Part shown: positions 1 to 64,000 of the stretch, one piece after another
Layout: each line of letters begins with the position of its first letter
Numbering within the stretch: position 1 is the first letter of the stretch
NCBI GenBank assembly: GCA_947305065.1
Contig: CAMZCT010000004.1
Coordinates: forward strand, 1 to 64,000
DNA from: an uncultured Mycoplasmatota bacterium
GTDB lineage: Bacteria; Bacillota_I; Bacilli_A; RF39; UBA660
Direction: 5' to 3'
Length of the DNA stretch: 64,000 bases
Made by a program: the position numbers and the translations under genes
Notes under the pieces: model-generated
Told to the model about the DNA's origin: nothing
The model's database searches: none
Seen by the model: the letters and a program-made list of their open reading frames with translations, nothing else

Positions 1-191
1 TCACACGCCGACGATAGTTTTCGCGAAAATAGGTCGTTGCCTAATTTTTTTTTTTTGGCTTTCTTTTTCTCGGGGGGACGTAAGGCTGTGGATGGGAAGA
101 GGTTATCCAAACTAGATAAGCGGCGATTATTAAATTTTTTAAATTTTTTTTTATAATTTTTTTTGATATAATAAATTTAGGTTGTGATAAT
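1..191. other. Window edge, unexplained non-coding stretch
   Basis: The first ~120 bases are richer in G and C than anything nearby and hold a long T-run and a G-run; the rest is A/T homopolymer leading to the first gene. No reading frame with a ribosome site is visible. The self-complementary piece TTTTCGCGAAAA could be part of a hairpin. It may be the 3' end of an RNA gene cut by the window, or a contig-edge artefact. I cannot tell which. Confidence 0.3.
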
Positions 192-848
192 ATGAGTGAT
201 GGTTTTAATTATTCGGTTGAAGAAAATACCAATAACGTCTTTGAATTTATTAACTATAAATTAGCTTTTGGATGTGGTGATCATGAATTTTATTTATCAA
301 AACAAGGAGAATATATAGTCGATGGTTATCCATTTAGATTTGATTGGAAAGAGTGGGCTTATAATCATGGTTTAGATACTGAATTCGGAGTAGAAGATTT
401 TGAAAATTGTTCGGAAGATATAATTGAAAATATAAAGTTTGAATATGAAGAAAGTAAAGAAGAATGGCTTAGATTATCTGGCATAGAAGAAAATGATTTT
501 AGAACATTAGAATTATTACATAAACAATATAAAGCTATTGAGGAATATTCGAAAAATCCAAATAATGAAGAAGCTAAACAAATTATATTAAAAACATTTG
601 CTTTAACAGGAATAAATTGTTTGAGGTATCTTGTTGATTTAAAAACAGCAGAAGAATGGCGTAATTTAACTGATGGTCAAGGTTCACAAATATGTGCTGT
701 TTTTACTGGTTATGATCCGTGGCGTTTTAGTGATGAACAAAGAAAAAGTATTTTATCTTACATGCATAGGGCATTTTGTTTTTATTTAGACCTAATAGAT
801 CAATTGACTGCTGAAAAAGAAATACAAAGTGAAAATCAGATAAAATAA
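192..848 (+). CDS. Hypothetical soluble acidic protein, 218 aa
   Basis: I do not recognise this protein. It is acidic, with no signal peptide or membrane segment, and looks mostly helical. The middle (about residues 75-140) is rich in Glu and Lys; the C-terminal part has several aromatic positions (YDPWRF, FCFYLDL). The ATG is preceded only by a weak ribosome site (GGTTGTG). It stands alone: the terminator behind it and the promoter of the pilin-like array separate it from what follows, so nothing links it to that array. Codon use matches the neighbours. The reading frame is well supported; the function is unknown. Confidence 0.6.
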   Translation: MSDGFNYSVEENTNNVFEFINYKLAFGCGDHEFYLSKQGEYIVDGYPFRFDWKEWAYNHGLDTEFGVEDFENCSEDIIENIKFEYEESKEEWLRLSGIEENDFRTLELLHKQYKAIEEYSKNPNNEEAKQIILKTFALTGINCLRYLVDLKTAEEWRNLTDGQGSQICAVFTGYDPWRFSDEQRKSILSYMHRAFCFYLDLIDQLTAEKEIQSENQIK

Positions 849-880
849 AAAAATGTAAAATGTTATTATAAAAGGTTGAT

Positions 881-911
881 AAGTAAGTCTATATTTTGAC
901 TTATTTTTTTT
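881..911 (+). terminator. Rho-independent terminator
   Basis: AAGTAAGTC pairs with GACTTATTT across a short loop, followed by a run of T. It closes the 192-848 gene. Confidence 0.7.
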
Positions 912-974
912 AATGACTATATCTATTATTTTTTATTTTTTTAAAGCTAGTAAAAGAGGAATAAATCTCTTTCA

Positions 975-1004
975 TTTACTACTAACTATTTTACGTGATA
1001 TAAT
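975..1004 (+). promoter_or_regulatory. Extended -10 promoter of the pilin-like array
   Basis: TGATATAAT at 996-1004 is a perfect TGnTATAAT extended -10 element. TTTACT at 975-980 is a weak -35 with an 18-base spacer. An imperfect hairpin (TAGTAAA.../...TTTACTA) lies just upstream. Transcription would start near 1011, at the ribosome site of the first array gene. Confidence 0.6.
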
Positions 1005-1022
1005 TATAACGAGGTGTTATAT

Positions 1023-1310
1023 ATGATACTTAGTTGGGAAATGTGTCAGCAAACTGTTAAAGGCTGGAGAGTTGTAGTTTTTTTCATGCTTATTGCTAGA
1101 ATAGTTGTTCCAACTATTATTATAATGACGGGTTTAGTTTCTGTTTATAATGCTGTTTTTAAAGGTACTGCTGATGAAACTGTAAAATCATGGAAACAAA
1201 TCGCTATAAAAATAGCTGCAGCTGTTATTATATTTTATGTTCCATATCTAATGAGTTCTGCTGTTAAGTTATTTACAAATGCTAAAGAAGATGATGATGT
1301 TTATATCTAG
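1023..1310 (+). CDS. T4SS-pilin-like two-helix membrane protein, no C-terminal domain (array member 1)
   Basis: A 95-aa protein with the pattern shared by the whole array: CQQTVKGWR near the N-terminus, a first hydrophobic helix (about 15-40), a short polar loop with Lys-Gly and ETVKSW, a second helix (about 58-80), then an acidic EDDD tail. Two helices, about 100 aa and a KIAAxxxxFxxP second helix resemble VirB2/TrbC or T4SS-pilin-like subunits; this is recalled similarity, not a search. The ORF track starts at a GTG inside the ribosome site GAGGTG, so ATG 1023 is preferred. It stops just where its paralogs continue into a CxxC segment, so it may be a minimal form or a shortened copy. Confidence 0.65.
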   Translation: MILSWEMCQQTVKGWRVVVFFMLIARIVVPTIIIMTGLVSVYNAVFKGTADETVKSWKQIAIKIAAAVIIFYVPYLMSSAVKLFTNAKEDDDVYI

Positions 1311-1380
1311 CTTGTCCACAGGGAATTGCTAGAGTAACAAATTATACTGCAAATAAAATTGGATTAAGGAGTTGATTAAG

Positions 1381-2328
1381 ATGTTAATGGCTATTGATAT
1401 CTGTCAAAATACTGTAAATGCTTGGAGAATAGTGGGATACTTTATAACAATAATAAAAATAATTGTTCCAATAGTTATAATAGTTACAGGTGTGGTGCCT
1501 ATATTTAACGTAATAGTAAAAGGCTCTGCTGAAGAAATGTCTAAATCTATTATTACCTTTGGTAAAAAGCTTGCTGCTGGTATTTTAGTGTTTTATGTAC
1601 CTTATATAATTACATCTTCTGTTAATATATTAACAAGTGCTAAAGAAGACGATGATATATTTATTTGTACCTCTTGTTTTAATGAACCGAGTGGAGAAGC
1701 ATGTGTTTATCATGTAAATTTGTTAAAAAAGATAGAAGAAAATGAAATAAAAAAATTTTCTGGGGAATCACTTTCAGGTGAAATAAATACTGGTGAATTA
1801 AATGATAGTACAGAGGATGGAAATAGTACTAGTAGTGGAAGTAATTCTGCTACTGTAGAAAACTTGCTTAAAGAAGCTAAGAAAGTAACTGATTATGCAA
1901 GAGAGAATAACTTTAATTATGGAAATGCACCAATAAATCCTGCGGTTAATCACGATGCAAAATTAACTAGTTGTGATAGATGTGTTGGCTGGTTTTTGTA
2001 CAATATTGGTTATGATGATCAACCTTATCAAAATGGATTAACAGTACTTCCATTAAGGGATTATTGTGCTAGTCATGGATTTAAGAAAATAACAAGTGCA
2101 AGTGATCTTCAAGCGGGTGATATTGTATTTGTTAGTCCGAATGCAAGCGGAAATCCTGGTCATGTATATTTATTAGGTAATAATCTAGGGAATGGAATAT
2201 GGGAGAGATATGATTGTGGAAGTGTATATAGAATTAGATTAACAGGTCAATTTAGTAGTTATTCTTCACAACCATTTCATGAACCAATCGGTAGTTTTGT
2301 TTATGCTTATAGAATGCCTAACGCTTAA
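1381..2328 (+). CDS. T4SS-pilin-like membrane protein fused to an NlpC/P60- or CHAP-like cysteine peptidase domain (array member 2)
   Basis: A 315-aa protein. Residues 1-80 are the pilin-like unit (ICQNTVNAW, helix, loop, helix, EDDD), followed by the array's CTSC...C segment and a charged Ser/Thr-rich linker (about 105-160). The C-terminal 150 residues look like an NlpC/P60 or CHAP cysteine peptidase: Cys in SCDRCVGWFL, the fold marker LQAGDIVF, and a His in GHVYLLG. Such enzymes cut peptidoglycan peptides. The usual DCSG motif is changed, so activity is inferred. With two crossings both ends would lie outside, placing the enzyme at the wall. Start: AAGGAG at 1366-1371 selects ATG 1381 over the upstream TTG. 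Confidence 0.72.
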   Translation: MLMAIDICQNTVNAWRIVGYFITIIKIIVPIVIIVTGVVPIFNVIVKGSAEEMSKSIITFGKKLAAGILVFYVPYIITSSVNILTSAKEDDDIFICTSCFNEPSGEACVYHVNLLKKIEENEIKKFSGESLSGEINTGELNDSTEDGNSTSSGSNSATVENLLKEAKKVTDYARENNFNYGNAPINPAVNHDAKLTSCDRCVGWFLYNIGYDDQPYQNGLTVLPLRDYCASHGFKKITSASDLQAGDIVFVSPNASGNPGHVYLLGNNLGNGIWERYDCGSVYRIRLTGQFSSYSSQPFHEPIGSFVYAYRMPNA

Positions 2329-2354
2329 TTAAGCGATATAAAAGGAAGTATAAT

Positions 2355-2528
2355 ATGATATTAGTTGTTGGTATATGTCAAAATACAGTAAAAGTTTGGC
2401 AAATAGTTGATGTTATTTTTACGATACTAAGAATATTAATACCAATTATTATCATTGTTACCAGTCTAGTACCTCTTTTTAAGGCATTAATAAGCGGTAT
2501 AGCAATTGTTTATGATGATTATAAATAA
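2355..2528 (+). pseudogene. Truncated pilin-like paralog, 57 aa (array member 3)
   Basis: Not in the ORF track. ATG 2355 follows the ribosome site AAAGGAAG. The protein opens with the array signature (ICQNTVKVWQ), has the complete first helix ending VTSLVPLFKAL, then breaks off at ISGIAIVYDDYK. The loop, second helix, CxxC segment and enzyme domain are missing. It lies in frame order between members 2 and 4 with normal spacing, so it is probably a deletion product of a full-length paralog. With its ribosome site intact it could still be made as a single-helix peptide. Confidence 0.65.
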
Positions 2529-2549
2529 AGAAAAAGAGAAGTGATTAAA

Positions 2550-3593
2550 ATGATTCAATTATTGGATGCTATGATATGTCAAAATACAGTAAAGGGTTGG
2601 AGAGTAGTAGGACTTTTAGTAACTATAATTAAAATACTTGTTCCGGTAATAATTATTGTTACTAGTATTGTACCTATATTTAATTCTTTTTTAAAAGGAA
2701 CTGCCGAGGAAACTATAAAATCATGGAAACAAGTCGGTAGAAAGATAGCTGCTGGAGTTATTGTTTTTTTGATTCCTTCTTTAATTTCAGCATTAGTAAA
2801 ACTAATGGCTAATGTTGAGTTGGTTAATGATGATGCTTTAATATGTTCAACATGTTTAAGTTCACCTGGTGGAAGAGAATGTCAAGCATTTGTTAATAAT
2901 TTAGATAGAATGTTAGAAGAGGAGAAGAAAAGATTTGAAGGTGAGAAATTATCTGGAGAAACAAAAACATCTGAAATGGGTGAAGCAGAAAGCAGTGAAA
3001 GTCCTAATACTAAAAATGGATCTAAAGTAGCTGTACCTGGATCAGGTAATACTCAAGCGGGTGATTATAGAGACATAGCTAATGCTGCGTATGAAGGAGA
3101 TAGAGCAGCTAGACAACAAATAATTGATGTATTAGCTCCTGCTGCACAAGTAGCATGGAAAAGGGATGGTTATTTACCTTCTGTATTAATAGCACAAGCT
3201 ATCATGGAATCAGGATGGTTGAAATCTCAACTTGCTTACGATTATAATAATGTTATGAGTATGAATACAGACTTAAATAATAGTTTATGGACGTCTATTG
3301 ATTGGGATGGTACATCTACTAAAATAAGAGTTGTACATGGCGGTGATGGTAATAATCATTATACTTATGATGAAATGCGTGTTTATAAAAGTGTAGAAGA
3401 ATGCTTTTTAGATTATTCTCATTTTGCAACTACTTATAAAAATGGTAAATATGCTGGAATAATAGGAAATAAAGATCCAAATTATGTAATAGAAGCTTTT
3501 ATGCCTGGTTATACAGAATCTGTTTCAGCTAGAGATCAAGTAAGAAAAATAATTAGTGATTATGATTTAACCAAATATGATATAGATAGATAA
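2550..3593 (+). CDS. T4SS-pilin-like membrane protein fused to a glucosaminidase domain (array member 4)
   Basis: A 347-aa protein. Residues 1-90 are the pilin-like unit, followed by CSTCLSSPGGREC, an acidic linker (about 115-165) and a C-terminal domain of the mannosyl-glycoprotein endo-N-acetylglucosaminidase family (Flg_J/LytG-like): SVLIAQAIMESGW with the likely catalytic Glu, then NNVMSMN and a conserved end (YKSVEECFLDYSHF). This family cuts the glycan strand of peptidoglycan. ATG 2550 is chosen because the upstream GTG sits inside the ribosome site GAGAAGTG. Its 5' part is almost identical in DNA to array member 5. Confidence 0.8.
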   Translation: MIQLLDAMICQNTVKGWRVVGLLVTIIKILVPVIIIVTSIVPIFNSFLKGTAEETIKSWKQVGRKIAAGVIVFLIPSLISALVKLMANVELVNDDALICSTCLSSPGGRECQAFVNNLDRMLEEEKKRFEGEKLSGETKTSEMGEAESSESPNTKNGSKVAVPGSGNTQAGDYRDIANAAYEGDRAARQQIIDVLAPAAQVAWKRDGYLPSVLIAQAIMESGWLKSQLAYDYNNVMSMNTDLNNSLWTSIDWDGTSTKIRVVHGGDGNNHYTYDEMRVYKSVEECFLDYSHFATTYKNGKYAGIIGNKDPNYVIEAFMPGYTESVSARDQVRKIISDYDLTKYDIDR

Positions 3594-3850
3594 AGTAAAG
3601 GAAGATAGATATGTTATTAGAATCATTTATATGTCAAAACACAGTAAAGGGTTGGAGAGTAGTAGGAGTTTTAGTAACTATAATTAAAATACTTGTTCCA
3701 GTAATAATTATTGTTACTAGTATTGTACCTATATTTAATTCTTTATTAAAAGGTAATGCAGATGAAACTATAAAATCATGGCAACAAATTGGTAGAAAGA
3801 TAGCTGCTGGAGTTATTGTATTTTTAATACCAACTCTTGTAGGATCGTCT
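2576..3850 (+). repeat. Near-identical direct repeats in the 5' parts of array members 4 and 5
   Basis: About 230 bases starting near 2576 recur starting near 3631 with few differences, including silent sites (for example shared GTAATAATTATTGTTACTAG). Members 1, 2 and 6 are similar only as protein. The two copies therefore duplicated recently or are kept alike by gene conversion, while the downstream parts (glucosaminidase versus acidic tail) differ completely. Confidence 0.75.
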
Positions 3851-4102
3851 GTAAAGATTTTCGTAGGAGAGGATTATCAATCTAGTGATGTAAGTTATTG
3901 TGTGGATTGTTTTGCAAATCCTGTTGGCGATGATTGTACTAAACATGTTAATGATTTTGATACTGCTGAGGAAAGAGAAGCAGAAGAGATTAAACAGATT
4001 CAAAAAGAAGAGCAGAAGAAGGAAGATAATGCAGATGAAAGTGTTATTGAAGGTGGTTCTGTAGATACAAATAAGATGGGAACATCTGATCCAAGTAATT
4101 AG
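3611..4102 (+). CDS. T4SS-pilin-like membrane protein with acidic tail (array member 5)
   Basis: A 163-aa protein. Residues 1-85 repeat the array unit (ICQNTVKGWR, two helices, GRKIAAGVIVF), followed by YCVDCFANPVGDDC, the four-cysteine pattern of the family. From about 115 it is a highly charged Glu/Lys coiled-coil-like tail with no enzyme domain. The ribosome site AAAGGAAG precedes ATG 3611 at good distance, 17 bases after member 4. It could be the structural subunit to which the enzyme-bearing paralogs add, or one whose enzyme was lost. Function is inferred only from the array. Confidence 0.68.
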   Translation: MLLESFICQNTVKGWRVVGVLVTIIKILVPVIIIVTSIVPIFNSLLKGNADETIKSWQQIGRKIAAGVIVFLIPTLVGSSVKIFVGEDYQSSDVSYCVDCFANPVGDDCTKHVNDFDTAEEREAEEIKQIQKEEQKKEDNADESVIEGGSVDTNKMGTSDPSN

Positions 4103-4117
4103 TAAGGGAATGATACT

Positions 4118-5143
4118 ATGTTTCTAGTAAATTTTTGTCAAGAAACGGTTAATGCTTGGAAGTTAGCTGGAATATTAGTATTGATAGTTAGAGTAATGGT
4201 GCCAATAGTAATAATTATAACGTGTTTGGTACCTTTTTTGGATGCCTTAATTAAGGGAGATTCTAAAACTCTATTTGATGCTGGTAAAACTATGTTTAAA
4301 AAGATATTTGCGGGTTTAATAGTATTTTTTATACCAACTATTATTTCTACAACAGTGAATATTTTAGTAAATAGTGATTATGTAAATGAAAAAGTTAAAG
4401 TATGTTCTGTTTGTTTAGATAAACCCAACGGGGATGAATGTAATAGAGCTGTCGAGGAACAAAAAAGATTATTAGAGGAAGAAACAGAAGAATTTAAAGA
4501 AGAAGAAATAAATGGTAGTGTTGATACTTCTGAATTAAAAGATAATGAGGTGGATTCTAATCAAGAAAGTAATAGCAACAGAGTTAAGGGAACTATTAAT
4601 ATAATAATTGGAGATTCTAGAACAGTTGGTATGTGTGCATCTTTTACTGGTAATTGGACTGGATGTAATAAAGGTGATCCTTTTATTAATGGTAACAATA
4701 TTTATATTTCAAAAGGTTCAACGGGATATTCGTGGTTTGATAGTTCGGCAGTTCCAAGTGTTAATACAATATTAAATGCGGGAGCTGGAACAACGTATAA
4801 TATTATTTCTTTAATGGGTGTAAATTATTTATTAAGTGATATAGATAAGTACATTGTTAAATATAATGAATTGGCGCTTGGTAGTTGGGCAAAGCATAAT
4901 ATTATCATAGTTTCAGTTAATCCTGTTGATGAATCTGTTGAATCACAAAATGGATATAGTACTAAAAATTCTGATATAGAAAGTTTTAATGAGAAGTTAA
5001 AAAATGGAATATTAGGTAAAAGTAATATGACGTATTGTGATGTATATAATCAGATAAAAGACAATTTTGGAACAGAGGATGGACTTCATTATAACGATAC
5101 TACCTATCAAACAATTTATAACAAAATTATGCAATGTGTATAA
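4118..5143 (+). CDS. T4SS-pilin-like membrane protein fused to an SGNH/GDSL hydrolase domain (array member 6)
   Basis: A 341-aa protein. The N-terminal 90 residues follow the array pattern (FCQETVNAWK, two helices, KIFAGLIVFFIP), then CSVCLDKPNGDEC and an acidic linker to about 155. The C-terminal domain opens with IIIGDSRTVGM, the block I GDS motif with the nucleophilic Ser, has VNYLLSD where the block III Asn is expected, and ends with DGLHYN, the Asp-x-x-His block. SGNH enzymes near the wall are often O-acetyl esterases; the substrate here is unknown. This is the last array gene; tsaE follows behind its own promoter. Confidence 0.76.
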   Translation: MFLVNFCQETVNAWKLAGILVLIVRVMVPIVIIITCLVPFLDALIKGDSKTLFDAGKTMFKKIFAGLIVFFIPTIISTTVNILVNSDYVNEKVKVCSVCLDKPNGDECNRAVEEQKRLLEEETEEFKEEEINGSVDTSELKDNEVDSNQESNSNRVKGTINIIIGDSRTVGMCASFTGNWTGCNKGDPFINGNNIYISKGSTGYSWFDSSAVPSVNTILNAGAGTTYNIISLMGVNYLLSDIDKYIVKYNELALGSWAKHNIIIVSVNPVDESVESQNGYSTKNSDIESFNEKLKNGILGKSNMTYCDVYNQIKDNFGTEDGLHYNDTTYQTIYNKIMQCV

Positions 5144-5188
5144 TTTTATAAAAATATAACATTATGGTTGAAAAGTAAATAATATTAT

Positions 5189-5197
5189 TGTTATAAT
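5189..5197 (+). promoter_or_regulatory. Extended -10 promoter of tsaE
   Basis: TGTTATAAT lies 18 bases before the tsaE start codon. No convincing -35 is visible. It separates the t6A genes from the pilin-like array. Confidence 0.5.
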
Positions 5198-5215
5198 CAT
5201 TTTGGGTGAACAATT

Positions 5216-5668
5216 ATGAATTATAAATATACATCTAGATCAGAAGATGACACTTTAGAAATAGCAGAAAATATTGAAAGTGAAAAATTCCCAGGTATGG
5301 TAATTTGTTTAAACGGAGAACTAGGTTCTGGTAAAACTGTGTTTGTTAAAGGTTTTGCTAAGGCATTAGAAGTAAAAGAAACTATTACTAGTCCTACTTT
5401 TAGTCTAATAAAGGAATATGATGATGGAGAGATGCCTTTATATCATATGGATTTATATAGATTAGAAGATAAGAAGAATGATATAGGATTATTAGATTAT
5501 TTTAATAAAGAAGGTATTTGTCTTATAGAATGGCCTGAAATGATGGAAGAAGATCTTCCTGAAGAAAGACTAGATATTACCTTTAAAGTAGTTGGTGAAG
5601 AGACAAGAATTTTAGTATTTACTCCACATGGTAGTAAGTATGAAGATGTCTGTGCTGCTATACTTTAA
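5216..5668 (+). CDS. tsaE: tRNA N6-threonylcarbamoyladenosine synthesis ATPase TsaE
   Basis: A 150-aa protein, the usual TsaE length. TsaE is the ATPase that works with TsaB and TsaD to put threonylcarbamoyl on A37 of ANN-decoding tRNAs in the cytoplasm. Visible motifs: Walker A GELGSGKTVF, the TSPTFSLIKEY segment, and LYHMDLYRLE, all typical of the family. tsaB and tsaD follow directly, as in many Bacillota. A small terminator-like hairpin separates it from tsaB. Confidence 0.93.
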   Translation: MNYKYTSRSEDDTLEIAENIESEKFPGMVICLNGELGSGKTVFVKGFAKALEVKETITSPTFSLIKEYDDGEMPLYHMDLYRLEDKKNDIGLLDYFNKEGICLIEWPEMMEEDLPEERLDITFKVVGEETRILVFTPHGSKYEDVCAAIL

Positions 5669-5690
5669 GCTCCGAAAGGAGTTTTTTATT
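5669..5690 (+). terminator. Terminator-like hairpin after tsaE
   Basis: CTCC-GAAA-GGAG with a T-run. The stem is short, so some read-through into tsaB is likely. Confidence 0.6.
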
Positions 5691-5733
5691 TTTGCTTAAA
5701 TGTGGTATAATATGGGCACGAAAGGGGTATTTT

Positions 5734-6303
5734 ATGTATACGTTATTTATAGATACTCATAATCAAGAAGTAGTTGTGATTTTATATAAAAATAAAAAAA
5801 TTGTAAAACATGTTAATAAGTTAACTGGTTATCAACATAGTCAAGTTACATTACCAACTATAAAAAGTGTTTTAGAAGAAGAAAAAATAAAACCACAAGA
5901 TTTAAATGAAATAATTGTTGTAGTTGGGCCGGGATCATTTACTGGGGTTAGAATAGCAGTAACTATTGCTAAGACAATGGCTTATACTTTAAATATCCCA
6001 ATTAAAACGATTGATTCTTTATCTTTAAAAGCTATTTCATGTGATATGAAAGAAGATTTCTTTGTATCGGTGTTAGAAAAAAATGGGGCTTATGTAGGTA
6101 AATTTTCAAAAGATTATAAAGCTTTGGGAGAATTCTTATATTATAGTAAAAGTGAATACGAGAAATTCTTGCAAGAAAATAATGTGATTGATGTTGATAA
6201 GATAGACTATGATAAGTTAATTAACTTTATGGATAAGTGTGATGTTACTAATCCTCATGCTATTAAACCTTTGTATATTAAACGTATTGAGGTTTTAAAA
6301 TGA
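5734..6303 (+). CDS. tsaB: tRNA t6A synthesis scaffold protein TsaB
   Basis: A 189-aa protein. TsaB is a catalytically inactive ASKHA-fold partner that dimerises with TsaD. The N-terminus (MYTLFIDTHNQEVVV) and the hallmark VVGPGSFTGVRIAV are clear. It is shorter than the usual ~230 residues; the C-terminal half is reduced. GAAAGGGG at 5720-5727 selects ATG 5734, 14 codons inside the track ORF. Its stop overlaps the next start (ATGA), so it is translationally coupled to the RimI-TsaD gene. TATAAT at 5706-5711 may be a promoter of its own. Confidence 0.9.
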   Translation: MYTLFIDTHNQEVVVILYKNKKIVKHVNKLTGYQHSQVTLPTIKSVLEEEKIKPQDLNEIIVVVGPGSFTGVRIAVTIAKTMAYTLNIPIKTIDSLSLKAISCDMKEDFFVSVLEKNGAYVGKFSKDYKALGEFLYYSKSEYEKFLQENNVIDVDKIDYDKLINFMDKCDVTNPHAIKPLYIKRIEVLK

Positions 6304-7724
6304 TAAGGGATTTAACTATTAATGATTCAGAAAACTATTTGCGTTTAGGAAAAGTACTAAATAATAACTTTAATAGTTTATTTAATTTAGATAGTATTCT
6401 AAATAATGATAATGAGAAAATTATTGGTTATTATGATAATGATAAATTAGTCGGATTTATCCACATTTCAATATCTTTTGAAGTATATGATATTGTAAAT
6501 ATTGTAGTTGATTCTGATTATAGAAATAAAGGAATAGGTACTAAACTTTTAAATTATGTAATTGATAATAATTTAGAATGTAAAAAACTGATGTTAGAAG
6601 TTAGAGAGAATAATAACAACGCTATTAAATTTTATAAAGATAATGGTTTTGAATTGATAAATGTAAGAAAAAATTATTATGGTGATGAAGATGCCTTAAT
6701 AATGAAAAGAGATGTAAATATGAAAGATGTTTTTATTTTAGCTGTTGAATCATCTTGTGATGAGACTAGTATGGCCATAATAAAAAATGGTAATGAATGT
6801 ATACAGTTAACGGTATTGACACAAATGGATGTTCATGCAGAATTTGGTGGAGTAGTACCTGAAATTGCTTCAAGAATGCATACAGAGAATATAACAATGG
6901 TGTTAGAGGAAACTTTAACCAAAGCTAAGATGACAATGGAAGAGATTGATGCAATTGCTGTTACTTATGCTCCAGGTTTGTTGGGTAGTTTATTAGTTGG
7001 TGTGGAGTTTGCTAAAACTTTATCATATATTTATGATAAACCGTTAATTGCTGTTAATCATATCGCAGGACATATATATGCTAATAATTTAGAAAGTCAA
7101 ATGAAATTTCCATTACTTGCTTTAGTAGTAAGTGGAGGTCATACTGATTTAATACTAATGAAGGATGATTATGTATTTGAAAAGCTGGGTGGAACTTTGG
7201 ATGACGCAATAGGAGAGTGTTATGACAAGGTAGCAAGGGTTTTAGGTTTAAAATATCCTGGAGGGCCTAATGTAGAGAAATTAGCTTTAGAAGGGGAATA
7301 TACATACGATTTACCTATACCTATGAATGATGAAACTCTAAATATTAGTTATAGTGGTTTAAAAAGTAGTATAATTAATTTAGTACATAATGAAACACAA
7401 AGAGGAAATGAAATTAGAAAAGCTGATTTAGCAAAATCTTTTCAAGAAGTAGCTGTAGATCAATTAGTAAGAAAGAGTGAAATAGCTATTAAAAAATATG
7501 ATGTAAAGAATATGATTATTGCTGGAGGAGTTTCCGCTAATAAGAGATTAAGAGAAAGAATAAAAGAATTAACGGATCAGTATAATATTGATTTATCTAT
7601 ACCAAGAATGATATATTGTACTGATAATGCTGCGATGATTGGTGCGGCTGCTTATCCTTTATATTTAAAAAAACAGTTTGCAGATTTGGATTTGAATGCT
7701 AGTAGTAATGAGGAAATATATTAG
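6300..7724 (+). CDS. tsaD: Fusion of RimI-type N-acetyltransferase and TsaD
   Basis: A 474-aa protein. Residues 1-138 form a GNAT domain of RimI type (acetylates the N-terminus of ribosomal protein S18), with the acetyl-CoA loop RNKGIGTKLL and a C-terminal NAIKFYKDNGF. Residues 141-474 are a complete TsaD, the threonylcarbamoyl transferase: AVESSCDETSMAI, the metal-binding NHIAGH, VSGGHTDL, and the ASKHA GGVSANKRLR. The join is in frame without a stop. An internal ATG at 6720 has only a weak purine-rich stretch before it, so separate TsaD production is possible but not clear. RimI and TsaD are adjacent or fused in various bacteria. Confidence 0.92.
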   Translation: MIRDLTINDSENYLRLGKVLNNNFNSLFNLDSILNNDNEKIIGYYDNDKLVGFIHISISFEVYDIVNIVVDSDYRNKGIGTKLLNYVIDNNLECKKLMLEVRENNNNAIKFYKDNGFELINVRKNYYGDEDALIMKRDVNMKDVFILAVESSCDETSMAIIKNGNECIQLTVLTQMDVHAEFGGVVPEIASRMHTENITMVLEETLTKAKMTMEEIDAIAVTYAPGLLGSLLVGVEFAKTLSYIYDKPLIAVNHIAGHIYANNLESQMKFPLLALVVSGGHTDLILMKDDYVFEKLGGTLDDAIGECYDKVARVLGLKYPGGPNVEKLALEGEYTYDLPIPMNDETLNISYSGLKSSIINLVHNETQRGNEIRKADLAKSFQEVAVDQLVRKSEIAIKKYDVKNMIIAGGVSANKRLRERIKELTDQYNIDLSIPRMIYCTDNAAMIGAAAYPLYLKKQFADLDLNASSNEEIY

Positions 7725-7738
7725 AAAGGTGTAATAGT

Positions 7739-8674
7739 ATGAAAAAAGTTTTAGTTACTGGTGCGGCTGGAACTATAGGGATTAGAACTATTAAATATCT
7801 CTTAAGTGAAGGTAAGTACGATGTTACAGCTTTAGATATTAAAAACCGTAGGCATTATAAAACATTAAAGAAATATCGTAAAAGGATTGATATTGTTTAT
7901 GCTGATGCTAATGACAAAGATATTATGGATTCGTTAGTAAAAGAGTCAGATATAATAATTCATTTAGCAGGTACATTACCTTGTTATGCCAATATAAATG
8001 AAGATATGATGAGAAATAATGAATACAATAGTACAAAGGTAATTACTGATTCTATAAGAAAGTATAATCCTGATTGTTATTTAATATATACATCATCTAC
8101 TAGTGTATATGGTGATGAAGATGAGAATGTTAATGTTAATAGTATAATAAAAGCTAATAGTTTTTATAGTAAGTATAAACTTAAGGGAGAAAAATATATT
8201 TCTAAGTATTTAAGGAATTATACTATTGCTAGAATAGCATATGTTTTAGGGGATTTAAGAAAAGATAACCCGATGTTTGGAGTAAAACTTGATACTAAGT
8301 TAGAACCAGTTACAGTTGATAATGTAGCTTATGGATTGGTATCAATTATTGATCATAAAAATCGATATAATAAGAAGATTATTAATATGACTGGTGGTAA
8401 AGAGTATAGAACTACGTATAGAGAATATTTATTAAGTATATTAAAAAGTTATGGTTTGACCTGTAAGATGATTTTCTCAATGCTTTTTGAAGAAAAGAGT
8501 TATTCAGAAGGTTATTTTAAAGAAGAAAATATTGATAAGTATTTAAAGTTTAGAACTAAAAATATAGAAAGTTATTATACATCATTAAATAGGTATAAAA
8601 AGGATGCGAGAAGGTTTTTCCCAAGATTATTTGCATTACCGTTTATTATGGTAATAAATAGGAAAAACAAGTAG
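7739..8674 (+). CDS. NAD(P)-dependent epimerase/dehydratase-like SDR protein
   Basis: A 311-aa protein of the extended short-chain dehydrogenase family. The N-terminal Rossmann motif is VTGAAGTIG, an acidic residue after the second strand (ALDIK) favours NAD, and the catalytic Ser/Tyr/Lys appear as YTSSTSVYG and YSKYKLKGE. Many relatives act on nucleotide sugars, but the substrate loop gives no specific clue. A GAAAGGTG ribosome site lies in the 14-base gap after tsaD, so it may be co-transcribed. The C-terminus is basic with a hydrophobic patch (LFALPFIMVI) that could touch the membrane. Confidence 0.8.
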   Translation: MKKVLVTGAAGTIGIRTIKYLLSEGKYDVTALDIKNRRHYKTLKKYRKRIDIVYADANDKDIMDSLVKESDIIIHLAGTLPCYANINEDMMRNNEYNSTKVITDSIRKYNPDCYLIYTSSTSVYGDEDENVNVNSIIKANSFYSKYKLKGEKYISKYLRNYTIARIAYVLGDLRKDNPMFGVKLDTKLEPVTVDNVAYGLVSIIDHKNRYNKKIINMTGGKEYRTTYREYLLSILKSYGLTCKMIFSMLFEEKSYSEGYFKEENIDKYLKFRTKNIESYYTSLNRYKKDARRFFPRLFALPFIMVINRKNK

Positions 8675-8727
8675 AAAAAAATGTTTCTATAATATATAAT
8701 AGAAAAAGTTGAAAAAGAGGTGTAATT

Positions 8728-9447
8728 ATGGGAAGAGCATATGCAGTAAGAGAAGCTAAGATAAAAAAGAATGGGGCTGCTCGTGGTAAATTATATACTA
8801 ACTATGCTAAAGAAATATATTTGGTAGCTAAAAGAGGGGTACCAGAAATAGAAGCTAATAGTGCTTTAAAGCATTTAGTAGATAAAGCTAAAAAAGACCA
8901 AGTTCCTGCTGATGTAATTCAAAGGGCAATAGATAAAGCAAAAGGAGCAGGAAAAGATGAATATGAAGAAATTTATTATGAAGGTTTTGGTCCAGGAGCT
9001 TCATCTTTAATAATTAAAACTTTGACAGATAATGTTAATAGAACTGTTGGTGAAGTTAGAGCTGCTTTTAATAAAGTACATAAGAGTTTAGGAGTTACTA
9101 ATTCAGTTAAATATAATTATGATAATTTATCAGTTATGAGTTTTAAATCTGATAAAGAAGAAGATATATTAATGGCACTATTAGACGCTGGTATTGAACC
9201 AGTTGAGTGTGAAACAGATGAAAATGGAATGTTAAATATATCAGTTAATTATGTTGATAATGCTAAAACTAAAGAAATAATTGAAAGTATAGAAACTGAT
9301 GTTGATTACGATGTAGATGAAGCTGGATGGTATCCTAAAGATAGTGTTACTTTAGAAGGTGAAGATTTAGAATTATTTAATAGATTATATGATTTATTAG
9401 ATAAAGTAGATGATGTTACAGATATTTATCATAATGTTAATATTTAA
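8728..9447 (+). CDS. yebC: YebC/PmpR (TACO1) family protein
   Basis: A 239-aa protein covering the whole family. Members have been described as transcriptional regulators and, more recently, as translation factors that relieve ribosome stalling at proline stretches. Motifs include KNGAARGKLYTNYAKEI near the N-terminus, the KKDQVPADVIQRAIDKAKG segment and YEGFGPGASSLII. The usual N-terminal GHSKW is replaced by GRAYA, the YeeN-like variant. AAAGAGGTG precedes the ATG. A possible promoter (CTATAAT) lies in the 54-base gap upstream. Confidence 0.88.
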   Translation: MGRAYAVREAKIKKNGAARGKLYTNYAKEIYLVAKRGVPEIEANSALKHLVDKAKKDQVPADVIQRAIDKAKGAGKDEYEEIYYEGFGPGASSLIIKTLTDNVNRTVGEVRAAFNKVHKSLGVTNSVKYNYDNLSVMSFKSDKEEDILMALLDAGIEPVECETDENGMLNISVNYVDNAKTKEIIESIETDVDYDVDEAGWYPKDSVTLEGEDLELFNRLYDLLDKVDDVTDIYHNVNI

Positions 9448-9538
9448 TGATAAATATCTTTTTTTCAAACAGCTAACAGATAAATTTCATAATATTTTCA
9501 CATTTTTAATATATTATAACTATGTAGGGGTGACAAAT

Positions 9539-10207
9539 ATGAAGATATTAATTGTCGACGATGAAAAACTAATAAGAGATGTTATAAAGGAATATTTAAG
9601 CCTTGAAGGATTTGAAGTCGCTGAAGCAGAAGATGGTGTAGAGGCGGTAGAAAAAGCAATGAATAATGATTATGATTTAATAATCATGGATATAATGATG
9701 CCAAATAAAGATGGTTATCAAGCTTGTAAGGAAATAAAACAAGAAAAAAACATACCATTCATAATGCTATCGGCTAGAGGCGAAGAATATGATAAATTAA
9801 TTGGTTTTGATTTAGGAATAGACGATTATGTAACAAAACCTTTTAGTCCAAAGGAATTAGTAGCAAGAGTTAAAGCTATTTTAAAAAGAACTAATAATGA
9901 AGATAGTTTAATGTCTTTTGAAGGATTAGTAATTGATGATAAAGCTCATGATGTGTTTGTAGACAAAAAGAAAATTAATTTAACACCTAAGGAATATGAC
10001 CTACTTAAATATTTAGTCGCAAATATGAATATCGCTTTATCAAGGGAACAACTATTAACTAATATTTGGGGATATGATTTCTTTGGTGATGATAGAACTA
10101 TTGATACACATATAAAAACTTTAAGAAATAATTTAGGAGAATATAGAAAGTTTATTGTTACAGTAAGAGGAATGGGATATAAATTTGAATACAGAGAAGA
10201 AAAATAA
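9539..10207 (+). CDS. OmpR/PhoB-family response regulator
   Basis: A 222-aa protein. The receiver domain (1-118) has the acidic pair D7-D8, phospho-acceptor D51 (LIIMDIMMP), a switch Ser and Lys101-Pro (VTKPFSP). The C-terminal winged helix has LTPKEYDLLKYL and the RGMGYKFE end. AGGGGTGA selects ATG 9539; the 43 extra residues in the track ORF are not family-like. It overlaps the following histidine kinase by 23 bases, making a cognate pair. The regulated genes cannot be told from sequence; the resemblance is to regulators of envelope or phosphate responses. Confidence 0.92.
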   Translation: MKILIVDDEKLIRDVIKEYLSLEGFEVAEAEDGVEAVEKAMNNDYDLIIMDIMMPNKDGYQACKEIKQEKNIPFIMLSARGEEYDKLIGFDLGIDDYVTKPFSPKELVARVKAILKRTNNEDSLMSFEGLVIDDKAHDVFVDKKKINLTPKEYDLLKYLVANMNIALSREQLLTNIWGYDFFGDDRTIDTHIKTLRNNLGEYRKFIVTVRGMGYKFEYREEK

Positions 10208-11588
10208 AGGGTATAGTTTAAAAGTTAATACTATTTTATATTTCTCTGTATTTGCAGTTTTCATTTTACTTCTATTATGGGGAAGTCAAATGATGTTTTT
10301 AAAAGTTTTTTATGAAAGATATCAAATTAAAGATATGAATAAAATAGCTAATACTATTTCAGTTACTAGTTTAAAGAATATGGATGAGACTTTAGAGAAT
10401 ATTGTTTATAACAATACGGTTTGTATTGAATATACCGATAAGTACGGGGAAGTAAGTCTATATAATGATATGTTGACTGGGTGTATGATTGGTAAAAGAA
10501 ATGCCCAATTAGATGAGTATAAAAGGGAATTATTAAATTCTCAGGAAGATATAAAAGCTATTAAGTTTGTAAATAGCGACTATAAATCGAAAGCTTTACT
10601 ATATTTAGTTAGATTAAAAGAGGGAGGAAATGTTTTTGTTTTCTCTATGTTAAGTACTGTAGATAGTACTACTCTTGTTGTTAGAGGACAACTAATATAT
10701 ATAACATTTATAGTAATTATATTAGCTTTGATTATTAGTTTGTTTTTATCAAATATAATAAGTCAACCGATAATAGAAATTACTAAAAAATCCAAAGCCT
10801 TAGCTAAGGGAAATTATAACGTGGAATTTCCTAAAAACGGAATAATAGAAATAGATGAATTAGCTGATACGCTTAATTATCTTGAAAGTGAAGTAAGTAA
10901 AACAGATCAGTATAGAAGAGATTTAATGGCGAATGTTTCTCATGATCTAAAAACACCATTAACAATGATAAAAGCTTATGCGGAGATGATAAAGGATTTT
11001 TCTCATAAAGATAAGAAAAAAATGGATGAGCATTTAAATATTATTATTTCTGAAACAGATAGGTTAAATATATTAGTAGGGGATATATTAAGTTTATCTA
11101 AGTTGCAAGCTAATGCAGAAGTATTAAATATGGAAACTTATAATTTAAGAGAAGAAATAGATTCTTTAGTATCTAAATATCAGATTATAAAAGAAACTGA
11201 AGATTATCATATTGAAGTTGAAGCTCCTAAAAAGATAATGGTTAAAGCTGATAGAAATAAAATTAATCAAGTATTATATAATCTTGTTAATAATGCTTTA
11301 AACTATACTGGTGATGATAAGAAAGTAATTATAAAGGTTACTGAGGAGAAGAAAAAGTTTTTAATTGAGATAATTGACTCTGGGAAAGGAATAGACCCAG
11401 AACAAATTGAATATATATGGGATAGATATTATAAACATGAAAAGAATCATAAAAGAAATATTATCGGAACTGGTTTAGGATTATCTATTGTTAAAAATAT
11501 ATTAGTTAGTCATAAATTTGATTATGGTGTTAAGAGTAATAAAGGTAAAGGCTCAATATTCTATTTTAAAATTAAAAAAGATAAATAG
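10185..11588 (+). CDS. Sensor histidine kinase, HAMP type
   Basis: A 467-aa protein. TM1 (about 15-40), an extracytoplasmic sensor region of ~130 residues, TM2 (about 167-190), HAMP (190-245), HisKA with NVSHDLKTPLTM (phospho-His), and HATPase with N box NNALNYT, G1 DSGKGID and G2 GTGLGLS. It autophosphorylates and passes phosphate to the regulator encoded just upstream. The start is a TTG inside the regulator gene; GGAATGGGA upstream is the probable ribosome site, and no later Met gives a full TM1. A strong terminator follows, so the two genes form a closed operon. Confidence 0.92.
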   Translation: MNTEKKNKGYSLKVNTILYFSVFAVFILLLLWGSQMMFLKVFYERYQIKDMNKIANTISVTSLKNMDETLENIVYNNTVCIEYTDKYGEVSLYNDMLTGCMIGKRNAQLDEYKRELLNSQEDIKAIKFVNSDYKSKALLYLVRLKEGGNVFVFSMLSTVDSTTLVVRGQLIYITFIVIILALIISLFLSNIISQPIIEITKKSKALAKGNYNVEFPKNGIIEIDELADTLNYLESEVSKTDQYRRDLMANVSHDLKTPLTMIKAYAEMIKDFSHKDKKKMDEHLNIIISETDRLNILVGDILSLSKLQANAEVLNMETYNLREEIDSLVSKYQIIKETEDYHIEVEAPKKIMVKADRNKINQVLYNLVNNALNYTGDDKKVIIKVTEEKKKFLIEIIDSGKGIDPEQIEYIWDRYYKHEKNHKRNIIGTGLGLSIVKNILVSHKFDYGVKSNKGKGSIFYFKIKKDK

Positions 11589-11593
11589 TATTT

Positions 11594-11624
11594 AGAAGGA
11601 AGTGTTACTTCCTTCTATTTTTTT
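11594..11624 (+). terminator. Strong terminator after the two-component operon
   Basis: A perfect 10-bp stem AGAAGGAAGT/ACTTCCTTCT with a 3-base loop and a long T-run. Confidence 0.9.
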
Positions 11625-11635
11625 AACATAATCTA

Positions 11636-11644
11636 TGCTATAAT
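11636..11644 (+). promoter_or_regulatory. Extended -10 promoter
   Basis: TGCTATAAT directly behind the previous terminator, about 57 bases before the small-multidrug-export-like gene. Confidence 0.55.
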
Positions 11645-11700
11645 TTTATTACTTAATTATGTTTAATAATTGATATATATATATTAGGAGAGTGTAAATA

Positions 11701-12168
11701 ATGTTTAAAAAATATATAATGGTATTCTTGATTTCAATGATACCACTAGTAGAAATAAGGGGGGCAATTCCCTATGCTGTAGGAATAGGGTTACCAAAAA
11801 TTACATCTTATATTGTAGCAATCATTGGTAATATGGCACCTGTACCAGTTATTTATTTATTTGCTAGAAAAGTATTGGAATGGGGCAAAGATAAAAAAGT
11901 AATTGGTAAGTTTTTTACTTGGTGTTTAGTTAAAGGGGAGCGAGGCGGAAAAAAATTATCTGCTAAAGCAGGGAAAGGATTATTCTGGGCTCTATTTATC
12001 TTTGTAGGTATACCACTACCAGGTACTGGCGCTTGGACTGGTACTTTAGCTGCAAGTATTTTAAATATGGATTTTAAAAAGAGTGTTGCAGCAGTTATGG
12101 CAGGGGTATTAATGGCAGGATTAATTATGATGGCAATATCATTTGGATTGTTTGAGGTGATTTTTTAG
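11701..12168 (+). CDS. Small multidrug export-like membrane protein
   Basis: A 155-aa integral membrane protein of the Sm_multidrug_ex type (not the EmrE SMR family). It has about four hydrophobic segments. The family's repeated short motifs are present: PLVEIRGAIPYA near the N-terminus and GIPLPGTGAWTG in the second half, suggesting an inverted-repeat fold. The family name does not prove drug transport. It is coupled to the next gene: its TAG stop overlaps the GTG start of the phosphatase. Confidence 0.85.
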   Translation: MFKKYIMVFLISMIPLVEIRGAIPYAVGIGLPKITSYIVAIIGNMAPVPVIYLFARKVLEWGKDKKVIGKFFTWCLVKGERGGKKLSAKAGKGLFWALFIFVGIPLPGTGAWTGTLAASILNMDFKKSVAAVMAGVLMAGLIMMAISFGLFEVIF

Positions 12169-12803
12169 TGAATACAACAGTTTATTTGATTAGACATTCA
12201 GAAGTAACGCCACTAGCAAATGTTAAAATAATTAGTTGCAAAGAAGGTAAACAAGAATCTAATGAAAAAGCATTTTTGTCTGTTAGTGGAGAAAAAAGAG
12301 CGGAAGAATTAAGTAAAAAAGATGAATTAAAAAACTTAGATGCTGTTTATTCATCTAATTATGTTAGAGCGTTAAGTACAGCTAAGTACTTAGCGTTAGA
12401 AAATAATACTGTTATAAATGTTGATGACAGATTAAATGAAAGAAAAATCGGGGATATGGGGGCTTTAGAAGCAAAAGAATTTGAAAGACTTCAAAAGAAA
12501 GATTTTGATTTTAAATTATCTGGTGGAGAATCACTAAATCAAACAAAAAAAAGAATGATTGAAGCAATGAAGAATATATTAATGTTTGAAACTGGTAATA
12601 GAATTGCTATTGTTAGTCATGCTACTGCATTAACTACATTACTAAGTACTTGGTGTGAACTAGGTTATAATTATGATGAAGATATTATTCTTAGTTATAA
12701 TGAAAAAACTATTATTGATGGAGCTTGGACAGCACCTCAAGTAATAAAAGTAATATTCGAAGGAACTAATGTATTGGATATAGAATACTTGGATAATATT
12801 TAA
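12168..12803 (+). CDS. Histidine phosphatase family (phosphoglycerate-mutase-like) protein
   Basis: A 211-aa protein. The catalytic LIRHSE replaces the common RHG but keeps Arg-His; YSSNYVRALSTAKYL supplies the second Arg, and IVSHATAL the second His. NERKIGDMG is the usual mid-domain segment. Substrate unknown; such enzymes include phosphosugar and nucleotide phosphatases. The GTG start overlaps the upstream stop, with GAGGTGA as ribosome site. Confidence 0.85.
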   Translation: MNTTVYLIRHSEVTPLANVKIISCKEGKQESNEKAFLSVSGEKRAEELSKKDELKNLDAVYSSNYVRALSTAKYLALENNTVINVDDRLNERKIGDMGALEAKEFERLQKKDFDFKLSGGESLNQTKKRMIEAMKNILMFETGNRIAIVSHATALTTLLSTWCELGYNYDEDIILSYNEKTIIDGAWTAPQVIKVIFEGTNVLDIEYLDNI

Positions 12804-12848
12804 GTGGTTTGATTCTATTTAAAGATTTATTTAAGGAGGAGTTAAAAG

Positions 12849-13199
12849 ATGATTAACAAAGAAGAATATTTGAAGTTTATAGAAGCATTTAAAAGACAAG
12901 CAAGTTATGCTAAAGTAAATGATCTTGTAATTAATAATATTGTAAATAGTATTCCGGAAAAAGAAGAGTATACAGTTAGAGATTTAATAAAAATATTATC
13001 ATCTGAATCTCAAAAAAACGGATTGGATCTTGATAGTATAATTACTATATTGGCGCAGGCGATTGATGAACGTGGAGATGAATTATATGGGACAGGGATA
13101 ATCGATTCTTCTATTGACAATGTATATTCTATTAAATCATCTTCAGCCGAATTAGATAGAAAAGATAATTTACAGATGACAGAATCTGTAAACGAATAA
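12849..13199 (+). CDS. Hypothetical helical protein, 116 aa
   Basis: Not recognised. An excellent ribosome site (AAGGAGGAG) precedes the ATG, so the gene is real. The sequence is all-helical in character, with VRDLIKILSSES in the middle and a polar, Ser/Asp-rich end. No membrane segment or Cys. It ends against the bidirectional terminator shared with the convergent FemX-like gene, and may be read through from the phosphatase 45 bases upstream. Confidence 0.6.
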   Translation: MINKEEYLKFIEAFKRQASYAKVNDLVINNIVNSIPEKEEYTVRDLIKILSSESQKNGLDLDSIITILAQAIDERGDELYGTGIIDSSIDNVYSIKSSSAELDRKDNLQMTESVNE

Positions 13200-13204
13200 T
13201 TATT

Positions 13205-13238
13205 AAAAAAAAGTAATGATGATGATTCATTACTTTTT
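13205..13238. terminator. Bidirectional terminator
   Basis: AAAAAGTAATGA pairs with TCATTACTTTTT, with A-run and T-run on the two sides, between convergent genes. Confidence 0.8.
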
Positions 13239-14432
13239 AATTGCTCTATAAATTTTTAATAGGAATGGTAGGATGAAATACCAGAATGGTTTGTTTATTA
13301 AATCAAATTCACCGATGAATTCTATTAATTCTCCACCAATTTTTCTTTTGTATTCAAATATTCCTGCTAAGTTTTTATACTTAGTATTTGGATCTCCTAC
13401 AACCCCAAATAAATCAGCAAATTCATAGCCTCTATCATAGGCATCTTTTATAAATTCATAGTATAAACGATTAACAGTTCCAGTATATGTAGCTACGTCA
13501 TCGTTACCAATATACATCGACCATGAACCTTTTTTAGAGTAAGTACAGATTAAGGAAGCACAAGTGTATTCTTTATCATGTTCTTTAGCTACTTCTTTGA
13601 AATAATCTATATCTTTTTGAATTTTAACTCTTCGTTCTTCCTTCTTTTCTTGTTCTAGTTCTTTTTCAAATTTTTTAACTAATTTGTTAGGATCTATTTT
13701 AACGTTGAATACTTTTATATATCCTTTTTTACTCAACTCTTCATAAACATTTTTATAGTAATCATAACTATATTCATGAAAACCGTCTCTTTTAGATACT
13801 ATCTTAATTAGTTCATGGAATGTTTTTACTTCTTTAGCTTCATATACTTCTAAATCATAATTATAACTTCTTTTTACAGGTCGAAAGAATGATTTAGAAA
13901 AAGTTGCTTCAACTTCTTCAAAACTTTTATATTTTTTAAAATATGTTCTAAAGGTATATCTTGGTTGATTACCATCATATAGTTTTGTGAAACCATGATG
14001 TTTATAATTCAAGTTGATTAAATCATTAAATATTTTATAGTTATTTTTACCATCTTTTATTTTTTCACAATTAGTATCTAGTTCTTGATACATAAGAGGT
14101 GGATCCATTTTTAGGTATATAGCATTTTCCTCTTTTAAAAATTTCTTTAATTCATCAGTTAATTTTACCAGTACCTCTTTATTGTTATAATCCATAGTAA
14201 AGCCGCGTGGTGAATAAAAATAACACATATTAAGCGGAGTCTTCTTTTTTAATAATAGTGCCTCAGCAACTAACTCACCATCGTCAGTCATAAGTCCAAC
14301 GTAGTAGGGGATTTGATTTCGGTTTTTTTCACAAGCTTTTCCCCATTCATAACTCTGCATAAAGTGGTTAAATTCGCTTTCTTCCCAAAATTTTTGATAT
14401 TCTTTTTCACTTAAGTTTTTTATGAATCGCAT
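13230..14432 (-). CDS. FemX/MurM-like peptidoglycan branch aminoacyltransferase
   Basis: A 400-aa protein. FemABX enzymes move an amino acid from aminoacyl-tRNA to the lysine side chain of lipid II, building the interpeptide bridge. Visible: N-terminal FMQSYEWGKACEKN, YFYSPRGFTMDY, YLKMDPP, a Lys/Glu-rich coiled-coil arm (about 235-280) as in FemA and FemX, and the second GNAT subdomain with ADLFGVVGDP and GIFEYKRKIGGE. The C-terminal WYFILPFLLKIYRAIKK is typical. Single gene on the minus strand, opposite its neighbours. Confidence 0.9.
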   Translation of the reverse strand: MRFIKNLSEKEYQKFWEESEFNHFMQSYEWGKACEKNRNQIPYYVGLMTDDGELVAEALLLKKKTPLNMCYFYSPRGFTMDYNNKEVLVKLTDELKKFLKEENAIYLKMDPPLMYQELDTNCEKIKDGKNNYKIFNDLINLNYKHHGFTKLYDGNQPRYTFRTYFKKYKSFEEVEATFSKSFFRPVKRSYNYDLEVYEAKEVKTFHELIKIVSKRDGFHEYSYDYYKNVYEELSKKGYIKVFNVKIDPNKLVKKFEKELEQEKKEERRVKIQKDIDYFKEVAKEHDKEYTCASLICTYSKKGSWSMYIGNDDVATYTGTVNRLYYEFIKDAYDRGYEFADLFGVVGDPNTKYKNLAGIFEYKRKIGGELIEFIGEFDLINKPFWYFILPFLLKIYRAIKK

Positions 14433-14518
14433 TTATATCACATCCAATACTAGTATATCATTATTTCCAAATTAATGCTTTAAATAATTATTTATCTATG
14501 TTATATTTTTTATAGAGA

Positions 14519-14677
14519 ATGACTTGGGTTGTATTTACTTTTTTGAATCATTTAATAGCTGACGGCTTTGGTCCAGTTTGTGAAAATGATGGATATTGTA
14601 ATGAGAAGAAGATTTGTGATAGTATATATCGCAAGGATATAAGCGATGATCATGGATATGTATATGTATTAAAGTAA
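14519..14677 (+). CDS. Possible small Cys-containing ORF or gene remnant, 52 aa
   Basis: Not in the track. ATG 14519 opens a frame of 52 codons with coherent composition (GFGPVCENDGYCNEKKICDS, three Cys) that ends just before the ribosome site of the next gene. No ribosome site is visible before the ATG, so this may be the 3' remnant of a decayed gene rather than an active one. Confidence 0.3.
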   Translation: MTWVVFTFLNHLIADGFGPVCENDGYCNEKKICDSIYRKDISDDHGYVYVLK

Positions 14678-14693
14678 TAGGTAGGTGATAGTT

Positions 14694-15641
14694 TTGGAAT
14701 TTGTATGTATGAATGCTAATAAAAAAGACATAGATATAATAACTAGTATTAAGTTGGTAACAATGATAGATGATGTTATGGATAAAAAACTGTCACATGA
14801 AGAACGAAAAAAAATAGAAGAAGCTATTAAAATAGAAATTAAAGAAAACTATGATAAATATCAAATAATATATGTAGATAAAAAAAGGGCTGGGGTTTAT
14901 ATTGCTGTTCCTTATAAAAATGGTGTTATGATAGATGAATTGTATTTGTTTGATGAATATAGAGATAAAGGAATAGGAACAAGTATTATAAATAATATTA
15001 GAGGAAATAATGGTATTACATATATTTGGTTATATAAGGATAATAAAGAGATGTATAGATTCCTAAAGAGAATTGGTTTTGAAGAATACGAAAGTAAGAA
15101 TAGAATCGTTATTATGAAAATAAACGATGCTGCACAAAATATCTTAAAACAAATGGAAGATATAAAAATTGGATATGCCGATCGAAAGGGAAATTATTAT
15201 CATAATTGTAAAGATGATTTTTACGATGTGTATTATTTACAGAAACCTCAAGACTTAATGGAAAGTAAAGTAGGTCTTTGTTTTGATCAAGTAGAGTTGG
15301 AAAGATTTTTACTTAGTAAATACGATATGGATTTAAGAACGTATTATTTAATTTATCAAGATGGATTATTGGGTCCTTCTCACTCTTTTTTGATATATAA
15401 AGATAATAATAAATACTATTGGTTAGAAAATTCTTGGCTTAAACATCGTGGCATTCATGAGTACGAAAGTAAAGAATCTGCTTTTTTAGATATAGCTAAT
15501 AAATTTGGCAAAACTATAATAAATTTTAAAAAAGAAAAATTAAAATTGTATGAATTTGAAAAGCCGCGTTATGGAACTGGTTATGAAAAGTATAAAATTA
15601 ATGCGTTTAATGGTAAAGTAATAAAAATATTTAGAGGGTAA
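14694..15641 (+). CDS. GNAT acetyltransferase fused to a transglutaminase-like domain
   Basis: About 315 aa. The N-terminal half is a GNAT fold with IDELYLFDEYRDKGIGTSI (acetyl-CoA loop) and a FLKRIGFEEYE end. The C-terminal part (about 165-315) has the order of a transglutaminase-like or papain-fold triad: Cys in GLCFDQVELERF, His in PSHSFLIY, and YYWLENSW, where Asp or Asn is usual. Substrates unknown; an amide-processing or peptide-modifying role is inference. AGGTG at 14683-14687 selects TTG 14694, matching the genome's AGGTG-N6-start spacing; GTG 14685 is the alternative. Lone gene, closed by a terminator. Confidence 0.7.
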   Translation: MEFVCMNANKKDIDIITSIKLVTMIDDVMDKKLSHEERKKIEEAIKIEIKENYDKYQIIYVDKKRAGVYIAVPYKNGVMIDELYLFDEYRDKGIGTSIINNIRGNNGITYIWLYKDNKEMYRFLKRIGFEEYESKNRIVIMKINDAAQNILKQMEDIKIGYADRKGNYYHNCKDDFYDVYYLQKPQDLMESKVGLCFDQVELERFLLSKYDMDLRTYYLIYQDGLLGPSHSFLIYKDNNKYYWLENSWLKHRGIHEYESKESAFLDIANKFGKTIINFKKEKLKLYEFEKPRYGTGYEKYKINAFNGKVIKIFRG

Positions 15642-15676
15642 TTGTAAATTAATTAACTTTGGTATTATATGTAAAT

Positions 15677-15700
15677 AAGAGCTATTAAGCTCTTTTTTTG
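15677..15700 (+). terminator. Rho-independent terminator
   Basis: AAGAGCT-ATTA-AGCTCTT followed by seven T. Confidence 0.85.
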
Positions 15701-15762
15701 TGTTTTTTGACTAATTAGGACTATTGTTATATAATATTACATCTTGAACGGAGGGCTTTTTT

Positions 15763-16785
15763 ATGTCAAAAAAAAGTAGAGACAATATGGTCGTTTCTGA
15801 GGTAAATAGACTTTTTGAAACAAAATATAGAGATGTTATTGTTGGAGACGATTTTGAATTACTTGAAAAATACCCTGAATGTGGAACGTTTATTAAAACG
15901 TGTATAGTTGTTCACAATAGTGAATGCTTAGCAAAGAAAAGGCAAGAACTTCAAAGAAAAAAAGCTGCTGCTTCATCTTTAAAAAAACTTGAATTAAAGG
16001 CTGATGTACCTACTACAGCCAACAGTCCTTTGGAAGCAAAAAAAGAAAATGCTTTTTCTTTTAGTAAGGAAACCCTTGATAAATACAAAGAGTTAATAGC
16101 TTTAGTTGAGAAAGAAGAAGATGTTATAACTTGTTTGGATGATAAAACAGATTTAACTATTATTAGTTTGCTTATTTATAGAGATATAAATGAATTAGTT
16201 GGAAAAATAAGTTTTTTAATTTCTTTGGATCCTATGACAGATATTAGTGATGCTCAGAAAGAGTTGAAAAGATTGAGAATGATTTTTTCAATAGTTACAG
16301 ATTATAGTAATAAAAAGAGTATTTCTAGTAATAAAGTACAGATGCCTACAGTTATTCTTATAGAAGAGAATGATGGAAATGATGTTATATATAATTATAT
16401 AAAAAATAATCATAGTGTTATTATTAAAGCAAAAAAATGTTTGGAAAAATTCTTTAGGGGAGAAAGAAATAATGTAAAAAGGATAAAAGGGAAAAAAGAA
16501 GACTTATTAGAAATGGAGGATAAGAATGGTACTAGATTATTATTCTTTAGTTTGGGTAATAATACTTATGTACTTGCTCAAATATTTATCAAAGATAAAA
16601 ATAAAAGCACTAAGATTGATGGATGTTATGATAAAGCGATTTCTGCTTATTTAGATAGAAAAGAGTATATTTTAGCTAATTTAGAAGATGAAGAGTTTAG
16701 AAATAGGCAATCAGAATTAATTAATAAATTATTTGGACTATTAAACGGAGAAAAGGAGGTGGTTATTAGTGGAACAAAAATATAA
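15763..16785 (+). CDS. Hypothetical protein, C-terminal part faintly RelE/HigB-like
   Basis: A 340-aa soluble protein, not firmly recognised. The N-terminal 90 residues are basic (KKRQELQRKKAAA). The middle is helical. Residues about 235-310 run KRIKGKKEDLLEM, NGTRLLFFSLGN, VLAQIFIKD, YDKAISAYLDRKEY, which recalls the order of strands and C-terminal helix in RelE/HigB (Gp49-like) toxins; this is a weak by-eye impression. Good ribosome site (GGAGGG). It overlaps the next gene by 17 bases, so the two products probably act together. Confidence 0.55.
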   Translation: MSKKSRDNMVVSEVNRLFETKYRDVIVGDDFELLEKYPECGTFIKTCIVVHNSECLAKKRQELQRKKAAASSLKKLELKADVPTTANSPLEAKKENAFSFSKETLDKYKELIALVEKEEDVITCLDDKTDLTIISLLIYRDINELVGKISFLISLDPMTDISDAQKELKRLRMIFSIVTDYSNKKSISSNKVQMPTVILIEENDGNDVIYNYIKNNHSVIIKAKKCLEKFFRGERNNVKRIKGKKEDLLEMEDKNGTRLLFFSLGNNTYVLAQIFIKDKNKSTKIDGCYDKAISAYLDRKEYILANLEDEEFRNRQSELINKLFGLLNGEKEVVISGTKI

Positions 16786-18547
16786 AGGTTTTTATGATAA
16801 ATTAAAAGAATTCGACAAAGATTTAGAAAGATTAAAATATCGAAAAGATGAAGAAGAAAAGATAATAATCCCGCTAATAAAAGACTTCCGAGCAAAGTTA
16901 ACGAGAATTCCGAGATATGATTCGAAAAGTGGTTTGTTTGATATATCGAATACATGTCTAAGTTTAAATAATGAAGATGCTTTTAAAATATTTATTTTTA
17001 TAGAGAATGAGAATATACATCTTGATGAAATTGATTATTTAATTGGTCAAATGAAACTAAATCGTTTAGGATCAATAGAAGATATTGATAGGCTCTTTAA
17101 AGTAATGAGTTTTATTAAAAAAAAGGGTAATTATATAGACATTAAGGAAGATATTGATAAATTAGGATTATCATCTGAAATGTTATGTTATGAAGTTGGT
17201 GGTGCACTTGGTTATTTACATTCTTTATTAATGTTTAAGAATATGGTTAACTTATTAATGCGAAGTTTCTTATGCGGAGCTAAAACTATGAAAGAGTATA
17301 AAAAAGATTCTAATAATACTTATATGAAGATTTTTAGTGTTTATATTGATATGCTTGATACGTATGTTAGAGAAACTACTAAGTATAATATGTATATTTC
17401 TGGTTTGGTTAATAGTAGAAATAAGCTCGTAGAGTTATTTAATAAAGGAAATATAGAAGATATTGTAGAGGTAGAAGGTAGCTTTTATAATCTTGATGAT
17501 TTATTTTTGGAGTATTTGAAAATAATTAATGATAATATCAAAAGAAAACATGCTGAGACGGTTTTAGAACTTGGTTCTATTGAATCTGAATTTGAAAACA
17601 CTTATATAAAAAGGTTATTATTTGAAAATGGTATAGATTATAAAAGTGTAAATGCGAGTATTATTAATAGATTAAATACTTTAGATGAAAAACATTTAGA
17701 AAGGGTGATTAATCTTTTTGCCTTTATAGATATTGATTTATATAGAATTTTTAACGATTATTATAGATTATTCTATGATTTAGATGGTAATATGCTAGAT
17801 GTATTAGAAGAATTGATGTCTAAACATGTAGTAACTCCTTCAACACTAGGAAAACATTTAGGAGAATTAGATAGAAAAGTATATTTAATGAATACAAATT
17901 ATACAATATTAAAAGGTAATATTAATTTTGAAAACGAGTATTATTCTGATGAATTATTATTTCAAGATTCTTATTTATTAAAAACTAATATTTTGATATT
18001 AGGAATGTATAATATTAGTAATGATTTATTAATTTATTTAATGTCTCATATTGATAAAATTGATATATTAGATAAAATGTTAGAAAAGGGAATACCTAAG
18101 TATTTATTTATGAATATTGTAAACAGTTATAATCCTGAATTAGTTATTAGTAAAATAATAATTGCTTCTGAGCTTGGAATGGTGTATTCTAATGAAGAGA
18201 TGCAGTTGGATAAAAGTATAGTAGTTGCTAATAGGTTTAAGATACCTGATTCAATAGTTGGAGAATATTTAGCAAATGATAATATTGTAACTAGTAAAGG
18301 TGTGTCTCTTAGAAGTGATAATATAGATTGGGATTTAGTAAAGGCAGTTGATTCTTTATATAGAAGAAATGATATTTATGTAATAAATGGTATAAGTATT
18401 TCTAGAGCAAAGTTTATTAGAAATATTTCTGATGGAGATGATTTGTATAATGCTTTAATTCGTGGTAGTATTTTAAGTGCTAGTGAGTTACACATTATAA
18501 ATGGTTTGTTGAAACAGGAAAAAGGAATTAGCTGTTTAAAAAAATAA
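16769..18547 (+). CDS. Large hypothetical helical protein, 592 aa
   Basis: Not recognised. Soluble, charged and almost entirely helical, with no signal peptide and no catalytic motif that I can name. Several blocks of about 30 residues with a Leu/Ile periodicity suggest helical repeats (for example DIDKLGLSSEMLCYEV, NRFKIPDSIVGEYL). The GTG start is well supported by AAAAGGAGGTGG inside the end of the upstream gene, so the pair is translationally coupled. A DUF4176 gene follows at once. Scaffold or regulator roles are possible but unproved. Confidence 0.6.
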   Translation: MEQKYKGFYDKLKEFDKDLERLKYRKDEEEKIIIPLIKDFRAKLTRIPRYDSKSGLFDISNTCLSLNNEDAFKIFIFIENENIHLDEIDYLIGQMKLNRLGSIEDIDRLFKVMSFIKKKGNYIDIKEDIDKLGLSSEMLCYEVGGALGYLHSLLMFKNMVNLLMRSFLCGAKTMKEYKKDSNNTYMKIFSVYIDMLDTYVRETTKYNMYISGLVNSRNKLVELFNKGNIEDIVEVEGSFYNLDDLFLEYLKIINDNIKRKHAETVLELGSIESEFENTYIKRLLFENGIDYKSVNASIINRLNTLDEKHLERVINLFAFIDIDLYRIFNDYYRLFYDLDGNMLDVLEELMSKHVVTPSTLGKHLGELDRKVYLMNTNYTILKGNINFENEYYSDELLFQDSYLLKTNILILGMYNISNDLLIYLMSHIDKIDILDKMLEKGIPKYLFMNIVNSYNPELVISKIIIASELGMVYSNEEMQLDKSIVVANRFKIPDSIVGEYLANDNIVTSKGVSLRSDNIDWDLVKAVDSLYRRNDIYVINGISISRAKFIRNISDGDDLYNALIRGSILSASELHIINGLLKQEKGISCLKK

Positions 18548-18563
18548 TTTGAAGAGGTGTTTT

Positions 18564-18857
18564 ATGAAAGAAAAATTTTTACCAATAGGAACAGTGGTAA
18601 TGTTAAACGGGGGAACAAAAAGAATAATGGTTAATGGTTTTTGTGCAATTGATCCGGCTCAACCAAAAGTAATGTTTGATTATTCTGGAGTTTTATTTCC
18701 AGAAGGAGCTTTAAGTTCTGATCAAGCTTTATTATTTAATCATAGTCAAATTAAAGATATTCTTCATATGGGATTAGAAGATGACGAACAAAGAAAATTT
18801 AATTTACGTATGAAGTTATTATTAGAAAAATTACAAGAACAAAATAAACAAGAGTAA
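18564..18857 (+). CDS. DUF4176 family protein
   Basis: A 97-aa protein matching DUF4176 by eye: FLPIGTVVMLNGGTKRIMVNG opens the domain, followed by a YSGVLFPEGALSSDQ segment and FNHSQIKDILHMGLEDDEQ. In Bacillota this domain is often encoded in or near type VII (ESX/YukE) secretion loci; no EssC, EsxA or LXG toxin gene lies in this window. GAAGAGGTG selects ATG 18564. It is the third gene of the 15763-18857 unit. Confidence 0.75.
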   Translation: MKEKFLPIGTVVMLNGGTKRIMVNGFCAIDPAQPKVMFDYSGVLFPEGALSSDQALLFNHSQIKDILHMGLEDDEQRKFNLRMKLLLEKLQEQNKQE

Positions 18858-18940
18858 TTAGATGGTTAATTATGAGTAGGTTTAAAAGCAGGGAACGAGT
18901 AACTTACGAGTAATTGTGAAATTTTATTCAACCTTTAAAG

Positions 18941-19311
18941 ATGGAAATACCTATAGAATTACAAAGTACATTTGTAATTAATAAAAGTTTGGGTTTGAAT
19001 TTAAAAAGTATTAATAGAGAAGTATTTTAACTCATGAAGAAGGAATATATGCTTTACCTAGTGATAGATTAGATATATTAGCGATGAACAAACAAAAAAT
19101 AAAAAAAGAAAAACAACAGGATGCAAGAATTAAAAAAATTAATCATGATCCAAAAAATACTTGGATAGATAGGGTTAATAATATAATTGAGGGAGCAAAT
19201 GTATCTTCTGCTATATTTACAGAGAAATTAAAAGAATTAGAAGAGAAAGGCATACTAACGCTGAGAAAAAAATATAAAAGCTATAGAAATATAGCTTTTT
19301 ATTTATTATAA
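18941..19311 (+). pseudogene. Frameshifted gene remnant
   Basis: A frame from ATG 18941 (MEIPIELQST...) reaches a TAA at 19028, while the adjacent frame continues the sense as LTHEEGIYALPSDRLDILAM and on to 19311. Adding one T to the T-run at 19025-19028 joins both into one ~125-aa protein. The track ORF at 19084 is therefore only the 3' part. The preceding ~80 bases hold further broken coding-like sequence. Family not recognised. It is either a decayed gene or a homopolymer error in the assembly. Confidence 0.55.
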
Positions 19312-19329
19312 TTAATATGAGGTGTAAGA

Positions 19330-19827
19330 ATGTTATATACAGATTTAGATGAATGTATTAATGTGTTAACTAAGTTGATTATAAATAAAACATTACATAA
19401 TATAGCAAATAATGTAGGGGGTCCATTTGGAGCCGGTGTTATACAAATAGTTGATTCTAAATATAGGATAGTAGCAGTTCAATCAAATGAAGTGTTATTA
19501 CGAGATGATCCAACTGCTCACTCAGAGATGTTGGCGATAAAAGAAGCGTGTAAAGTACTTGGTAAAAAAATGTTAGATGATTGTATATTAGTTACAACTT
19601 CTAGAAGTTGTCCAATGTGTTTAAGCGCTGCTATGTGGGCGAGAATACCAACAATTTATTATTCTGAGGATTATGATAAAGCTCATAAACATGGCTTTAT
19701 TGATGATGACATTTATGATTATATAAATGGTAGAAATCATATAATAAAAGAAGTAAGAATAAAAAATGAAGTGTGTGATAAATTGTTTGCAGAGTGGGAT
19801 AAAAAGACTGAAAAGGAGATGTATTAA
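19330..19827 (+). CDS. Nucleoside/guanine deaminase-like cytidine-deaminase-fold enzyme
   Basis: A 165-aa zinc enzyme. The metal ligands are TAHSEM (His plus catalytic Glu) and RSCPMCLSAAMW (two Cys). GGPFGAGVIQ, SNEVLLRDDPTAHSE and the tail KHGFIDDDIYDYI resemble bacterial guanine deaminase (GuaD), whose C-terminal segment covers a neighbouring active site, rather than TadA. Reaction would be guanine to xanthine, or deamination of a related base. Ribosome site GAGGTG. Its stop overlaps the lipoprotein start. Confidence 0.82.
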   Translation: MLYTDLDECINVLTKLIINKTLHNIANNVGGPFGAGVIQIVDSKYRIVAVQSNEVLLRDDPTAHSEMLAIKEACKVLGKKMLDDCILVTTSRSCPMCLSAAMWARIPTIYYSEDYDKAHKHGFIDDDIYDYINGRNHIIKEVRIKNEVCDKLFAEWDKKTEKEMY

Positions 19828-20240
19828 TGAAAAAAATAGCAATTGTTGTTTTACTTATTGTTTTTTGCGTAGTATTTTTAACAGGTTGTTCAAAGAAAGA
19901 AAAAGAAGAAAAGAAAGTTGATAATACGATTAAAATAATTTTATATAAGACCGGAACAGAGGAGATAATTAGAGAAATAAATATAGTGAATACTGAAGCA
20001 ATTAATAAATTGAACGAATATTTAGCTAGTATTGAACCGCTTAAGGAAGAAGAAATGGTTAATTTGGTTTTGCCACAAGAGATTAGTATTATATATAATG
20101 ATAATGTTTCAGTAGGAATGCAAAAAGGAGAAGAAGAATATTGTTATTATATAAATAAGGAGAAAGGCATATCATCATTATCAAAAATTCCAGAGGGAAT
20201 GTATGAAATGGTAATAAAATTAGTAAATAATGGTAAGTAA
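19827..20240 (+). CDS. Small predicted lipoprotein
   Basis: A 137-aa protein with a lipoprotein signal: Lys pair, a hydrophobic core of about 15 residues, and lipobox LTGC at 18-21, followed by a Lys/Glu spacer. The remaining ~105 residues look like one small alpha/beta domain with several strands and no known motif. It overlaps the deaminase stop by one base (TAATG), so it is co-translated. Function unknown; it sits outside the membrane. Confidence 0.75.
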   Translation: MKKIAIVVLLIVFCVVFLTGCSKKEKEEKKVDNTIKIILYKTGTEEIIREINIVNTEAINKLNEYLASIEPLKEEEMVNLVLPQEISIIYNDNVSVGMQKGEEEYCYYINKEKGISSLSKIPEGMYEMVIKLVNNGK

Positions 20241-20253
20241 ATACTAAAAAAAC

Positions 20254-20282
20254 TTGCTATTATTGAGTATTTCTGTTATATT
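20254..20282 (+). promoter_or_regulatory. rpsO promoter
   Basis: TTGCTA, a 17-base spacer and TATATT with TG one base upstream form a full sigma-A promoter, about 80 bases before the rpsO start. Confidence 0.7.
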
Positions 20283-20363
20283 ATTCAGGAAGTTTAATCT
20301 TGGTTTAGAAACCTCCGAATCTTTACTAGGATAAACGGATATATTATTGAAGGAGGAATTATA
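20283..20363 (+). promoter_or_regulatory. Structured rpsO leader, possible S15 autoregulation
   Basis: Two small hairpins follow the promoter: GGTT-TAGA-AACC and TCCG-A-ATC...GAT-AAA-CGGA, before the strong ribosome site GAAGGAGGAA. S15 is known to regulate its own mRNA in several bacteria through unrelated leader folds. This leader matches none that I can name. Confidence 0.35.
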
Positions 20364-20633
20364 ATGGCTGTTTCAAAAGAGACTAAAGCTAAATTAGTTA
20401 AAAAATTTGGTAAGAATGAAAAAGATAGCGGAGCTACTGAAGTTCAAATCGCTATACTTACTGAAGAAATTAACAATCTAACTGAACATTTGAAAGAACA
20501 TACTCATGATTATCATTCAAAGAGAGGTCTTCAAATGATGGTTGGTAAAAGAAGAAGTTTACTAGATTATTTAAAGAACAATGATGTAGTAAGTTATAGA
20601 AAAACTATTGAAGCCCTTGGCTTAAGAAAATAG
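20364..20633 (+). CDS. rpsO: 30S ribosomal protein S15
   Basis: An 89-aa protein of standard length. S15 binds 16S rRNA at the central domain and helps form bridge B4. Conserved HxxDxHSxR appears as [12 protein letters not shown], then [19 protein letters not shown] ribosome site. The rpsO-pnp order is the classical one, here with a modest terminator between the genes. Confidence 0.97.
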
Positions 20634-20644
20634 TTTTAAAAGTA

Positions 20645-20671
20645 GGCACTTGTTTTTAAGTGTCTTTTTTT
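20645..20671 (+). terminator. Terminator/attenuator between rpsO and pnp
   Basis: GGCACTT and AAGTGTC pair (one G-U) followed by seven T. The pnp ribosome site begins within ten bases, so partial read-through is likely. Confidence 0.7.
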
Positions 20672-20687
20672 AGGAAGGAAGATAGAA

Positions 20688-23006
20688 ATGAAGAAAATTT
20701 ATGAATTGGATTTTCTTGGTAAAAAGCTAACAATTGAAACCGGAGAATTAGCTAAACAAGCCAATGGGTCAGTTTTAGTAAGATATAATGATACTGTTGT
20801 TCTTACTGCTGCAGTTATGGGTCATAATGCTATAACTCAAGATTTTTTTCCATTAACTGTTTTGTATCAAGAAAAATTGTATTCTGTAGGTAAAATACCT
20901 GGAGGATTTATTAAAAGAGAAGGAAGACCTACTGATGCTTCAACATTGGCTGCAAGATTAATAGATAGACCTATTAGACCAATGTTCTCAGAAGGTTTTA
21001 GAAATGAAGTACAAGTAATTAATACTGTGTTATCAGTAGATCAAGATTGCTCAGCAGAAATGGCTGCAATGTTTGGGTCATCATTAGCACTAGGAATAAG
21101 TGATATACCATTCGATGGACCAATAGCTGGTGTTATAGTTGGTAAGATTGGTAAAGATTATATTATCAATCCAAGTGTTGAAGAAAATGAACAGTCTACT
21201 ATTCATTTAACAGTAGCTGGTACTAAAGATGCAATATGTATGGTAGAAGCTGGATCTAAAGAAGTTTCTGAAAAAGAAATGTTAGAAGCTTTGATGTTTG
21301 GACATGAACATATTAAAAAATTATGTGAATTCCAAGAAGAAATAATAAAAGATTGTGGCAAAGAAAAGATAGAAGTAGAGCTTGCTCATATTGAACCAGA
21401 GGTAGAAGAAGCAGTAAAAGAATTTGCTATGGATAAAATGTATGAAGCTTTATCTTCAAATAAAGGTACATTAGAAAAATATGCTGATGTTGATAAAGTT
21501 AAAGCTGATACCATGGAAAACTTTGCAGAAGTATATGGTGAATATGAAAACTGTGATGAGTTATTAGGACAAGTTAAAAAAGTTGTTGATAGTATTGAAG
21601 GTTTAGTAGTAAGAAGAATGATTACTATTGATAAAAAGAGAACTGATGGTCGTAAGATGGATGAGATTAGACCATTATCAGCAGCAATAGATTTATTACC
21701 TAGAACTCATGGTTCTGCTGTATTTACAAGAGGTGAAACACAAGCTCTTGCAACTACAACTTTAGGAAGTTTAGAGGAAAATCAAATACTAGATGGTTTA
21801 ACTTTAGAAGCTACTAAAAGATTTATGTTACATTATAACTTCCCTCAATTCTCAGTTGGTGAAGTTGGTAGATATGGTTCACCAGGACGTCGTGAAATTG
21901 GTCATGGTGCTTTAGGTGAAAGATCATTATTACAAGTAATGCCTGATGAAAAGGAATTCCCTTATACAGTTCGTGTTGTTTCAGAAATACTTGAATCAAA
22001 TGGTTCATCTTCACAAGCTACTATATGTGCTGGATGTTTATCATTAATGGCAGCAGGTGTACCAATTAAAGCTCCAGTAGCTGGTATAGCTATGGGATTA
22101 ATTACATCTGAAGATGGTAAGAAATATACTATTTTGACAGATATTCAAGGTTTAGAAGATCATATGGGAGATATGGACTTTAAAGTATCTGGAACAAGAC
22201 AAGGTATTACAGCATTACAAATGGATATTAAGATTAAGGGTGTAACTAAGAAAATATTAAAAGAAGCCCTAGATCAAGCTAAAGAAGCTAGAATGCAAAT
22301 ATTAGATGTTATGGAATCAGTAATACCTGAACCAAGAAAAGAATTATCTAAATATGCACCTAAGATAGAAATAATGCATATCGATCCAGAAAAGATTAAG
22401 GATGTAATTGGTAAAGGTGGAGAAATGATTACAAAGATCATTTTAGAATCTTCAAATGTAACATCTGTTAACGATATGAATGCTGTTAAAGTTGATCTAC
22501 AAGATGATGGAACAGTATTAATATATCATCAAGATAAAGATATAATTGCTAAGACTAAAGAAATGATTGAAGAAGTAGTTAGAGAAGTAGAATATGGGCA
22601 AATATATAATGGTACAATAGTTAAAGTTGAAGATTTTGGATGCTTTGTAGAATTATGGCCAGGATGTGAAGGACTTGTTCATGTTTCTCAACTAGCTTGG
22701 GATAGAGTAAATAAACCATCTGATTTATTTAAAGTTGGTGACGAAATCATTGTTAAGTCTTTAGGTTATGATAATAAGGGACGTTTAAATCTTTCTCGTA
22801 AAGAAGCTCTTCCTAAGCCTCAAAGAAGAGAAAAAGTTGAGAAAAAAGAAGAAAGAGAAGAAAAAAAGGAAGAAAAACAAGTTTCTGAAGGAGTAAAAGA
22901 AACTCTTAAAAAAGCTTTAAAAAAGGTAAAAGAAAAAGCCGAAGCAAAGAAAGAAGAAAAGGAAGAAAAACCTAAAAGAGGTAGAAAGAAAAAAGAAGAA
23001 CAGTAA
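20688..23006 (+). CDS. pnp: Polyribonucleotide nucleotidyltransferase (PNPase)
   Basis: A 772-aa protein. PNPase degrades RNA 3' to 5' using phosphate. Order: first RNase PH domain, helical linker, second RNase PH domain with the catalytic segment [20 protein letters not shown] domain with [11 protein letters not shown] (about 560-620), S1 domain with [17 protein letters not shown] (about 628-700), then a Lys/Glu-rich tail of ~65 residues that is longer than usual and probably disordered. Ribosome site GGAAGGAAG. Confidence 0.97.
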
Positions 23007-23019
23007 TAAAATTTAAAGG

Positions 23020-23045
23020 TGTAGACAATTGTCTACATTTTTTTT
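23020..23045 (+). terminator. Terminator after pnp
   Basis: The palindrome TGTAGACAATTGTCTACA followed by eight T. Confidence 0.85.
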
Positions 23046-23066
23046 GATATTAATATATAATATTAA

Positions 23067-23660
23067 AAAGATGCTCTTAATGAAATGTTATTTGATGCAA
23101 ATGTAAATACTAATGATTCATCAGCAAAAAACAAAATTGATACTTGGTATAGAAATAATCTTTTAAATACTAATTATGAACAATATTTGGAGGATACTGT
23201 ATACTGTAATAATAGACTTGTTGCCGATTATGGTAATTGGTCGCCTAATAATAGTAATACAAAATGGGGGATGTATTATGCGACGTATAGTAATCGTATG
23301 AAACCAGCTGATTTAACTTGTCCTAATGAAAGAGATAGATTTACGGTTAGTTCTAGTATTGGTAATGGAATGTTAACATATCCTATTGGGATGTTAACAG
23401 CTCCAGAAGCTTTTTTAGCTAATGATGGTAACCAAGCTAATTCATATTTAAAATCTAGTAATACGTTCTTTACTATGTCACCGTCTACTTTTTATCGTGA
23501 TAATCAATCTGCGATAGCAATATCCCCAAGTGGTGTTTATAATGAGAGTGCTTTGGTATGGTATGGCTATGGATTAAGACCGGTTATCTCTTTGAAACCA
23601 GATGTGGAAATTGCTTCTGGTACGGGAACGATACTAGACCCATATATATTGAAGGATTAG
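23067..23660 (+). pseudogene. 5'-truncated copy of the large surface protein gene
   Basis: The frame is open from 23067 to 23660 and aligns along its length with the C-terminal ~200 residues of the next gene: EDTVYCNNR versus EDTVFCNAR, DLTCPN versus DITCPN, LTYPIG versus LTYPVA, and the closing LRPVISL...SGTGTILDPYI. No signal peptide, ribosome site or promoter is present, and it begins directly behind the pnp terminator. It is the remnant of a tandem duplicate that lost its 5' two-thirds. Confidence 0.75.
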
Positions 23661-23689
23661 TATATTGATATATTTATTGAGATAAAATT

Positions 23690-23716
23690 GAAAGTTCGAT
23701 TAAGAACTTTCTTTTT
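23690..23716 (+). terminator. Rho-independent terminator
   Basis: GAAAGTTC-GATTAA-GAACTTTC with a short T-run. Confidence 0.7.
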
Positions 23717-23781
23717 AAAATACTTTTTTGTTTATGATTGTACCATTGAATAAGAATAATATAGTAAATTATTATTTCTTT

Positions 23782-23790
23782 TGTTATAAT
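23782..23790 (+). promoter_or_regulatory. Extended -10 promoter of the surface protein gene
   Basis: TGTTATAAT, 22 bases before the start codon. Confidence 0.55.
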
Positions 23791-23812
23791 TCTTATAGTA
23801 GGAGTATTAGAC

Positions 23813-25780
23813 ATGAAGTTACGAAAAAGAAGAAAATTCGTTAATCATAGAAAAAGAATTATGTACTTTTCTTTATTTTTTGTGTTGTTATTTATTTCGG
23901 TTGGATATGCTTATTTGAGTGCAACTCTATCTATTACTGGTCATACAGAAATAAGTGCTAATACTTGGGATATTCATTTTGAAAATTTAACAGTTACTCA
24001 AGGTAGTGTAAATGCTACAACACCTGCGGCTATACAAAGTAATACGACTAGTATTAATTATTCAGTAGAACTAGGTATGCCTGGAGACTTCTATGAATTT
24101 GAAGTTGATATAGTAAATAGTGGAACACTACCTGGTAAGGTTTCTATAGTAAATATACAGGGAATTGCTTCTGGACTAGAACAATATATAGAAACTTCTG
24201 TTGAATATAGTTATGGAATTCCTGTAAGTGTTGATGATATATTGAATTCTAATTCTAGAAAAAGGATAATAGTTAGAGTTGCTTATACAGATGATTTAAA
24301 TAATTTACCGGGTAGTAATATATCATTGGATTTAGTGTTTAGCATTGATTTTAATCAAACGAATCAAAATGTAAATAGTGCTGCTGGTTTTTTACAAAAC
24401 TTATTAACTGAAGGTAATACATGTATTGTTAAATACGAAGGACAGGTAACGGATAGTGTAGGAATTACTAAAACAGCAACAAATGTTTATTATGATAGAT
24501 GTTTAGATAAAAGAAATGTTATATTTGGCGGATTTTGTTGGCAGATAATACGTAGTACGGAGACTGGTGGACTTAAGATGATTTATAATGGAGAACCGGT
24601 AAATGGAGAATGTAATTCGTCAAGAGCGGATCATAAAGGAATAGTTCAAGTAGATAGAACTGATGATGATTTAGGTGCACAATATATGTATGGAAGTTCA
24701 TATACTTATGATACAACAACAGGTGAATTTACTCTTTTAGATACAACTACTGGTACTTTCAGTGAATCAAATTATGATGATTATGTAGGAAAGTACACAT
24801 GTAAAAACTTAACAGGTACTTGTGATACTATTTATTATGTTTTAATTCATTTTTACAATGCTTATGCTTATGTTATATCTTATGAAATTGCTGATACCAA
24901 TTATGCTGGAATAGGAAAAAGTGCTTACAATGGTAATACGATATTTCCAGGAGAGGTTGGATATATGTTAAACAAATATTATGATCGACTTAGTGGTTCT
25001 CCAACGAGTGAATCATTAATGGGAAATGATGTTTCATATTCCAATGGTGTTTATACTTTACTTCCAGCAAGTGGTGAATCAGTTCTTGGAACAACAAAAG
25101 ATAATAATCATCATTATACCTGTGATAATACAACTGGGACGTGCAGTACTGTAAGATTCTATTATTATGAAGATAATTATATAGAATTAAATGGGGAAGC
25201 GAACATTGAAGATACTGTAGATGGTATGTTGAAAGTTAATAGATATAATTCTGTTGCAAAATCAATTATAGATATTTGGTATATGGAAAATTTGGCAAAT
25301 GAAACAGATAAGTTAGAAGATACAGTATTTTGTAATGCTAGGGATATAATAAATCAAGCTACAACTGGATGGAATAAAAATGGTGATTTAAGTACATATA
25401 TGTATTTTAGAAATTCTGTTGATAATGGGGATATAACTTGTCCTAATGTAACCGATCAATTTGCTGTAGGTAATAATCTTGCTAAATTAACCTACCCGGT
25501 GGCTCTAACTATGCATGAAGATTTATATAATTTAGTAGATGGTCTTCCGTTTGGAGAGGGTGAACAATATGTTGCAACTAATGATTGGTGGATGACTATG
25601 TCTCCTAGACATTATGACTTGTATTATCCTTATATTCTTTCAGTGTATAATGAGGGACAAATGTCAAGTTATGGTACTGTAGCTACTGAACTTAGTATAC
25701 GACCTGTTGTTTCTCTTTCACATCAAACACGTATTGTATCGGGAACTGGTTCTGAGGCAGATCCATGGATAGTTGAATAA
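23813..25780 (+). CDS. Large secreted/surface protein with N-terminal signal anchor
   Basis: A 655-aa protein. A very basic N-terminus (KLRKRRKFVNHRKR) precedes one hydrophobic segment (about 18-40) ending SVGYAYLSATLSI, like TasA/SipW-type signal regions of Bacillota. Residues 45-185 look like a beta-sandwich (WDIHFENL, GTLPGKVSI). The rest is rich in Tyr, Asn, Thr and Gly with paired Cys (GGFCWQII, YTCKNLTGTC, HYTCDNTTGTC) and ends SGTGSEADPWIVE. I cannot name the C-terminal family; similar sequence occurs in gut Bacillota surface proteins as far as I recall. No sortase motif. A truncated copy lies just upstream. Confidence 0.65.
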   Translation: MKLRKRRKFVNHRKRIMYFSLFFVLLFISVGYAYLSATLSITGHTEISANTWDIHFENLTVTQGSVNATTPAAIQSNTTSINYSVELGMPGDFYEFEVDIVNSGTLPGKVSIVNIQGIASGLEQYIETSVEYSYGIPVSVDDILNSNSRKRIIVRVAYTDDLNNLPGSNISLDLVFSIDFNQTNQNVNSAAGFLQNLLTEGNTCIVKYEGQVTDSVGITKTATNVYYDRCLDKRNVIFGGFCWQIIRSTETGGLKMIYNGEPVNGECNSSRADHKGIVQVDRTDDDLGAQYMYGSSYTYDTTTGEFTLLDTTTGTFSESNYDDYVGKYTCKNLTGTCDTIYYVLIHFYNAYAYVISYEIADTNYAGIGKSAYNGNTIFPGEVGYMLNKYYDRLSGSPTSESLMGNDVSYSNGVYTLLPASGESVLGTTKDNNHHYTCDNTTGTCSTVRFYYYEDNYIELNGEANIEDTVDGMLKVNRYNSVAKSIIDIWYMENLANETDKLEDTVFCNARDIINQATTGWNKNGDLSTYMYFRNSVDNGDITCPNVTDQFAVGNNLAKLTYPVALTMHEDLYNLVDGLPFGEGEQYVATNDWWMTMSPRHYDLYYPYILSVYNEGQMSSYGTVATELSIRPVVSLSHQTRIVSGTGSEADPWIVE

Positions 25781-25788
25781 TATATCTA

Positions 25789-25817
25789 TTGATTAAAAAT
25801 AAAATAGGTATTATAAT
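25789..25817 (+). promoter_or_regulatory. Promoter of the marR-ABC operon
   Basis: TTGATT, a 17-base spacer and TATAAT. The predicted transcription start (~25824) lies inside the inverted repeat that follows. Confidence 0.75.
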
Positions 25818-25818
25818 T

Positions 25819-25847
25819 AGATAGTTCGATAACGAACTATCTTTTTT
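25819..25847 (+). promoter_or_regulatory. Inverted repeat at the marR transcription start: candidate operator and/or terminator
   Basis: AGATAGTTCG-ATAA-CGAACTATCT is a perfect 10-bp inverted repeat followed by TTTTTT, 12 bases before the marR start codon. For the upstream surface gene it reads as a terminator. For marR it sits exactly where an autorepressor would bind. Both uses may apply. Confidence 0.65.
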
Positions 25848-25858
25848 GGAGGGATAAT

Positions 25859-26293
25859 ATGCATGACGAATCTATTATGTTAGTTTTAAAGAAAACTAAT
25901 AAAAAAATAATAAAAATGTTATCTAATAGATATAAAGAAATGAATTTAGATATTACTCCTAATCAAAGTAAAATACTAATGTTTATTTATAATAATAAAG
26001 AGGTAGAAGCGAAGGAAATAGGAGATAGAGTACATACTAATAAGTCATCTTTATCTAAAGTATTAAATAATTTAGAAAATAAAGGTTATATTACAAGAAC
26101 TGGAGATAAAGATGATACAAGAAAGAAAATAATTAGACTTGCAAATAAGGGGTTAAAAGTTGTAGAAATAATTGAAAGTGATGCTATGATAATTGGTAAA
26201 GAATTAATGAAGGGGATTAATAAAGAAGAATATAGTACTTTTAAGAGTGTTTTAGAGAAAGTTGAAGACAATATAGAAAGGATGACAGTATGA
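25859..26293 (+). CDS. MarR-family transcriptional regulator
   Basis: A 144-aa winged-helix protein. LDITPNQSKILMFIYNN, the recognition helix NKSSLSKVLNNLENKGYI and the wing DKDDTRKKIIRLANKG are classic MarR features. Its stop overlaps the ATG of the first ABC gene, so regulator and exporter are one operon, a common arrangement in which the regulator senses an exported compound and controls its own operon. The inverted repeat upstream is the natural operator candidate. Confidence 0.92.
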   Translation: MHDESIMLVLKKTNKKIIKMLSNRYKEMNLDITPNQSKILMFIYNNKEVEAKEIGDRVHTNKSSLSKVLNNLENKGYITRTGDKDDTRKKIIRLANKGLKVVEIIESDAMIIGKELMKGINKEEYSTFKSVLEKVEDNIERMTV

Positions 26294-28050
26294 TAAAACT
26301 ATTTAAAAACTTAGAGAAGAAAGATCTATTAATTGCTTTAATCATTGTAATATTAGTAATATTCTCAGTATTTCTAGATTTAAAAATGCCAGAATATATG
26401 AGTGATATAACAGTACTTGTGCAAACTGATGGTAGTACAATGAAAGAAATATTGGTTGCTGGCGCTCACATGATGGCTTGTGCATTTGGTAGCTTGTTTT
26501 GTACGATAGTAGTTGGTTACTTTTCTTCATTATTATCGGCTAGATTTTCTAGAACAATTAGAAGAAAATTATTTGCTAAAGTTGAAGATTTTGGTTTAGC
26601 AGAAATTAAAAAGTTTCATACTAGTAGTTTAATAACACGTACAACTAATGATGTAACTCAAATAGAAATGTTGGTAGCTATGGGATTACAATTACTAATC
26701 AAGTCACCAGTAATGGCAGTTTGGGCTTTAATGAAGATAATTGGTAAGAGTGCAGCATTAAGTTCTGTTACGGCGATAGGTGTAGTAATAATAGTTATTA
26801 CTAATTTGATAATTATAAGTATTGTTACACCAAGATTCGTTAAAATACAAAAACTTACAGATAATATAAATGGGGTAACTAGAGAAAATATTACTGGTAT
26901 TAGAGTAATAAGGGCATTTAATGCAGAAAAGTTTGAACAAAAACGTTTTGATAATGTTAATGATAAATTAACGGGTATTCATTTAAAAATCACAAGAACT
27001 TTTGCTTTAATGGATCCAATAATGAATTTTGTGATGCATTTTCAACATCTAGCTATATATGTAGTTGGAGCAATACTAATTATGTCAGCTGGACTTTTTG
27101 ATAAAATTACAATATTCAGTAATATGGTCGTTTTCTCTTCTTGGGGAATTCAAGTAATTATATCATTCTTAATGTTAACGATGATATTTATGATCTTACC
27201 ACGTGCTAGAGTTTCAGCAATGCGTATAAATGAGGTGTTAGAAGAAGAAGTATCTGTTAAATCTGGTGGATTCTCTGGTAATACAGGTGAAAAAGGAACA
27301 GTTGAATTTAAAAATGTTAGTTTCAAATATCCAGATGCTGATGAATATGTCTTAAAAGATATATCATTTAAAGCTAATAAAGGAGAAACTGTAGCTTTTA
27401 TAGGTTCTACTGGTTCAGGTAAATCAACTTTAATTAATTTAATACCAAGATTATATGATGTGACTGATGGAGAAGTATTAGTAGATGGAGTAAATGTTAA
27501 AGAATATAAATTAGAAGCATTAAATAATAAGATAGGTTATATACCACAAACGGCAGTAATGTTTACTGGATCTGTAAAAGAAAATGTAGCATATGGAGAT
27601 AATGGTCGAGAAAAACCATCTTTAGATAAAATAAAAGGTGCTATTAGAGTAGCTCAAGCTAAAGAATTTGTGGAAAAAATGGATGATAAATATGAAGCTC
27701 ATATTGCTCGTGGAGGAACAAATGTATCTGGTGGTCAGAAACAAAGATTATCTATTGCTAGAGCAATAGCTAGAGATCCAGAAATTTATATATTTGATGA
27801 TTCTTTCTCAGCATTAGATTATAAAACTGATGCTACACTTAGAAAAGAACTAAAAAAATATACTAAAGAAGCAACTAGTATGATTGTAGCTCAAAGAATA
27901 GGTACAATAATGAATGCTGATAAAATAGTAGTATTAGATAAAGGTAAATGTGTGGGGGTTGGAACACATAAAGAGTTACTTAAGACTTGTAAGGTGTATA
28001 AAGAAATAGCCTTATCACAACTTAGTGAGGAGGAATTAAATAATGCATAG
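26290..28050 (+). CDS. ABC exporter subunit with degenerate nucleotide site (heterodimer half 1)
   Basis: A 586-aa half-transporter: six TM helices (to about 310), then a nucleotide-binding domain with Walker A GSTGSGKST (372-380), signature VSGGQ (about 478-482), but Walker B FDD instead of FDE, and AQR where the H-loop His is expected (about 534). Loss of both catalytic residues marks it as the degenerate half of a heterodimeric exporter such as BmrCD, LmrCD or TM287/288. It overlaps the partner gene by 8 bases. Likely substrates are drugs, lipids or peptides; none can be specified. Confidence 0.9.
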   Translation: MIKLFKNLEKKDLLIALIIVILVIFSVFLDLKMPEYMSDITVLVQTDGSTMKEILVAGAHMMACAFGSLFCTIVVGYFSSLLSARFSRTIRRKLFAKVEDFGLAEIKKFHTSSLITRTTNDVTQIEMLVAMGLQLLIKSPVMAVWALMKIIGKSAALSSVTAIGVVIIVITNLIIISIVTPRFVKIQKLTDNINGVTRENITGIRVIRAFNAEKFEQKRFDNVNDKLTGIHLKITRTFALMDPIMNFVMHFQHLAIYVVGAILIMSAGLFDKITIFSNMVVFSSWGIQVIISFLMLTMIFMILPRARVSAMRINEVLEEEVSVKSGGFSGNTGEKGTVEFKNVSFKYPDADEYVLKDISFKANKGETVAFIGSTGSGKSTLINLIPRLYDVTDGEVLVDGVNVKEYKLEALNNKIGYIPQTAVMFTGSVKENVAYGDNGREKPSLDKIKGAIRVAQAKEFVEKMDDKYEAHIARGGTNVSGGQKQRLSIARAIARDPEIYIFDDSFSALDYKTDATLRKELKKYTKEATSMIVAQRIGTIMNADKIVVLDKGKCVGVGTHKELLKTCKVYKEIALSQLSEEELNNA

Positions 28051-30088
28051 ACAAAGAGAAGTAGAAAAAGTAAATGATTTTAAAGGAACGGTATTACGTT
28101 TATTTAAAAACTTAGATAAATGGAGAATACCACTAATAATATCAATATTCTTGGCGATGTTGGCAGCTATATTATCTACTATTGGTCCTAACAAACTTGC
28201 TGATGTTACTGATGTAATTACAGGGGGAATTAAACCTCGTACAGAATATATAGAAAAGATAACGAAAGAAATATATCTAAATAGTAATTTAATGACTTTG
28301 AATGTTGATTATAAAGAATTAACTAAGAAAGATAAATTAGAATTAGTAAATGAATTTAAATTTGAAGGGGTAACAATTACTAAAGAAGATCAAGTAGTAT
28401 TCTTAGATATTTTAAGTACAATGGATAAGGATAATGTTGATGAAAAATCTTTAGCTAAGTTAGATAAAGTACCTAAATCTATTAAAGGCTTTATTGAACC
28501 TAAAATGGATACACAAGAGCTTAGATATAGAGCAATAGTACTTGGAGTAATATATTTACTTAATTCCATATTTACATATGCTGAAGGAGTTATAATGGCA
28601 TATGTAGGAATAGGTTATTCAAAGAAATTAAGAAAAGATATTAGTGGTAAAATAAATAGATTACCATTAAAATATTTTGATACTCATGAAACAGGAGATG
28701 TATTATCACGTGTTACAAATGATGTTGATACGATAGGTATTAATATGAGTAATGATATTACTTCTTTAGTAAGTAATGGAACTTTGTTCTTAGGTTCCAT
28801 AGTTATGATGTTTGTTACTAATTATATAATGGCTTTAACTGCAATAGCTTCTAGTATACTTGGATTTATTTTGTCATTTATACTACTAAAAATAAGTCAA
28901 AAATATTTTGTAAGGCGTCAGAAAGAACTAGGAGATTTAAATGGTCATATAGAAGAAATATATTCTGGTCATAATGTAGTAAAAGCTTATAATGGTGAAA
29001 AAGAAGCAATGGAAGAATTTGATCGTATTAATAATAATCTTTATGATTGTAATAGAAAGAGTCAATTCTTATCGGGTATTATGCAACCAATTATGCATTT
29101 TATAGGTAATTTTGGTTATGTGGCTGTATGTGTTGTGGGAGCAATACTAGTTATGAATGGTAAAACAACTTTTGGAGTTATAGTAGCATTTATGATATAT
29201 GTAAGATTATTTACAAATCCGTTGTCTAGAATAGCTCAAGCTATGACAACTTTACAGTCTATAGCAGCAGCTGGAGAACGTGTATTTGAATTTATGGATG
29301 AAGAAGAATTAAGTGATGAATCTAATTTAAATGAAAAACTATCTAGAAAAAAAGCTAAAGGAAATATTGAATTTAAAAATGTTAGATTCGGTTATAAAGA
29401 AGATAGAGTTATTATTAAGAACTTTAGTGCTGATGTTAAATCTGGTCAAAAAATAGCAATAGTTGGACCAACTGGTGCTGGTAAAACAACTATGGTAAAC
29501 TTACTTATGAAGTTTTATGAAATAAATGATGGAGATATCTTGATTGATGGAAAATCTATTAAAGAATTAAAAAGAGAGAATATACATGATTTATTTGTAA
29601 TGGTATTACAGGATACTTGGTTATTTGATGGAACTATTAAAGAAAATATTAAGTTTAATAGAAAAAATATCTCTGATGAAGAAATATGGGATGTATGTAA
29701 AGTAGTGGGAATAGATCATTTTATAAAAACTCTTCCTAATGGATTAGATTCTGACGTAGGAGATAACAATACGATATCTTCTGGACAGAAACAGTTATTA
29801 ACTATTGCAAGAGGTATGTTAGAAAATGCCCCATTTCTAATCTTGGATGAAGCAACTAGTAATGTTGATACAAGAACAGAAGAATTAGTGCAAAAAGCAA
29901 TGGATAAATTAACGGAAGGAAGAACTTCATTTATAATTGCACATAGATTATCAACAATCAAAAATGCAGATCTGATACTTGTTATGGATAATGGTAATAT
30001 TATTGAACAAGGTACACATAATGAACTTATGAAGAAAAAAGATGGTTTCTATGCTAAATTATATAATAGTCAGTTCGAAATAAACTAA
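28043..30088 (+). CDS. ABC exporter subunit with canonical catalytic residues (heterodimer half 2)
   Basis: A 681-aa protein. A ~105-residue extracytoplasmic insertion lies between TM1 and TM2 (about 62-165). The nucleotide domain has Walker A GPTGAGKTT, Walker B LILDEATS with the catalytic Glu, and IIAHRLST with the H-loop His. Its signature is ISSGQKQ rather than SGGQ, which fits: in such heterodimers the weak site combines Walker A/B of one half with the signature of the other. The ribosome site GAGGAGG lies inside the partner gene. A strong terminator ends the operon. Confidence 0.92.
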   Translation: MHRQREVEKVNDFKGTVLRLFKNLDKWRIPLIISIFLAMLAAILSTIGPNKLADVTDVITGGIKPRTEYIEKITKEIYLNSNLMTLNVDYKELTKKDKLELVNEFKFEGVTITKEDQVVFLDILSTMDKDNVDEKSLAKLDKVPKSIKGFIEPKMDTQELRYRAIVLGVIYLLNSIFTYAEGVIMAYVGIGYSKKLRKDISGKINRLPLKYFDTHETGDVLSRVTNDVDTIGINMSNDITSLVSNGTLFLGSIVMMFVTNYIMALTAIASSILGFILSFILLKISQKYFVRRQKELGDLNGHIEEIYSGHNVVKAYNGEKEAMEEFDRINNNLYDCNRKSQFLSGIMQPIMHFIGNFGYVAVCVVGAILVMNGKTTFGVIVAFMIYVRLFTNPLSRIAQAMTTLQSIAAAGERVFEFMDEEELSDESNLNEKLSRKKAKGNIEFKNVRFGYKEDRVIIKNFSADVKSGQKIAIVGPTGAGKTTMVNLLMKFYEINDGDILIDGKSIKELKRENIHDLFVMVLQDTWLFDGTIKENIKFNRKNISDEEIWDVCKVVGIDHFIKTLPNGLDSDVGDNNTISSGQKQLLTIARGMLENAPFLILDEATSNVDTRTEELVQKAMDKLTEGRTSFIIAHRLSTIKNADLILVMDNGNIIEQGTHNELMKKKDGFYAKLYNSQFEIN

Positions 30089-30112
30089 AGACTTTGGTCT
30101 TTAGTTTTTATT
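30083..30112 (+). terminator. Terminator of the ABC operon
   Basis: AAACTAAAGAC-TTTG-GTCTTTAGTTT with a T-run; the stem begins within the last codons. Confidence 0.88.
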
Positions 30113-30182
30113 TTTGCTTATAAATAATATGTGTAGAAAAATATAAATAATTATGGTACTATTTTAGTGAGAGTGATAGTAT

Positions 30183-30413
30183 ATGGGTGAAAAAGAGTTT
30201 ATTGATGGGGAAAGAGAGATAAGAAAAAAATATGATTTGTTATTATTAGTTGAATTATTAAATTTTTATTATAAGAATACAGATAGATTTGAAGTTAAGA
30301 ATGTGGTTAATAGTTTACATGATGCGGTAATATATGACTATAAAGAAAAGGAAGAATTAATAGAAGAAGCTAAAAAGATAGTAAAGGAAAAATATGGTAT
30401 AGAATTGGACTAA
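30183..30413 (+). CDS. Hypothetical small helical protein, 76 aa
   Basis: Not recognised. Acidic and all-helical, with no membrane segment. GAGAGTGAT precedes the ATG and a terminator follows directly, so it is a single-gene unit. Codon use matches the neighbours. A small regulator or antitoxin is possible, but nothing in the sequence shows it. Confidence 0.55.
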   Translation: MGEKEFIDGEREIRKKYDLLLLVELLNFYYKNTDRFEVKNVVNSLHDAVIYDYKEKEELIEEAKKIVKEKYGIELD

Positions 30414-30442
30414 GAAAGTAAAAGTTGAACTTTCTTTTTTTT
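30412..30442 (+). terminator. Rho-independent terminator
   Basis: AAGAAAGT and ACTTTCTT pair across nine bases, followed by eight T; the stem overlaps the stop codon. Confidence 0.75.
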
Positions 30443-30474
30443 GTGATACAATATCTTTTGTCAGTGGTGAGAAT

Positions 30475-31431
30475 ATGAAAAATATTGATAGAATTAAACT
30501 ATCTAATTTGATATATGACACTATTTTACATAGACAATGTGTGCTTAGAAGTGGTAAATATTTAGCTACAGAGTTATATAATAATGGTGAAATGGAGTTA
30601 GCTAATCAACTTATTGAGAATTGCTTAGTACATGATATATCAAAATTAGAAGATATAAGAGAATTTGCTGCTTTAGCTTCAATAATAGACCAAAAAAAAG
30701 ATATGCAAGATATTAAACATGTATTAACTGATACGCAGAAGAGCATGATAGAGTTACATTGGGAGAATAATGCTCATCATCCTGAACATTATAATTCTCC
30801 TAATGAGATGCCGCATATTTTTTTACTAGAAATGGCTTGTGATTTACATGCTAGAAGTAAACAATGGAAAACAAATCCAGTAGAGTATTTAAGTTGCCAA
30901 CAAGATATTAGATATCATTTTGATAATAGTCACTACACTTATTTAAATGATCATTTACGTATGTTAGAAGAAGCAGCTATAGATGATGGCTATATTGATA
31001 TTTTCAATACTAATATTGGCTTATTATTTATATCTCAAGATCCGGTTGTTAAACATTTAGAAAACTTTTTTGATACTAGTTATTTAAGTAGAATAGAAAC
31101 AGAAAGATTGTTATTGGATAAATCACCAAAATCTGATTTTTCATCTATTATATATACGATGAAACAAAAAGATACAGAAAAGACTATTGGGGAAATAACA
31201 ATACTATGTAATGGTAAAATTTATTATATAATACCAAGTATTTATAGTAATCAAAACTATATTAAAGAAGTATTATTGAAATTTAAAGATATAATTAAAA
31301 GAAGAGAGTTATCTTTGGAAATAGGAAAAACAAATTTGTCAGATCAACAAATGGCTAATGAATTAGGCTTTATTCCTACAGAAGATTCTTTAGAAGGTAT
31401 TAGAACTTATAAATTTATTAAAGAAAGTTAA
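30475..31431 (+). CDS. DUF5662 family protein with a C-terminal GNAT-like region
   Basis: A 318-aa protein. The first ~185 residues match DUF5662 by eye: an HD-like helical domain with LVHDISKLE, HWENNAHHPEHYN and EMACDLHARS, likely metal ligands. The family is often carried by phages and bacteria and has no known function. Residues about 205-318 (ETERLLLDKS, KTIGEITILC, ELSLEIGKTN, MANELGFI) look like a reduced GNAT domain without a clear acetyl-CoA loop, so it may not be active. Single gene, closed by a bidirectional terminator. Confidence 0.7.
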   Translation: MKNIDRIKLSNLIYDTILHRQCVLRSGKYLATELYNNGEMELANQLIENCLVHDISKLEDIREFAALASIIDQKKDMQDIKHVLTDTQKSMIELHWENNAHHPEHYNSPNEMPHIFLLEMACDLHARSKQWKTNPVEYLSCQQDIRYHFDNSHYTYLNDHLRMLEEAAIDDGYIDIFNTNIGLLFISQDPVVKHLENFFDTSYLSRIETERLLLDKSPKSDFSSIIYTMKQKDTEKTIGEITILCNGKIYYIIPSIYSNQNYIKEVLLKFKDIIKRRELSLEIGKTNLSDQQMANELGFIPTEDSLEGIRTYKFIKES

Positions 31432-31455
31432 AAGAAGTCAAATTAGACTTCTTTT
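31430..31455. terminator. Bidirectional terminator
   Basis: AAAAGAAGTC and GACTTCTTTT pair perfectly; it overlaps the ends of both convergent genes. Confidence 0.85.
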
Positions 31456-32372
31456 ATTTTGTCTCCTTGGTATATATCTCTTTTTTTCATTTCTTTATCT
31501 ATATCATTTAATACAACGAATTTCTTTAATAACCAAGTTGGTTCTATTAGATCTTCTTTTTTAGGGTCACCGGTAATACGATGTATAACTATTTCTGGTT
31601 TTAAGTATTCTAACTGTTCACATACAATATCTATATATTCATCTTTAGTAAGTATATGAAAAGGATTAGAATTATAATAATCAGCTAAATCCGTATCTTT
31701 AATAATATGAAGCATATGAATTTTAATGCCGTCAATATTTAGTTTATTTAAGTATTTAACTGTTTCTATCATATCTTTTTTAGATTCATTCGGTAATCCA
31801 TTAATAATATGAACAATTACTTTGATATTTCTTTTTTGTAATTCTTTTACAGCTTTTTCAAAATTAGTTAAATCATGACCTCTATTAATAAATTTTAAAG
31901 TTTTATTATGGATACTTTGTAATCCTAATTCGACAATTAAATCAGTTCTTTTATTTAAATCTTCTAAATAATCATAACATTCTTCTGATATAGCATCACT
32001 TCTAGTAGCTATATTTAAACCAACGACATTAGGGAGATTAATAATTGTTTCAAATTTTTCTTTTAGTACCTTAACAGGAGCATAAGTGTTAGTATTAGCT
32101 TGGAAATAACCTATATAATAACTATCTGGCCATTTATGCTCCATTATTTCTTTTATTTCGTTAAATTGGGTGATTAAATCTTTTTCTTGATTGCCAGCAA
32201 AATCTCCAGATCCTAATCTAGAACAAAAGATACAACCTTTACCATCTTTTATCTTATTAGGGCAGCTAAAACCAGCATTTAAGGAGACTTTAAAAGTCTT
32301 CTTACCATATTTATTTTTAAAATAGTAATTGAGTGTATGATATCTTTTATTATCTAAAGTATATTGAAACAT
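31443..32372 (-). CDS. Radical SAM protein, TIGR01212/YtqA type
   Basis: About 309 aa. The iron-sulfur binding segment FSCPNKIKDGKGCIFCS has three Cys spaced C-x8-C-x2-C as in this family, related to ELP3-type radical SAM enzymes. GYFQANTNTYAP, VGLNIATRSDAI and LIVELGLQSIH are typical. YtqA-type proteins are widespread and their substrate is unknown to me. On the coding strand GGTGATTTT precedes the internal Met, so that start is preferred over the track's upstream Met. Confidence 0.88.
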   Translation of the reverse strand: MFQYTLDNKRYHTLNYYFKNKYGKKTFKVSLNAGFSCPNKIKDGKGCIFCSRLGSGDFAGNQEKDLITQFNEIKEIMEHKWPDSYYIGYFQANTNTYAPVKVLKEKFETIINLPNVVGLNIATRSDAISEECYDYLEDLNKRTDLIVELGLQSIHNKTLKFINRGHDLTNFEKAVKELQKRNIKVIVHIINGLPNESKKDMIETVKYLNKLNIDGIKIHMLHIIKDTDLADYYNSNPFHILTKDEYIDIVCEQLEYLKPEIVIHRITGDPKKEDLIEPTWLLKKFVVLNDIDKEMKKRDIYQGDKIKEV

Positions 32373-32490
32373 AAAATCACCGATCTTATTATAATACATT
32401 ATGAGGAATGATTCTATTGATACACTTGTATAAATAAATCTTTTTAAGTATAATATTTCTGTGAGTTTGCTCTTTTTGGGAGGTATTGAC

Positions 32491-34212
32491 GTGGCAAAAA
32501 AGGTTAAAACACCATGGTATAAATATTATGATGGGGTAAAAGAACATTTAAATTATCCTAATATTTCTGTTTATAAATTATTAGAAACCACAGCAAATAA
32601 GCATTTAGATTCTATTAGTTATAATTATTATGGTAATAAAAAGAGCTATAGACAGTTCTTAGAACAAATAGATGAATGTGCAAGGTCATTTAAAGCAATG
32701 GGTGTAAAAAAAGGTGATGTAATATGCATTTGTATGCCAAATACTCCCGAAGCTTTGATTGCTTTTTATGCAGTGAATAAAGTTGGAGCAGTATCTAATA
32801 TGATACATCCGCTATCATCAGAAAATGAGATTAAATACTTTATTAATCTAACACATAGTCAGTATATAGTTACAATTAATGTCTCTTTAAATAAAGTAAT
32901 TAATATAGTAGAGGATACAGGACTTAAGAATATAATACTTGTTAGTCCAGCAGATTCAATGCCTACAACAATGAAAGTTGGATATAATCTTACTGTAGGT
33001 AGAAAACTAAAATTAAGTAAGAGTCCATTAGTTATAAAATGGAAAGATTTCATAAAAAAGGGTAAGGATTATAGTAGAAGAGTAACTGGTAATGGTTATA
33101 CTGGTTCAGATTTAGCAGCCATATTATATAGTGGAGGAACTACTGGGTATCCAAAAGGTATTGAGTTAACAAATCTTAATTTTAATGCATTAGCTATTCA
33201 AAGTGTAGAAATGGTAGCAAATTTAGAACCAGAGGATAAAGTATTAGCAATAATGCCAGTATTCCATGGGTTTGGATTAGGAATATGTGTTCATTGTGTT
33301 CAATACTTTGGAGGTTGCAGTATATTACTACCACAGTTTAGTGCTAAGACATTTGTTAAATTAATTAAAAAATATAAACCTAATATTATTGCTGGAGTTC
33401 CAACATTATATGAAGCATTATTAAAGAGTGAAGGTTTAGAAAATATTGATTTGTCATTTTTAAGATTAGTAATATCAGGTGGAGATTCGTTATCGATTGA
33501 ATTAAAGAAGAAAGTTGATAAATTTCTTCATGAGCATGGGGCTAATATACAAGTTAGAGAAGGATATGGTTTAACAGAGTGTGTTACAGGAAGTTGTTTA
33601 ACACCATTAAATTATTATAGAGAAGGAAGTATAGGTATTCCTTATCCAGATACTTATTATAAAATAGTAAAAAAAGATACTATACAAGAATTACCATATG
33701 GTGAAGAAGGAGAAATATGTATAGCTGGTCCAACTGTTATGAGAGGATATTTAGGTGATCCAGTAGATACTAAAATTACTCTTAGAAAACATTATGATGG
33801 AATGACTTGGTTACATACAGGTGATTTAGGTTTTATGGATAAAGATGGTTTTGTTTATTTTAAACAAAGATTAAAGAGATTAATAGTTAGCTCAGGTTAT
33901 TGTATATACCCACAATATATAGAGAATACTATAGATTCTCATCCAGATGTGTTAATGAGTTGTGTAATAGGGATACCACATCCTTATAAACAAGAAGTTG
34001 CCAAAGCATTTATTGTATTAAGACCAGGAGTGGAGCAGAGTGATGAAATACTTCAATCTATAAAAAAATTAGTAGAAGAAAAAATAGCTAAATATTCTTG
34101 GCCATATGAATATGAATTTAGAAAAGAATTACCTAAAACCCTTGTTGGGAAGGTTGCTTTTAAAGAATTAATGAAGGAAGAACAAGAAAAGAATTCAATT
34201 ATTGAAAAATAA
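32491..34212 (+). CDS. AMP-binding acyl-adenylating enzyme (acyl-CoA synthetase-like)
   Basis: A 573-aa protein of the ANL superfamily. Motifs in order: ILYSGGTTGYPKGIELTN (phosphate loop), GVPTLYEAL, REGYGLTECV, LHTGDLGFMDKDG with the Asp that binds ribose, LKRLIVSSGYCIYPQYIE, and PKTLVGKVAFKEL with the catalytic C-terminal Lys. It activates a carboxylic acid as acyl-AMP; a CoA acceptor is most usual but an acyl carrier protein cannot be excluded. Start GTG 32491 follows TTGGGAGG; the earlier GTG of the track lies upstream of that ribosome site. tRNA-Arg follows. Confidence 0.88.
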   Translation: MAKKVKTPWYKYYDGVKEHLNYPNISVYKLLETTANKHLDSISYNYYGNKKSYRQFLEQIDECARSFKAMGVKKGDVICICMPNTPEALIAFYAVNKVGAVSNMIHPLSSENEIKYFINLTHSQYIVTINVSLNKVINIVEDTGLKNIILVSPADSMPTTMKVGYNLTVGRKLKLSKSPLVIKWKDFIKKGKDYSRRVTGNGYTGSDLAAILYSGGTTGYPKGIELTNLNFNALAIQSVEMVANLEPEDKVLAIMPVFHGFGLGICVHCVQYFGGCSILLPQFSAKTFVKLIKKYKPNIIAGVPTLYEALLKSEGLENIDLSFLRLVISGGDSLSIELKKKVDKFLHEHGANIQVREGYGLTECVTGSCLTPLNYYREGSIGIPYPDTYYKIVKKDTIQELPYGEEGEICIAGPTVMRGYLGDPVDTKITLRKHYDGMTWLHTGDLGFMDKDGFVYFKQRLKRLIVSSGYCIYPQYIENTIDSHPDVLMSCVIGIPHPYKQEVAKAFIVLRPGVEQSDEILQSIKKLVEEKIAKYSWPYEYEFRKELPKTLVGKVAFKELMKEEQEKNSIIEK

Positions 34213-34243
34213 TTGAATTTTTATTATGATAATTATGTGTTTT

Positions 34244-34318
34244 GTCTAAGTATTTCAATGGATAGAATAGTTCCCTCCGAAGGAGCTGATAGGGGTTCGA
34301 TTCCCTTCTTAGACACCA
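34244..34318 (+). tRNA. tRNA-Arg (anticodon CCG)
   Basis: A full cloverleaf: acceptor GTCTAAG/CTTAGAC with discriminator A and encoded CCA; anticodon stem GTTCC/GGAGC around the loop CTCCGAA, giving anticodon CCG (reads CGG); T arm AGGGG-TTCGATT-CCCTT. The D stem is short. It is the only tRNA gene I find in the window. Confidence 0.93.
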
Positions 34319-34322
34319 AAAT

Positions 34323-34356
34323 TAAATAACTAACTATTTAGTTATTTTTTTGTTAT
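34323..34356 (+). terminator. Terminator after tRNA-Arg
   Basis: AAATAACTAA-CTAT-TTAGTTATTT followed by T-run. Confidence 0.85.
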
Positions 34357-34379
34357 ATTTTACATAGTAGGTGAAAGAT

Positions 34380-34545
34380 ATGAAAAAATTATTAATTTTA
34401 TTATTATTTATTCCTTTCTAAAAAAATATACCATTGATGGTAATACATTTAAGGAACCTAATACTGTAGATAAATTGTATTAATTGTGTTTATAAGTGTA
34501 TTATTAATTACTTATTTAAGGAAAAGGAAGGTATTTAGATATTAA
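34380..34545 (+). pseudogene. Remnant of a small secreted/membrane protein gene
   Basis: A good ribosome site (GTAGGTGA) precedes an ATG that encodes only MKKLLILLLFIPF, a signal-peptide start, before a stop. The following bases still read as YTIDGNTFKEPNTVDKLY in one frame and LIVFISVLLITYLRKRK in another, a membrane segment with a basic end. Together this looks like a small signal-domain-TM protein broken by a stop and at least one frameshift. Confidence 0.5.
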
Positions 34546-34563
34546 GTCTAAATACTTTTTTTA
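34531..34563 (+). terminator. Rho-independent terminator
   Basis: GTATTTAGA-TATTAAG-TCTAAATAC followed by T-run; it closes the decayed gene. Confidence 0.82.
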
Positions 34564-34623
34564 TTTGCTTTTTCATTAAACTAATAGTAAACTGAAGTTA
34601 GGAAGTATAAGGGAGTATTGGTT

Positions 34624-35277
34624 ATGATTAAGTATTTTAAATATATAAAATATATATTGTTACTTGTTTTGATTATTATTCTTTTAATATATACAAATCA
34701 TAGTAAGAAAGAAATTACTATAGATGAAGTGAATAATTTGATGATAATAGCTCATAAAGAAGATGGGCTTATTTGGGGTGGTAATAATCTTTTGAATGAT
34801 AATTACTTAGTAGTATGTATAACTTGTAAGGAAAATGATAAAGATTTTATTAAAATAATGGATAAAACAAATAATTTGTATGTTTTATTGAATTATGATG
34901 AAGAAACTGATTTCTATGAAGAAAGAAATGTTTTAAATAGGGATTTAAGTAAGTATTTAAATATGAAAAATTGGGATAAAGTTGTTACTCATAATGAGGA
35001 AGGGGAATATGGTAGTAATCAGCATGTCATTATAAATAGTTATGTAAAAAAACTAATAAATAATAAAGATATTTTATACTATTTTAATAAATATTATACA
35101 AATGATAATCTTGAGGAAAACAGTTATTATTTTTATAAATTAGGTGGTAAAGATATAGATAAAAAAATAAAAATAATTGGTATGTTGAATGATTTGGAAT
35201 ATGTAAATGAGTTTAAACATATTATTCCATATGAAGAGTTTATTCCTTATGAAGAATGGAGGAATAAATATGAATAA
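34624..35277 (+). CDS. Membrane-anchored PIG-L/LmbE-like deacetylase
   Basis: A 217-aa protein. One N-terminal TM segment (about 8-24) anchors the domain outside the cell. The PIG-L zinc pattern is recognisable though altered: MIIAHKEDG in place of AHPDDE keeps the ligand His44 and Asp47 but has Glu46 where the catalytic Asp is usual; WGGNNLL follows; VVTHNEEGEYGSNQH gives the third His (134). The family removes N-acetyl groups from GlcNAc-type substrates, so a glycan substrate is inferred. GGGAG selects ATG 34624. The last 8 bases overlap the YfhO-like gene. Confidence 0.7.
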   Translation: MIKYFKYIKYILLLVLIIILLIYTNHSKKEITIDEVNNLMIIAHKEDGLIWGGNNLLNDNYLVVCITCKENDKDFIKIMDKTNNLYVLLNYDEETDFYEERNVLNRDLSKYLNMKNWDKVVTHNEEGEYGSNQHVIINSYVKKLINNKDILYYFNKYYTNDNLEENSYYFYKLGGKDIDKKIKIIGMLNDLEYVNEFKHIIPYEEFIPYEEWRNKYE

Positions 35278-37339
35278 GAAAGATATAAAAAATATTTGGT
35301 TATTAATAATATTTTTTATCTTGGTTTTAACAATCGTACTAAATGTAAAGTACAGGTTTGGGAATACAGCTAATTTTGTTAAAGAATTAGATGCTTTAAT
35401 ATCTATGAAGAAAAATTTCCTAGAAACAAAAAAAATAATTCCTACATTTATTAATGATGGAAAATTCTATATTAATTCTTATAATTTTATGAAGTATGGA
35501 CTAGTTAATCCAATAGTTATTATTAGTTATTTTATAAATATTAATTTGGCAGATTATTATAGTATTGTCAGTATAATATCTATAGGAATAGGAATTATAT
35601 TGTTATATAAGTTTTTATTTAATCAAGGTTTTAATAGATATAGTGTTTTATTGACTATAATGCTGTTAGTAGTAAGTACTAAGGTTTATACCATAATGTT
35701 TAACAGTATTATGGATTGTTTGGTATTTCCAATAGTTATTCTTTCTTTTATAGGAGCAAAGAATAGGTTAGAGAATAATAAGAGTTTCTTATTAAGTATA
35801 AGTATATTATTACTGAGTATTATCAATTATTTGTATGTAATACCAACCATTATTGGTTTAATAGTTTATGGTTTTTATCATTACTATGAGAATAATAAGA
35901 AGTTATTATTTAAGAAGTTCTTTTGGTATATTCTTTATTATATTATTCCTATTCTAGTTGGTTTATTATTATCTAGTTTTGTATTAATACCTGTAATAAA
36001 TAATATTGATTGGGAAATAATTAATTATTTGAGTATTAGTTATGATATTAATATAATCATTATTTTAAGTATTATCTACGCTATATTTGGAAGTAAGAAG
36101 AATAGATTCTTAAGTATAATTCTATTATTCTTTTTAGTATTATTTAATAATTATTACATTGGTTATTTAGTATTACTTAGTTTAGTAGTTAATAATTTTA
36201 TGGATGGTATTATTAAAAATAAAGTAGATTATAAAATATTATTACTAGGAGTATTAATTAGTCTTGTATGTTTATTAATAAATAGTAACAATCTTATTGT
36301 TATGATAATACTATTATTAAGTGTATTTATATATAAAGATACTAATAAAAAAGAATACTTGTTATTTATTATAATTATGTGTATTTTTGTTAATACTATA
36401 TTAGGTAGCTTGAAAATGGATTTATATAATAAAGATTTTGTTGTTAATTATAATAGTGAAACTAATGTCTTATATAATATGTTGATTGGTCAAAGTAAAA
36501 GTAATAATGAAATGAGTGGTTATGATAAAGTAATTAATGATCAAGGAGAAATATATTATAAGAATAATGATGTCTTATATAAGGGGTTTGCAACTAATAA
36601 TATAATTAGTTATGAAGATTATGAAAAGTTAAATGGATTAGCAAAACAAGAGGTAATGTTAACTAATATTGTGGCAGATACTAATAGTAGAAATGAATAT
36701 GTATCTTATGTTAAAGATATTAATGTTAAAGAGAAAAAATATGATATTAGTGTGAAAGATGTAAGTAGATATATTTTCAAATTAGAAAAAAAAGACATGA
36801 ATAAAATAATATATATAGAGTTTGAAGCATCAACTGATAATTGTGAGGATGGTAGAATTAAGATAAATAATGTTGATAACTATATAAGTTGTAAACAGGA
36901 GAAATATTCTTATACTATTAGTGATAAGAATACAGAAGAGATAGTAGTAACTATAAGTAAGGGAAAGTATAAGATTAAAAATATAAGAGCTTATAGTTTA
37001 GATTACGCTAGAGTTAATAATAGTAAAATTGAATTAGATGAGTTTGTAATATTACATAATAGTAGTAGTATTATTGGGAAGATACAGGCTTCTGGGGACG
37101 GATATTTTATGATAACTATTCCTTATGATCGAGGATATGAAGTAAAAGTAGATAATACTATTACTAAGTATGAAAAAGTAGATGGTAATTTTATAGGGGT
37201 TCCTATAAAGAAGGGTAAACATATTATAAGTATCAATTATGAAACTAAATATAGGTTAACAGCCTGGTTCTTCTCTTATTTAGGTTTTGTATTTATGTTC
37301 TTTATAAATTATATTGAGAAGAAAAGGAAATTTACGTAA
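35270..37339 (+). CDS. YfhO-like polytopic membrane protein
   Basis: A 689-aa protein with about twelve hydrophobic segments in the first 400 residues, then an extracytoplasmic domain of ~250 residues and a last TM near the basic C-terminus. The end (YFMITIPYDRGYEVKVDN, GVPIKKGKHIISINYETKYR, then TM) matches the YfhO family, GT-C-like proteins tied to glycosylation of teichoic acids or lipids. The canonical N-terminal acidic motifs of GT-C enzymes are not obvious. ATGGAGGAA inside the upstream gene selects ATG 35270, so it is coupled to the PIG-L-like deacetylase. Confidence 0.78.
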   Translation: MNKKDIKNIWLLIIFFILVLTIVLNVKYRFGNTANFVKELDALISMKKNFLETKKIIPTFINDGKFYINSYNFMKYGLVNPIVIISYFININLADYYSIVSIISIGIGIILLYKFLFNQGFNRYSVLLTIMLLVVSTKVYTIMFNSIMDCLVFPIVILSFIGAKNRLENNKSFLLSISILLLSIINYLYVIPTIIGLIVYGFYHYYENNKKLLFKKFFWYILYYIIPILVGLLLSSFVLIPVINNIDWEIINYLSISYDINIIIILSIIYAIFGSKKNRFLSIILLFFLVLFNNYYIGYLVLLSLVVNNFMDGIIKNKVDYKILLLGVLISLVCLLINSNNLIVMIILLLSVFIYKDTNKKEYLLFIIIMCIFVNTILGSLKMDLYNKDFVVNYNSETNVLYNMLIGQSKSNNEMSGYDKVINDQGEIYYKNNDVLYKGFATNNIISYEDYEKLNGLAKQEVMLTNIVADTNSRNEYVSYVKDINVKEKKYDISVKDVSRYIFKLEKKDMNKIIYIEFEASTDNCEDGRIKINNVDNYISCKQEKYSYTISDKNTEEIVVTISKGKYKIKNIRAYSLDYARVNNSKIELDEFVILHNSSSIIGKIQASGDGYFMITIPYDRGYEVKVDNTITKYEKVDGNFIGVPIKKGKHIISINYETKYRLTAWFFSYLGFVFMFFINYIEKKRKFT

Positions 37340-37408
37340 ATAGAACAATTAAAAGACGACATTAATAACATTATATGGCATAATGATAATAGTGAAGAAG
37401 GTGATGCT

Positions 37409-38233
37409 TTGGAAGCTAAATGCGTTTTTATTGATATAGATGATACTTTAAATCCTTCTAATAGTTTTACTAGTTCTTATACAAAAGACGTAATGAGAAG
37501 ATTAAAAGAAAAAGGAATACTAGTAATAGTTGATACTGGCAGAAGTGCAAAGTATGCCATCGAAAAAGCTAAAGAAGCAAACTTATCTAACTATGTTATT
37601 AGTTCTAATGGTGCTGAAGTATATGATTATGTAAATGATATAGTGATTTTTGAACAATCTATTCCAGCTGAAACAGTAAAAAAAGTATATAGATACTGTC
37701 AAAGAATGGGATTAACGTTAATATTAAATACTTTAATAAATAGATATATCAATAAAAAAGATTATAAATATAATAATGAACCAGTAGAGTATTTTGATAA
37801 TATAGATGAGGTATTAAACAATAACTCTGTTAATCAGTTGGTTATTTTATCTGATAATTATGATCGAATGTTAGTAATACCTAATATGTTTAAAGAGAAA
37901 TTTCCTAATTTAAAAGTAGTTCATTCTTCTATGAGTTTAATAGAGGAGAGAAGAATAAAGAACAAAGAGTATTATCATGATTTGGTGTTGGAAAATACAG
38001 CTAAAAGTACTGGATTAGTAGAGATATTAGATTATTTAAATGTTAGTGTAGACGATGTCATAGCAGTAGGTAATGGTTATGATGATGTGTGTATGTTTGA
38101 TGTTGTAGGTACATCAATAGCTGTAGGTAATGCTAATGATAAATTAAAAGAAGTAGCAACTTATATAGCGGAATCTGTAGATGATGATGGTGCAGCTAGA
38201 ATGTTAGAACAGTTATTGTTAAAAGAGGATTAA
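37409..38233 (+). CDS. Cof-type HAD-IIB phosphatase
   Basis: A 274-aa protein. Motif I FIDIDDTLNP carries the nucleophile Asp, motif II is VDTGRSA, and motif III/IV is VIAVGNGYDDVCMF. The cap between residues ~85 and 190 is of the IIB type. Such enzymes dephosphorylate sugar phosphates, FMN or similar small molecules; specificity is not visible. GAAGGTGATG precedes a TTG start. Single gene. Confidence 0.9.
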   Translation: MEAKCVFIDIDDTLNPSNSFTSSYTKDVMRRLKEKGILVIVDTGRSAKYAIEKAKEANLSNYVISSNGAEVYDYVNDIVIFEQSIPAETVKKVYRYCQRMGLTLILNTLINRYINKKDYKYNNEPVEYFDNIDEVLNNNSVNQLVILSDNYDRMLVIPNMFKEKFPNLKVVHSSMSLIEERRIKNKEYYHDLVLENTAKSTGLVEILDYLNVSVDDVIAVGNGYDDVCMFDVVGTSIAVGNANDKLKEVATYIAESVDDDGAARMLEQLLLKED

Positions 38234-38286
38234 ATCTTAGTGGTTAATTCTCTTTTTATATGTTAAAATTAGATTAGGTGATAGAT

Positions 38287-38802
38287 ATGAAAACAAAACA
38301 AAAAGTTGATAGTTTTATTGGAGTTATATTCTTATTAGTTGGAGTATTATATTTGTTATTTCCTTTATATCATATCAATGATATTAAAAAGATTAATATA
38401 GTAATGTTTAGTATTATGGGAATAGTATCATTAGGACAGTTTATTATTAATAAAAAAAGTAAAGATTATACTGGATTATTAAATTTTATCGCTTGTTTAT
38501 TATTTGTTATATTAATGTTTTCATTAGATGTAAGTAATCCGAAGGTACTAAGTACTTGTTTATTGATTTGGATAGCTTTAGAATCTATTATTAAGTTTAA
38601 AAAGAGTGATTATTATAATGATAGAAGAGATAGAATGTGGAAGATTAGTCTGGTTTTATTAGCTATTTTTATAGTAGGAGGAATATTGACTAGTATTAAT
38701 TTACATTATGAAGCTGATGTTAAAATGGTTGTTATGGGATTTTTCATATTTATAGACGGAATACTAGAAATAGTAGATCCAGTAGTAAAAAGTTTGATAT
38801 AG
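38287..38802 (+). CDS. Small polytopic membrane protein, HdeD/DUF308-like
   Basis: A 171-aa protein with six hydrophobic segments arranged as three hairpins, short polar loops and a charged DYYNDRRDRMWK loop in the middle. The size and six-helix layout resemble DUF308/HdeD proteins, but no signature motif settles it. AGGTG at 38276-38280 selects ATG 38287. Function unknown. Confidence 0.65.
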   Translation: MKTKQKVDSFIGVIFLLVGVLYLLFPLYHINDIKKINIVMFSIMGIVSLGQFIINKKSKDYTGLLNFIACLLFVILMFSLDVSNPKVLSTCLLIWIALESIIKFKKSDYYNDRRDRMWKISLVLLAIFIVGGILTSINLHYEADVKMVVMGFFIFIDGILEIVDPVVKSLI

Positions 38803-38828
38803 AGCTGTTAACAAAGCAGCTTTTTTTG
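38801..38828 (+). terminator. Rho-independent terminator
   Basis: AGAGCTG and CAGCTTT pair, then seven T. It overlaps the stop codon. Confidence 0.8.
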
Positions 38829-38837
38829 TGCTATAAT
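38829..38837 (+). promoter_or_regulatory. Extended -10 promoter
   Basis: TGCTATAAT directly abuts the previous terminator and lies 18 bases before the methyltransferase start. Confidence 0.6.
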
Positions 38838-38855
38838 CTTAGGTAGGTGGCAATT

Positions 38856-39716
38856 ATGAAATTAGTGAATGATTTTGGAGATTATAGATTAATTGATTTA
38901 GGAAATGGTATGAAGTTAGAAAAGTGGGGAAATGTAACTTTGTATCGACCTGATCCTCAAGTAATATGGAATAAAGAGATAGATTTGGATAAAGTCGATG
39001 CTATATATCATAGAAGTAATAAAGGTGGCGGTAATTGGGAAATTAAAAATAAGAATATTCCCGATAGATGGCAAGTTAAGTATCATGATTTAGTGTTCAA
39101 TATAAAACTAATGGGATTTAAACATACAGGTTTATTTCCTGAGCAAGCTTATAATTGGAATACTATCATAGAAAAAATTAAAGAAGCTGATAGAAAAGTA
39201 AAGGTCCTTAATTTATTTGCTTATACAGGAGCCGCTTCTGTTGCGGCATTATCTGCTGGAGCAGAAGTAGTACATGTTGATTCGTCAAGAGGAATGGTTG
39301 ATTGGGCGAAAGAAAATGTAGAATCTTCAGGTTTAGCTGATAAACCAATTAGATATCTGGTAGATGATGTTATAAAGTTTGTAAAAAGAGAAATTAGAAG
39401 GGGTAATAAATACGACATAATTTTAATGGACCCTCCTTCTTTTGGAAGAGGATCTAATGGTGAAGTATGGTCACTCGAGAATAATCTATATGAGTTGGTA
39501 GAATTGTGTACAGAATTATTAAGTGATAACCCAATAATGTTTTTAATTAATTCATATACAACAGGTATTTCTAAAACTATATTAGAAGATGTTTTATATT
39601 TAACTGTTAATAAGAAATATAAAGGTACAATTACTAGTGATGAGTTAGGTATTCCTTGTGAAAATAATTTAGTATTACCTTGTGGAATATATGCAAGATG
39701 GGAGAATAAACAATAG
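38856..39716 (+). CDS. Class I SAM-dependent methyltransferase (RlmI/RlmK-like catalytic domain)
   Basis: A 286-aa protein. A short N-terminal domain (YRLIDLGNGMKLEKWG) precedes the Rossmann methyltransferase: motif I VLNLFAYTGAASVAAL, acidic loop VVHVDSSRGMVDWAKEN, and motif IV IILMDPPSFGRG, the DPPS form seen in rRNA cytosine-C5 and related RNA methyltransferases. This points to RNA methylation, probably rRNA, with the target base unknown. AGGTAGGTGG selects ATG 38856. Confidence 0.85.
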   Translation: MKLVNDFGDYRLIDLGNGMKLEKWGNVTLYRPDPQVIWNKEIDLDKVDAIYHRSNKGGGNWEIKNKNIPDRWQVKYHDLVFNIKLMGFKHTGLFPEQAYNWNTIIEKIKEADRKVKVLNLFAYTGAASVAALSAGAEVVHVDSSRGMVDWAKENVESSGLADKPIRYLVDDVIKFVKREIRRGNKYDIILMDPPSFGRGSNGEVWSLENNLYELVELCTELLSDNPIMFLINSYTTGISKTILEDVLYLTVNKKYKGTITSDELGIPCENNLVLPCGIYARWENKQ

Positions 39717-39814
39717 TTTATTCTTTTTTTAAAGGAAATAAGAATAAAAATGCTAAAGAATTATATAGAGGGATAAGTATTAGTGATAAGAATGTGTTTT
39801 AGTAAGGAGTATTT

Positions 39815-42133
39815 ATGATAAGTTTAAAACACATTAGTAAAAAATATGGTAACAACTTAGTTTTAAATAATATTAATATAAAATTCAATAATAAAGAATT
39901 GGTCGCTATTTTGGGAGAATCTGGTAGCGGAAAGTCAACGCTATTAAATATAATTGGTGGGTTAGATAAATATGATTCTGGAGATTTAATTATTGATGGA
40001 ATTAGTACTAAAAAATACAAAAACTCTGATTGGGATAATTATCGAGAACAGAAGGTGGGTTTTATATTTCAAAATTATAATTTAATTAGTCATTTAAATG
40101 TGCTAGACAATGTTAAAAGTTCTTTGATTTTTAGAAATAATAAAGAGAAAAATAATGCTTGTTTGGAAATAATTAAAAAGGTTGGAATGATTAATCTAAT
40201 TAAAAGAAATGTTAATGACTTATCAGGAGGAGAGAAGCAAAGAGTTGCTATAGCAAGGGCTTTAGTTAAAGGGCCAGAAATATTATTGTGCGATGAACCA
40301 ACTGGCGCCCTTGATTCAAAAAATGGTATAGAAATAATGAAGATTCTTAAAAGGATATCTAAAAATAGGTTGGTAATAGTTGTAACTCATAATGAAGAAT
40401 TAGCAAATCAATATGCGGATAGAATAATAAGAATTAAAGATGGAACTGTTATTGAAGATTTTAGTGGTTTTACTGATTGTGATAAAAAGTATCTGTGTAA
40501 ATGTTGTAAAAAGAATAAAATGTCTCTTAAAACGAGTGCTTTTTTATCACTAAATAATCTATTATCAAAAATGAAAAGAACGACTCTTATTTCTTTAGCA
40601 GCTAGTATGGGAATAATTGGGATATCACTAATATTAAGTTTATCTAATGGTGTAAAGGAATATATTGATAGGGAACAAAAGGAGACTTTTTCTAATTATC
40701 CGATTGAAATAAGGAAAGTAGATATTAATTATAATAATATTGATGAAATACAAACAGATAATATAAAGTGTTCTAAAAATACTATATGTACTAAAGATGA
40801 TATTTCTAATAGTGATGAAATAATTGATTCGTTAGCAATAAAAGAAAATAATTTGATTAAGTTCAAAAAATTTTTAGATAGCAATAAAAAGATAAAGAAT
40901 TACACAAATTATATTAATTATAATTATGATTTGGAATTGAATGTTTATGATAATAACTACACTCGTGTTAATCCGGCTAGTAAAACATTTAATAGTGATT
41001 TATTAGGGACCGATGATAACCTATTTAAAGAAATAAATAAAGTTGAAAAATTAGAATTATTAGCAGGGGATTATCCGAAAGAATATAATGATTTGGTTTT
41101 AGTTGTTGATAAGGATAATAAAATTAATATGTCTCTATTATATAATTTAGGTATTGAAAATATGGAAGAATTAAATAAGGCAATAAAAGATAAGAATATA
41201 AAGTTAAAAAATAGAGAATATTCATATAAAAGTATACTGGGACAAAGTTATAAGATAGTGCTTAATTCTGCATATTATGAAAAGAGTGATAATTACTGGA
41301 ATAGAATTAATGATAATAAGTTAAAAGAAATAATAGATAAGTCAATAGATTTAAATATAGTAGGAATAGTTAGAAGTGATGTTAATAGTTCGTTTGTAGG
41401 TTATACTAGATTTTTAACTGATTATGTTATTAATAATAATAAAAAAAGTGAAATATATATGGAACAAGTTAATAATCCAGATATTGATATATTAACTAAT
41501 AAAAACTTTAGTGGTGTTACATACGAAGAAAGACTAAGTAGTTTAGGAATTATAGATTATAATCAACCTAGTTCTATTGAACTATATCCAAATACTTTTG
41601 AAGCAAAGAGTAAGATTGAAGAATTAATTAATAATTATAATAAAAAACAAACAAAGGAGAATAAAATAAGTTATACAGATATATTAGGAGTTTTATTAGA
41701 AACGATTACATCTATTGTAAATATTATTTCTTATATATTAATTGCTTTAGTAGCAATATCATTAGTTGTTTCTAGTATAATGATTGCTATTATTACTCAT
41801 ATTAGTGTTTTAGAAAGAACTAAAGAAATAGGTGTTTTAAGAAGTTTAGGAGCAAGTAGAAGGGACGTTGTAACTTTATTCCTTGCAGAAAAACTAATAG
41901 AAGGAATACTAGCTGGTATTATAGGAATAATAATATCAAGATTATTAATAATTCCTTGCAATATTATAATTGAAAGGATCACAAAAATAAGTAATATTGC
42001 TAGTATGAATTATAGGAATACTTTATATCTATTATTAATAAGTATTGTAGTTACAATAATATCTGGTTTAATGCCGGCCTTCCATGCAGCTAAGATGTCC
42101 ATAGTAGATGCGTTAAGAGACGATAATAATTAA
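39815..42133 (+). CDS. MacB-like ABC protein: ATPase fused to FtsX-type permease
   Basis: A 772-aa protein. Residues 1-225: ABC ATPase of the LolD/MacB class with GESGSGKST, LSGGEKQRVAIARAL and LLCDEPTGALD. Then a Cys-rich basic linker (KYLCKCCKKNK), TM1 (about 255-277), a ~330-residue extracytoplasmic domain, and three TM helices (about 630-760) with the FtsX-type ERTKEIGVLRSLGASRRDV and FHAAKMSIVDALRD. MacB-type proteins do not carry substrate through the membrane but use ATP to drive external work. Ribosome site AAGGAG. A single gene without an obvious partner. Confidence 0.9.
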   Translation: MISLKHISKKYGNNLVLNNINIKFNNKELVAILGESGSGKSTLLNIIGGLDKYDSGDLIIDGISTKKYKNSDWDNYREQKVGFIFQNYNLISHLNVLDNVKSSLIFRNNKEKNNACLEIIKKVGMINLIKRNVNDLSGGEKQRVAIARALVKGPEILLCDEPTGALDSKNGIEIMKILKRISKNRLVIVVTHNEELANQYADRIIRIKDGTVIEDFSGFTDCDKKYLCKCCKKNKMSLKTSAFLSLNNLLSKMKRTTLISLAASMGIIGISLILSLSNGVKEYIDREQKETFSNYPIEIRKVDINYNNIDEIQTDNIKCSKNTICTKDDISNSDEIIDSLAIKENNLIKFKKFLDSNKKIKNYTNYINYNYDLELNVYDNNYTRVNPASKTFNSDLLGTDDNLFKEINKVEKLELLAGDYPKEYNDLVLVVDKDNKINMSLLYNLGIENMEELNKAIKDKNIKLKNREYSYKSILGQSYKIVLNSAYYEKSDNYWNRINDNKLKEIIDKSIDLNIVGIVRSDVNSSFVGYTRFLTDYVINNNKKSEIYMEQVNNPDIDILTNKNFSGVTYEERLSSLGIIDYNQPSSIELYPNTFEAKSKIEELINNYNKKQTKENKISYTDILGVLLETITSIVNIISYILIALVAISLVVSSIMIAIITHISVLERTKEIGVLRSLGASRRDVVTLFLAEKLIEGILAGIIGIIISRLLIIPCNIIIERITKISNIASMNYRNTLYLLLISIVVTIISGLMPAFHAAKMSIVDALRDDNN

Positions 42134-42195
42134 TACTAGACATTATATATTTATTATAATAAAATGTATTTTAGTTGAATTTAATAATTCAATAT

Positions 42196-42234
42196 TGCTA
42201 GTTAACCTACACATCCTAGCATAAAAAAGGGAAG
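42196..42234 (+). promoter_or_regulatory. preQ1-I riboswitch aptamer
   Basis: Stem TGCTAG/CTAGCA encloses a loop with CCTACAC, the conserved CUACAC of preQ1-I, followed by TAAAAAAGGG, the A-rich tail. The loop CCT can pair with AGG of the tail to form the H-type pseudoknot (P2). The tail runs directly into the ribosome site GGAAGGAG, so ligand-stabilised folding should reduce translation of the queuosine-precursor transporter behind it. The layout fits the Bacillus preQ1-I element. Confidence 0.87.
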
Positions 42235-42246
42235 GAGAGAGATAAG

Positions 42247-42906
42247 ATGAATATCGCTTTAGGTTTTGTTAATATTCTAGTGACTTTCTCATTAGTAGTA
42301 TTAATAGAAAAATTATTTAAAAAGGAAGGATTAATTGTTTGGGTAAGTATAGCTGCTATTATAGCTAATCTAACTGTTTGTAAAATGATTGATGTGTTTA
42401 ATTTTACTACTAGTTTAGGTAATGTAATATTTGCATCAACGTTTTTAGCTACAGATATATTATCAGAAAAATATAGCGCTAAAGATGCTAAAAAAGCAGT
42501 TTATTTAAGTATCTTTTCTAGTATTACATTTATAATTATTTCTCAATTAACATTATTATTTATACCTAGTAGTGAAGATGTGGTACAGGAAGCAATGAAA
42601 ACTTTATTTGCAATTAATCTTCGAGTTAGTATAGCGTCTATGGGGATGTTCTTTATAGCTAATATGTTAGATATTTATATTTACAATAAGTTAAAAGAGA
42701 AAATACCTGGCAAGTTGTGGTTAAGAAATAATGTAGCAACAATATCTTGTAATTGTATAGAGAACTACTTCTTTAATACTTTAGCATTTATAGGAATATT
42801 CTCTATACCAACTATTATTTCTATAGCTACAACGACAACTATTATTGAAATAGTTATTGCTCTATGTGATACCCCGTTTATATACTTATCTAAAAAGTTA
42901 AAGTAA
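42247..42906 (+). CDS. Queuosine precursor transporter, YhhQ family
   Basis: A 219-aa membrane protein with six or seven hydrophobic segments. The family stretch FLATDILSEKYSAKDAKKAV is clear, as are the early Asn-rich TM and a late LRNNVATISCNCIEN segment. YhhQ-type proteins import queuine, preQ0 or preQ1 for the wobble base of GUN-decoding tRNAs. The preQ1-I element in the leader supports this role strongly. No queuosine synthesis gene lies in the window, fitting salvage. Confidence 0.92.
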   Translation: MNIALGFVNILVTFSLVVLIEKLFKKEGLIVWVSIAAIIANLTVCKMIDVFNFTTSLGNVIFASTFLATDILSEKYSAKDAKKAVYLSIFSSITFIIISQLTLLFIPSSEDVVQEAMKTLFAINLRVSIASMGMFFIANMLDIYIYNKLKEKIPGKLWLRNNVATISCNCIENYFFNTLAFIGIFSIPTIISIATTTTIIEIVIALCDTPFIYLSKKLK

Positions 42907-42939
42907 GATAATTGATTATTTTAATTATATGTGGTATAT

Positions 42940-43139
42940 TATGGGCAATGTTGAAGGGGATAAACGTAGTAGTATCACTTACTAATAGAGACTTAGTGGT
43001 TGGTGGAAACTAAGAGTAAAATATTATTATTCCTACCCTGGAGTTGAATATGAAAATATTTCCGGTTAAACCCGTTAAAGTTAAAGAGTATATTAGGATG
43101 GTACCGTGCGTAAGCACTCCTTTGGTATCATCTTTTTTT
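42940..43139 (+). promoter_or_regulatory. T-box riboswitch controlling proS
   Basis: The T-box core AGGATGGTACCGTG at 43096-43109 precedes a terminator in which GATGGTACC (43097-43105) pairs with GGTATCATC (43124-43132) around the small hairpin GTGC-GTAA-GCAC, then seven T. Uncharged tRNA-Pro binding the T-box would favour the antiterminator. Upstream is a long stem I region with ATTCCTACCCTGGAG; the proline codon CCT followed by A is the likely specifier. GGAAAC (43004-43009) lies on the stem I apical side. Confidence 0.88.
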
Positions 43140-43156
43140 GTTAGGAGATGAGAAAT

Positions 43157-44581
43157 ATGGGAAATAAAGCAATTACAGAAAGAGATAAAGACTTTGCACA
43201 ATGGTATACAGATATTGTACGAGCAGCTAAATTGGCAGATTATACATCTGTAAAAGGATGTATTGCTATTGAGCCAAATGGTTATGCTATTTGGGAGAAA
43301 ATCCAGGAAATTATGGATAAAAAATTTAAAGAATTAGGACACGTTAATGTTCAAATGCCTTTATTAATACCAGAAAATTTATTTAATCAAGAAAAAGAAT
43401 TAATTAAGGGTTTTGCTCCTGAACTTGTTTGGGTAACTGAAGTAGGAAATGAAAAACTGGAAGAAAGATTTGCGATTCGTTCTACTTCTGAAACAGTTTT
43501 TTGTGATTATTATAAAAAGCATATTAACTCTTATAAAGATTTGCCTAAATTATATAATCAATGGTGTAACGTATTTAGATATGAAAAAGAAACAAGACCG
43601 TTTTTGAGATCTAGAGAATTTCTTTGGCAGGAAGGACATACAGTTCATGCAACTGCTGAAGAAGCTGAAGCTGAAGCTAAAAGAATGATGGATGTATATT
43701 TATGGTTTAATAGAGAAATTCTTGCTATTCCATCTATTTCTGGCAAAAAAACTGAGAAAGAAAAATTTGCTGGAGCAGAATATACAATTACTTGTGAAGA
43801 CTTAATGTATAATGGAGTTTGTTTACAAGATGGAACTTCTCATTATTTTGGTCAAAAATTTTGCAAAGCCTACGATGTGAAATTTACTAATAGAGATAAT
43901 AAAGAAGAATATGCCTATTATACAACTTGGGGTAAAACAACAAGAATGATTGCAGCAATTATCATGGTTCATGCCGATGATTATGGATTAGTACTTCCTC
44001 CAAGAATTGCTCCTAAGCAAGTTGTTATTATTCCAATTGGTAAAGATAATGAAGAGGTTGATTCATTAGTAAAAGAATTTAATACTAAACTAAATGAAAA
44101 TAATATAACAAGTTATATTGATGATTCTGAAAAATCTCCTGGATTTAAATTTGCTGAAGCAGAAGTTAATGGTATCCCAGTTAGAATTGAAATAGGAGCT
44201 AGAGATTTAGCTAATGGGACAGTTACTGTTGCAAGACGTGATACAAGAGAGAAGATTGTTATTAAAAAAGAAGAATTAACTGTTCAGTATATTTCTGATT
44301 TACTAGAAATAATTCAAAAAGATATGTATCAAAAAGCTTTAGAAAGACAAAATAAACTAACATTCGAAGCTCATACTTATGAAGAAATGAAAGAAATAAT
44401 TGATAAACAACCTGGTTTTATTCATGGCGATTGGTGTGGAAATGAAGAATGTGAAAATAAAATAAAAGAACTAAAAGGTTGTAAATCGAGATGTATCCTT
44501 GATGAAAAACTATTAACGGGAAAATGTGTATGTTGTGGTAAAGAAGCAAAACATCATGTAGTATGGGGAATACAATACTGA
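43157..44581 (+). CDS. proS: Prolyl-tRNA synthetase, archaeal/eukaryotic (type 3) form
   Basis: A 474-aa class II synthetase that charges tRNA-Pro. It lacks the editing insertion of the long bacterial form. Visible: TDIVRAAKLADYT, motif 2 FRYEKETRPFLRSREFLWQEGHT, motif 3 region GKTTRMIAAIIMVH, an anticodon-binding domain, and a C-terminal zinc-like domain with several Cys ending GIQY, as in ProS type 3. TAGGAGATG lies too close to the track's ATG 43148; ATG 43157 has proper spacing. Controlled by the T-box upstream. Confidence 0.95.
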   Translation: MGNKAITERDKDFAQWYTDIVRAAKLADYTSVKGCIAIEPNGYAIWEKIQEIMDKKFKELGHVNVQMPLLIPENLFNQEKELIKGFAPELVWVTEVGNEKLEERFAIRSTSETVFCDYYKKHINSYKDLPKLYNQWCNVFRYEKETRPFLRSREFLWQEGHTVHATAEEAEAEAKRMMDVYLWFNREILAIPSISGKKTEKEKFAGAEYTITCEDLMYNGVCLQDGTSHYFGQKFCKAYDVKFTNRDNKEEYAYYTTWGKTTRMIAAIIMVHADDYGLVLPPRIAPKQVVIIPIGKDNEEVDSLVKEFNTKLNENNITSYIDDSEKSPGFKFAEAEVNGIPVRIEIGARDLANGTVTVARRDTREKIVIKKEELTVQYISDLLEIIQKDMYQKALERQNKLTFEAHTYEEMKEIIDKQPGFIHGDWCGNEECENKIKELKGCKSRCILDEKLLTGKCVCCGKEAKHHVVWGIQY

Positions 44582-44600
44582 TAAAGTTGAAAAATTTATA

Positions 44601-44631
44601 AAAGATGGCTTAAAATAAGTCATCTTTTTTG
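44601..44631 (+). terminator. Terminator after proS
   Basis: AAAGATGGCTTA and TAAGTCATCTTT pair with one mismatch, then T-run. Confidence 0.8.
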
Positions 44632-44659
44632 ATATACTAATAATATGGTGATGATTATC

Positions 44660-46513
44660 ATGAAAGAGTTATTTAATAGATTTTGTATATATTATTTAAA
44701 CCATTTTGATAAAAGATACTATAAAAAAATAATTAAAGATGCTAAGAATGCTAAATTTAATTATGAAGAAATAGATAAAAATGCTAAAGAATATACTGAT
44801 ATATTGAAGAATAAATTAAGTGAATTTAATTATAAAGGTTTAAAAAAAGAAGTATACGAAATGATTAATAAGTATATAAAAATAAAAGATGATATGGATG
44901 AAGGGGATAAAAAAGTTTATTTAGAAATATTAAGTAGTCTTTGTAATATATATGGTATTAATCTTCGAGATGAACTGAAGGATTATGTAACAGAATTAAT
45001 GAATCCAGAAGATGTATTTAAGGAATTGTTTAAGTGTTATATCGAAGATAAATCGAAAGAAGAAATAGAAAGAGTCAGAGTAAAATGTAAATCAGAATAC
45101 TTTGCTGATGTTGATGAAAGAGCTAGTACGCTGGCTAAAGACACGAAAAAAATGTGTAAAAAGTATAATTATGTAATTAATAATAAAAATAGTATAAATG
45201 AAACTATTAACAATTATATAATGAATAAAGACGGTTATAGTAATAGTGAAAAAGGTGAAATATTAAAGACTTTAGCTTTAGTAGCAAATATATATGATAT
45301 AAATCTTAAAGAAGAGATAGAAAAACGTTATAGAAACGAAAGAAAAGAGTTATCTTTTAAAGATGAAATCAATAACCCTTTAGATAATAATGCCTTGTTA
45401 ATATCTTATTTATATCAGAGATATCACAATTGTAGTTTTAATATAAGAGAATTACAAATACCTAATTACTATAAAATAAAGAATAATAAAGATGATGATT
45501 ATACAGAAACACAAGCTAAATTAATAAAGAAAATAATCACTATTTATTTGGATAAAATGAATAATTATGGTACTCAAGATATTAGTCCACTTTATATTAA
45601 TACACTAAGTATTGATGATATGACAAGATTGGATGAAATAGAAGAGGAAGAAATATTAGCATTTATAGATTATGTTAATAAGAGAATAGAAGAAGATATT
45701 GTTCTTAGAAAATTAAATATTAGTGACGTTTTATATCATTTTTTAGTATTTTTAGTAAGAACTACAGATATTTATAACCCAAATATTGGGGGAGCAGATA
45801 AAAACTTGTTCTTATTGAATGATAATAAAGAAAATATCGCTATACATATTGGAACAGTGAATAATGAAAAAACCTTTAAATTTTTGGCAAGATATATTAT
45901 CAAGTGTATTGAAAATAATGTTAGTTACAATATGAAAAATATTTTGGATGATAATCTTACTAGAGAAAGAACTATTTTATTGGCTAATAAAGATAATCTA
46001 TATACTAAGTTATCTATATTAGATGAGATTGGGTGTGAAAGTGAAGATATAATTGATAGTTTTGATAAACCAATTATATCTAGTGCTACGTATGATAATA
46101 AATATTATGGAATAAGTGTTTATAAAGTTGGGGAATTAGAATATAATGATTTCTTTGATAATGTAGCTGAAGTAGCATACTATAGATTATTAGCTAAATT
46201 AGAAGTTAATAAAGTACATAATGAAGATAGTTTGAAATTGTTAAATAGTTTTTTAGCTTTAGATAAAGTAGAGGGGAATAATCCTCTAGAAGCAATATAT
46301 GATGGTAATAGTTTTAATGATATTAAAGATGTAATTAATAGATATATTGTAGAAATAAGTAAGACTTTAGATATGTATATGGAATCTAGGGATAAAGTAC
46401 AAATCTTAGTAAAAGAATTTGGTAAAAGTATGGGGTACATTGCTAGTATTTGTATGAATAACAAAAAAAGCAATAAGATCAATATTGCTTTAAGTGACAA
46501 GGAGTTTGATTAA
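44660..46513 (+). CDS. Large hypothetical helical protein with an internal repeat, 617 aa
   Basis: Not recognised. Soluble, Lys/Glu/Asn-rich and helical. Two segments about 110 residues apart look like copies: INKYIKIKDDMDEGDKK...SSLCNIYGINLRDEL and INNYIMNKDGYSNSEKG...ALVANIYDINLKEEI. The C-terminal 250 residues are different and may form a separate domain (IAIHIGTVNNEKTFKFLARY, KYYGISVYKVGELEY). No signal peptide. GGTGATG selects ATG 44660. It stands between terminators, so no operon partner hints at the role. Confidence 0.6.
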   Translation: MKELFNRFCIYYLNHFDKRYYKKIIKDAKNAKFNYEEIDKNAKEYTDILKNKLSEFNYKGLKKEVYEMINKYIKIKDDMDEGDKKVYLEILSSLCNIYGINLRDELKDYVTELMNPEDVFKELFKCYIEDKSKEEIERVRVKCKSEYFADVDERASTLAKDTKKMCKKYNYVINNKNSINETINNYIMNKDGYSNSEKGEILKTLALVANIYDINLKEEIEKRYRNERKELSFKDEINNPLDNNALLISYLYQRYHNCSFNIRELQIPNYYKIKNNKDDDYTETQAKLIKKIITIYLDKMNNYGTQDISPLYINTLSIDDMTRLDEIEEEEILAFIDYVNKRIEEDIVLRKLNISDVLYHFLVFLVRTTDIYNPNIGGADKNLFLLNDNKENIAIHIGTVNNEKTFKFLARYIIKCIENNVSYNMKNILDDNLTRERTILLANKDNLYTKLSILDEIGCESEDIIDSFDKPIISSATYDNKYYGISVYKVGELEYNDFFDNVAEVAYYRLLAKLEVNKVHNEDSLKLLNSFLALDKVEGNNPLEAIYDGNSFNDIKDVINRYIVEISKTLDMYMESRDKVQILVKEFGKSMGYIASICMNNKKSNKINIALSDKEFD

Positions 46514-46546
46514 TAATAAAAACATCTATAAAATAAATAAATTAGA

Positions 46547-46555
46547 TGTTATAAT
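46547..46555 (+). promoter_or_regulatory. Extended -10 promoter
   Basis: TGTTATAAT, 21 bases before the next start codon. Confidence 0.55.
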
Positions 46556-46576
46556 CATATAGTAGGTGATTGTTAT

Positions 46577-47215
46577 ATGGCATCAGCAATTATTCATTTG
46601 TGTATTGCAAAAGAAGTTAATAAAGTATTGGGAATGGATGAAAAGTTGTTGTTCTTGGGAACAATTGCTCCAGATATTTCTAAACAAATTGGTCAAAGTA
46701 AAGAGATAAGTCATTTTTTAGATCATTCTAATGAAGATGACATTCCTAATATAGATAGATTTTTAAAAAAATATGAAGCTGAGTTAGAGCATCCTTTTGA
46801 AATGGGATATTTTATTCATTTACTTACTGATAAATATTGGTATAGAGATTATGTTTATAATTATATAGAAAGATATGCTTCTGAAAGTGGAAAGAAAGAT
46901 TTAACATATTCGGCTTTAAAACAATTAATATATGATGATTATACAAATATTAATATAGACTTAATTGACAAGTATGGATTGTCATTAGAATTATTCTATG
47001 AAGATTTTAAATATCCTAATAGTAAAATAACGGAAATACCTATGGATAAGTTGCCAATCATAGTTGAAAAAATGGGAATGATTATTCAAGAGAGTAAAGA
47101 GGAAAAGACATTTATTTTTGATACATATGATATAGTAAAGTTTATTGATGAAACTGTTAAATATATCATACGAGATATTCAAATATTAGGACTAAATAAG
47201 GTATCACAAGAGTGA
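46577..47215 (+). CDS. Zinc-dependent phospholipase C/S1-nuclease-fold-like protein
   Basis: A 212-aa protein of the type annotated as zinc-dependent phospholipase C family. It starts with IIHLCIAKEVNKVLG, then FLGTIAPDISK, a His/Asp-rich HFLDHSNEDD, and MGYFIHLLTDKYWYRDYV, where HLLTDKYW is a typical metal-binding helix. These proteins are common in gut Bacillota; enzyme activity is not established for this branch as far as I know. No signal peptide, so it appears cytoplasmic. AGGTGATTG ribosome site. Confidence 0.72.
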   Translation: MASAIIHLCIAKEVNKVLGMDEKLLFLGTIAPDISKQIGQSKEISHFLDHSNEDDIPNIDRFLKKYEAELEHPFEMGYFIHLLTDKYWYRDYVYNYIERYASESGKKDLTYSALKQLIYDDYTNINIDLIDKYGLSLELFYEDFKYPNSKITEIPMDKLPIIVEKMGMIIQESKEEKTFIFDTYDIVKFIDETVKYIIRDIQILGLNKVSQE

Positions 47216-47227
47216 TACCTTTTTTTA
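47198..47227. terminator. Bidirectional terminator
   Basis: AAGGTATCAC-AAGA-GTGATACCTT, a perfect 10-bp stem with T-run, between convergent genes. Confidence 0.88.
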
Positions 47228-47968
47228 ACTTAAAATATGTAATAGAAAGATACTTAAGCCAATCAGTACAGCCGAAATAGTTATGAAGATAGATACGATA
47301 TTTAAGTAACCAAAATTACCATCTTCTTCTCCTGTTTTATGAAGATTAGGATTGTTATAAGTTAGTACTTGTCCTTTATCAAAGCCCATAGATTCGTTAT
47401 AAGTTTCTAATACAGCGTTGCACTTAGCAACTACCTCTTCTTCAACACTATTAAGACAATCTTTCATAAGTTGTAACGTTGTTACAGCTCCTTCAATGTT
47501 TTTTACCCTTGTTTCAATATTAGGATTATGGTCATTTATCATTTTTTTTGTATTTTCTAAAAAAATGTTGATTTTTCCTATATCTTCAACAGAAAAATTA
47601 CCTTGGGATACAATAAGGGAAAATTCTTCATCATCGCTTAAAACGTTTTCAGTAGTATTATTTGCTGCTCTATTAGAGTCAGATATATTGCTTTTCACAG
47701 CGCTTTCACTATTTATACTTTCTTTTATTTCTTCTTTTGTAGTTGTCTCAGAAGATTTTTCTTCTTTAGTGTTTTCTAAAGCTTTAAATAGATTATCAGG
47801 AGTTAATTTTTCGTCAATGTCTCTAATAATCGTTTCTAAATCTATTTTATTAAGGTCGATGGTAACATTTCTAAATAAAAGATTAGTACCAACGATTTGT
47901 AAATCAGCGAATTGATTGGAATTGCTTAACGTTTGTATAATGATTTTATTCTTATCAAAATTATTCAT
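47225..47968 (-). CDS. Hypothetical C-tail-anchored membrane protein
   Basis: A 247-aa protein, not recognised. An N-terminal ~75-residue domain (NQFADLQIVGTNLLFRNV) is followed by a disordered Ser/Glu/Lys/Asn linker (about 70-115), a helical segment with coiled-coil character (about 125-195), and a single C-terminal TM (about 222-245) ending two residues from the stop. This is a tail-anchored layout with the bulk of the protein in the cytoplasm. AAGAAGGTAGAG ribosome site. Monocistronic and divergent from sufB. Confidence 0.6.
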   Translation of the reverse strand: MNNFDKNKIIIQTLSNSNQFADLQIVGTNLLFRNVTIDLNKIDLETIIRDIDEKLTPDNLFKALENTKEEKSSETTTKEEIKESINSESAVKSNISDSNRAANNTTENVLSDDEEFSLIVSQGNFSVEDIGKINIFLENTKKMINDHNPNIETRVKNIEGAVTTLQLMKDCLNSVEEEVVAKCNAVLETYNESMGFDKGQVLTYNNPNLHKTGEEDGNFGYLNIVSIFITISAVLIGLSIFLLHILS

Positions 47969-48032
47969 AATCTCTACCTTCTTTATAGTTTAATAATAAC
48001 ATAAAAAAGAATATTTTAAAATAGAAAATATA

Positions 48033-48041
48033 TGCTATAAT
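48033..48041 (+). promoter_or_regulatory. Extended -10 promoter of sufB
   Basis: TGCTATAAT. The expected transcription start (~48048) is at or near the candidate start codons, so the mRNA would have almost no leader. Confidence 0.6.
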
Positions 48042-48056
48042 ACCATTGTGATTGTG

Positions 48057-49349
48057 ATGAAAAAGGAATTGAATGAGGATTTTATCAGAAATCTTTCCAA
48101 AAAGAAGGGTGAACCTAAGTGGATGTTAGATTTTAGATTTAAATCTTATAAAAAATTTTTAGAATTAGATAATCCTAATTTTGGACCAAAAATAGATATA
48201 GATTTTTCCAAAATTAATTATTATAAATCGGATGTTAAGAAGATTACTGATGATTGGAAAAGGGTCAATTGTAGTATCAGAAATAGTTTTGATAAATTAG
48301 GAGTTATTGAAGCTGAAGAAAAATATTTAGGTGGAGTTACTAATCAATTTGAATCAGAAGTAGTTTATCATAATCAAAAGGTAGAAGACGGAGTTATTTT
48401 TACTTCGACTGATGAAGCTTTAAAGAAATATCCTGATTTGTTCAAACAATATTTTAATAGTTTGGTTAAGTATGATGAAAATAAATATACTGCTTTAAAT
48501 GGGGCAGTATGGAGTGGTGGTTCATTTATCTATATTCCTAAAGGAGTAAAAGTAGATAGACCATTACAAAGTTATTTTCGTATTGAAACAGAATCGTTAG
48601 GGCAATTTGAAAGAACAATTATAATTGTTGATGAAGGAGCAGATTTATCTTATATAGAAGGATGTACTGCTACGCAATATAGTACAACAGCATTACATGC
48701 TGGAGTAGTTGAAATATTTGTTAAAGAGAATGGACATTGTCGTTATTCGACGATTCAAAACTGGTCTACAGATGTTTATAATTTAGTTACTAAAAGATCT
48801 ATAGTAGAAAAGAATGCTATCATGGAATGGGTAGATGGTAATATTGGTAGTAAAGTAACGATGAAATATCCATCTTGTATATTAGTTGGTGAAGGAGCAA
48901 CTGGAAATTCAATTTCTATTGCCTATGCTAAAGAAGGACAATTTTTAGATGCGGGTGCTAAGATGATTCATTTAGCTCCTAATACTAAAAGTAATATAGT
49001 TAGTAAATCTATTGCTGAAGCGGGAGGTACTAGTAATTATAGAGGAACAACAAGAATTACTAAGAATGCTATTAATTCTAAAGCCAGCGTTAAATGTGAT
49101 ACTATTATTTTAGATAGTATGAGTAAAAGTGATACTTTTCCTAAAAATATAGTTGGTAATTCTTCTTCTGTGTTAGAACATGAAGCAACTATATCAAAAG
49201 TATCTCAAGAGAAGATGTTTTATTTAACAAGTAAAGGTTTAAGTGAAAATGCTGCTAAAGAATTATTAATAATGGGATTTATAAGTGATTTTAAAAAAGA
49301 ATTACCTATGGAATATGCTGTAGAGTTAAATAGGTTGTTAAAAGAATAA
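48057..49349 (+). CDS. sufB: Fe-S cluster assembly scaffold SufB
   Basis: About 430 aa, slightly short for SufB (~465). SufB forms the SufBC2D scaffold on which iron-sulfur clusters are built. Family segments: GGVTNQFESEVVYHN, WSGGSFIYIPKGVKVDRPL, IVDEGADLSYIEGCTA, NGHCRYSTIQNWS, and ENAAKELLIMGFISD near the end. Start ambiguous: GTG 48048 or ATG 48057, and no strong ribosome site, which fits a near-leaderless mRNA. No sufC, sufD, sufS or sufU is adjacent, which is unusual. Confidence 0.92.
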   Translation: MKKELNEDFIRNLSKKKGEPKWMLDFRFKSYKKFLELDNPNFGPKIDIDFSKINYYKSDVKKITDDWKRVNCSIRNSFDKLGVIEAEEKYLGGVTNQFESEVVYHNQKVEDGVIFTSTDEALKKYPDLFKQYFNSLVKYDENKYTALNGAVWSGGSFIYIPKGVKVDRPLQSYFRIETESLGQFERTIIIVDEGADLSYIEGCTATQYSTTALHAGVVEIFVKENGHCRYSTIQNWSTDVYNLVTKRSIVEKNAIMEWVDGNIGSKVTMKYPSCILVGEGATGNSISIAYAKEGQFLDAGAKMIHLAPNTKSNIVSKSIAEAGGTSNYRGTTRITKNAINSKASVKCDTIILDSMSKSDTFPKNIVGNSSSVLEHEATISKVSQEKMFYLTSKGLSENAAKELLIMGFISDFKKELPMEYAVELNRLLKE

Positions 49350-49380
49350 AAAAATTAAATATAGTAAAAAAAATTAAAGA

Positions 49381-49411
49381 AGACTTAAAATGATTTTTTG
49401 AGTCTTTTTTT
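49381..49411 (+). terminator. Terminator after sufB
   Basis: AGACTTAAAA pairs with TTTTGAGTCT (one G-U), then seven T. Confidence 0.82.
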
Positions 49412-49540
49412 GTGTTAGAAAAAGTTGTGCTTACTTACGAAATAGTTTTTTTGAACTTATTTAAATTTATAAACGTCTTTTTTCGTTGTTTGTTTTATTC
49501 TTCATCATTTGTTAGGATGACAAGCGAAAGGAGGGATGGA

Positions 49541-49894
49541 ATGTTAAATCAAGTGATTTTAGTAGGAAGATTAACTACTGATCCACAAGCAGAAACAACT
49601 GATAATGGTAAGAAGTTTTCACATATTACACTGGCGGTTCCTAGGAGCTTTAAAAATTCTGATGGAATATATGAAACTGATTTTATTCGTTGTACACTTT
49701 TTAGTGCTATTGCAGCTAATACTTCTGATTATTGTAAGAAGGGAGATATAGTTGGTATAAAAGGACGATTACAAGTAAGTTCATATAATGATGAAAAGGG
49801 AAATACTAAATATTCTACAGATGTTATTGCTGAAAAAGTCACATTTTTGACTAGTAAAGCCAGTGAATTAAATGATGAAGAAGAAGAGGAATAA
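49541..49894 (+). CDS. ssb: Single-stranded DNA-binding protein (short form)
   Basis: A 117-aa OB-fold protein: MLNQVILVGRLTTDP, ITLAVPRSFKN, DFIRCTLF, YCKKGDIVGIKGRLQ. It coats single-stranded DNA in replication and repair. It is shorter than usual (150-170): the flexible tail is reduced to NDEEEEE, and the C-terminal DDDIPF-type tip that recruits partner proteins is absent. It may be a secondary SSB or a minimal one. GAAAGGAGGGATG selects ATG 49541; the track's upstream extension has no ribosome site. Confidence 0.88.
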   Translation: MLNQVILVGRLTTDPQAETTDNGKKFSHITLAVPRSFKNSDGIYETDFIRCTLFSAIAANTSDYCKKGDIVGIKGRLQVSSYNDEKGNTKYSTDVIAEKVTFLTSKASELNDEEEEE

Positions 49895-49902
49895 AAAGTA
49901 AA

Positions 49903-50069
49903 TAATTGAATGTGTTATCACTAATCTTATATCTGTTATATCCCTTAAGAAATAACACATTCTTATCTTAGTTCAATTGTTCATTAGTTTTGCTCCCCTG
50001 TATAAACTAATTGTAAAAGGTTTAATCTGTTGTGATTAAACCTTTATCTATTGATGCTTTACAATTGAT
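49903..50069 (+). ncRNA. Candidate structured RNA between ssb and thyX
   Basis: The 317-base gap has no gene but many perfect inverted repeats: GAATGTGTTAT/ATAACACATTC (11 bp), ATTAGTTT/AAACTAAT (8 bp) around TGCTCCCCTGTAT, AAAGGTTTAATC/GATTAAACCTTT (12 bp), and AATTGTAAA/TTTACAATT (9 bp) enclosing the last hairpin. AATT on the far left can also pair with AATT near 49977. No T-run follows at once, so it is not simply a terminator. It could be a small RNA or a thyX leader. Strand is assumed from the neighbours. Confidence 0.45.
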
Positions 50070-50211
50070 GTGTAAATAATTGTAGTTCATAAACCGCTAT
50101 TTTTTAGGATGTTTTGAATAAATGTTTTTTAAATTTAGTAATTTCGCTTTTATTATTATTTTTATTGTGGTATTTTTCTTTTAAGGTAGAAGAGAAAAGG
50201 AGAGTTTTTTA

Positions 50212-51639
50212 ATGAAAATTATTATGCTTGGTAATGATACCAAAGAAGAAATTGAGAAAAGGTTGCGTATAGTGGCAACGGCCGGGAATCTATCCCGTGC
50301 TGATGGGACGGTAACGCAAGTTTATGAAACTAATAATGATTATGAAAATAATCTAAGATTAGCTAGAGCTATAGTTGGGTATGGACATAAATCTATATCA
50401 GAACATGATTATTTGGTTTTTGCTTTAGAAGATGTTACTCCTATTGTAGAACAAACAATTATTGGATATAGATTAACGTCATTTACCATAAAATCTAGGA
50501 GAAATGTCGATTTTAGAAATGTCGGATTTTATACTCCTGATTTTAAAGATAACGATGGTAATATTGTTGAAAAAAATGCATATTTGCAAAATATTTATAA
50601 AAACTATATGAATAGTTTGTTTAAAAAATATGGTGAGTTGGTTGATGAGGGATTACCAGTAGAAGATTGCCGATATATATTACCTTATTCATATCACAGT
50701 AATATTATTATGGGTTGTGATGCCAACGAACTTTTAAATATGACAAGCGATATGTTATATGGTAAGATATCTAACATTTCTGAGATACATGAACTTGGTG
50801 AAAAGTTAGCAGAAATGATAATTACTAAAGCTCCATATTTGTCTAGAGCTTTGGATAAAGAAGCTAAAAAAGATTATTACGAAGATAAGTTGTCATTTTT
50901 AGATAAAGAAGTTCAAATAGATAATAATGATTACCAATTATTGAATGAAGTTAAAATGATTGACTATACAAATAATGCTGACTGGAAAGTGTTAGTTTTA
51001 GCTATGATGGCAAGATATCAATATAGTTATGAAAAAGCAGAAGAAACATTACGTGAATTATGTAAACAGGATCCAGAAACGGAAAGAAATATAATGCAAG
51101 CTATTATTCACAAAAAGAATCAAAGGGAATTAGAGCAAGTTATTTATTCATTTCAAATGCCTATATCACTCGCTGTTTTAACACATATTACAAGACACAG
51201 AATGCATTCTTTACTAGTTCCAGACTTTGTTCCAATGTGGAATTTAGATAACTTTATTACTCCAGAAAGTATTAAAACAAACCACAAAAATGAGTTTAAT
51301 GATATATTTGCTAATAACAAAACTGTTAAAGATATGTTTAAAAGTTTTGGAATTAGAGATGAAGATTTGGTTTATTTCTATCTATCTGGTAATGCCTGCA
51401 ATATTACAACGACTATGAATGCTAGAACTTTGGAATGGATTAGTAGAATGAGATGTTGTAATAAAGCCCAATGGGAAATAAGAGAATTAGCAAACCAAAT
51501 GGTTGATTATGCTAAGGGTGTATCTCCTCTAATAGGCGAAGGTCTTGGACCAAATTGTAAAGTAAATGGTTTTTGCCCTGAAGGAAAAGATAGCTGCAAA
51601 GAAAGAGGAGTTGTAGTTTTCAAAAAAGAAATGAAATAG
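50212..51639 (+). CDS. thyX: Double-length ThyX-like flavin-dependent thymidylate synthase
   Basis: A 475-aa protein, twice the usual ThyX length. ThyX methylates dUMP to dTMP using FAD and methylene-tetrahydrofolate. The N-terminal half has GYRLTSFTIKSRRNVDF (87-97), the R-x2-S-x4-S-x-R nucleotide motif, then ILPYSYHSN. The C-terminal half has ITRHRMHSLLVPDF (328-333), where the second Ser and Arg are lost, but keeps NARTLEWISRMR and AQWEIRELA (403-425), the dUMP-binding end of ThyX. The two halves look like fused subunits with complementary active-site parts. A Cys cluster ends it (NCKVNGFCPEGKDSCKE). AAAAGGAGAG ribosome site. Confidence 0.83.
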   Translation: MKIIMLGNDTKEEIEKRLRIVATAGNLSRADGTVTQVYETNNDYENNLRLARAIVGYGHKSISEHDYLVFALEDVTPIVEQTIIGYRLTSFTIKSRRNVDFRNVGFYTPDFKDNDGNIVEKNAYLQNIYKNYMNSLFKKYGELVDEGLPVEDCRYILPYSYHSNIIMGCDANELLNMTSDMLYGKISNISEIHELGEKLAEMIITKAPYLSRALDKEAKKDYYEDKLSFLDKEVQIDNNDYQLLNEVKMIDYTNNADWKVLVLAMMARYQYSYEKAEETLRELCKQDPETERNIMQAIIHKKNQRELEQVIYSFQMPISLAVLTHITRHRMHSLLVPDFVPMWNLDNFITPESIKTNHKNEFNDIFANNKTVKDMFKSFGIRDEDLVYFYLSGNACNITTTMNARTLEWISRMRCCNKAQWEIRELANQMVDYAKGVSPLIGEGLGPNCKVNGFCPEGKDSCKERGVVVFKKEMK

Positions 51640-51660
51640 AAGCAAGTGCTTCTTTTTTCT
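51638..51660 (+). terminator. Terminator after thyX
   Basis: AGAAGC-AAGT-GCTTCT then T-run, overlapping the stop codon. Confidence 0.75.
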
Positions 51661-51741
51661 TTTTGCTGCATAATTAAGATGGTGATGAGATTGATAAAGC
51701 ATTCGAGCGGGTTGCTTTTCCATCTTCTAGTTATAAAATAT

Positions 51742-51766
51742 AATGACATTTATATGTCATTTTTTC
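51742..51766 (+). terminator. Second terminator-like hairpin
   Basis: AATGACAT-TTAT-ATGTCATT followed by T. The ~80 bases before it hold no convincing gene. Confidence 0.65.
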
Positions 51767-51796
51767 TTGGAAAAAGTTGTATTTTATAATACTTTT

Positions 51797-51805
51797 TGTT
51801 ATAAT
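51797..51805 (+). promoter_or_regulatory. Extended -10 promoter of the RNase J-like gene
   Basis: TGTTATAAT, 50 bases before the TTG start. Confidence 0.55.
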
Positions 51806-51854
51806 TACCTAGACATAAGCCTTTATAATTTTTTTAGAAAAGAGATGAATTTTT

Positions 51855-53492
51855 TTGAGTAATATTAAGATATTTAGTCTTGGTGGACTAGATGAAATGG
51901 GTAAGAATTGTTATGTAATGGACATAGACAATGATATTTTTGTTTTTGATTGTGGAATAAAATATGCTAATGAAAATTTATATGGTATTGATTATATAAT
52001 TCCTGATTTTGGATATTTAGTACAAAATAAAGATAGAATAAAGGGAGTTTTTTTAACACATGGTCACTATGAGAACATGGGTGCTATTAAAGAATTATTA
52101 ATGGAAATACCAGATATTAATATTTATGCTACAAAATTTACAAAGTTTATTTTAACTAATGATGGAATAGATGGTAATAAGATTACAGAAATAAAGAAAC
52201 ATAAAAAGATTAATTTTGGAAAAGTTTCTATTTTTCCAATTAATGTTAGTCATTCAACACCAGATTCTGTAATGTATGTTGTTAACACTAGTGATGGTGC
52301 TATTGTTTATACTGGAGATTTTATTATTGATCCTAAAATGATGGATAATTATGCTATGGATTTAGGAAAGATCGCTTATGTCGGTAAACAGGGTGTGCTA
52401 GCACTATTGTGTGAATCTGTATTTTCTGAACATATTGGACATACTTCTCCTTCACATAGGTTGTTGGGATTCTTTAAAGATGTTATTAAACATACTGATA
52501 ATAGATTGATTTTTTCAATATTACCAACTCATATTTATACGATTCAAGAGATATTTACTAGTGCGGAAAATACACACAGAAAAGTAGTAGTAATGGGTAA
52601 GAATTTACAAAATATTATTTCTTTCGCTAAGAAGGAAGGTTATTTAAAGTATAGTGATAACTTATTAGGAGATTTATCTAATATTGATGATAAAGATTCA
52701 ATACTATTAATACAAGATAATAAAGAAGCCCCTTATGCTTCAATTAGTAAAATTATTAATAATTATGATAAGTTTATTAAATTAAAAAGTACTGATACTG
52801 TGGTATTTGCTGAACCAAAGTACGATAGTAATGAGAAGACGTTTGTTAAAATCGAAAATGATCTAGCTAGAAGTGGATGTGATGTAGTAAACGTACCAAA
52901 AGATAAAAACATATTACATCATGCTTCTTCAGAAGATTTAATGATAATGATAGATTTATTGAAACCTAAATACTATATTCCAGTCAAAGGTGAGTATAGA
53001 TATATGGTTAACAATGCAAATATTGCTTCAGAGTTACAAATGCCTAGTGAGAACATTATTTTAAAACAAAACGGAGAAATAATGGAGTTTGAAAATGGTA
53101 AATATTTAATCGATAATCATAATAGGATAGAGATAAATGATATCTTAATTGATGGAAATAGTAGTGAAGATGTAGGGGAATTAGTTATAAAAGATAGGGA
53201 AATGTTATCTGAGAATGGTATTGTCTTAATTAGTGCCACTATTTCTAAGAAGGAAAAAATATTATTAGTTGGTCCAGAGGTAACTACTAGAGGATTTATT
53301 TATGTTAAGGATTCTATTGAAATGATTAACGAAATAAAAAGAATATCATTGGAAATAATCGAAAGAAATATAACTCCTAACTATGTTGATTACAATAATA
53401 TTAAGAATGAAGTGCGAGAAGAATTGGGTAAATACTTATATCATGAGACAGAGTGTAAACCAATGATTATTGCGGTTATTCAAGAAGTTTAA
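51855..53492 (+). CDS. RNase J-family protein with a degraded metal site (J2-like)
   Basis: A 545-aa protein with the RNase J layout: metallo-beta-lactamase, beta-CASP and C-terminal domain. The fold is clear: FSLGGLDEMGKNCYVMD, VSHSTPDS (His133), VYTGDFIIDP (Asp155). The key HxHxDH motif reads HGHYEN (69-74), with Asp to Glu and His to Asn, and the late IPVHGE reads IPVKGE, losing another His. It is therefore probably catalytically weak or dead and acts as a partner of an active RNase J, as RNase J2 does in Staphylococcus. AGAGATG precedes a TTG start. Confidence 0.87.
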   Translation: MSNIKIFSLGGLDEMGKNCYVMDIDNDIFVFDCGIKYANENLYGIDYIIPDFGYLVQNKDRIKGVFLTHGHYENMGAIKELLMEIPDINIYATKFTKFILTNDGIDGNKITEIKKHKKINFGKVSIFPINVSHSTPDSVMYVVNTSDGAIVYTGDFIIDPKMMDNYAMDLGKIAYVGKQGVLALLCESVFSEHIGHTSPSHRLLGFFKDVIKHTDNRLIFSILPTHIYTIQEIFTSAENTHRKVVVMGKNLQNIISFAKKEGYLKYSDNLLGDLSNIDDKDSILLIQDNKEAPYASISKIINNYDKFIKLKSTDTVVFAEPKYDSNEKTFVKIENDLARSGCDVVNVPKDKNILHHASSEDLMIMIDLLKPKYYIPVKGEYRYMVNNANIASELQMPSENIILKQNGEIMEFENGKYLIDNHNRIEINDILIDGNSSEDVGELVIKDREMLSENGIVLISATISKKEKILLVGPEVTTRGFIYVKDSIEMINEIKRISLEIIERNITPNYVDYNNIKNEVREELGKYLYHETECKPMIIAVIQEV

Positions 53493-53519
53493 AAAAGAAG
53501 TACTAGTGTACTTCTTTTT
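53492..53519. terminator. Bidirectional terminator
   Basis: AAAAAGAAGTAC-TAGT-GTACTTCTTTTT, a perfect 12-bp stem. Confidence 0.88.
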
Positions 53520-54183
53520 ACATGGCCATTGCTATTCTTTGAGTTCTTATTTGAACAAGACTCATTAAAATATCATATGTTAAATCATCTAATGGGTATC
53601 CCATATATGAAATAGAAAAAGAAAAGTTTTTTCTTGGAGCAGCAATTTCTTCTATTGCTTGAGCTTGAGCATCTGATATAGATTCTGGCAAATAAAATAG
53701 TGCATCATTTCCTTCTGATTGGAATACTACCAAATTATTTGCGCTAGCTTCACAACCTGCTAAATAAGGTTGATTTGTAGGTTCTAGAGTTATTCCTAAT
53801 TGGTTAGCAACTCTTATCGTAGCATCAGCGTGATGATTCAATGTACCATCTAGTTTTTCTTTTATTACTGTACCATCATCACCTATAGCAATTACTCCAC
53901 GATCCTATTCGTACACTAATCCAGCATTACTTCGTGGGCTCCATCTAGTAACATTTGTTGGACCTGGTGTTTGCGCAGATCTTTGTTTAAAAATACTACT
54001 TAAACTTGTAGCTTTCACATATTTATCAATTTTATCTTTAATAAAATACTTTTCGTTAATATAATACTTTGTATCAATCATATTTGGATTATGGTCAGCC
54101 TCTTTATAATCTATTATATTTATTATATTATCTATACCTTGCTTATTAATCTTTTCTTCTATCATGTCATTATTTCTACTCAT
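53518..54183 (-). pseudogene. Gene interrupted by one in-frame TAG
   Basis: The two track ORFs (53518-53841 and 53905-54183) are in the same frame. The bases between them read through as DRGVIAIGDDGTVIKEKLDG once a single TAG after SNAGLVYE is passed. Whole length would be 221 codons, with ribosome site GAGATGAAG before ATG 54183. TAG is used as a true stop elsewhere here (rpsO, for example), so recoding is unlikely. Family not recognised: the N-terminal half is helical and charged, the C-terminal half has several strands (NNLVVFQSEGNDALFYLP). A decayed gene or a sequencing error. Confidence 0.7.
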
Positions 54184-54245
54184 ATTACTTCATCTCTAAT
54201 AATATTGTATCATTTAAACATTTGTTGAGCAAGAAGACAAATTTA

Positions 54246-54254
54246 TGATATAAT
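54246..54254 (+). promoter_or_regulatory. Extended -10 promoter of the HerA-like gene
   Basis: TGATATAAT, about 43 bases before the start codon. Confidence 0.55.
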
Positions 54255-54296
54255 ATATTCTAGGAAGATGTGTAATAGAATAAAAAGGTGACTAGT

Positions 54297-56060
54297 ATGT
54301 TTGGAAAAGTCGTTGAAGTAAATAAAAATTATGTAAGAATGATAAACGGAAGTAGTGTTTCTCAACCTAGTATTATGAATTATCATGTTGTTTTTGATGA
54401 AGATGATAGAAAAATAATAGGCGAGATAATTTCATGTGACGATAAATTCATTGATGTTAATCTAGTTGGTGAAATAAGAGAAGATTTATTTACTTCTGGT
54501 GTTCTTAAAAAACCTAGTTTCCAAAAACCATGTCGTATCATTGCTAAAAGTGAGTTGGAAATGCTGATAGGTAAACAAAATTATTTAGACCCAGATACAT
54601 TACTAATAGGAAAATCTATAGTATATAAAGATTTTTTTGTTACAGCTAATGTTAATGATTTATTTGCTACTCATTTTGCAGTATTAGGTAATACTGGTTC
54701 TGGTAAAAGTTGTTGTGTAGCAAGATTGATACAAAATATAATTTTCCAAAATGCTAATGCTTATCCTTTGAATGCTCATTTAGTTATATTTGATGCTTTT
54801 GGTGAATATAATACAGCGTTTGCCAATATTAATAATGTAGAGGGATTGAACTTTAAATTCTATACTACAAATGTCGAAAATAATAATGGTAATCTAGTTA
54901 AGATTCCAGCATATTTCTTAGAAGTAGATGATTTAGCATTATTGCTTAATGCTAATGATTCTCAACAGTTACCAGTTATAGAAAAAGCTCTACAATTAGT
55001 TTATATATTTAAAAGTGATAGTGCTAGACAATATAAGAGTGATATAGTTGCTAAGAGTTTAATGGATATATTATCAAGTGGTAAACCATCACAACAAATA
55101 AGAGACCAAATAGTGGCGGTATTAACTACATACAATACACCAGATATTAATTTGGATACTCCAATTGTTCAACCAGGATATACTAGAACATTAAGACAAT
55201 GTTTAAATATAGATAATCAAGGTAAAATGCCTGCATTAGGTTTGGTTATTGATAAGTTATCACAATTCAATAAAACTGATTTGGATAATATTGAAATAAG
55301 ACATGACTATGTATATACATTAGAAGATATATATAATGCATTAGAGTTTGCATTAATTAGTGAAGGTGTTTTATCTTCTGATAAAGCATTTGATATAGCT
55401 AATACTTTAAAAGTAAGGTTACATAGTATAATTAATAGTGAGAAAAAAGAATATTTTGATGTACAAGAGTATATGACTAAAGATCAATTTATGATTGATT
55501 TCTTTACTACTTTTAACGATAAGAAAAAGGTATGTCAAATAATCAATATGAACTTTGCATACGTAGATGATAGATTTGCTAAAGTATTAACTAAGATTTA
55601 TTCAAAGATGTTTTTTAATTTCTCAACAGAATTGCAAGAAAGAGCTTCTTTCCCAATTCATATAATATTAGAGGAAGCACACAGATATGTTCAAAACGAT
55701 ACAGACCTTGAGGTTATAGGGTATAACATATTTGACAGAATTACTAAAGAGGGTCGTAAATATGGTGTTATTTTAGGATTTATTACACAGAGACCTTCAG
55801 AATTATCAACTACCGCCTTGTCACAGTGTTCTAACTTTATAACACTTAGAATGTATCATCCAGATGATTTGAAAATTATTGGTTCAATAACATCGAATGT
55901 TTCAGCAGATAATCTAGAACAAATTAAAACCTTAAGACCTGGTATGGCGATGACATTTGGTACAGCATTTAAACTACCGGCAATATGTAGTATTGATTTA
56001 CCAGATCCAATGCCACAAAGTACTAGTGTTGATATCGATAAGAGATGGTTTGGAAGATAA
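54297..56060 (+). CDS. HerA-like (DUF87) DNA-translocating ATPase
   Basis: A 587-aa protein. HerA proteins are hexameric DNA pumps of the FtsK-HerA superfamily. The N-terminal HAS-barrel-like domain (1-120) is followed by Walker A VLGNTGSGKSCCVA, Walker B HIILEEAHRYV, and the sensor GVILGFITQRPSELS with the Gln and Arg typical of HerA. HerA often pairs with the NurA nuclease or with SIR2-type effectors; neither is encoded next to it. AAAAAGGTG selects ATG 54297. A palindromic terminator overlaps its end. Confidence 0.87.
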   Translation: MFGKVVEVNKNYVRMINGSSVSQPSIMNYHVVFDEDDRKIIGEIISCDDKFIDVNLVGEIREDLFTSGVLKKPSFQKPCRIIAKSELEMLIGKQNYLDPDTLLIGKSIVYKDFFVTANVNDLFATHFAVLGNTGSGKSCCVARLIQNIIFQNANAYPLNAHLVIFDAFGEYNTAFANINNVEGLNFKFYTTNVENNNGNLVKIPAYFLEVDDLALLLNANDSQQLPVIEKALQLVYIFKSDSARQYKSDIVAKSLMDILSSGKPSQQIRDQIVAVLTTYNTPDINLDTPIVQPGYTRTLRQCLNIDNQGKMPALGLVIDKLSQFNKTDLDNIEIRHDYVYTLEDIYNALEFALISEGVLSSDKAFDIANTLKVRLHSIINSEKKEYFDVQEYMTKDQFMIDFFTTFNDKKKVCQIINMNFAYVDDRFAKVLTKIYSKMFFNFSTELQERASFPIHIILEEAHRYVQNDTDLEVIGYNIFDRITKEGRKYGVILGFITQRPSELSTTALSQCSNFITLRMYHPDDLKIIGSITSNVSADNLEQIKTLRPGMAMTFGTAFKLPAICSIDLPDPMPQSTSVDIDKRWFGR

Positions 56061-56080
56061 ACAATTGTTTATCTTTTTTT
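56054..56080 (+). terminator. Terminator after the HerA-like gene
   Basis: The palindrome AAGATAAACAATTGTTTATCTT then T-run; it overlaps the stop codon. Confidence 0.85.
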
Positions 56081-56081
56081 A

Positions 56082-56090
56082 TGATATAAT
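56082..56090 (+). promoter_or_regulatory. Extended -10 promoter of the S66 peptidase gene
   Basis: TGATATAAT abutting the previous terminator, 22 bases before the start codon. Confidence 0.6.
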
Positions 56091-56111
56091 TAGTTTATAG
56101 GAAGTGATATT

Positions 56112-57188
56112 ATGATTAAACCAAGAAAATTAAATAAAGGAGATAAAGTTGCTATTATAACTTTGTCTAGAGGTTTATTAGGTATGCCTTTTATTAAGCA
56201 TGAATTAGATTTGGGAATTAAAAGATTAAAAGATTATGGCTTAGAACCTGTTATTATGCCAAATTCATTAAAAAACATGGATTATGTAGCTGAACATCCT
56301 GAAGATAGAGCTAGTGATTTAAAACAAGCATTTTTAGACGAAAGTATTAAAGGAATTATATGTGCAATTGGTGGAGATGATACTTTTAAAACAATTCCAT
56401 ATTTAATGGAAGATGAGGAATTTATTGAAGCTGTTAAAAACAATCCCAAAATATTTGTAGGTTTTTCAGATACAACGAATAATCATTTGATGTTAAATAG
56501 AATAGGGTTAGAAACTTTCTATGGCCCTTGTTTCTTAGTGGATTTAGCGGAATTAGATAAAGAAATGTTACCATATACTAGAGAATATTTTGAAAAATTA
56601 TTCTTAAATGAAGATAAATATGAAATTACTTCTAGTCCAATTTGGTACTATGATAGGGAAAGTTATTCAGAAGATCAATTAAATATACCTCGTGTTTCTA
56701 GTGAAGAAAAACATGGATATGAAGTATTAAATGGAAGAGGAAAAGTAACGGGAATATTATATGGTGGTTGTTTAGATAGTCTATATGATATTTATACTAG
56801 TGAACGATATGGAAATGAAAATGAAATATATACTAAATATAATATCTTACCTACTATGGATGAATGGAAAGAAAAAATATTGTTTATAGAAACTTCAGAA
56901 GAGAAAATGGCTCCTGAAAAATTAGAAGTAATATTAAATTATTTCAAAGAACAAAAAATATTAGAGTCAGTAAAAGGTATTATAGTTGGAAAGCCTGATG
57001 ATGAACAATACTATGAAGAATATAAATCTGTGTATAAAAGAGTTTTTGCAGATTTAAAAACACCGGTTTTATATAATGTTAACTTTGGACATTCTGTTCC
57101 AAGAGCACTAATTCCTTATGGAGTTTTAGCAAGTGTAGATTATGATAAAAAGAAAATAGTTGTTGAAGAGCCAATTTTTGAAAAATAG
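56112..57188 (+). CDS. S66-family LD-carboxypeptidase / MccF-like peptidase
   Basis: A 358-aa protein. S66 enzymes trim the D-Ala from tetrapeptides during wall recycling (LdcA) or cleave microcin C-type toxins (MccF). Seen: KLNKGDKVAIITLSRG, IICAIGGDDT, nucleophile Ser119 in VGFSDTTNNH, LYGGCLDSL, a Glu in FIETSEE, and the catalytic His region NFGHSVPRALIPYG. It lacks a signal peptide and is cytoplasmic, fitting either role. Without biochemical data LdcA and MccF cannot be separated. Single gene. Confidence 0.87.
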   Translation: MIKPRKLNKGDKVAIITLSRGLLGMPFIKHELDLGIKRLKDYGLEPVIMPNSLKNMDYVAEHPEDRASDLKQAFLDESIKGIICAIGGDDTFKTIPYLMEDEEFIEAVKNNPKIFVGFSDTTNNHLMLNRIGLETFYGPCFLVDLAELDKEMLPYTREYFEKLFLNEDKYEITSSPIWYYDRESYSEDQLNIPRVSSEEKHGYEVLNGRGKVTGILYGGCLDSLYDIYTSERYGNENEIYTKYNILPTMDEWKEKILFIETSEEKMAPEKLEVILNYFKEQKILESVKGIIVGKPDDEQYYEEYKSVYKRVFADLKTPVLYNVNFGHSVPRALIPYGVLASVDYDKKKIVVEEPIFEK

Positions 57189-57299
57189 TTAGTTAAAACA
57201 TCTTATAATATATGTTTTTATTTGTGAAAATATAATATATAGGGCGATTGAAGAATGGATTATTTTATATTATAATTGTTTATAATAGAGGTGTGTCTT

Positions 57300-59180
57300 A
57301 TGAAAAAAGGATTACTATTTGTTTTATTGTTGCTGCTAATACCTTTAAAAATACATGCTGCAACGCTTTTGGTTAGTGAGGATAGGAGACCAATTGTAGG
57401 GTCAACTTTTGTTATAAATGCAAGTGTTGATTATGGTACTAATAAGCTGTTGACAGCTCATTACTTATTAACATATAATCCAGACTGTTTTAGTTTGGCA
57501 TCTACTTCTTGGCCACAGGGTTCAGTTTCAATGCGTAACGAAGAGGGTAATATTTATATAGATAAAGAAGCTACGACACCAGCTTGGGAGACAGGAGCTT
57601 TTGTAATATTAACGTTTAGAGTTAATAAAGTATGTACAAGTGATTTTAAAATAGCTGATAATGGTGGAGCAACTAATCAACATGGTAAAAGTATTAAACA
57701 ATCTTTCGTTACTTTGCCAATATCAACTGAGGAAAGTGCAACAAATAATCAATTGGGTTCTTTGGGAATAACAGCTCATACCTTAAATTCTACGTTTAAT
57801 AAGAATGATAATAATTATTCAGCTACTGTTGCAGCAGATGTTAAAACTATTGATATTGTTGCTGTAAAAGGTGAAGCAAAACAAACAATAACTAGTAACG
57901 GAACAGTTAGTGTAGATGATAATGATAAGAATAAAATTCATATTTCGTATGATTTAGTTGCAGGTTTGAACAAGATTAGTATAAAAGTTACGGCAGAGAA
58001 TGGTGCTAGTAATACATATATTTTAAAAGTTACTAGGGAAAGCGATGAAACTACAGAAGCAGATTTGAAAAGACTATCAGTTTCTAATACTAATATTAAG
58101 TATATGGATGGAAGAGATGTATATGAAGCTAGGGTAAATAGCTCTGTAGAAAACGTTTTTATAACTGCTGCTACTGTTGATCCAAAAGCGGAATTAATTG
58201 GTACGGGTACTAAGAAATTAATTGATGGAGAAAACGTATTCCGAGTTAGAGTTAAATCATCTAGTGGGAAGGAAAAAGAATATATTATTAAAATCATTAG
58301 AAGTGATGATTCATTAAATACTGAAGGTAGTAATAAAATTAAATCTTTAATGATAAATGGTGTAGTAATAGGGCAGATAGCTAAGAATACTTTAGTTGGT
58401 GTCGATGAGAGTGTTACTAGTTTAAAATTGGATATCGGTTTAGAGAGTGAAACTGCTGTATATTCTATAGAAGGAAATAAAAATTTTAAAGACGGATTAA
58501 ATACTGTTATTATTACTGTTAGTGATGATAATGTAGATAGTAATTTATACTATATAAGAGTATATAAACAAAATGAAAACTATATTGTTATAAAAGATTT
58601 GAAAGAATTGACAACTCTTCCTTCATCAATAATTGTAAATAGAACTTCTAAAGATACTCATATTATTGAGAAACAATATAATACAATGGTTTCTAAGAGT
58701 AATAATAAAACAATTCTATATAATGTAGTAAATGATAATGGGGGATTACTATATCAAATCATACTAAGTAAAGGTATGGAAAATAAAGAAGATATAGATG
58801 CTACAATTATAAAAGATAAAGACAATCCTCTTGTTTATCATTCTAAAATAAGAGAAGGAGTACAATTAAGATTATATTTAGATACTGATGAGTTTAGTGA
58901 TGGTGAAATAGTAAAAATATATTCTTATAATGAAGAAGGAAATTATGCGTTAGTTGGTAATGGTGCTACTATTGAAAATGGATATGTAGAGTTTACAACT
59001 AATGGAGATAATTATTATGTTTTTACTAAACAATTGTTAATTAAAGAAGAAGATAGCACTTTAAAACTATTAAAACAATTTAAAGATTATATTATATTTG
59101 GCATTGGCTTCGTAGTAATTATTATTATATTACTTTTACTTTCTAAGGTAAAAAAGAAGAAAAAGGTAGTAGAAAAGTAA
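57300..59180 (+). CDS. Membrane-anchored surface protein: cohesin-like and cadherin-like domains
   Basis: A 626-aa protein. Signal peptide 1-22; then a cohesin-like beta-sandwich (about 25-140: VNASVDYG-type strands, HYLLTYNPDCFSL, WETGAFVILTFRV); then three repeats of about 85-90 residues of the cadherin-like beta-sandwich type (starts LGSLGITAHTL, LKRLSVSNTNI, IKSLMINGVVI; each ends like TYILKVTR or EYIIKIIR); a further beta domain; and a C-terminal TM (about 603-622) with a basic end. A GAGGTG ribosome site selects ATG 57300. Displayed on the cell surface, presumably for binding; the partner is unknown. Confidence 0.82.
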   Translation: MKKGLLFVLLLLLIPLKIHAATLLVSEDRRPIVGSTFVINASVDYGTNKLLTAHYLLTYNPDCFSLASTSWPQGSVSMRNEEGNIYIDKEATTPAWETGAFVILTFRVNKVCTSDFKIADNGGATNQHGKSIKQSFVTLPISTEESATNNQLGSLGITAHTLNSTFNKNDNNYSATVAADVKTIDIVAVKGEAKQTITSNGTVSVDDNDKNKIHISYDLVAGLNKISIKVTAENGASNTYILKVTRESDETTEADLKRLSVSNTNIKYMDGRDVYEARVNSSVENVFITAATVDPKAELIGTGTKKLIDGENVFRVRVKSSSGKEKEYIIKIIRSDDSLNTEGSNKIKSLMINGVVIGQIAKNTLVGVDESVTSLKLDIGLESETAVYSIEGNKNFKDGLNTVIITVSDDNVDSNLYYIRVYKQNENYIVIKDLKELTTLPSSIIVNRTSKDTHIIEKQYNTMVSKSNNKTILYNVVNDNGGLLYQIILSKGMENKEDIDATIIKDKDNPLVYHSKIREGVQLRLYLDTDEFSDGEIVKIYSYNEEGNYALVGNGATIENGYVEFTTNGDNYYVFTKQLLIKEEDSTLKLLKQFKDYIIFGIGFVVIIIILLLLSKVKKKKKVVEK

Positions 59181-59186
59181 TAATAG

Positions 59187-59195
59187 TGATATAAT
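59187..59195 (+). promoter_or_regulatory. Extended -10 promoter of the Rel-like gene
   Basis: TGATATAAT, 30 bases before the start codon. Confidence 0.55.
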
Positions 59196-59225
59196 TTAGT
59201 ATATTTTTCGAAGGGATGGGGTAAT

Positions 59226-60656
59226 ATGACGATGAATGACGTTTTAAAGGTTATTAATAAGTATAATCCCGAAGAGATAGACAGAGTAAAGAAAGCTTAT
59301 GAATTAGCTAGAGAATCCCATAAACATCAAAAAAGAGAAAGTGGAGAACCATATATCATACATCCTATTAACGTATGTATGAATCTTGCACAGTTATATG
59401 CTGATGGGGACTCACTATGTGCTGGTTTATTACATGATGTTGTAGAAGATACTGATTGTACACTAGAAATGATAGAAGAACAATTTGGCCCTTCTGTAGC
59501 TCATTTGGTAGATGGTGTTACGAAGATTAGCAATCTGCATTATAGTAGTAAAGATGAGGCTACAAATGCTAATATTAGAAGGCTTATAAATAGTTTAAAT
59601 GATGATGTTAGAATAATAATTATTAAATTATGTGATAGATTACATAATATTAGAACTTTGGAATATAAAGCTCCTGAGAAAAGAGTAAGAAATGCTTATG
59701 AAACATTAAATATATTCGCACCTTTAGCATATTTTATAGGTATGTTCAGAATGAAATGTGAATTAGAAGATAAGTGTTTATATTATATAGATCAAGAAGC
59801 ATATGAAAATATAAGAAAAATAAAGCAAGATGTAATGGCTGACTATGATAAATGTTTAAAAATGACTACTAAGGCTGTTAAAAAGATTTTGTCTGAACAT
59901 AATATAGAATTTGAATTTAGACCTAAGATATTAAATGTTTATCATATATATCAAAAATTAAATAAAGGTTATAAAATTGCTGATATTCATGATATGGTTA
60001 ATTATAAAATAATAGTTAATACTGAACAAGAATGTTATTTAACATTGGGCTTATTACATAAGTTATATACACCTATGAATAATAAGTTTAAAGATTATAT
60101 AGCTTCACCAAAGACTAATAGATATAAGAGTTTACATACGACTGTTTTTGGTCCGGATAATCATATTATACAATTCCAAATAAAAACAAAACTAATGGAT
60201 GATTTAAATACTTATGGTTTAACTGCTTATTGGCGTCAGTTAAGAGAAGATGGACGTGAAAAGATGCAAACCGAATTGATAAATCACTATCCATTCTTTA
60301 ATGCTTTAAGAGAATTAAATCAAGCAGTAGAAAATGATACTGATTTTGTGGATAAGGTTAAACAAGAAATATTTACTAAAAATATTTATGTGTATACCCT
60401 TAGTGGAGAAATAGTAGAACTTCCATATGGATCTACTGTTATAGATTTTGCTTATAAACTACATACAGAAGTAGGTAATCATTTAAAGAAGGCGTTCATA
60501 AATGGTAAAGAAGTAAAACTTACAAGAGTATTAAATAATAAAGATAGAATTATGATTTTACAAAGTGAAAATGCTAAACCTAGAGAATCATGGCTAAATC
60601 ATGTTGCTACTTTGAATGCTAAAAGAAAGATTAGAGATTATTTTAAAAATAAATAA
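59226..60656 (+). CDS. Short RelA/SpoT-family protein: intact hydrolase, damaged synthetase, no ACT domain
   Basis: A 476-aa protein. The HD hydrolase domain (about 20-185) keeps all metal ligands: IIHPI (His46), LLHDVVEDT (His70, Asp71), KLCDRLHN (Asp137). The synthetase domain (about 225-345) is recognisable (FRPKILNVYHIYQKL, NRYKSLHTTVFGP) but altered at key places: the usual E-x-Q-I-R reads QFQIKT (316-321) and the first Arg block reads NYKIIV. A TGS domain follows (about 385-450); the ACT/RRM part is missing. Predicted role: degrading (p)ppGpp, with little or no synthesis. GGGATGGGG ribosome site. Confidence 0.87.
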   Translation: MTMNDVLKVINKYNPEEIDRVKKAYELARESHKHQKRESGEPYIIHPINVCMNLAQLYADGDSLCAGLLHDVVEDTDCTLEMIEEQFGPSVAHLVDGVTKISNLHYSSKDEATNANIRRLINSLNDDVRIIIIKLCDRLHNIRTLEYKAPEKRVRNAYETLNIFAPLAYFIGMFRMKCELEDKCLYYIDQEAYENIRKIKQDVMADYDKCLKMTTKAVKKILSEHNIEFEFRPKILNVYHIYQKLNKGYKIADIHDMVNYKIIVNTEQECYLTLGLLHKLYTPMNNKFKDYIASPKTNRYKSLHTTVFGPDNHIIQFQIKTKLMDDLNTYGLTAYWRQLREDGREKMQTELINHYPFFNALRELNQAVENDTDFVDKVKQEIFTKNIYVYTLSGEIVELPYGSTVIDFAYKLHTEVGNHLKKAFINGKEVKLTRVLNNKDRIMILQSENAKPRESWLNHVATLNAKRKIRDYFKNK

Positions 60657-60682
60657 GAGAAAGTTTTTTACTTTCTCTTTTG
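60655..60682. terminator. Bidirectional terminator
   Basis: AAGAGAAAGT-TTTTT-ACTTTCTCTT between convergent genes. Confidence 0.85.
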
Positions 60683-61177
60683 TAATTCTTCCTTTAAAGT
60701 GACAATATCAATTTCTTTAATTATTATATCTGCTAATTCTTCAGCAGTTTCTGTTCTTTTCTCTGATACATAATAATAATAAATATTGGCTAATCCACCA
60801 ATTAAGAAACTATTATAGAAGTTTGGTTCGGCAGTTATTGCTCTAACAAATTCTTCTTTTACTAAGTTGTATAAATCAGCAGCAATGATTATTTCGGTTA
60901 GTTTTCTTTCTTTAACTAAAAGTGTAACTCCTTGTAGTATTCTTTCTTCAATTGAGCAGTTTGAACCTTTGTACTTAGCTATGTACTCATCGGTTTTCGT
61001 GTCAAGAATGTATTTTAATATTTCCTTTTTATCGTAGAATTGACGATAAAAAGTCATTCTTGAAACACCAGCTTTTTCAACGATATCGTTGATAGTGATA
61101 TCTTCGTATTTTTTGTCTTTAAGTAAATATAAAAAGGCGTCAGAAATATACTTTCTTGATTTTTCAATTCTCGGCAT
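60668..61177 (-). CDS. TetR-family transcriptional regulator
   Basis: A 169-aa protein. N-terminal helix-turn-helix: SDAFLYLLKDKKYEDITINDIVEKAGVS then MTFYRQFYDKKEIL. The C-terminal ligand domain is short and helical, of the DhaS-like TetR_C type. GGGAGG lies 12 bases before its ATG. Repeated half-sites ATGTTA/TAACAT sit in the divergent space to the transglutaminase-like gene, suggesting self-regulation and perhaps control of that gene. Confidence 0.88.
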   Translation of the reverse strand: MPRIEKSRKYISDAFLYLLKDKKYEDITINDIVEKAGVSRMTFYRQFYDKKEILKYILDTKTDEYIAKYKGSNCSIEERILQGVTLLVKERKLTEIIIAADLYNLVKEEFVRAITAEPNFYNSFLIGGLANIYYYYVSEKRTETAEELADIIIKEIDIVTLKEELQKRK

Positions 61178-61178
61178 A

Positions 61179-61222
61179 ATGTTATAAAACCTCCCTTTTG
61201 TAACATAATCATCTATATGTTA
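61179..61222. promoter_or_regulatory. Candidate TetR operator half-sites
   Basis: ATGTTA (61179-61184), TAACAT (61201-61206) and ATGTTA (61217-61222). The last two form a palindrome with a 10-base spacer, typical of TetR-size operators, just upstream of the tetR-like gene. Confidence 0.5.
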
Positions 61223-61327
61223 TATTAAAACTGTAAATTCTGCAAGTAAAAATTGAAAATTTATAGAAATTCTTGCATTTTGTTGGGATTTGTATTATTC
61301 TAATATCTCAGTTTAGGGGGGGATAAT

Positions 61328-62263
61328 ATGAAAAATGTTGATTTATTATGGATATTAATATTACTCCTTGTTACTTCTTGTATTATTTATTATAAGGATG
61401 ATATTAGTCAGTTATTAGATGATAATAGGGTTAGTTATTCGGTAAATGAAGAAGATAATAATTATAAAACTGATAGTATCGTTAGTTATAGTAGTAATGA
61501 ACAAATGAAAAAGGATAAGAAAGCTTTTATAACTGGTGAAAACCTTTATTTTAACGAAGAATATAATATATACTATACATATTTAAGCAGTGAGGGTAAA
61601 AAAATATATAATCAGGTTTATGCTAATGCTTTAGTTTATAATAAGACATTTACAACAGTTACTAAGATTAGTACAAATGAACTGAGTGATGTCATGGAAG
61701 CATTATTTAATGATCATCCTGAATTATTCTATTTAGATACTAATTACTCATATAAGTATAATAGTAATGGAATGTGTATAGAAATTACTTTAAATTATAA
61801 TGATACTGTTAATAATATAGAATACAATAAAGATGTATTTGAAAAAGAAGTTAATAGAATTGTTAACGAAGCTAATAAATTAGCTAATGACTTTGAAAAA
61901 GAAAAATATGTGTATATGGCTTTGATTAATGAAGTTGATTATGATAAGAGTGCAAACTATAACCAGAGTGCATTTAGTGCTTTGGTAGTAGGGAAATCAG
62001 TATGTGCTGGTTATGCAAGAGCTTTTCAATTGATTATGCAAAGATTAAATATTCCTACTTATTATGTATTGGGATTTGCTAAAGAAGAACATGCTTGGAA
62101 TATAGTTAAATTAAATGGAGGATATTATAATGTTGACTTAACTTGGGATGATACAGGAGGAGTTTATAAACACTTTAATTTAACTGATAGAGATATAGCA
62201 GTTACTCATGAAAGAAGAGGAATATCTAAGAACTTACCAAAATGTAATTATAGAATGGGTTGA
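61328..62263 (+). CDS. Membrane-anchored transglutaminase-like protein
   Basis: A 311-aa protein. One N-terminal TM (about 6-22) places the rest outside. Residues ~35-130 are a charged, helical region. The C-terminal transglutaminase-like fold has Cys in VGKSVCAGYARAFQLI, His in EEHAWNIVKLN, and Asp in YNVDLTWDD, the Cys-His-Asp triad of the bacterial transglutaminase/protease group. In Bacillota such proteins are usually secreted and thought to be cysteine proteases or wall-linked crosslinkers. GGGGGGATAAT ribosome site. Possibly controlled by the divergent TetR regulator. Confidence 0.85.
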   Translation: MKNVDLLWILILLLVTSCIIYYKDDISQLLDDNRVSYSVNEEDNNYKTDSIVSYSSNEQMKKDKKAFITGENLYFNEEYNIYYTYLSSEGKKIYNQVYANALVYNKTFTTVTKISTNELSDVMEALFNDHPELFYLDTNYSYKYNSNGMCIEITLNYNDTVNNIEYNKDVFEKEVNRIVNEANKLANDFEKEKYVYMALINEVDYDKSANYNQSAFSALVVGKSVCAGYARAFQLIMQRLNIPTYYVLGFAKEEHAWNIVKLNGGYYNVDLTWDDTGGVYKHFNLTDRDIAVTHERRGISKNLPKCNYRMG

Positions 62264-62265
62264 AT

Positions 62266-62300
62266 AATAACAACTTTTATAAAAAAGTTGTTATTTTTTT
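62266..62300 (+). terminator. Rho-independent terminator
   Basis: AATAACAACTTTT-ATAA-AAAAGTTGTTATT, a perfect 13-bp stem, then T-run. Confidence 0.9.
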
Positions 62301-62308
62301 GCTATAAT
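62300..62308 (+). promoter_or_regulatory. Extended -10 promoter of the EamA transporter
   Basis: TGCTATAAT begins in the T-run of the preceding terminator, 21 bases before the start codon. Confidence 0.6.
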
Positions 62309-62328
62309 AATGAGCAGGTGGTTTATTT

Positions 62329-63198
62329 ATGATTTATTGTTTATTAACGTTCATTTTTTGGGGGACGGCAGATTTATTTTATAAGTTAGGTAATAAAGAA
62401 GATAAAAAATATAATGAATTAGTAACAGGAATTATAGTAGGTATTGTTATGGGTATACATGCTACTGTTTATTTATTAATAAATCATTTATCAGTTAGTT
62501 TTATAGAAATGATTAAATATTTACCAGTTTCTTTATGTTATATAATAAGCATGATTGTAAGTTATCGTGGTTTTAGATATATAGAATTAACTTTAGCTAG
62601 TCCAATAGAAAACACATCCGGGGCGATTACTTCTTTATTTTTAATTATATTTTTTAAAGATAAATTACCACCACTAGCTTATTTAGCTATAATATTGGTA
62701 TTTATTGGTATTTTAATGGTATCTATTTTAGAGAAAAAAGAAGGAAGAGCAATAAAGTTAAGAAAAATCAATTTCTTGATAATACTATTTCCTCTAATAT
62801 ATTGTTTATTGGATGGTATAGGAACCTTTTTAGATGCTGTATATTTAGATAAATTAAGTTTGATAAGTGAAGATAGCGCTTTACTTTGTTATGAATATAC
62901 ATTTCTAATATATGCTGTTATAGCTTTAATATTCTTGAAATTTAAGAAACAAAAAGTAAATTTATTTAAAGAAAGAGATAAAACGATAGCAGCTATATTA
63001 GAGACGGCAGGACAATTTTTCTATGTGTTTGCCATGAGTCATAATTCGACAATTGGAGCAACAATAGTAGGATCTTATTGTATATTATCGATGATACTAT
63101 CTCGTATTTTCTTAAAAGAAAAGTTATCAGAACAAAAATATGTAGGTTTATTAATTGCAATATCAGGTTTGATATTACTAGCATTTTTAGATATTTAA
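62329..63198 (+). CDS. EamA/DMT-family transporter
   Basis: A 289-aa membrane protein with ten hydrophobic segments in two homologous halves, the EamA plan. First-half marker: FRYIELTLASPIENTSGAITSLFLIIF-type helix with KDKLPPLAYLAI after it; second half: SHNSTIGATIVGSYCILSMILS and LKEKLSEQKYVGLLIAISGLILL. DMT proteins export or exchange metabolites such as amino acids or nucleotide sugars; the substrate is not visible. AGCAGGTGG ribosome site. Terminator behind it. Confidence 0.87.
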   Translation: MIYCLLTFIFWGTADLFYKLGNKEDKKYNELVTGIIVGIVMGIHATVYLLINHLSVSFIEMIKYLPVSLCYIISMIVSYRGFRYIELTLASPIENTSGAITSLFLIIFFKDKLPPLAYLAIILVFIGILMVSILEKKEGRAIKLRKINFLIILFPLIYCLLDGIGTFLDAVYLDKLSLISEDSALLCYEYTFLIYAVIALIFLKFKKQKVNLFKERDKTIAAILETAGQFFYVFAMSHNSTIGATIVGSYCILSMILSRIFLKEKLSEQKYVGLLIAISGLILLAFLDI

Positions 63199-63222
63199 GG
63201 ACAATTAAACTGGTCCTTTTTT
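63197..63222 (+). terminator. Rho-independent terminator
   Basis: AAGGAC and GTCCTT pair across about ten bases, then T-run; it overlaps the stop codon. Confidence 0.72.
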
Positions 63223-63258
63223 CTATTTAAAGGTATAATATTTATAGGGTGGATAAGT

Positions 63259-64000
63259 ATGAATGAAAAAAATAATCGAATGAAAGAATTAATAGATTTA
63301 TTAACTAAAGCAAGTGTAGCTTATTATCAGAATAGTGAACCAATTATGACTGATTTTGAATATGATAAGTTATATGATGAATTAGTAGAATTAGAGAAAG
63401 AGACTAATATGGTATTATCTAATAGTCCAACTATAAGAGTAGAGCCAGAAATACAAAGTTCTTTACAAACAATTGAACATCCAGCACCAATGTTATCTTT
63501 AGGTAAAACTAAAAGTGTTGACGATTTGGTAGATTTTATTGGGGATAAAGAAGGATTATTATCTTGGAAATTAGATGGTTTAACAATAGTATTGACTTAT
63601 GAAGAGGGTAAACTAGTAAGTGGAGTTACAAGGGGTAATGGAATTATTGGCGAAATAGTAACAGAAAATGTTAAACAGTTTAAAAATATACCACTTACTA
63701 TTCCATATAAAGGTCATCTAGTACTAAGAGGGGAAGCTATTATTAAGTATTCTGATTTTAATAAGATGAACGAAGAAATGGATGATTCTTCTCAATATAA
63801 GAATCCTCGTAATTTATGTAGTGGATCAGTAAGACAATTAGACAGTAAAATAACTGCCAAAAGAAATGTCAATTGTATAATCTTTGCGTTAATTGAAGCA
63901 GATGAAGAATTTAAATATAAGAGCGAAGGATTTGAATGGTTAAAAACATTAGGTTTTGAAACTGTAGAATATTATAAAGTAAATAGTACTAATATACCTG
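63259..64000 (+). CDS. ligA: NAD-dependent DNA ligase LigA, 5' part (cut by the window end)
   Basis: Absent from the track because it has no stop in the window. ATG 63259 follows GGGTGGA. About 247 residues are visible: the Ia domain (AYYQNSEPIMTDFEYDKLYDEL), SPTIRVEPE, LSLGKTKSVDD, the adenylation motif SWKLDGLT with the AMP-accepting Lys, VTRGNGIIGEIV, LRGEAII and NPRNLCSGSVRQLD. LigA seals nicks in DNA replication and repair using NAD. TVGVT-type strands look slightly diverged but all key residues are present. The OB, zinc, HhH and BRCT domains lie beyond the window. Confidence 0.93.
   Translation, partial: MNEKNNRMKELIDLLTKASVAYYQNSEPIMTDFEYDKLYDELVELEKETNMVLSNSPTIRVEPEIQSSLQTIEHPAPMLSLGKTKSVDDLVDFIGDKEGLLSWKLDGLTIVLTYEEGKLVSGVTRGNGIIGEIVTENVKQFKNIPLTIPYKGHLVLRGEAIIKYSDFNKMNEEMDDSSQYKNPRNLCSGSVRQLDSKITAKRNVNCIIFALIEADEEFKYKSEGFEWLKTLGFETVEYYKVNSTNIP

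Follow-up and report, generated by a model that had tools for sequence, protein, structure and literature searches.

A tandem ThyX whose two domains retain complementary parts of the active site

ThyX, a thymidylate synthase and proposed antibiotic target, is a symmetric tetramer in which three chains contribute to each active site. It is an open question why shared sites of this kind are so common among enzymes. What becomes of such a site when two ThyX domains are joined in one polypeptide and each has lost a different part of the catalytic apparatus? The question is raised by a gene in a window of 64,000 nucleotides (positions 1 to 64,000 of contig CAMZCT010000004.1, assembly GCA_947305065.1) from an uncultured Mycoplasmatota bacterium; among named records, Candidatus Coprovivens excrementavium comes nearest to it. 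The host assembly is MAG-like (1.67 Mb in 42 contigs, 96.5% complete, 5.6% contamination).

The gene and its product

The gene is a single intact frame of 475 codons, with the following features:

50212..51639, + strand: tandem ThyX gene, 475 aa (ORF, two Thy1 domains, thyX equivalog, AF2 model, PDB fold matches)
50195..50202, + strand: Shine-Dalgarno-like AAAAGGAG, 9 nt 5' of the ATG (direct sequence reading)
50263..50835, + strand: N-terminal Thy1 domain, retaining the part of the site that comprises the nucleotide loop and H53 (genome-wide Pfam match, residue table)
50956..51528, + strand: C-terminal Thy1 domain, retaining the part of the site that comprises FAD and R174 (genome-wide Pfam match, residue table)
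51547..51600, + strand: Cys-rich tail GPNCKVNGFCPEGKDSCK
51638..51659, + strand: hairpin resembling a terminator, with a T-run, at the stop codon (consensus scan)

The hairpin points to this gene as the last of its transcript. Both halves of the protein score above the Pfam cut-off for Thy1 (PF02511) and are thus members of this family, which bears out the tandem ThyX reported in a preliminary description of the locus, and the protein reaches 119.8 bits against the thyX model TIGR02170 (cut-off 87.9). Its AF2 model, like all our structure predictions that of a monomer, has a pLDDT of 85.3 and a pTM of 0.83; every top match in the PDB is a ThyX (TMt about 0.67-0.81), and the fold is accordingly that of ThyX. 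The Cys-rich C-terminus, previously regarded as unusual, is not peculiar to the tandem gene: the pattern GPxC...CPEGK..C is found at the end of many ordinary single-domain ThyX.

Division of the active site between the two halves

Homologues were aligned, with residues numbered by T. maritima ThyX, and tandem proteins like that of the window, of which 41 distinct ones were compared, are here called type A. In a comparison set of 14 single-domain ThyX, the residues H53, Q75, R78, H79, R80, S88, R90, E144, R147, R174 and E182 vary little or not at all. In the window protein, H53, S88, R90, E144 and R147 are present in the N-half, from which R78, H79 and R174 have been lost; the C-half has R78, H79, R174, Q180 and E182, but H53, S88, R90 and R147 are gone from it. 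The positions concerned are the following:

50386..50388, + strand: His59 (T. maritima H53), in GHKSISEH; N-half 41/41, C-half D/N/E/Q/T/R
50494..50505, + strand: Ser95, Arg96, Arg97 and Asn98 (S88, G89, R90 and Y91); S88 and R90 in the N-half 41/41
50662..50673, + strand: Glu151 to Arg154 (E144 and R147); N-half 41/41, C-half D39 and Y40
51193..51201, + strand: Arg328-His329-Arg330 (R78, H79 and R80); C-half 41/41, R78 and H79 in the N-half 0/41
51418..51426, + strand: Asn403-Ala-Arg405 (N163 and R165); N163 is N25 D15 S1 in the C-half, mostly Asp in the N-half
51451..51477, + strand: Arg414 to Glu422, RCCNKAQWE (R174, Q180 and E182); C-half residue counts in the text

The nucleotide motif R-x2-S-x4-S-x-R, said earlier to be kept in the N-half, can be read there directly as GYR-LT-S-FTIK-S-R-R. 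The C-half, as also claimed, lacks S-x-R after TRHR-MHS (TRHR-MHSLLVPDF) and then retains NAR...RMRCCNKAQWEIR; at the position of the GH..EH motif it has KNQRELEQ. Across type A, H53, S88, R90, E144 and R147 occur in all 41 N-halves, and R78, H79 and R174 in none of them. Conversely, all 41 C-halves carry R78, H79 and R174 and none carries R90 or R147; S88 is gone from nearly all of them, with Ser at the aligned column in two of the 41. Q180 and E182 follow R174 (41/41), being present in 40/41 and 34/41 C-halves, against 0, 1 and 0 N-halves for R174, Q180 and E182, respectively. R80 is retained in both halves. H53, E144 and R147 thus obey the same split, which the preliminary description had not included. 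Because the pattern holds across 41 distinct tandem homologues, it is not due to chance.

The protein resembles ThyX (PF02511, TIGR02170; T. maritima TM0449) in its fold, in its replacement of ThyA and in having nearly all catalytic positions somewhere in the chain: H53, R78, H79, R80, S88, R90, R147 and R174 are all found across the two halves, Y91 being Asn and Q75 being His. It differs in having two domains per chain and in dividing between them the RHR...S-x-R stretch that is contiguous in ThyX; no tandem has RHR-x7-S-x-R within one domain, RHR being confined to the C-half and S-x-R to the N-half in every case. Both halves are under purifying selection (dN 0.14-0.28 versus dS about 0.9-2.2 where estimable).

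A probable composite site for thymidylate synthesis

Solved ThyX structures divide these residues between chains. In PBCV-1 ThyX, one monomer binds the ligand through S88 and Q89 and another through Q75 and R182 (T. maritima R174) (PMC3498832). In T. maritima ThyX, a third monomer supplies H53, and R78 lies opposite the flavin N1 (PMC11940539); the proposed roles are leaving-group assistance for S88 and Y91 and dUMP activation for R174 (PMC8316439). The structures agree with the earlier statement that the half-sites of normal ThyX come from different chains, and because they divide the residues in the same way as the tandem proteins do, the set kept by each half probably represents the contribution of a different chain.

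We consider it highly likely that the tandem protein is an obligately asymmetric ThyX, in which two chains would re-form the tetramer, with two of its four sites functional. Two tandem chains would pair into a four-domain ThyX assembly, a pseudo-tetramer with two predicted sites per four domains, whereas the ThyX homotetramer has four identical ones. Each working site would be centred on a C-half, where R78, H79, R174 and AQWE would hold FAD and polarise dUMP, with N-halves supplying both the dUMP-binding and catalytic loop (S88, R90 and R147) and the folate-side histidine H53. Sites centred on N-halves would be dead because both partner sets are missing, so that each assembly would have two sites, one for each tandem chain. 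Geometrically, the sites of a 222 assembly of two tandem chains would be complete only if centred on C-halves; with the C-halves related by the axis that is unused within a site, both partner roles would fall to N-halves, which matches the presence of H53 in the N-half. The split, its persistence in several divergent lineages, the ThyX fold, purifying selection on both halves and mutual exclusion with ThyA are shown by the data; how the chains assemble, how many sites they form, that they catalyse the reaction and which chain exactly supplies H53 we infer. The AF2 models of type A and of a second type, B, described below, match solved ThyX. A pseudo-dimer of complementary halves, as first proposed for this gene, is supported by the sequences themselves, by the persistence of the split over extreme divergence and by the gene's tracking of ThyA absence.

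Two substitutions count against this reading and would need compensation, namely Q75 to His and Y91 to Asn, the latter position being mostly Glu or Asn in type A N-halves (E26 N12 Y2 M1). Mutation of Y91 in T. maritima lowers the rate of flavin oxidation about 1000-fold (PMC11940539).

The host genome and its relatives bear on the reaction. A whole-genome search found no ThyA in the host, nor did searches of the same genome find DHFR of the common family or thymidine kinase (Tdk, PF00265). Among 386 genomes of the host's family, strong matches (E below 1e-40 for type A and below 1e-20 for type B) were found to type A in 44 and to type B in 80, with ThyA in 183 and single ThyX in 10. Types A and B never occur together (0 genomes versus 9.1 expected), and a tandem ThyX occurs with ThyA in 6 genomes versus 58.8 expected; these statistics take no account of shared ancestry, so that the nominal probabilities are underestimates, yet the exclusion is a strong pattern even so. 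As the tandem ThyX and ThyA are nearly mutually exclusive and the host is without ThyA, the tandem protein stands in for ThyA in this genome and is very probably the enzyme that makes thymidylate in the host. The reaction that we infer is methylation of dUMP dependent on FAD and folate. Of the ThyX-bearing genomes sampled, 124 of 134 carry the tandem class, apparently the predominant ThyX in this gut family. In two of the six genomes with both a tandem ThyX and ThyA, a stop codon lies inside the tandem gene, as if the gene were decaying after its replacement.

The supply of the folate substrate is less straightforward. Formate-THF ligase is present in the host; no recognised SHMT was found in its genome by a search that was positive in 14 of 14 control genomes, and the only match to FolD was a weak one to an ornithine-cyclodeaminase-like ORF. 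These absences, which bear on the source of methylene-THF, count against thymidylate synthesis by the tandem protein. Together with the alterations of Y91 and Q75 in type A, they would fit a ThyX-fold enzyme that uses the same composite site for a different reaction, acting on another nucleotide acceptor or hydroxymethylating instead of methylating. There is a precedent in close single-domain paralogues that methylate UMP: one of them, PolB, a UMP/dUMP methylase, performs the same chemistry with another preferred substrate (PMC7226160), although it differs from the tandem protein in having one domain. We nevertheless regard such a change of reaction as unlikely, since the exclusion with ThyA, the exclusion between tandem types and a host without ThyA and Tdk all point to dTMP supply.

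Two further explanations were weighed. Enzyme duplications often leave one half as a pseudo-enzyme, and one of the Thy1 domains could in principle be a dead scaffold or regulatory domain, the other making ordinary homotypic sites by itself; this is quite improbable, given that neither half has a complete site, each being without residues invariant in single ThyX, and that in all sequences the set lost by one half is the set kept by the other. That the frame is an artefact of assembly or annotation, joining two neighbouring genes, or a gene in decay, might be suspected from a MAG with 5.6% contamination, yet 41 distinct sequences, drawn from many different MAGs, share the full-length frame, related architectures occur in plasmids and phages, and purifying selection is evident, so that we give this explanation almost no weight.

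If the tandem protein is indeed an asymmetric ThyX, it offers a ready-made natural experiment, a fusion with complementary loss that would tell which residue works from which chain. It would permit mutation site by site, which the homotetramer forbids, and would illustrate how a symmetric oligomer becomes locked into asymmetry.

Breadth, precedents and origin of the tandem proteins

The split recurs across many bacteria, plasmids and phages. Other genomes of the host's family encode a second, very divergent tandem type (B/C) of 400-450 aa, in which H53, S88, R90 and R147 lie in the N-half and R78, H79 and R174 in the C-half of all 45 proteins and Y91 is retained in 43 of them. The AF2 model of type B (pLDDT 85.1, pTM 0.85) has solved ThyX as its best fold matches, with modest TM-scores. 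Type B/C is commoner in the family than the window's type; Pfam recognises mainly its N-half and mostly misses the C-half.

RefSeq tandems from plasmids and jumbo phages show the same split over two domains (WP_009276148 of Parabacteroides, WP_274338778 of Paenibacillus, and proteins of Euzebya, Miltoncostaea and Bacillus licheniformis); the plasmid genes of Parabacteroides, Euzebya, Miltoncostaea, Paenibacillus and Bacillus are annotated simply as 'FAD-dependent thymidylate synthase'. Tandem genes also occur in Tunturiibacter, Vibrio and Microcystis phages, and all plasmid and phage tandems have S88, R90, Y91 and R147 in the N-half and R78, H79 and R174 in the C-half; the residue table covers five such lineages beyond types A and B/C, the plasmids including actinobacterial ones. 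The plasmid lineages differ from the window's type in length (516-565 aa), in keeping Y91 and in sharing about 20-25% identity between lineages. The Parabacteroides/Euzebya group, with Miltoncostaea, differs further in having Asp at the N-half H53 position (GDDSV), and its C-halves carry a conserved RRH[KR]PGR near the equivalent place; the two features together may mean that the halves of these proteins pair differently within the tetramer.

A domain duplication in ThyX has been noticed before: Chloroflexi other than Dehalococcoides were reported to have only ThyX, with an uncharacterised duplication of its domain (Valas and Bourne 2009, PMC3224940). As described, these proteins are like the tandem ThyX in having two Thy1 domains in one chain and in being the only thymidylate synthase; the likeness is one of description, the residues of the Chloroflexi proteins not being treated in that paper. 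Our searches, which covered the openly accessible literature, found this remark on the duplication and no description of a complementary split. The split, its conservation and its breadth therefore appear to be new.

The preliminary description had proposed a phylogeny of each half. In a tree built from 77 sequences, comprising halves and singles, one branch sets off all the N-halves (support 91/96.9) and another all the C-halves (96/89), with the singles between them. This topology suits one old duplication, an origin that we prefer without regarding it as established; separate origins of each tandem type are less favoured because the N-halves group together, as do the C-halves, in the careful tree. 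The grouping of the N-halves persists when the active-site stretches are removed (support 81), but the C-halves then no longer form one group, and a separate duplication of type A is not rejected (p-AU 0.166). We give an even chance to a single ancient duplication and fusion that created an asymmetric ThyX class with half the sites of the tetramer, which would have reached bacteria of several phyla, as well as plasmids and jumbo phages, through inheritance and transfer. In that case the N-halves would all be orthologues of one another, as would the C-halves, and the enzyme would not revert, each half alone being dead.

A viral origin of type A was considered and set aside: scans of viral contigs gave no full-length close relative, and the neighbours of the gene in one carrier, MT835736, look bacterial. 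In this unverified gut 'Bacteriophage sp.' scaffold (MT835736.1, 13509-19785), the tandem ThyX adjoins a thymidylate-kinase-like gene. The jumbo-phage and cyanophage tandems include those of Vibrio phage vB_VmeM-Yong MS32, annotated as a hypothetical protein, and Microcystis phage MaMV-CH01. Finally, a single ThyX-like protein of 260 aa from another family of the class has RHQ, is missing the usual S-x-R and EH motifs, and may be a paralogue with another function.
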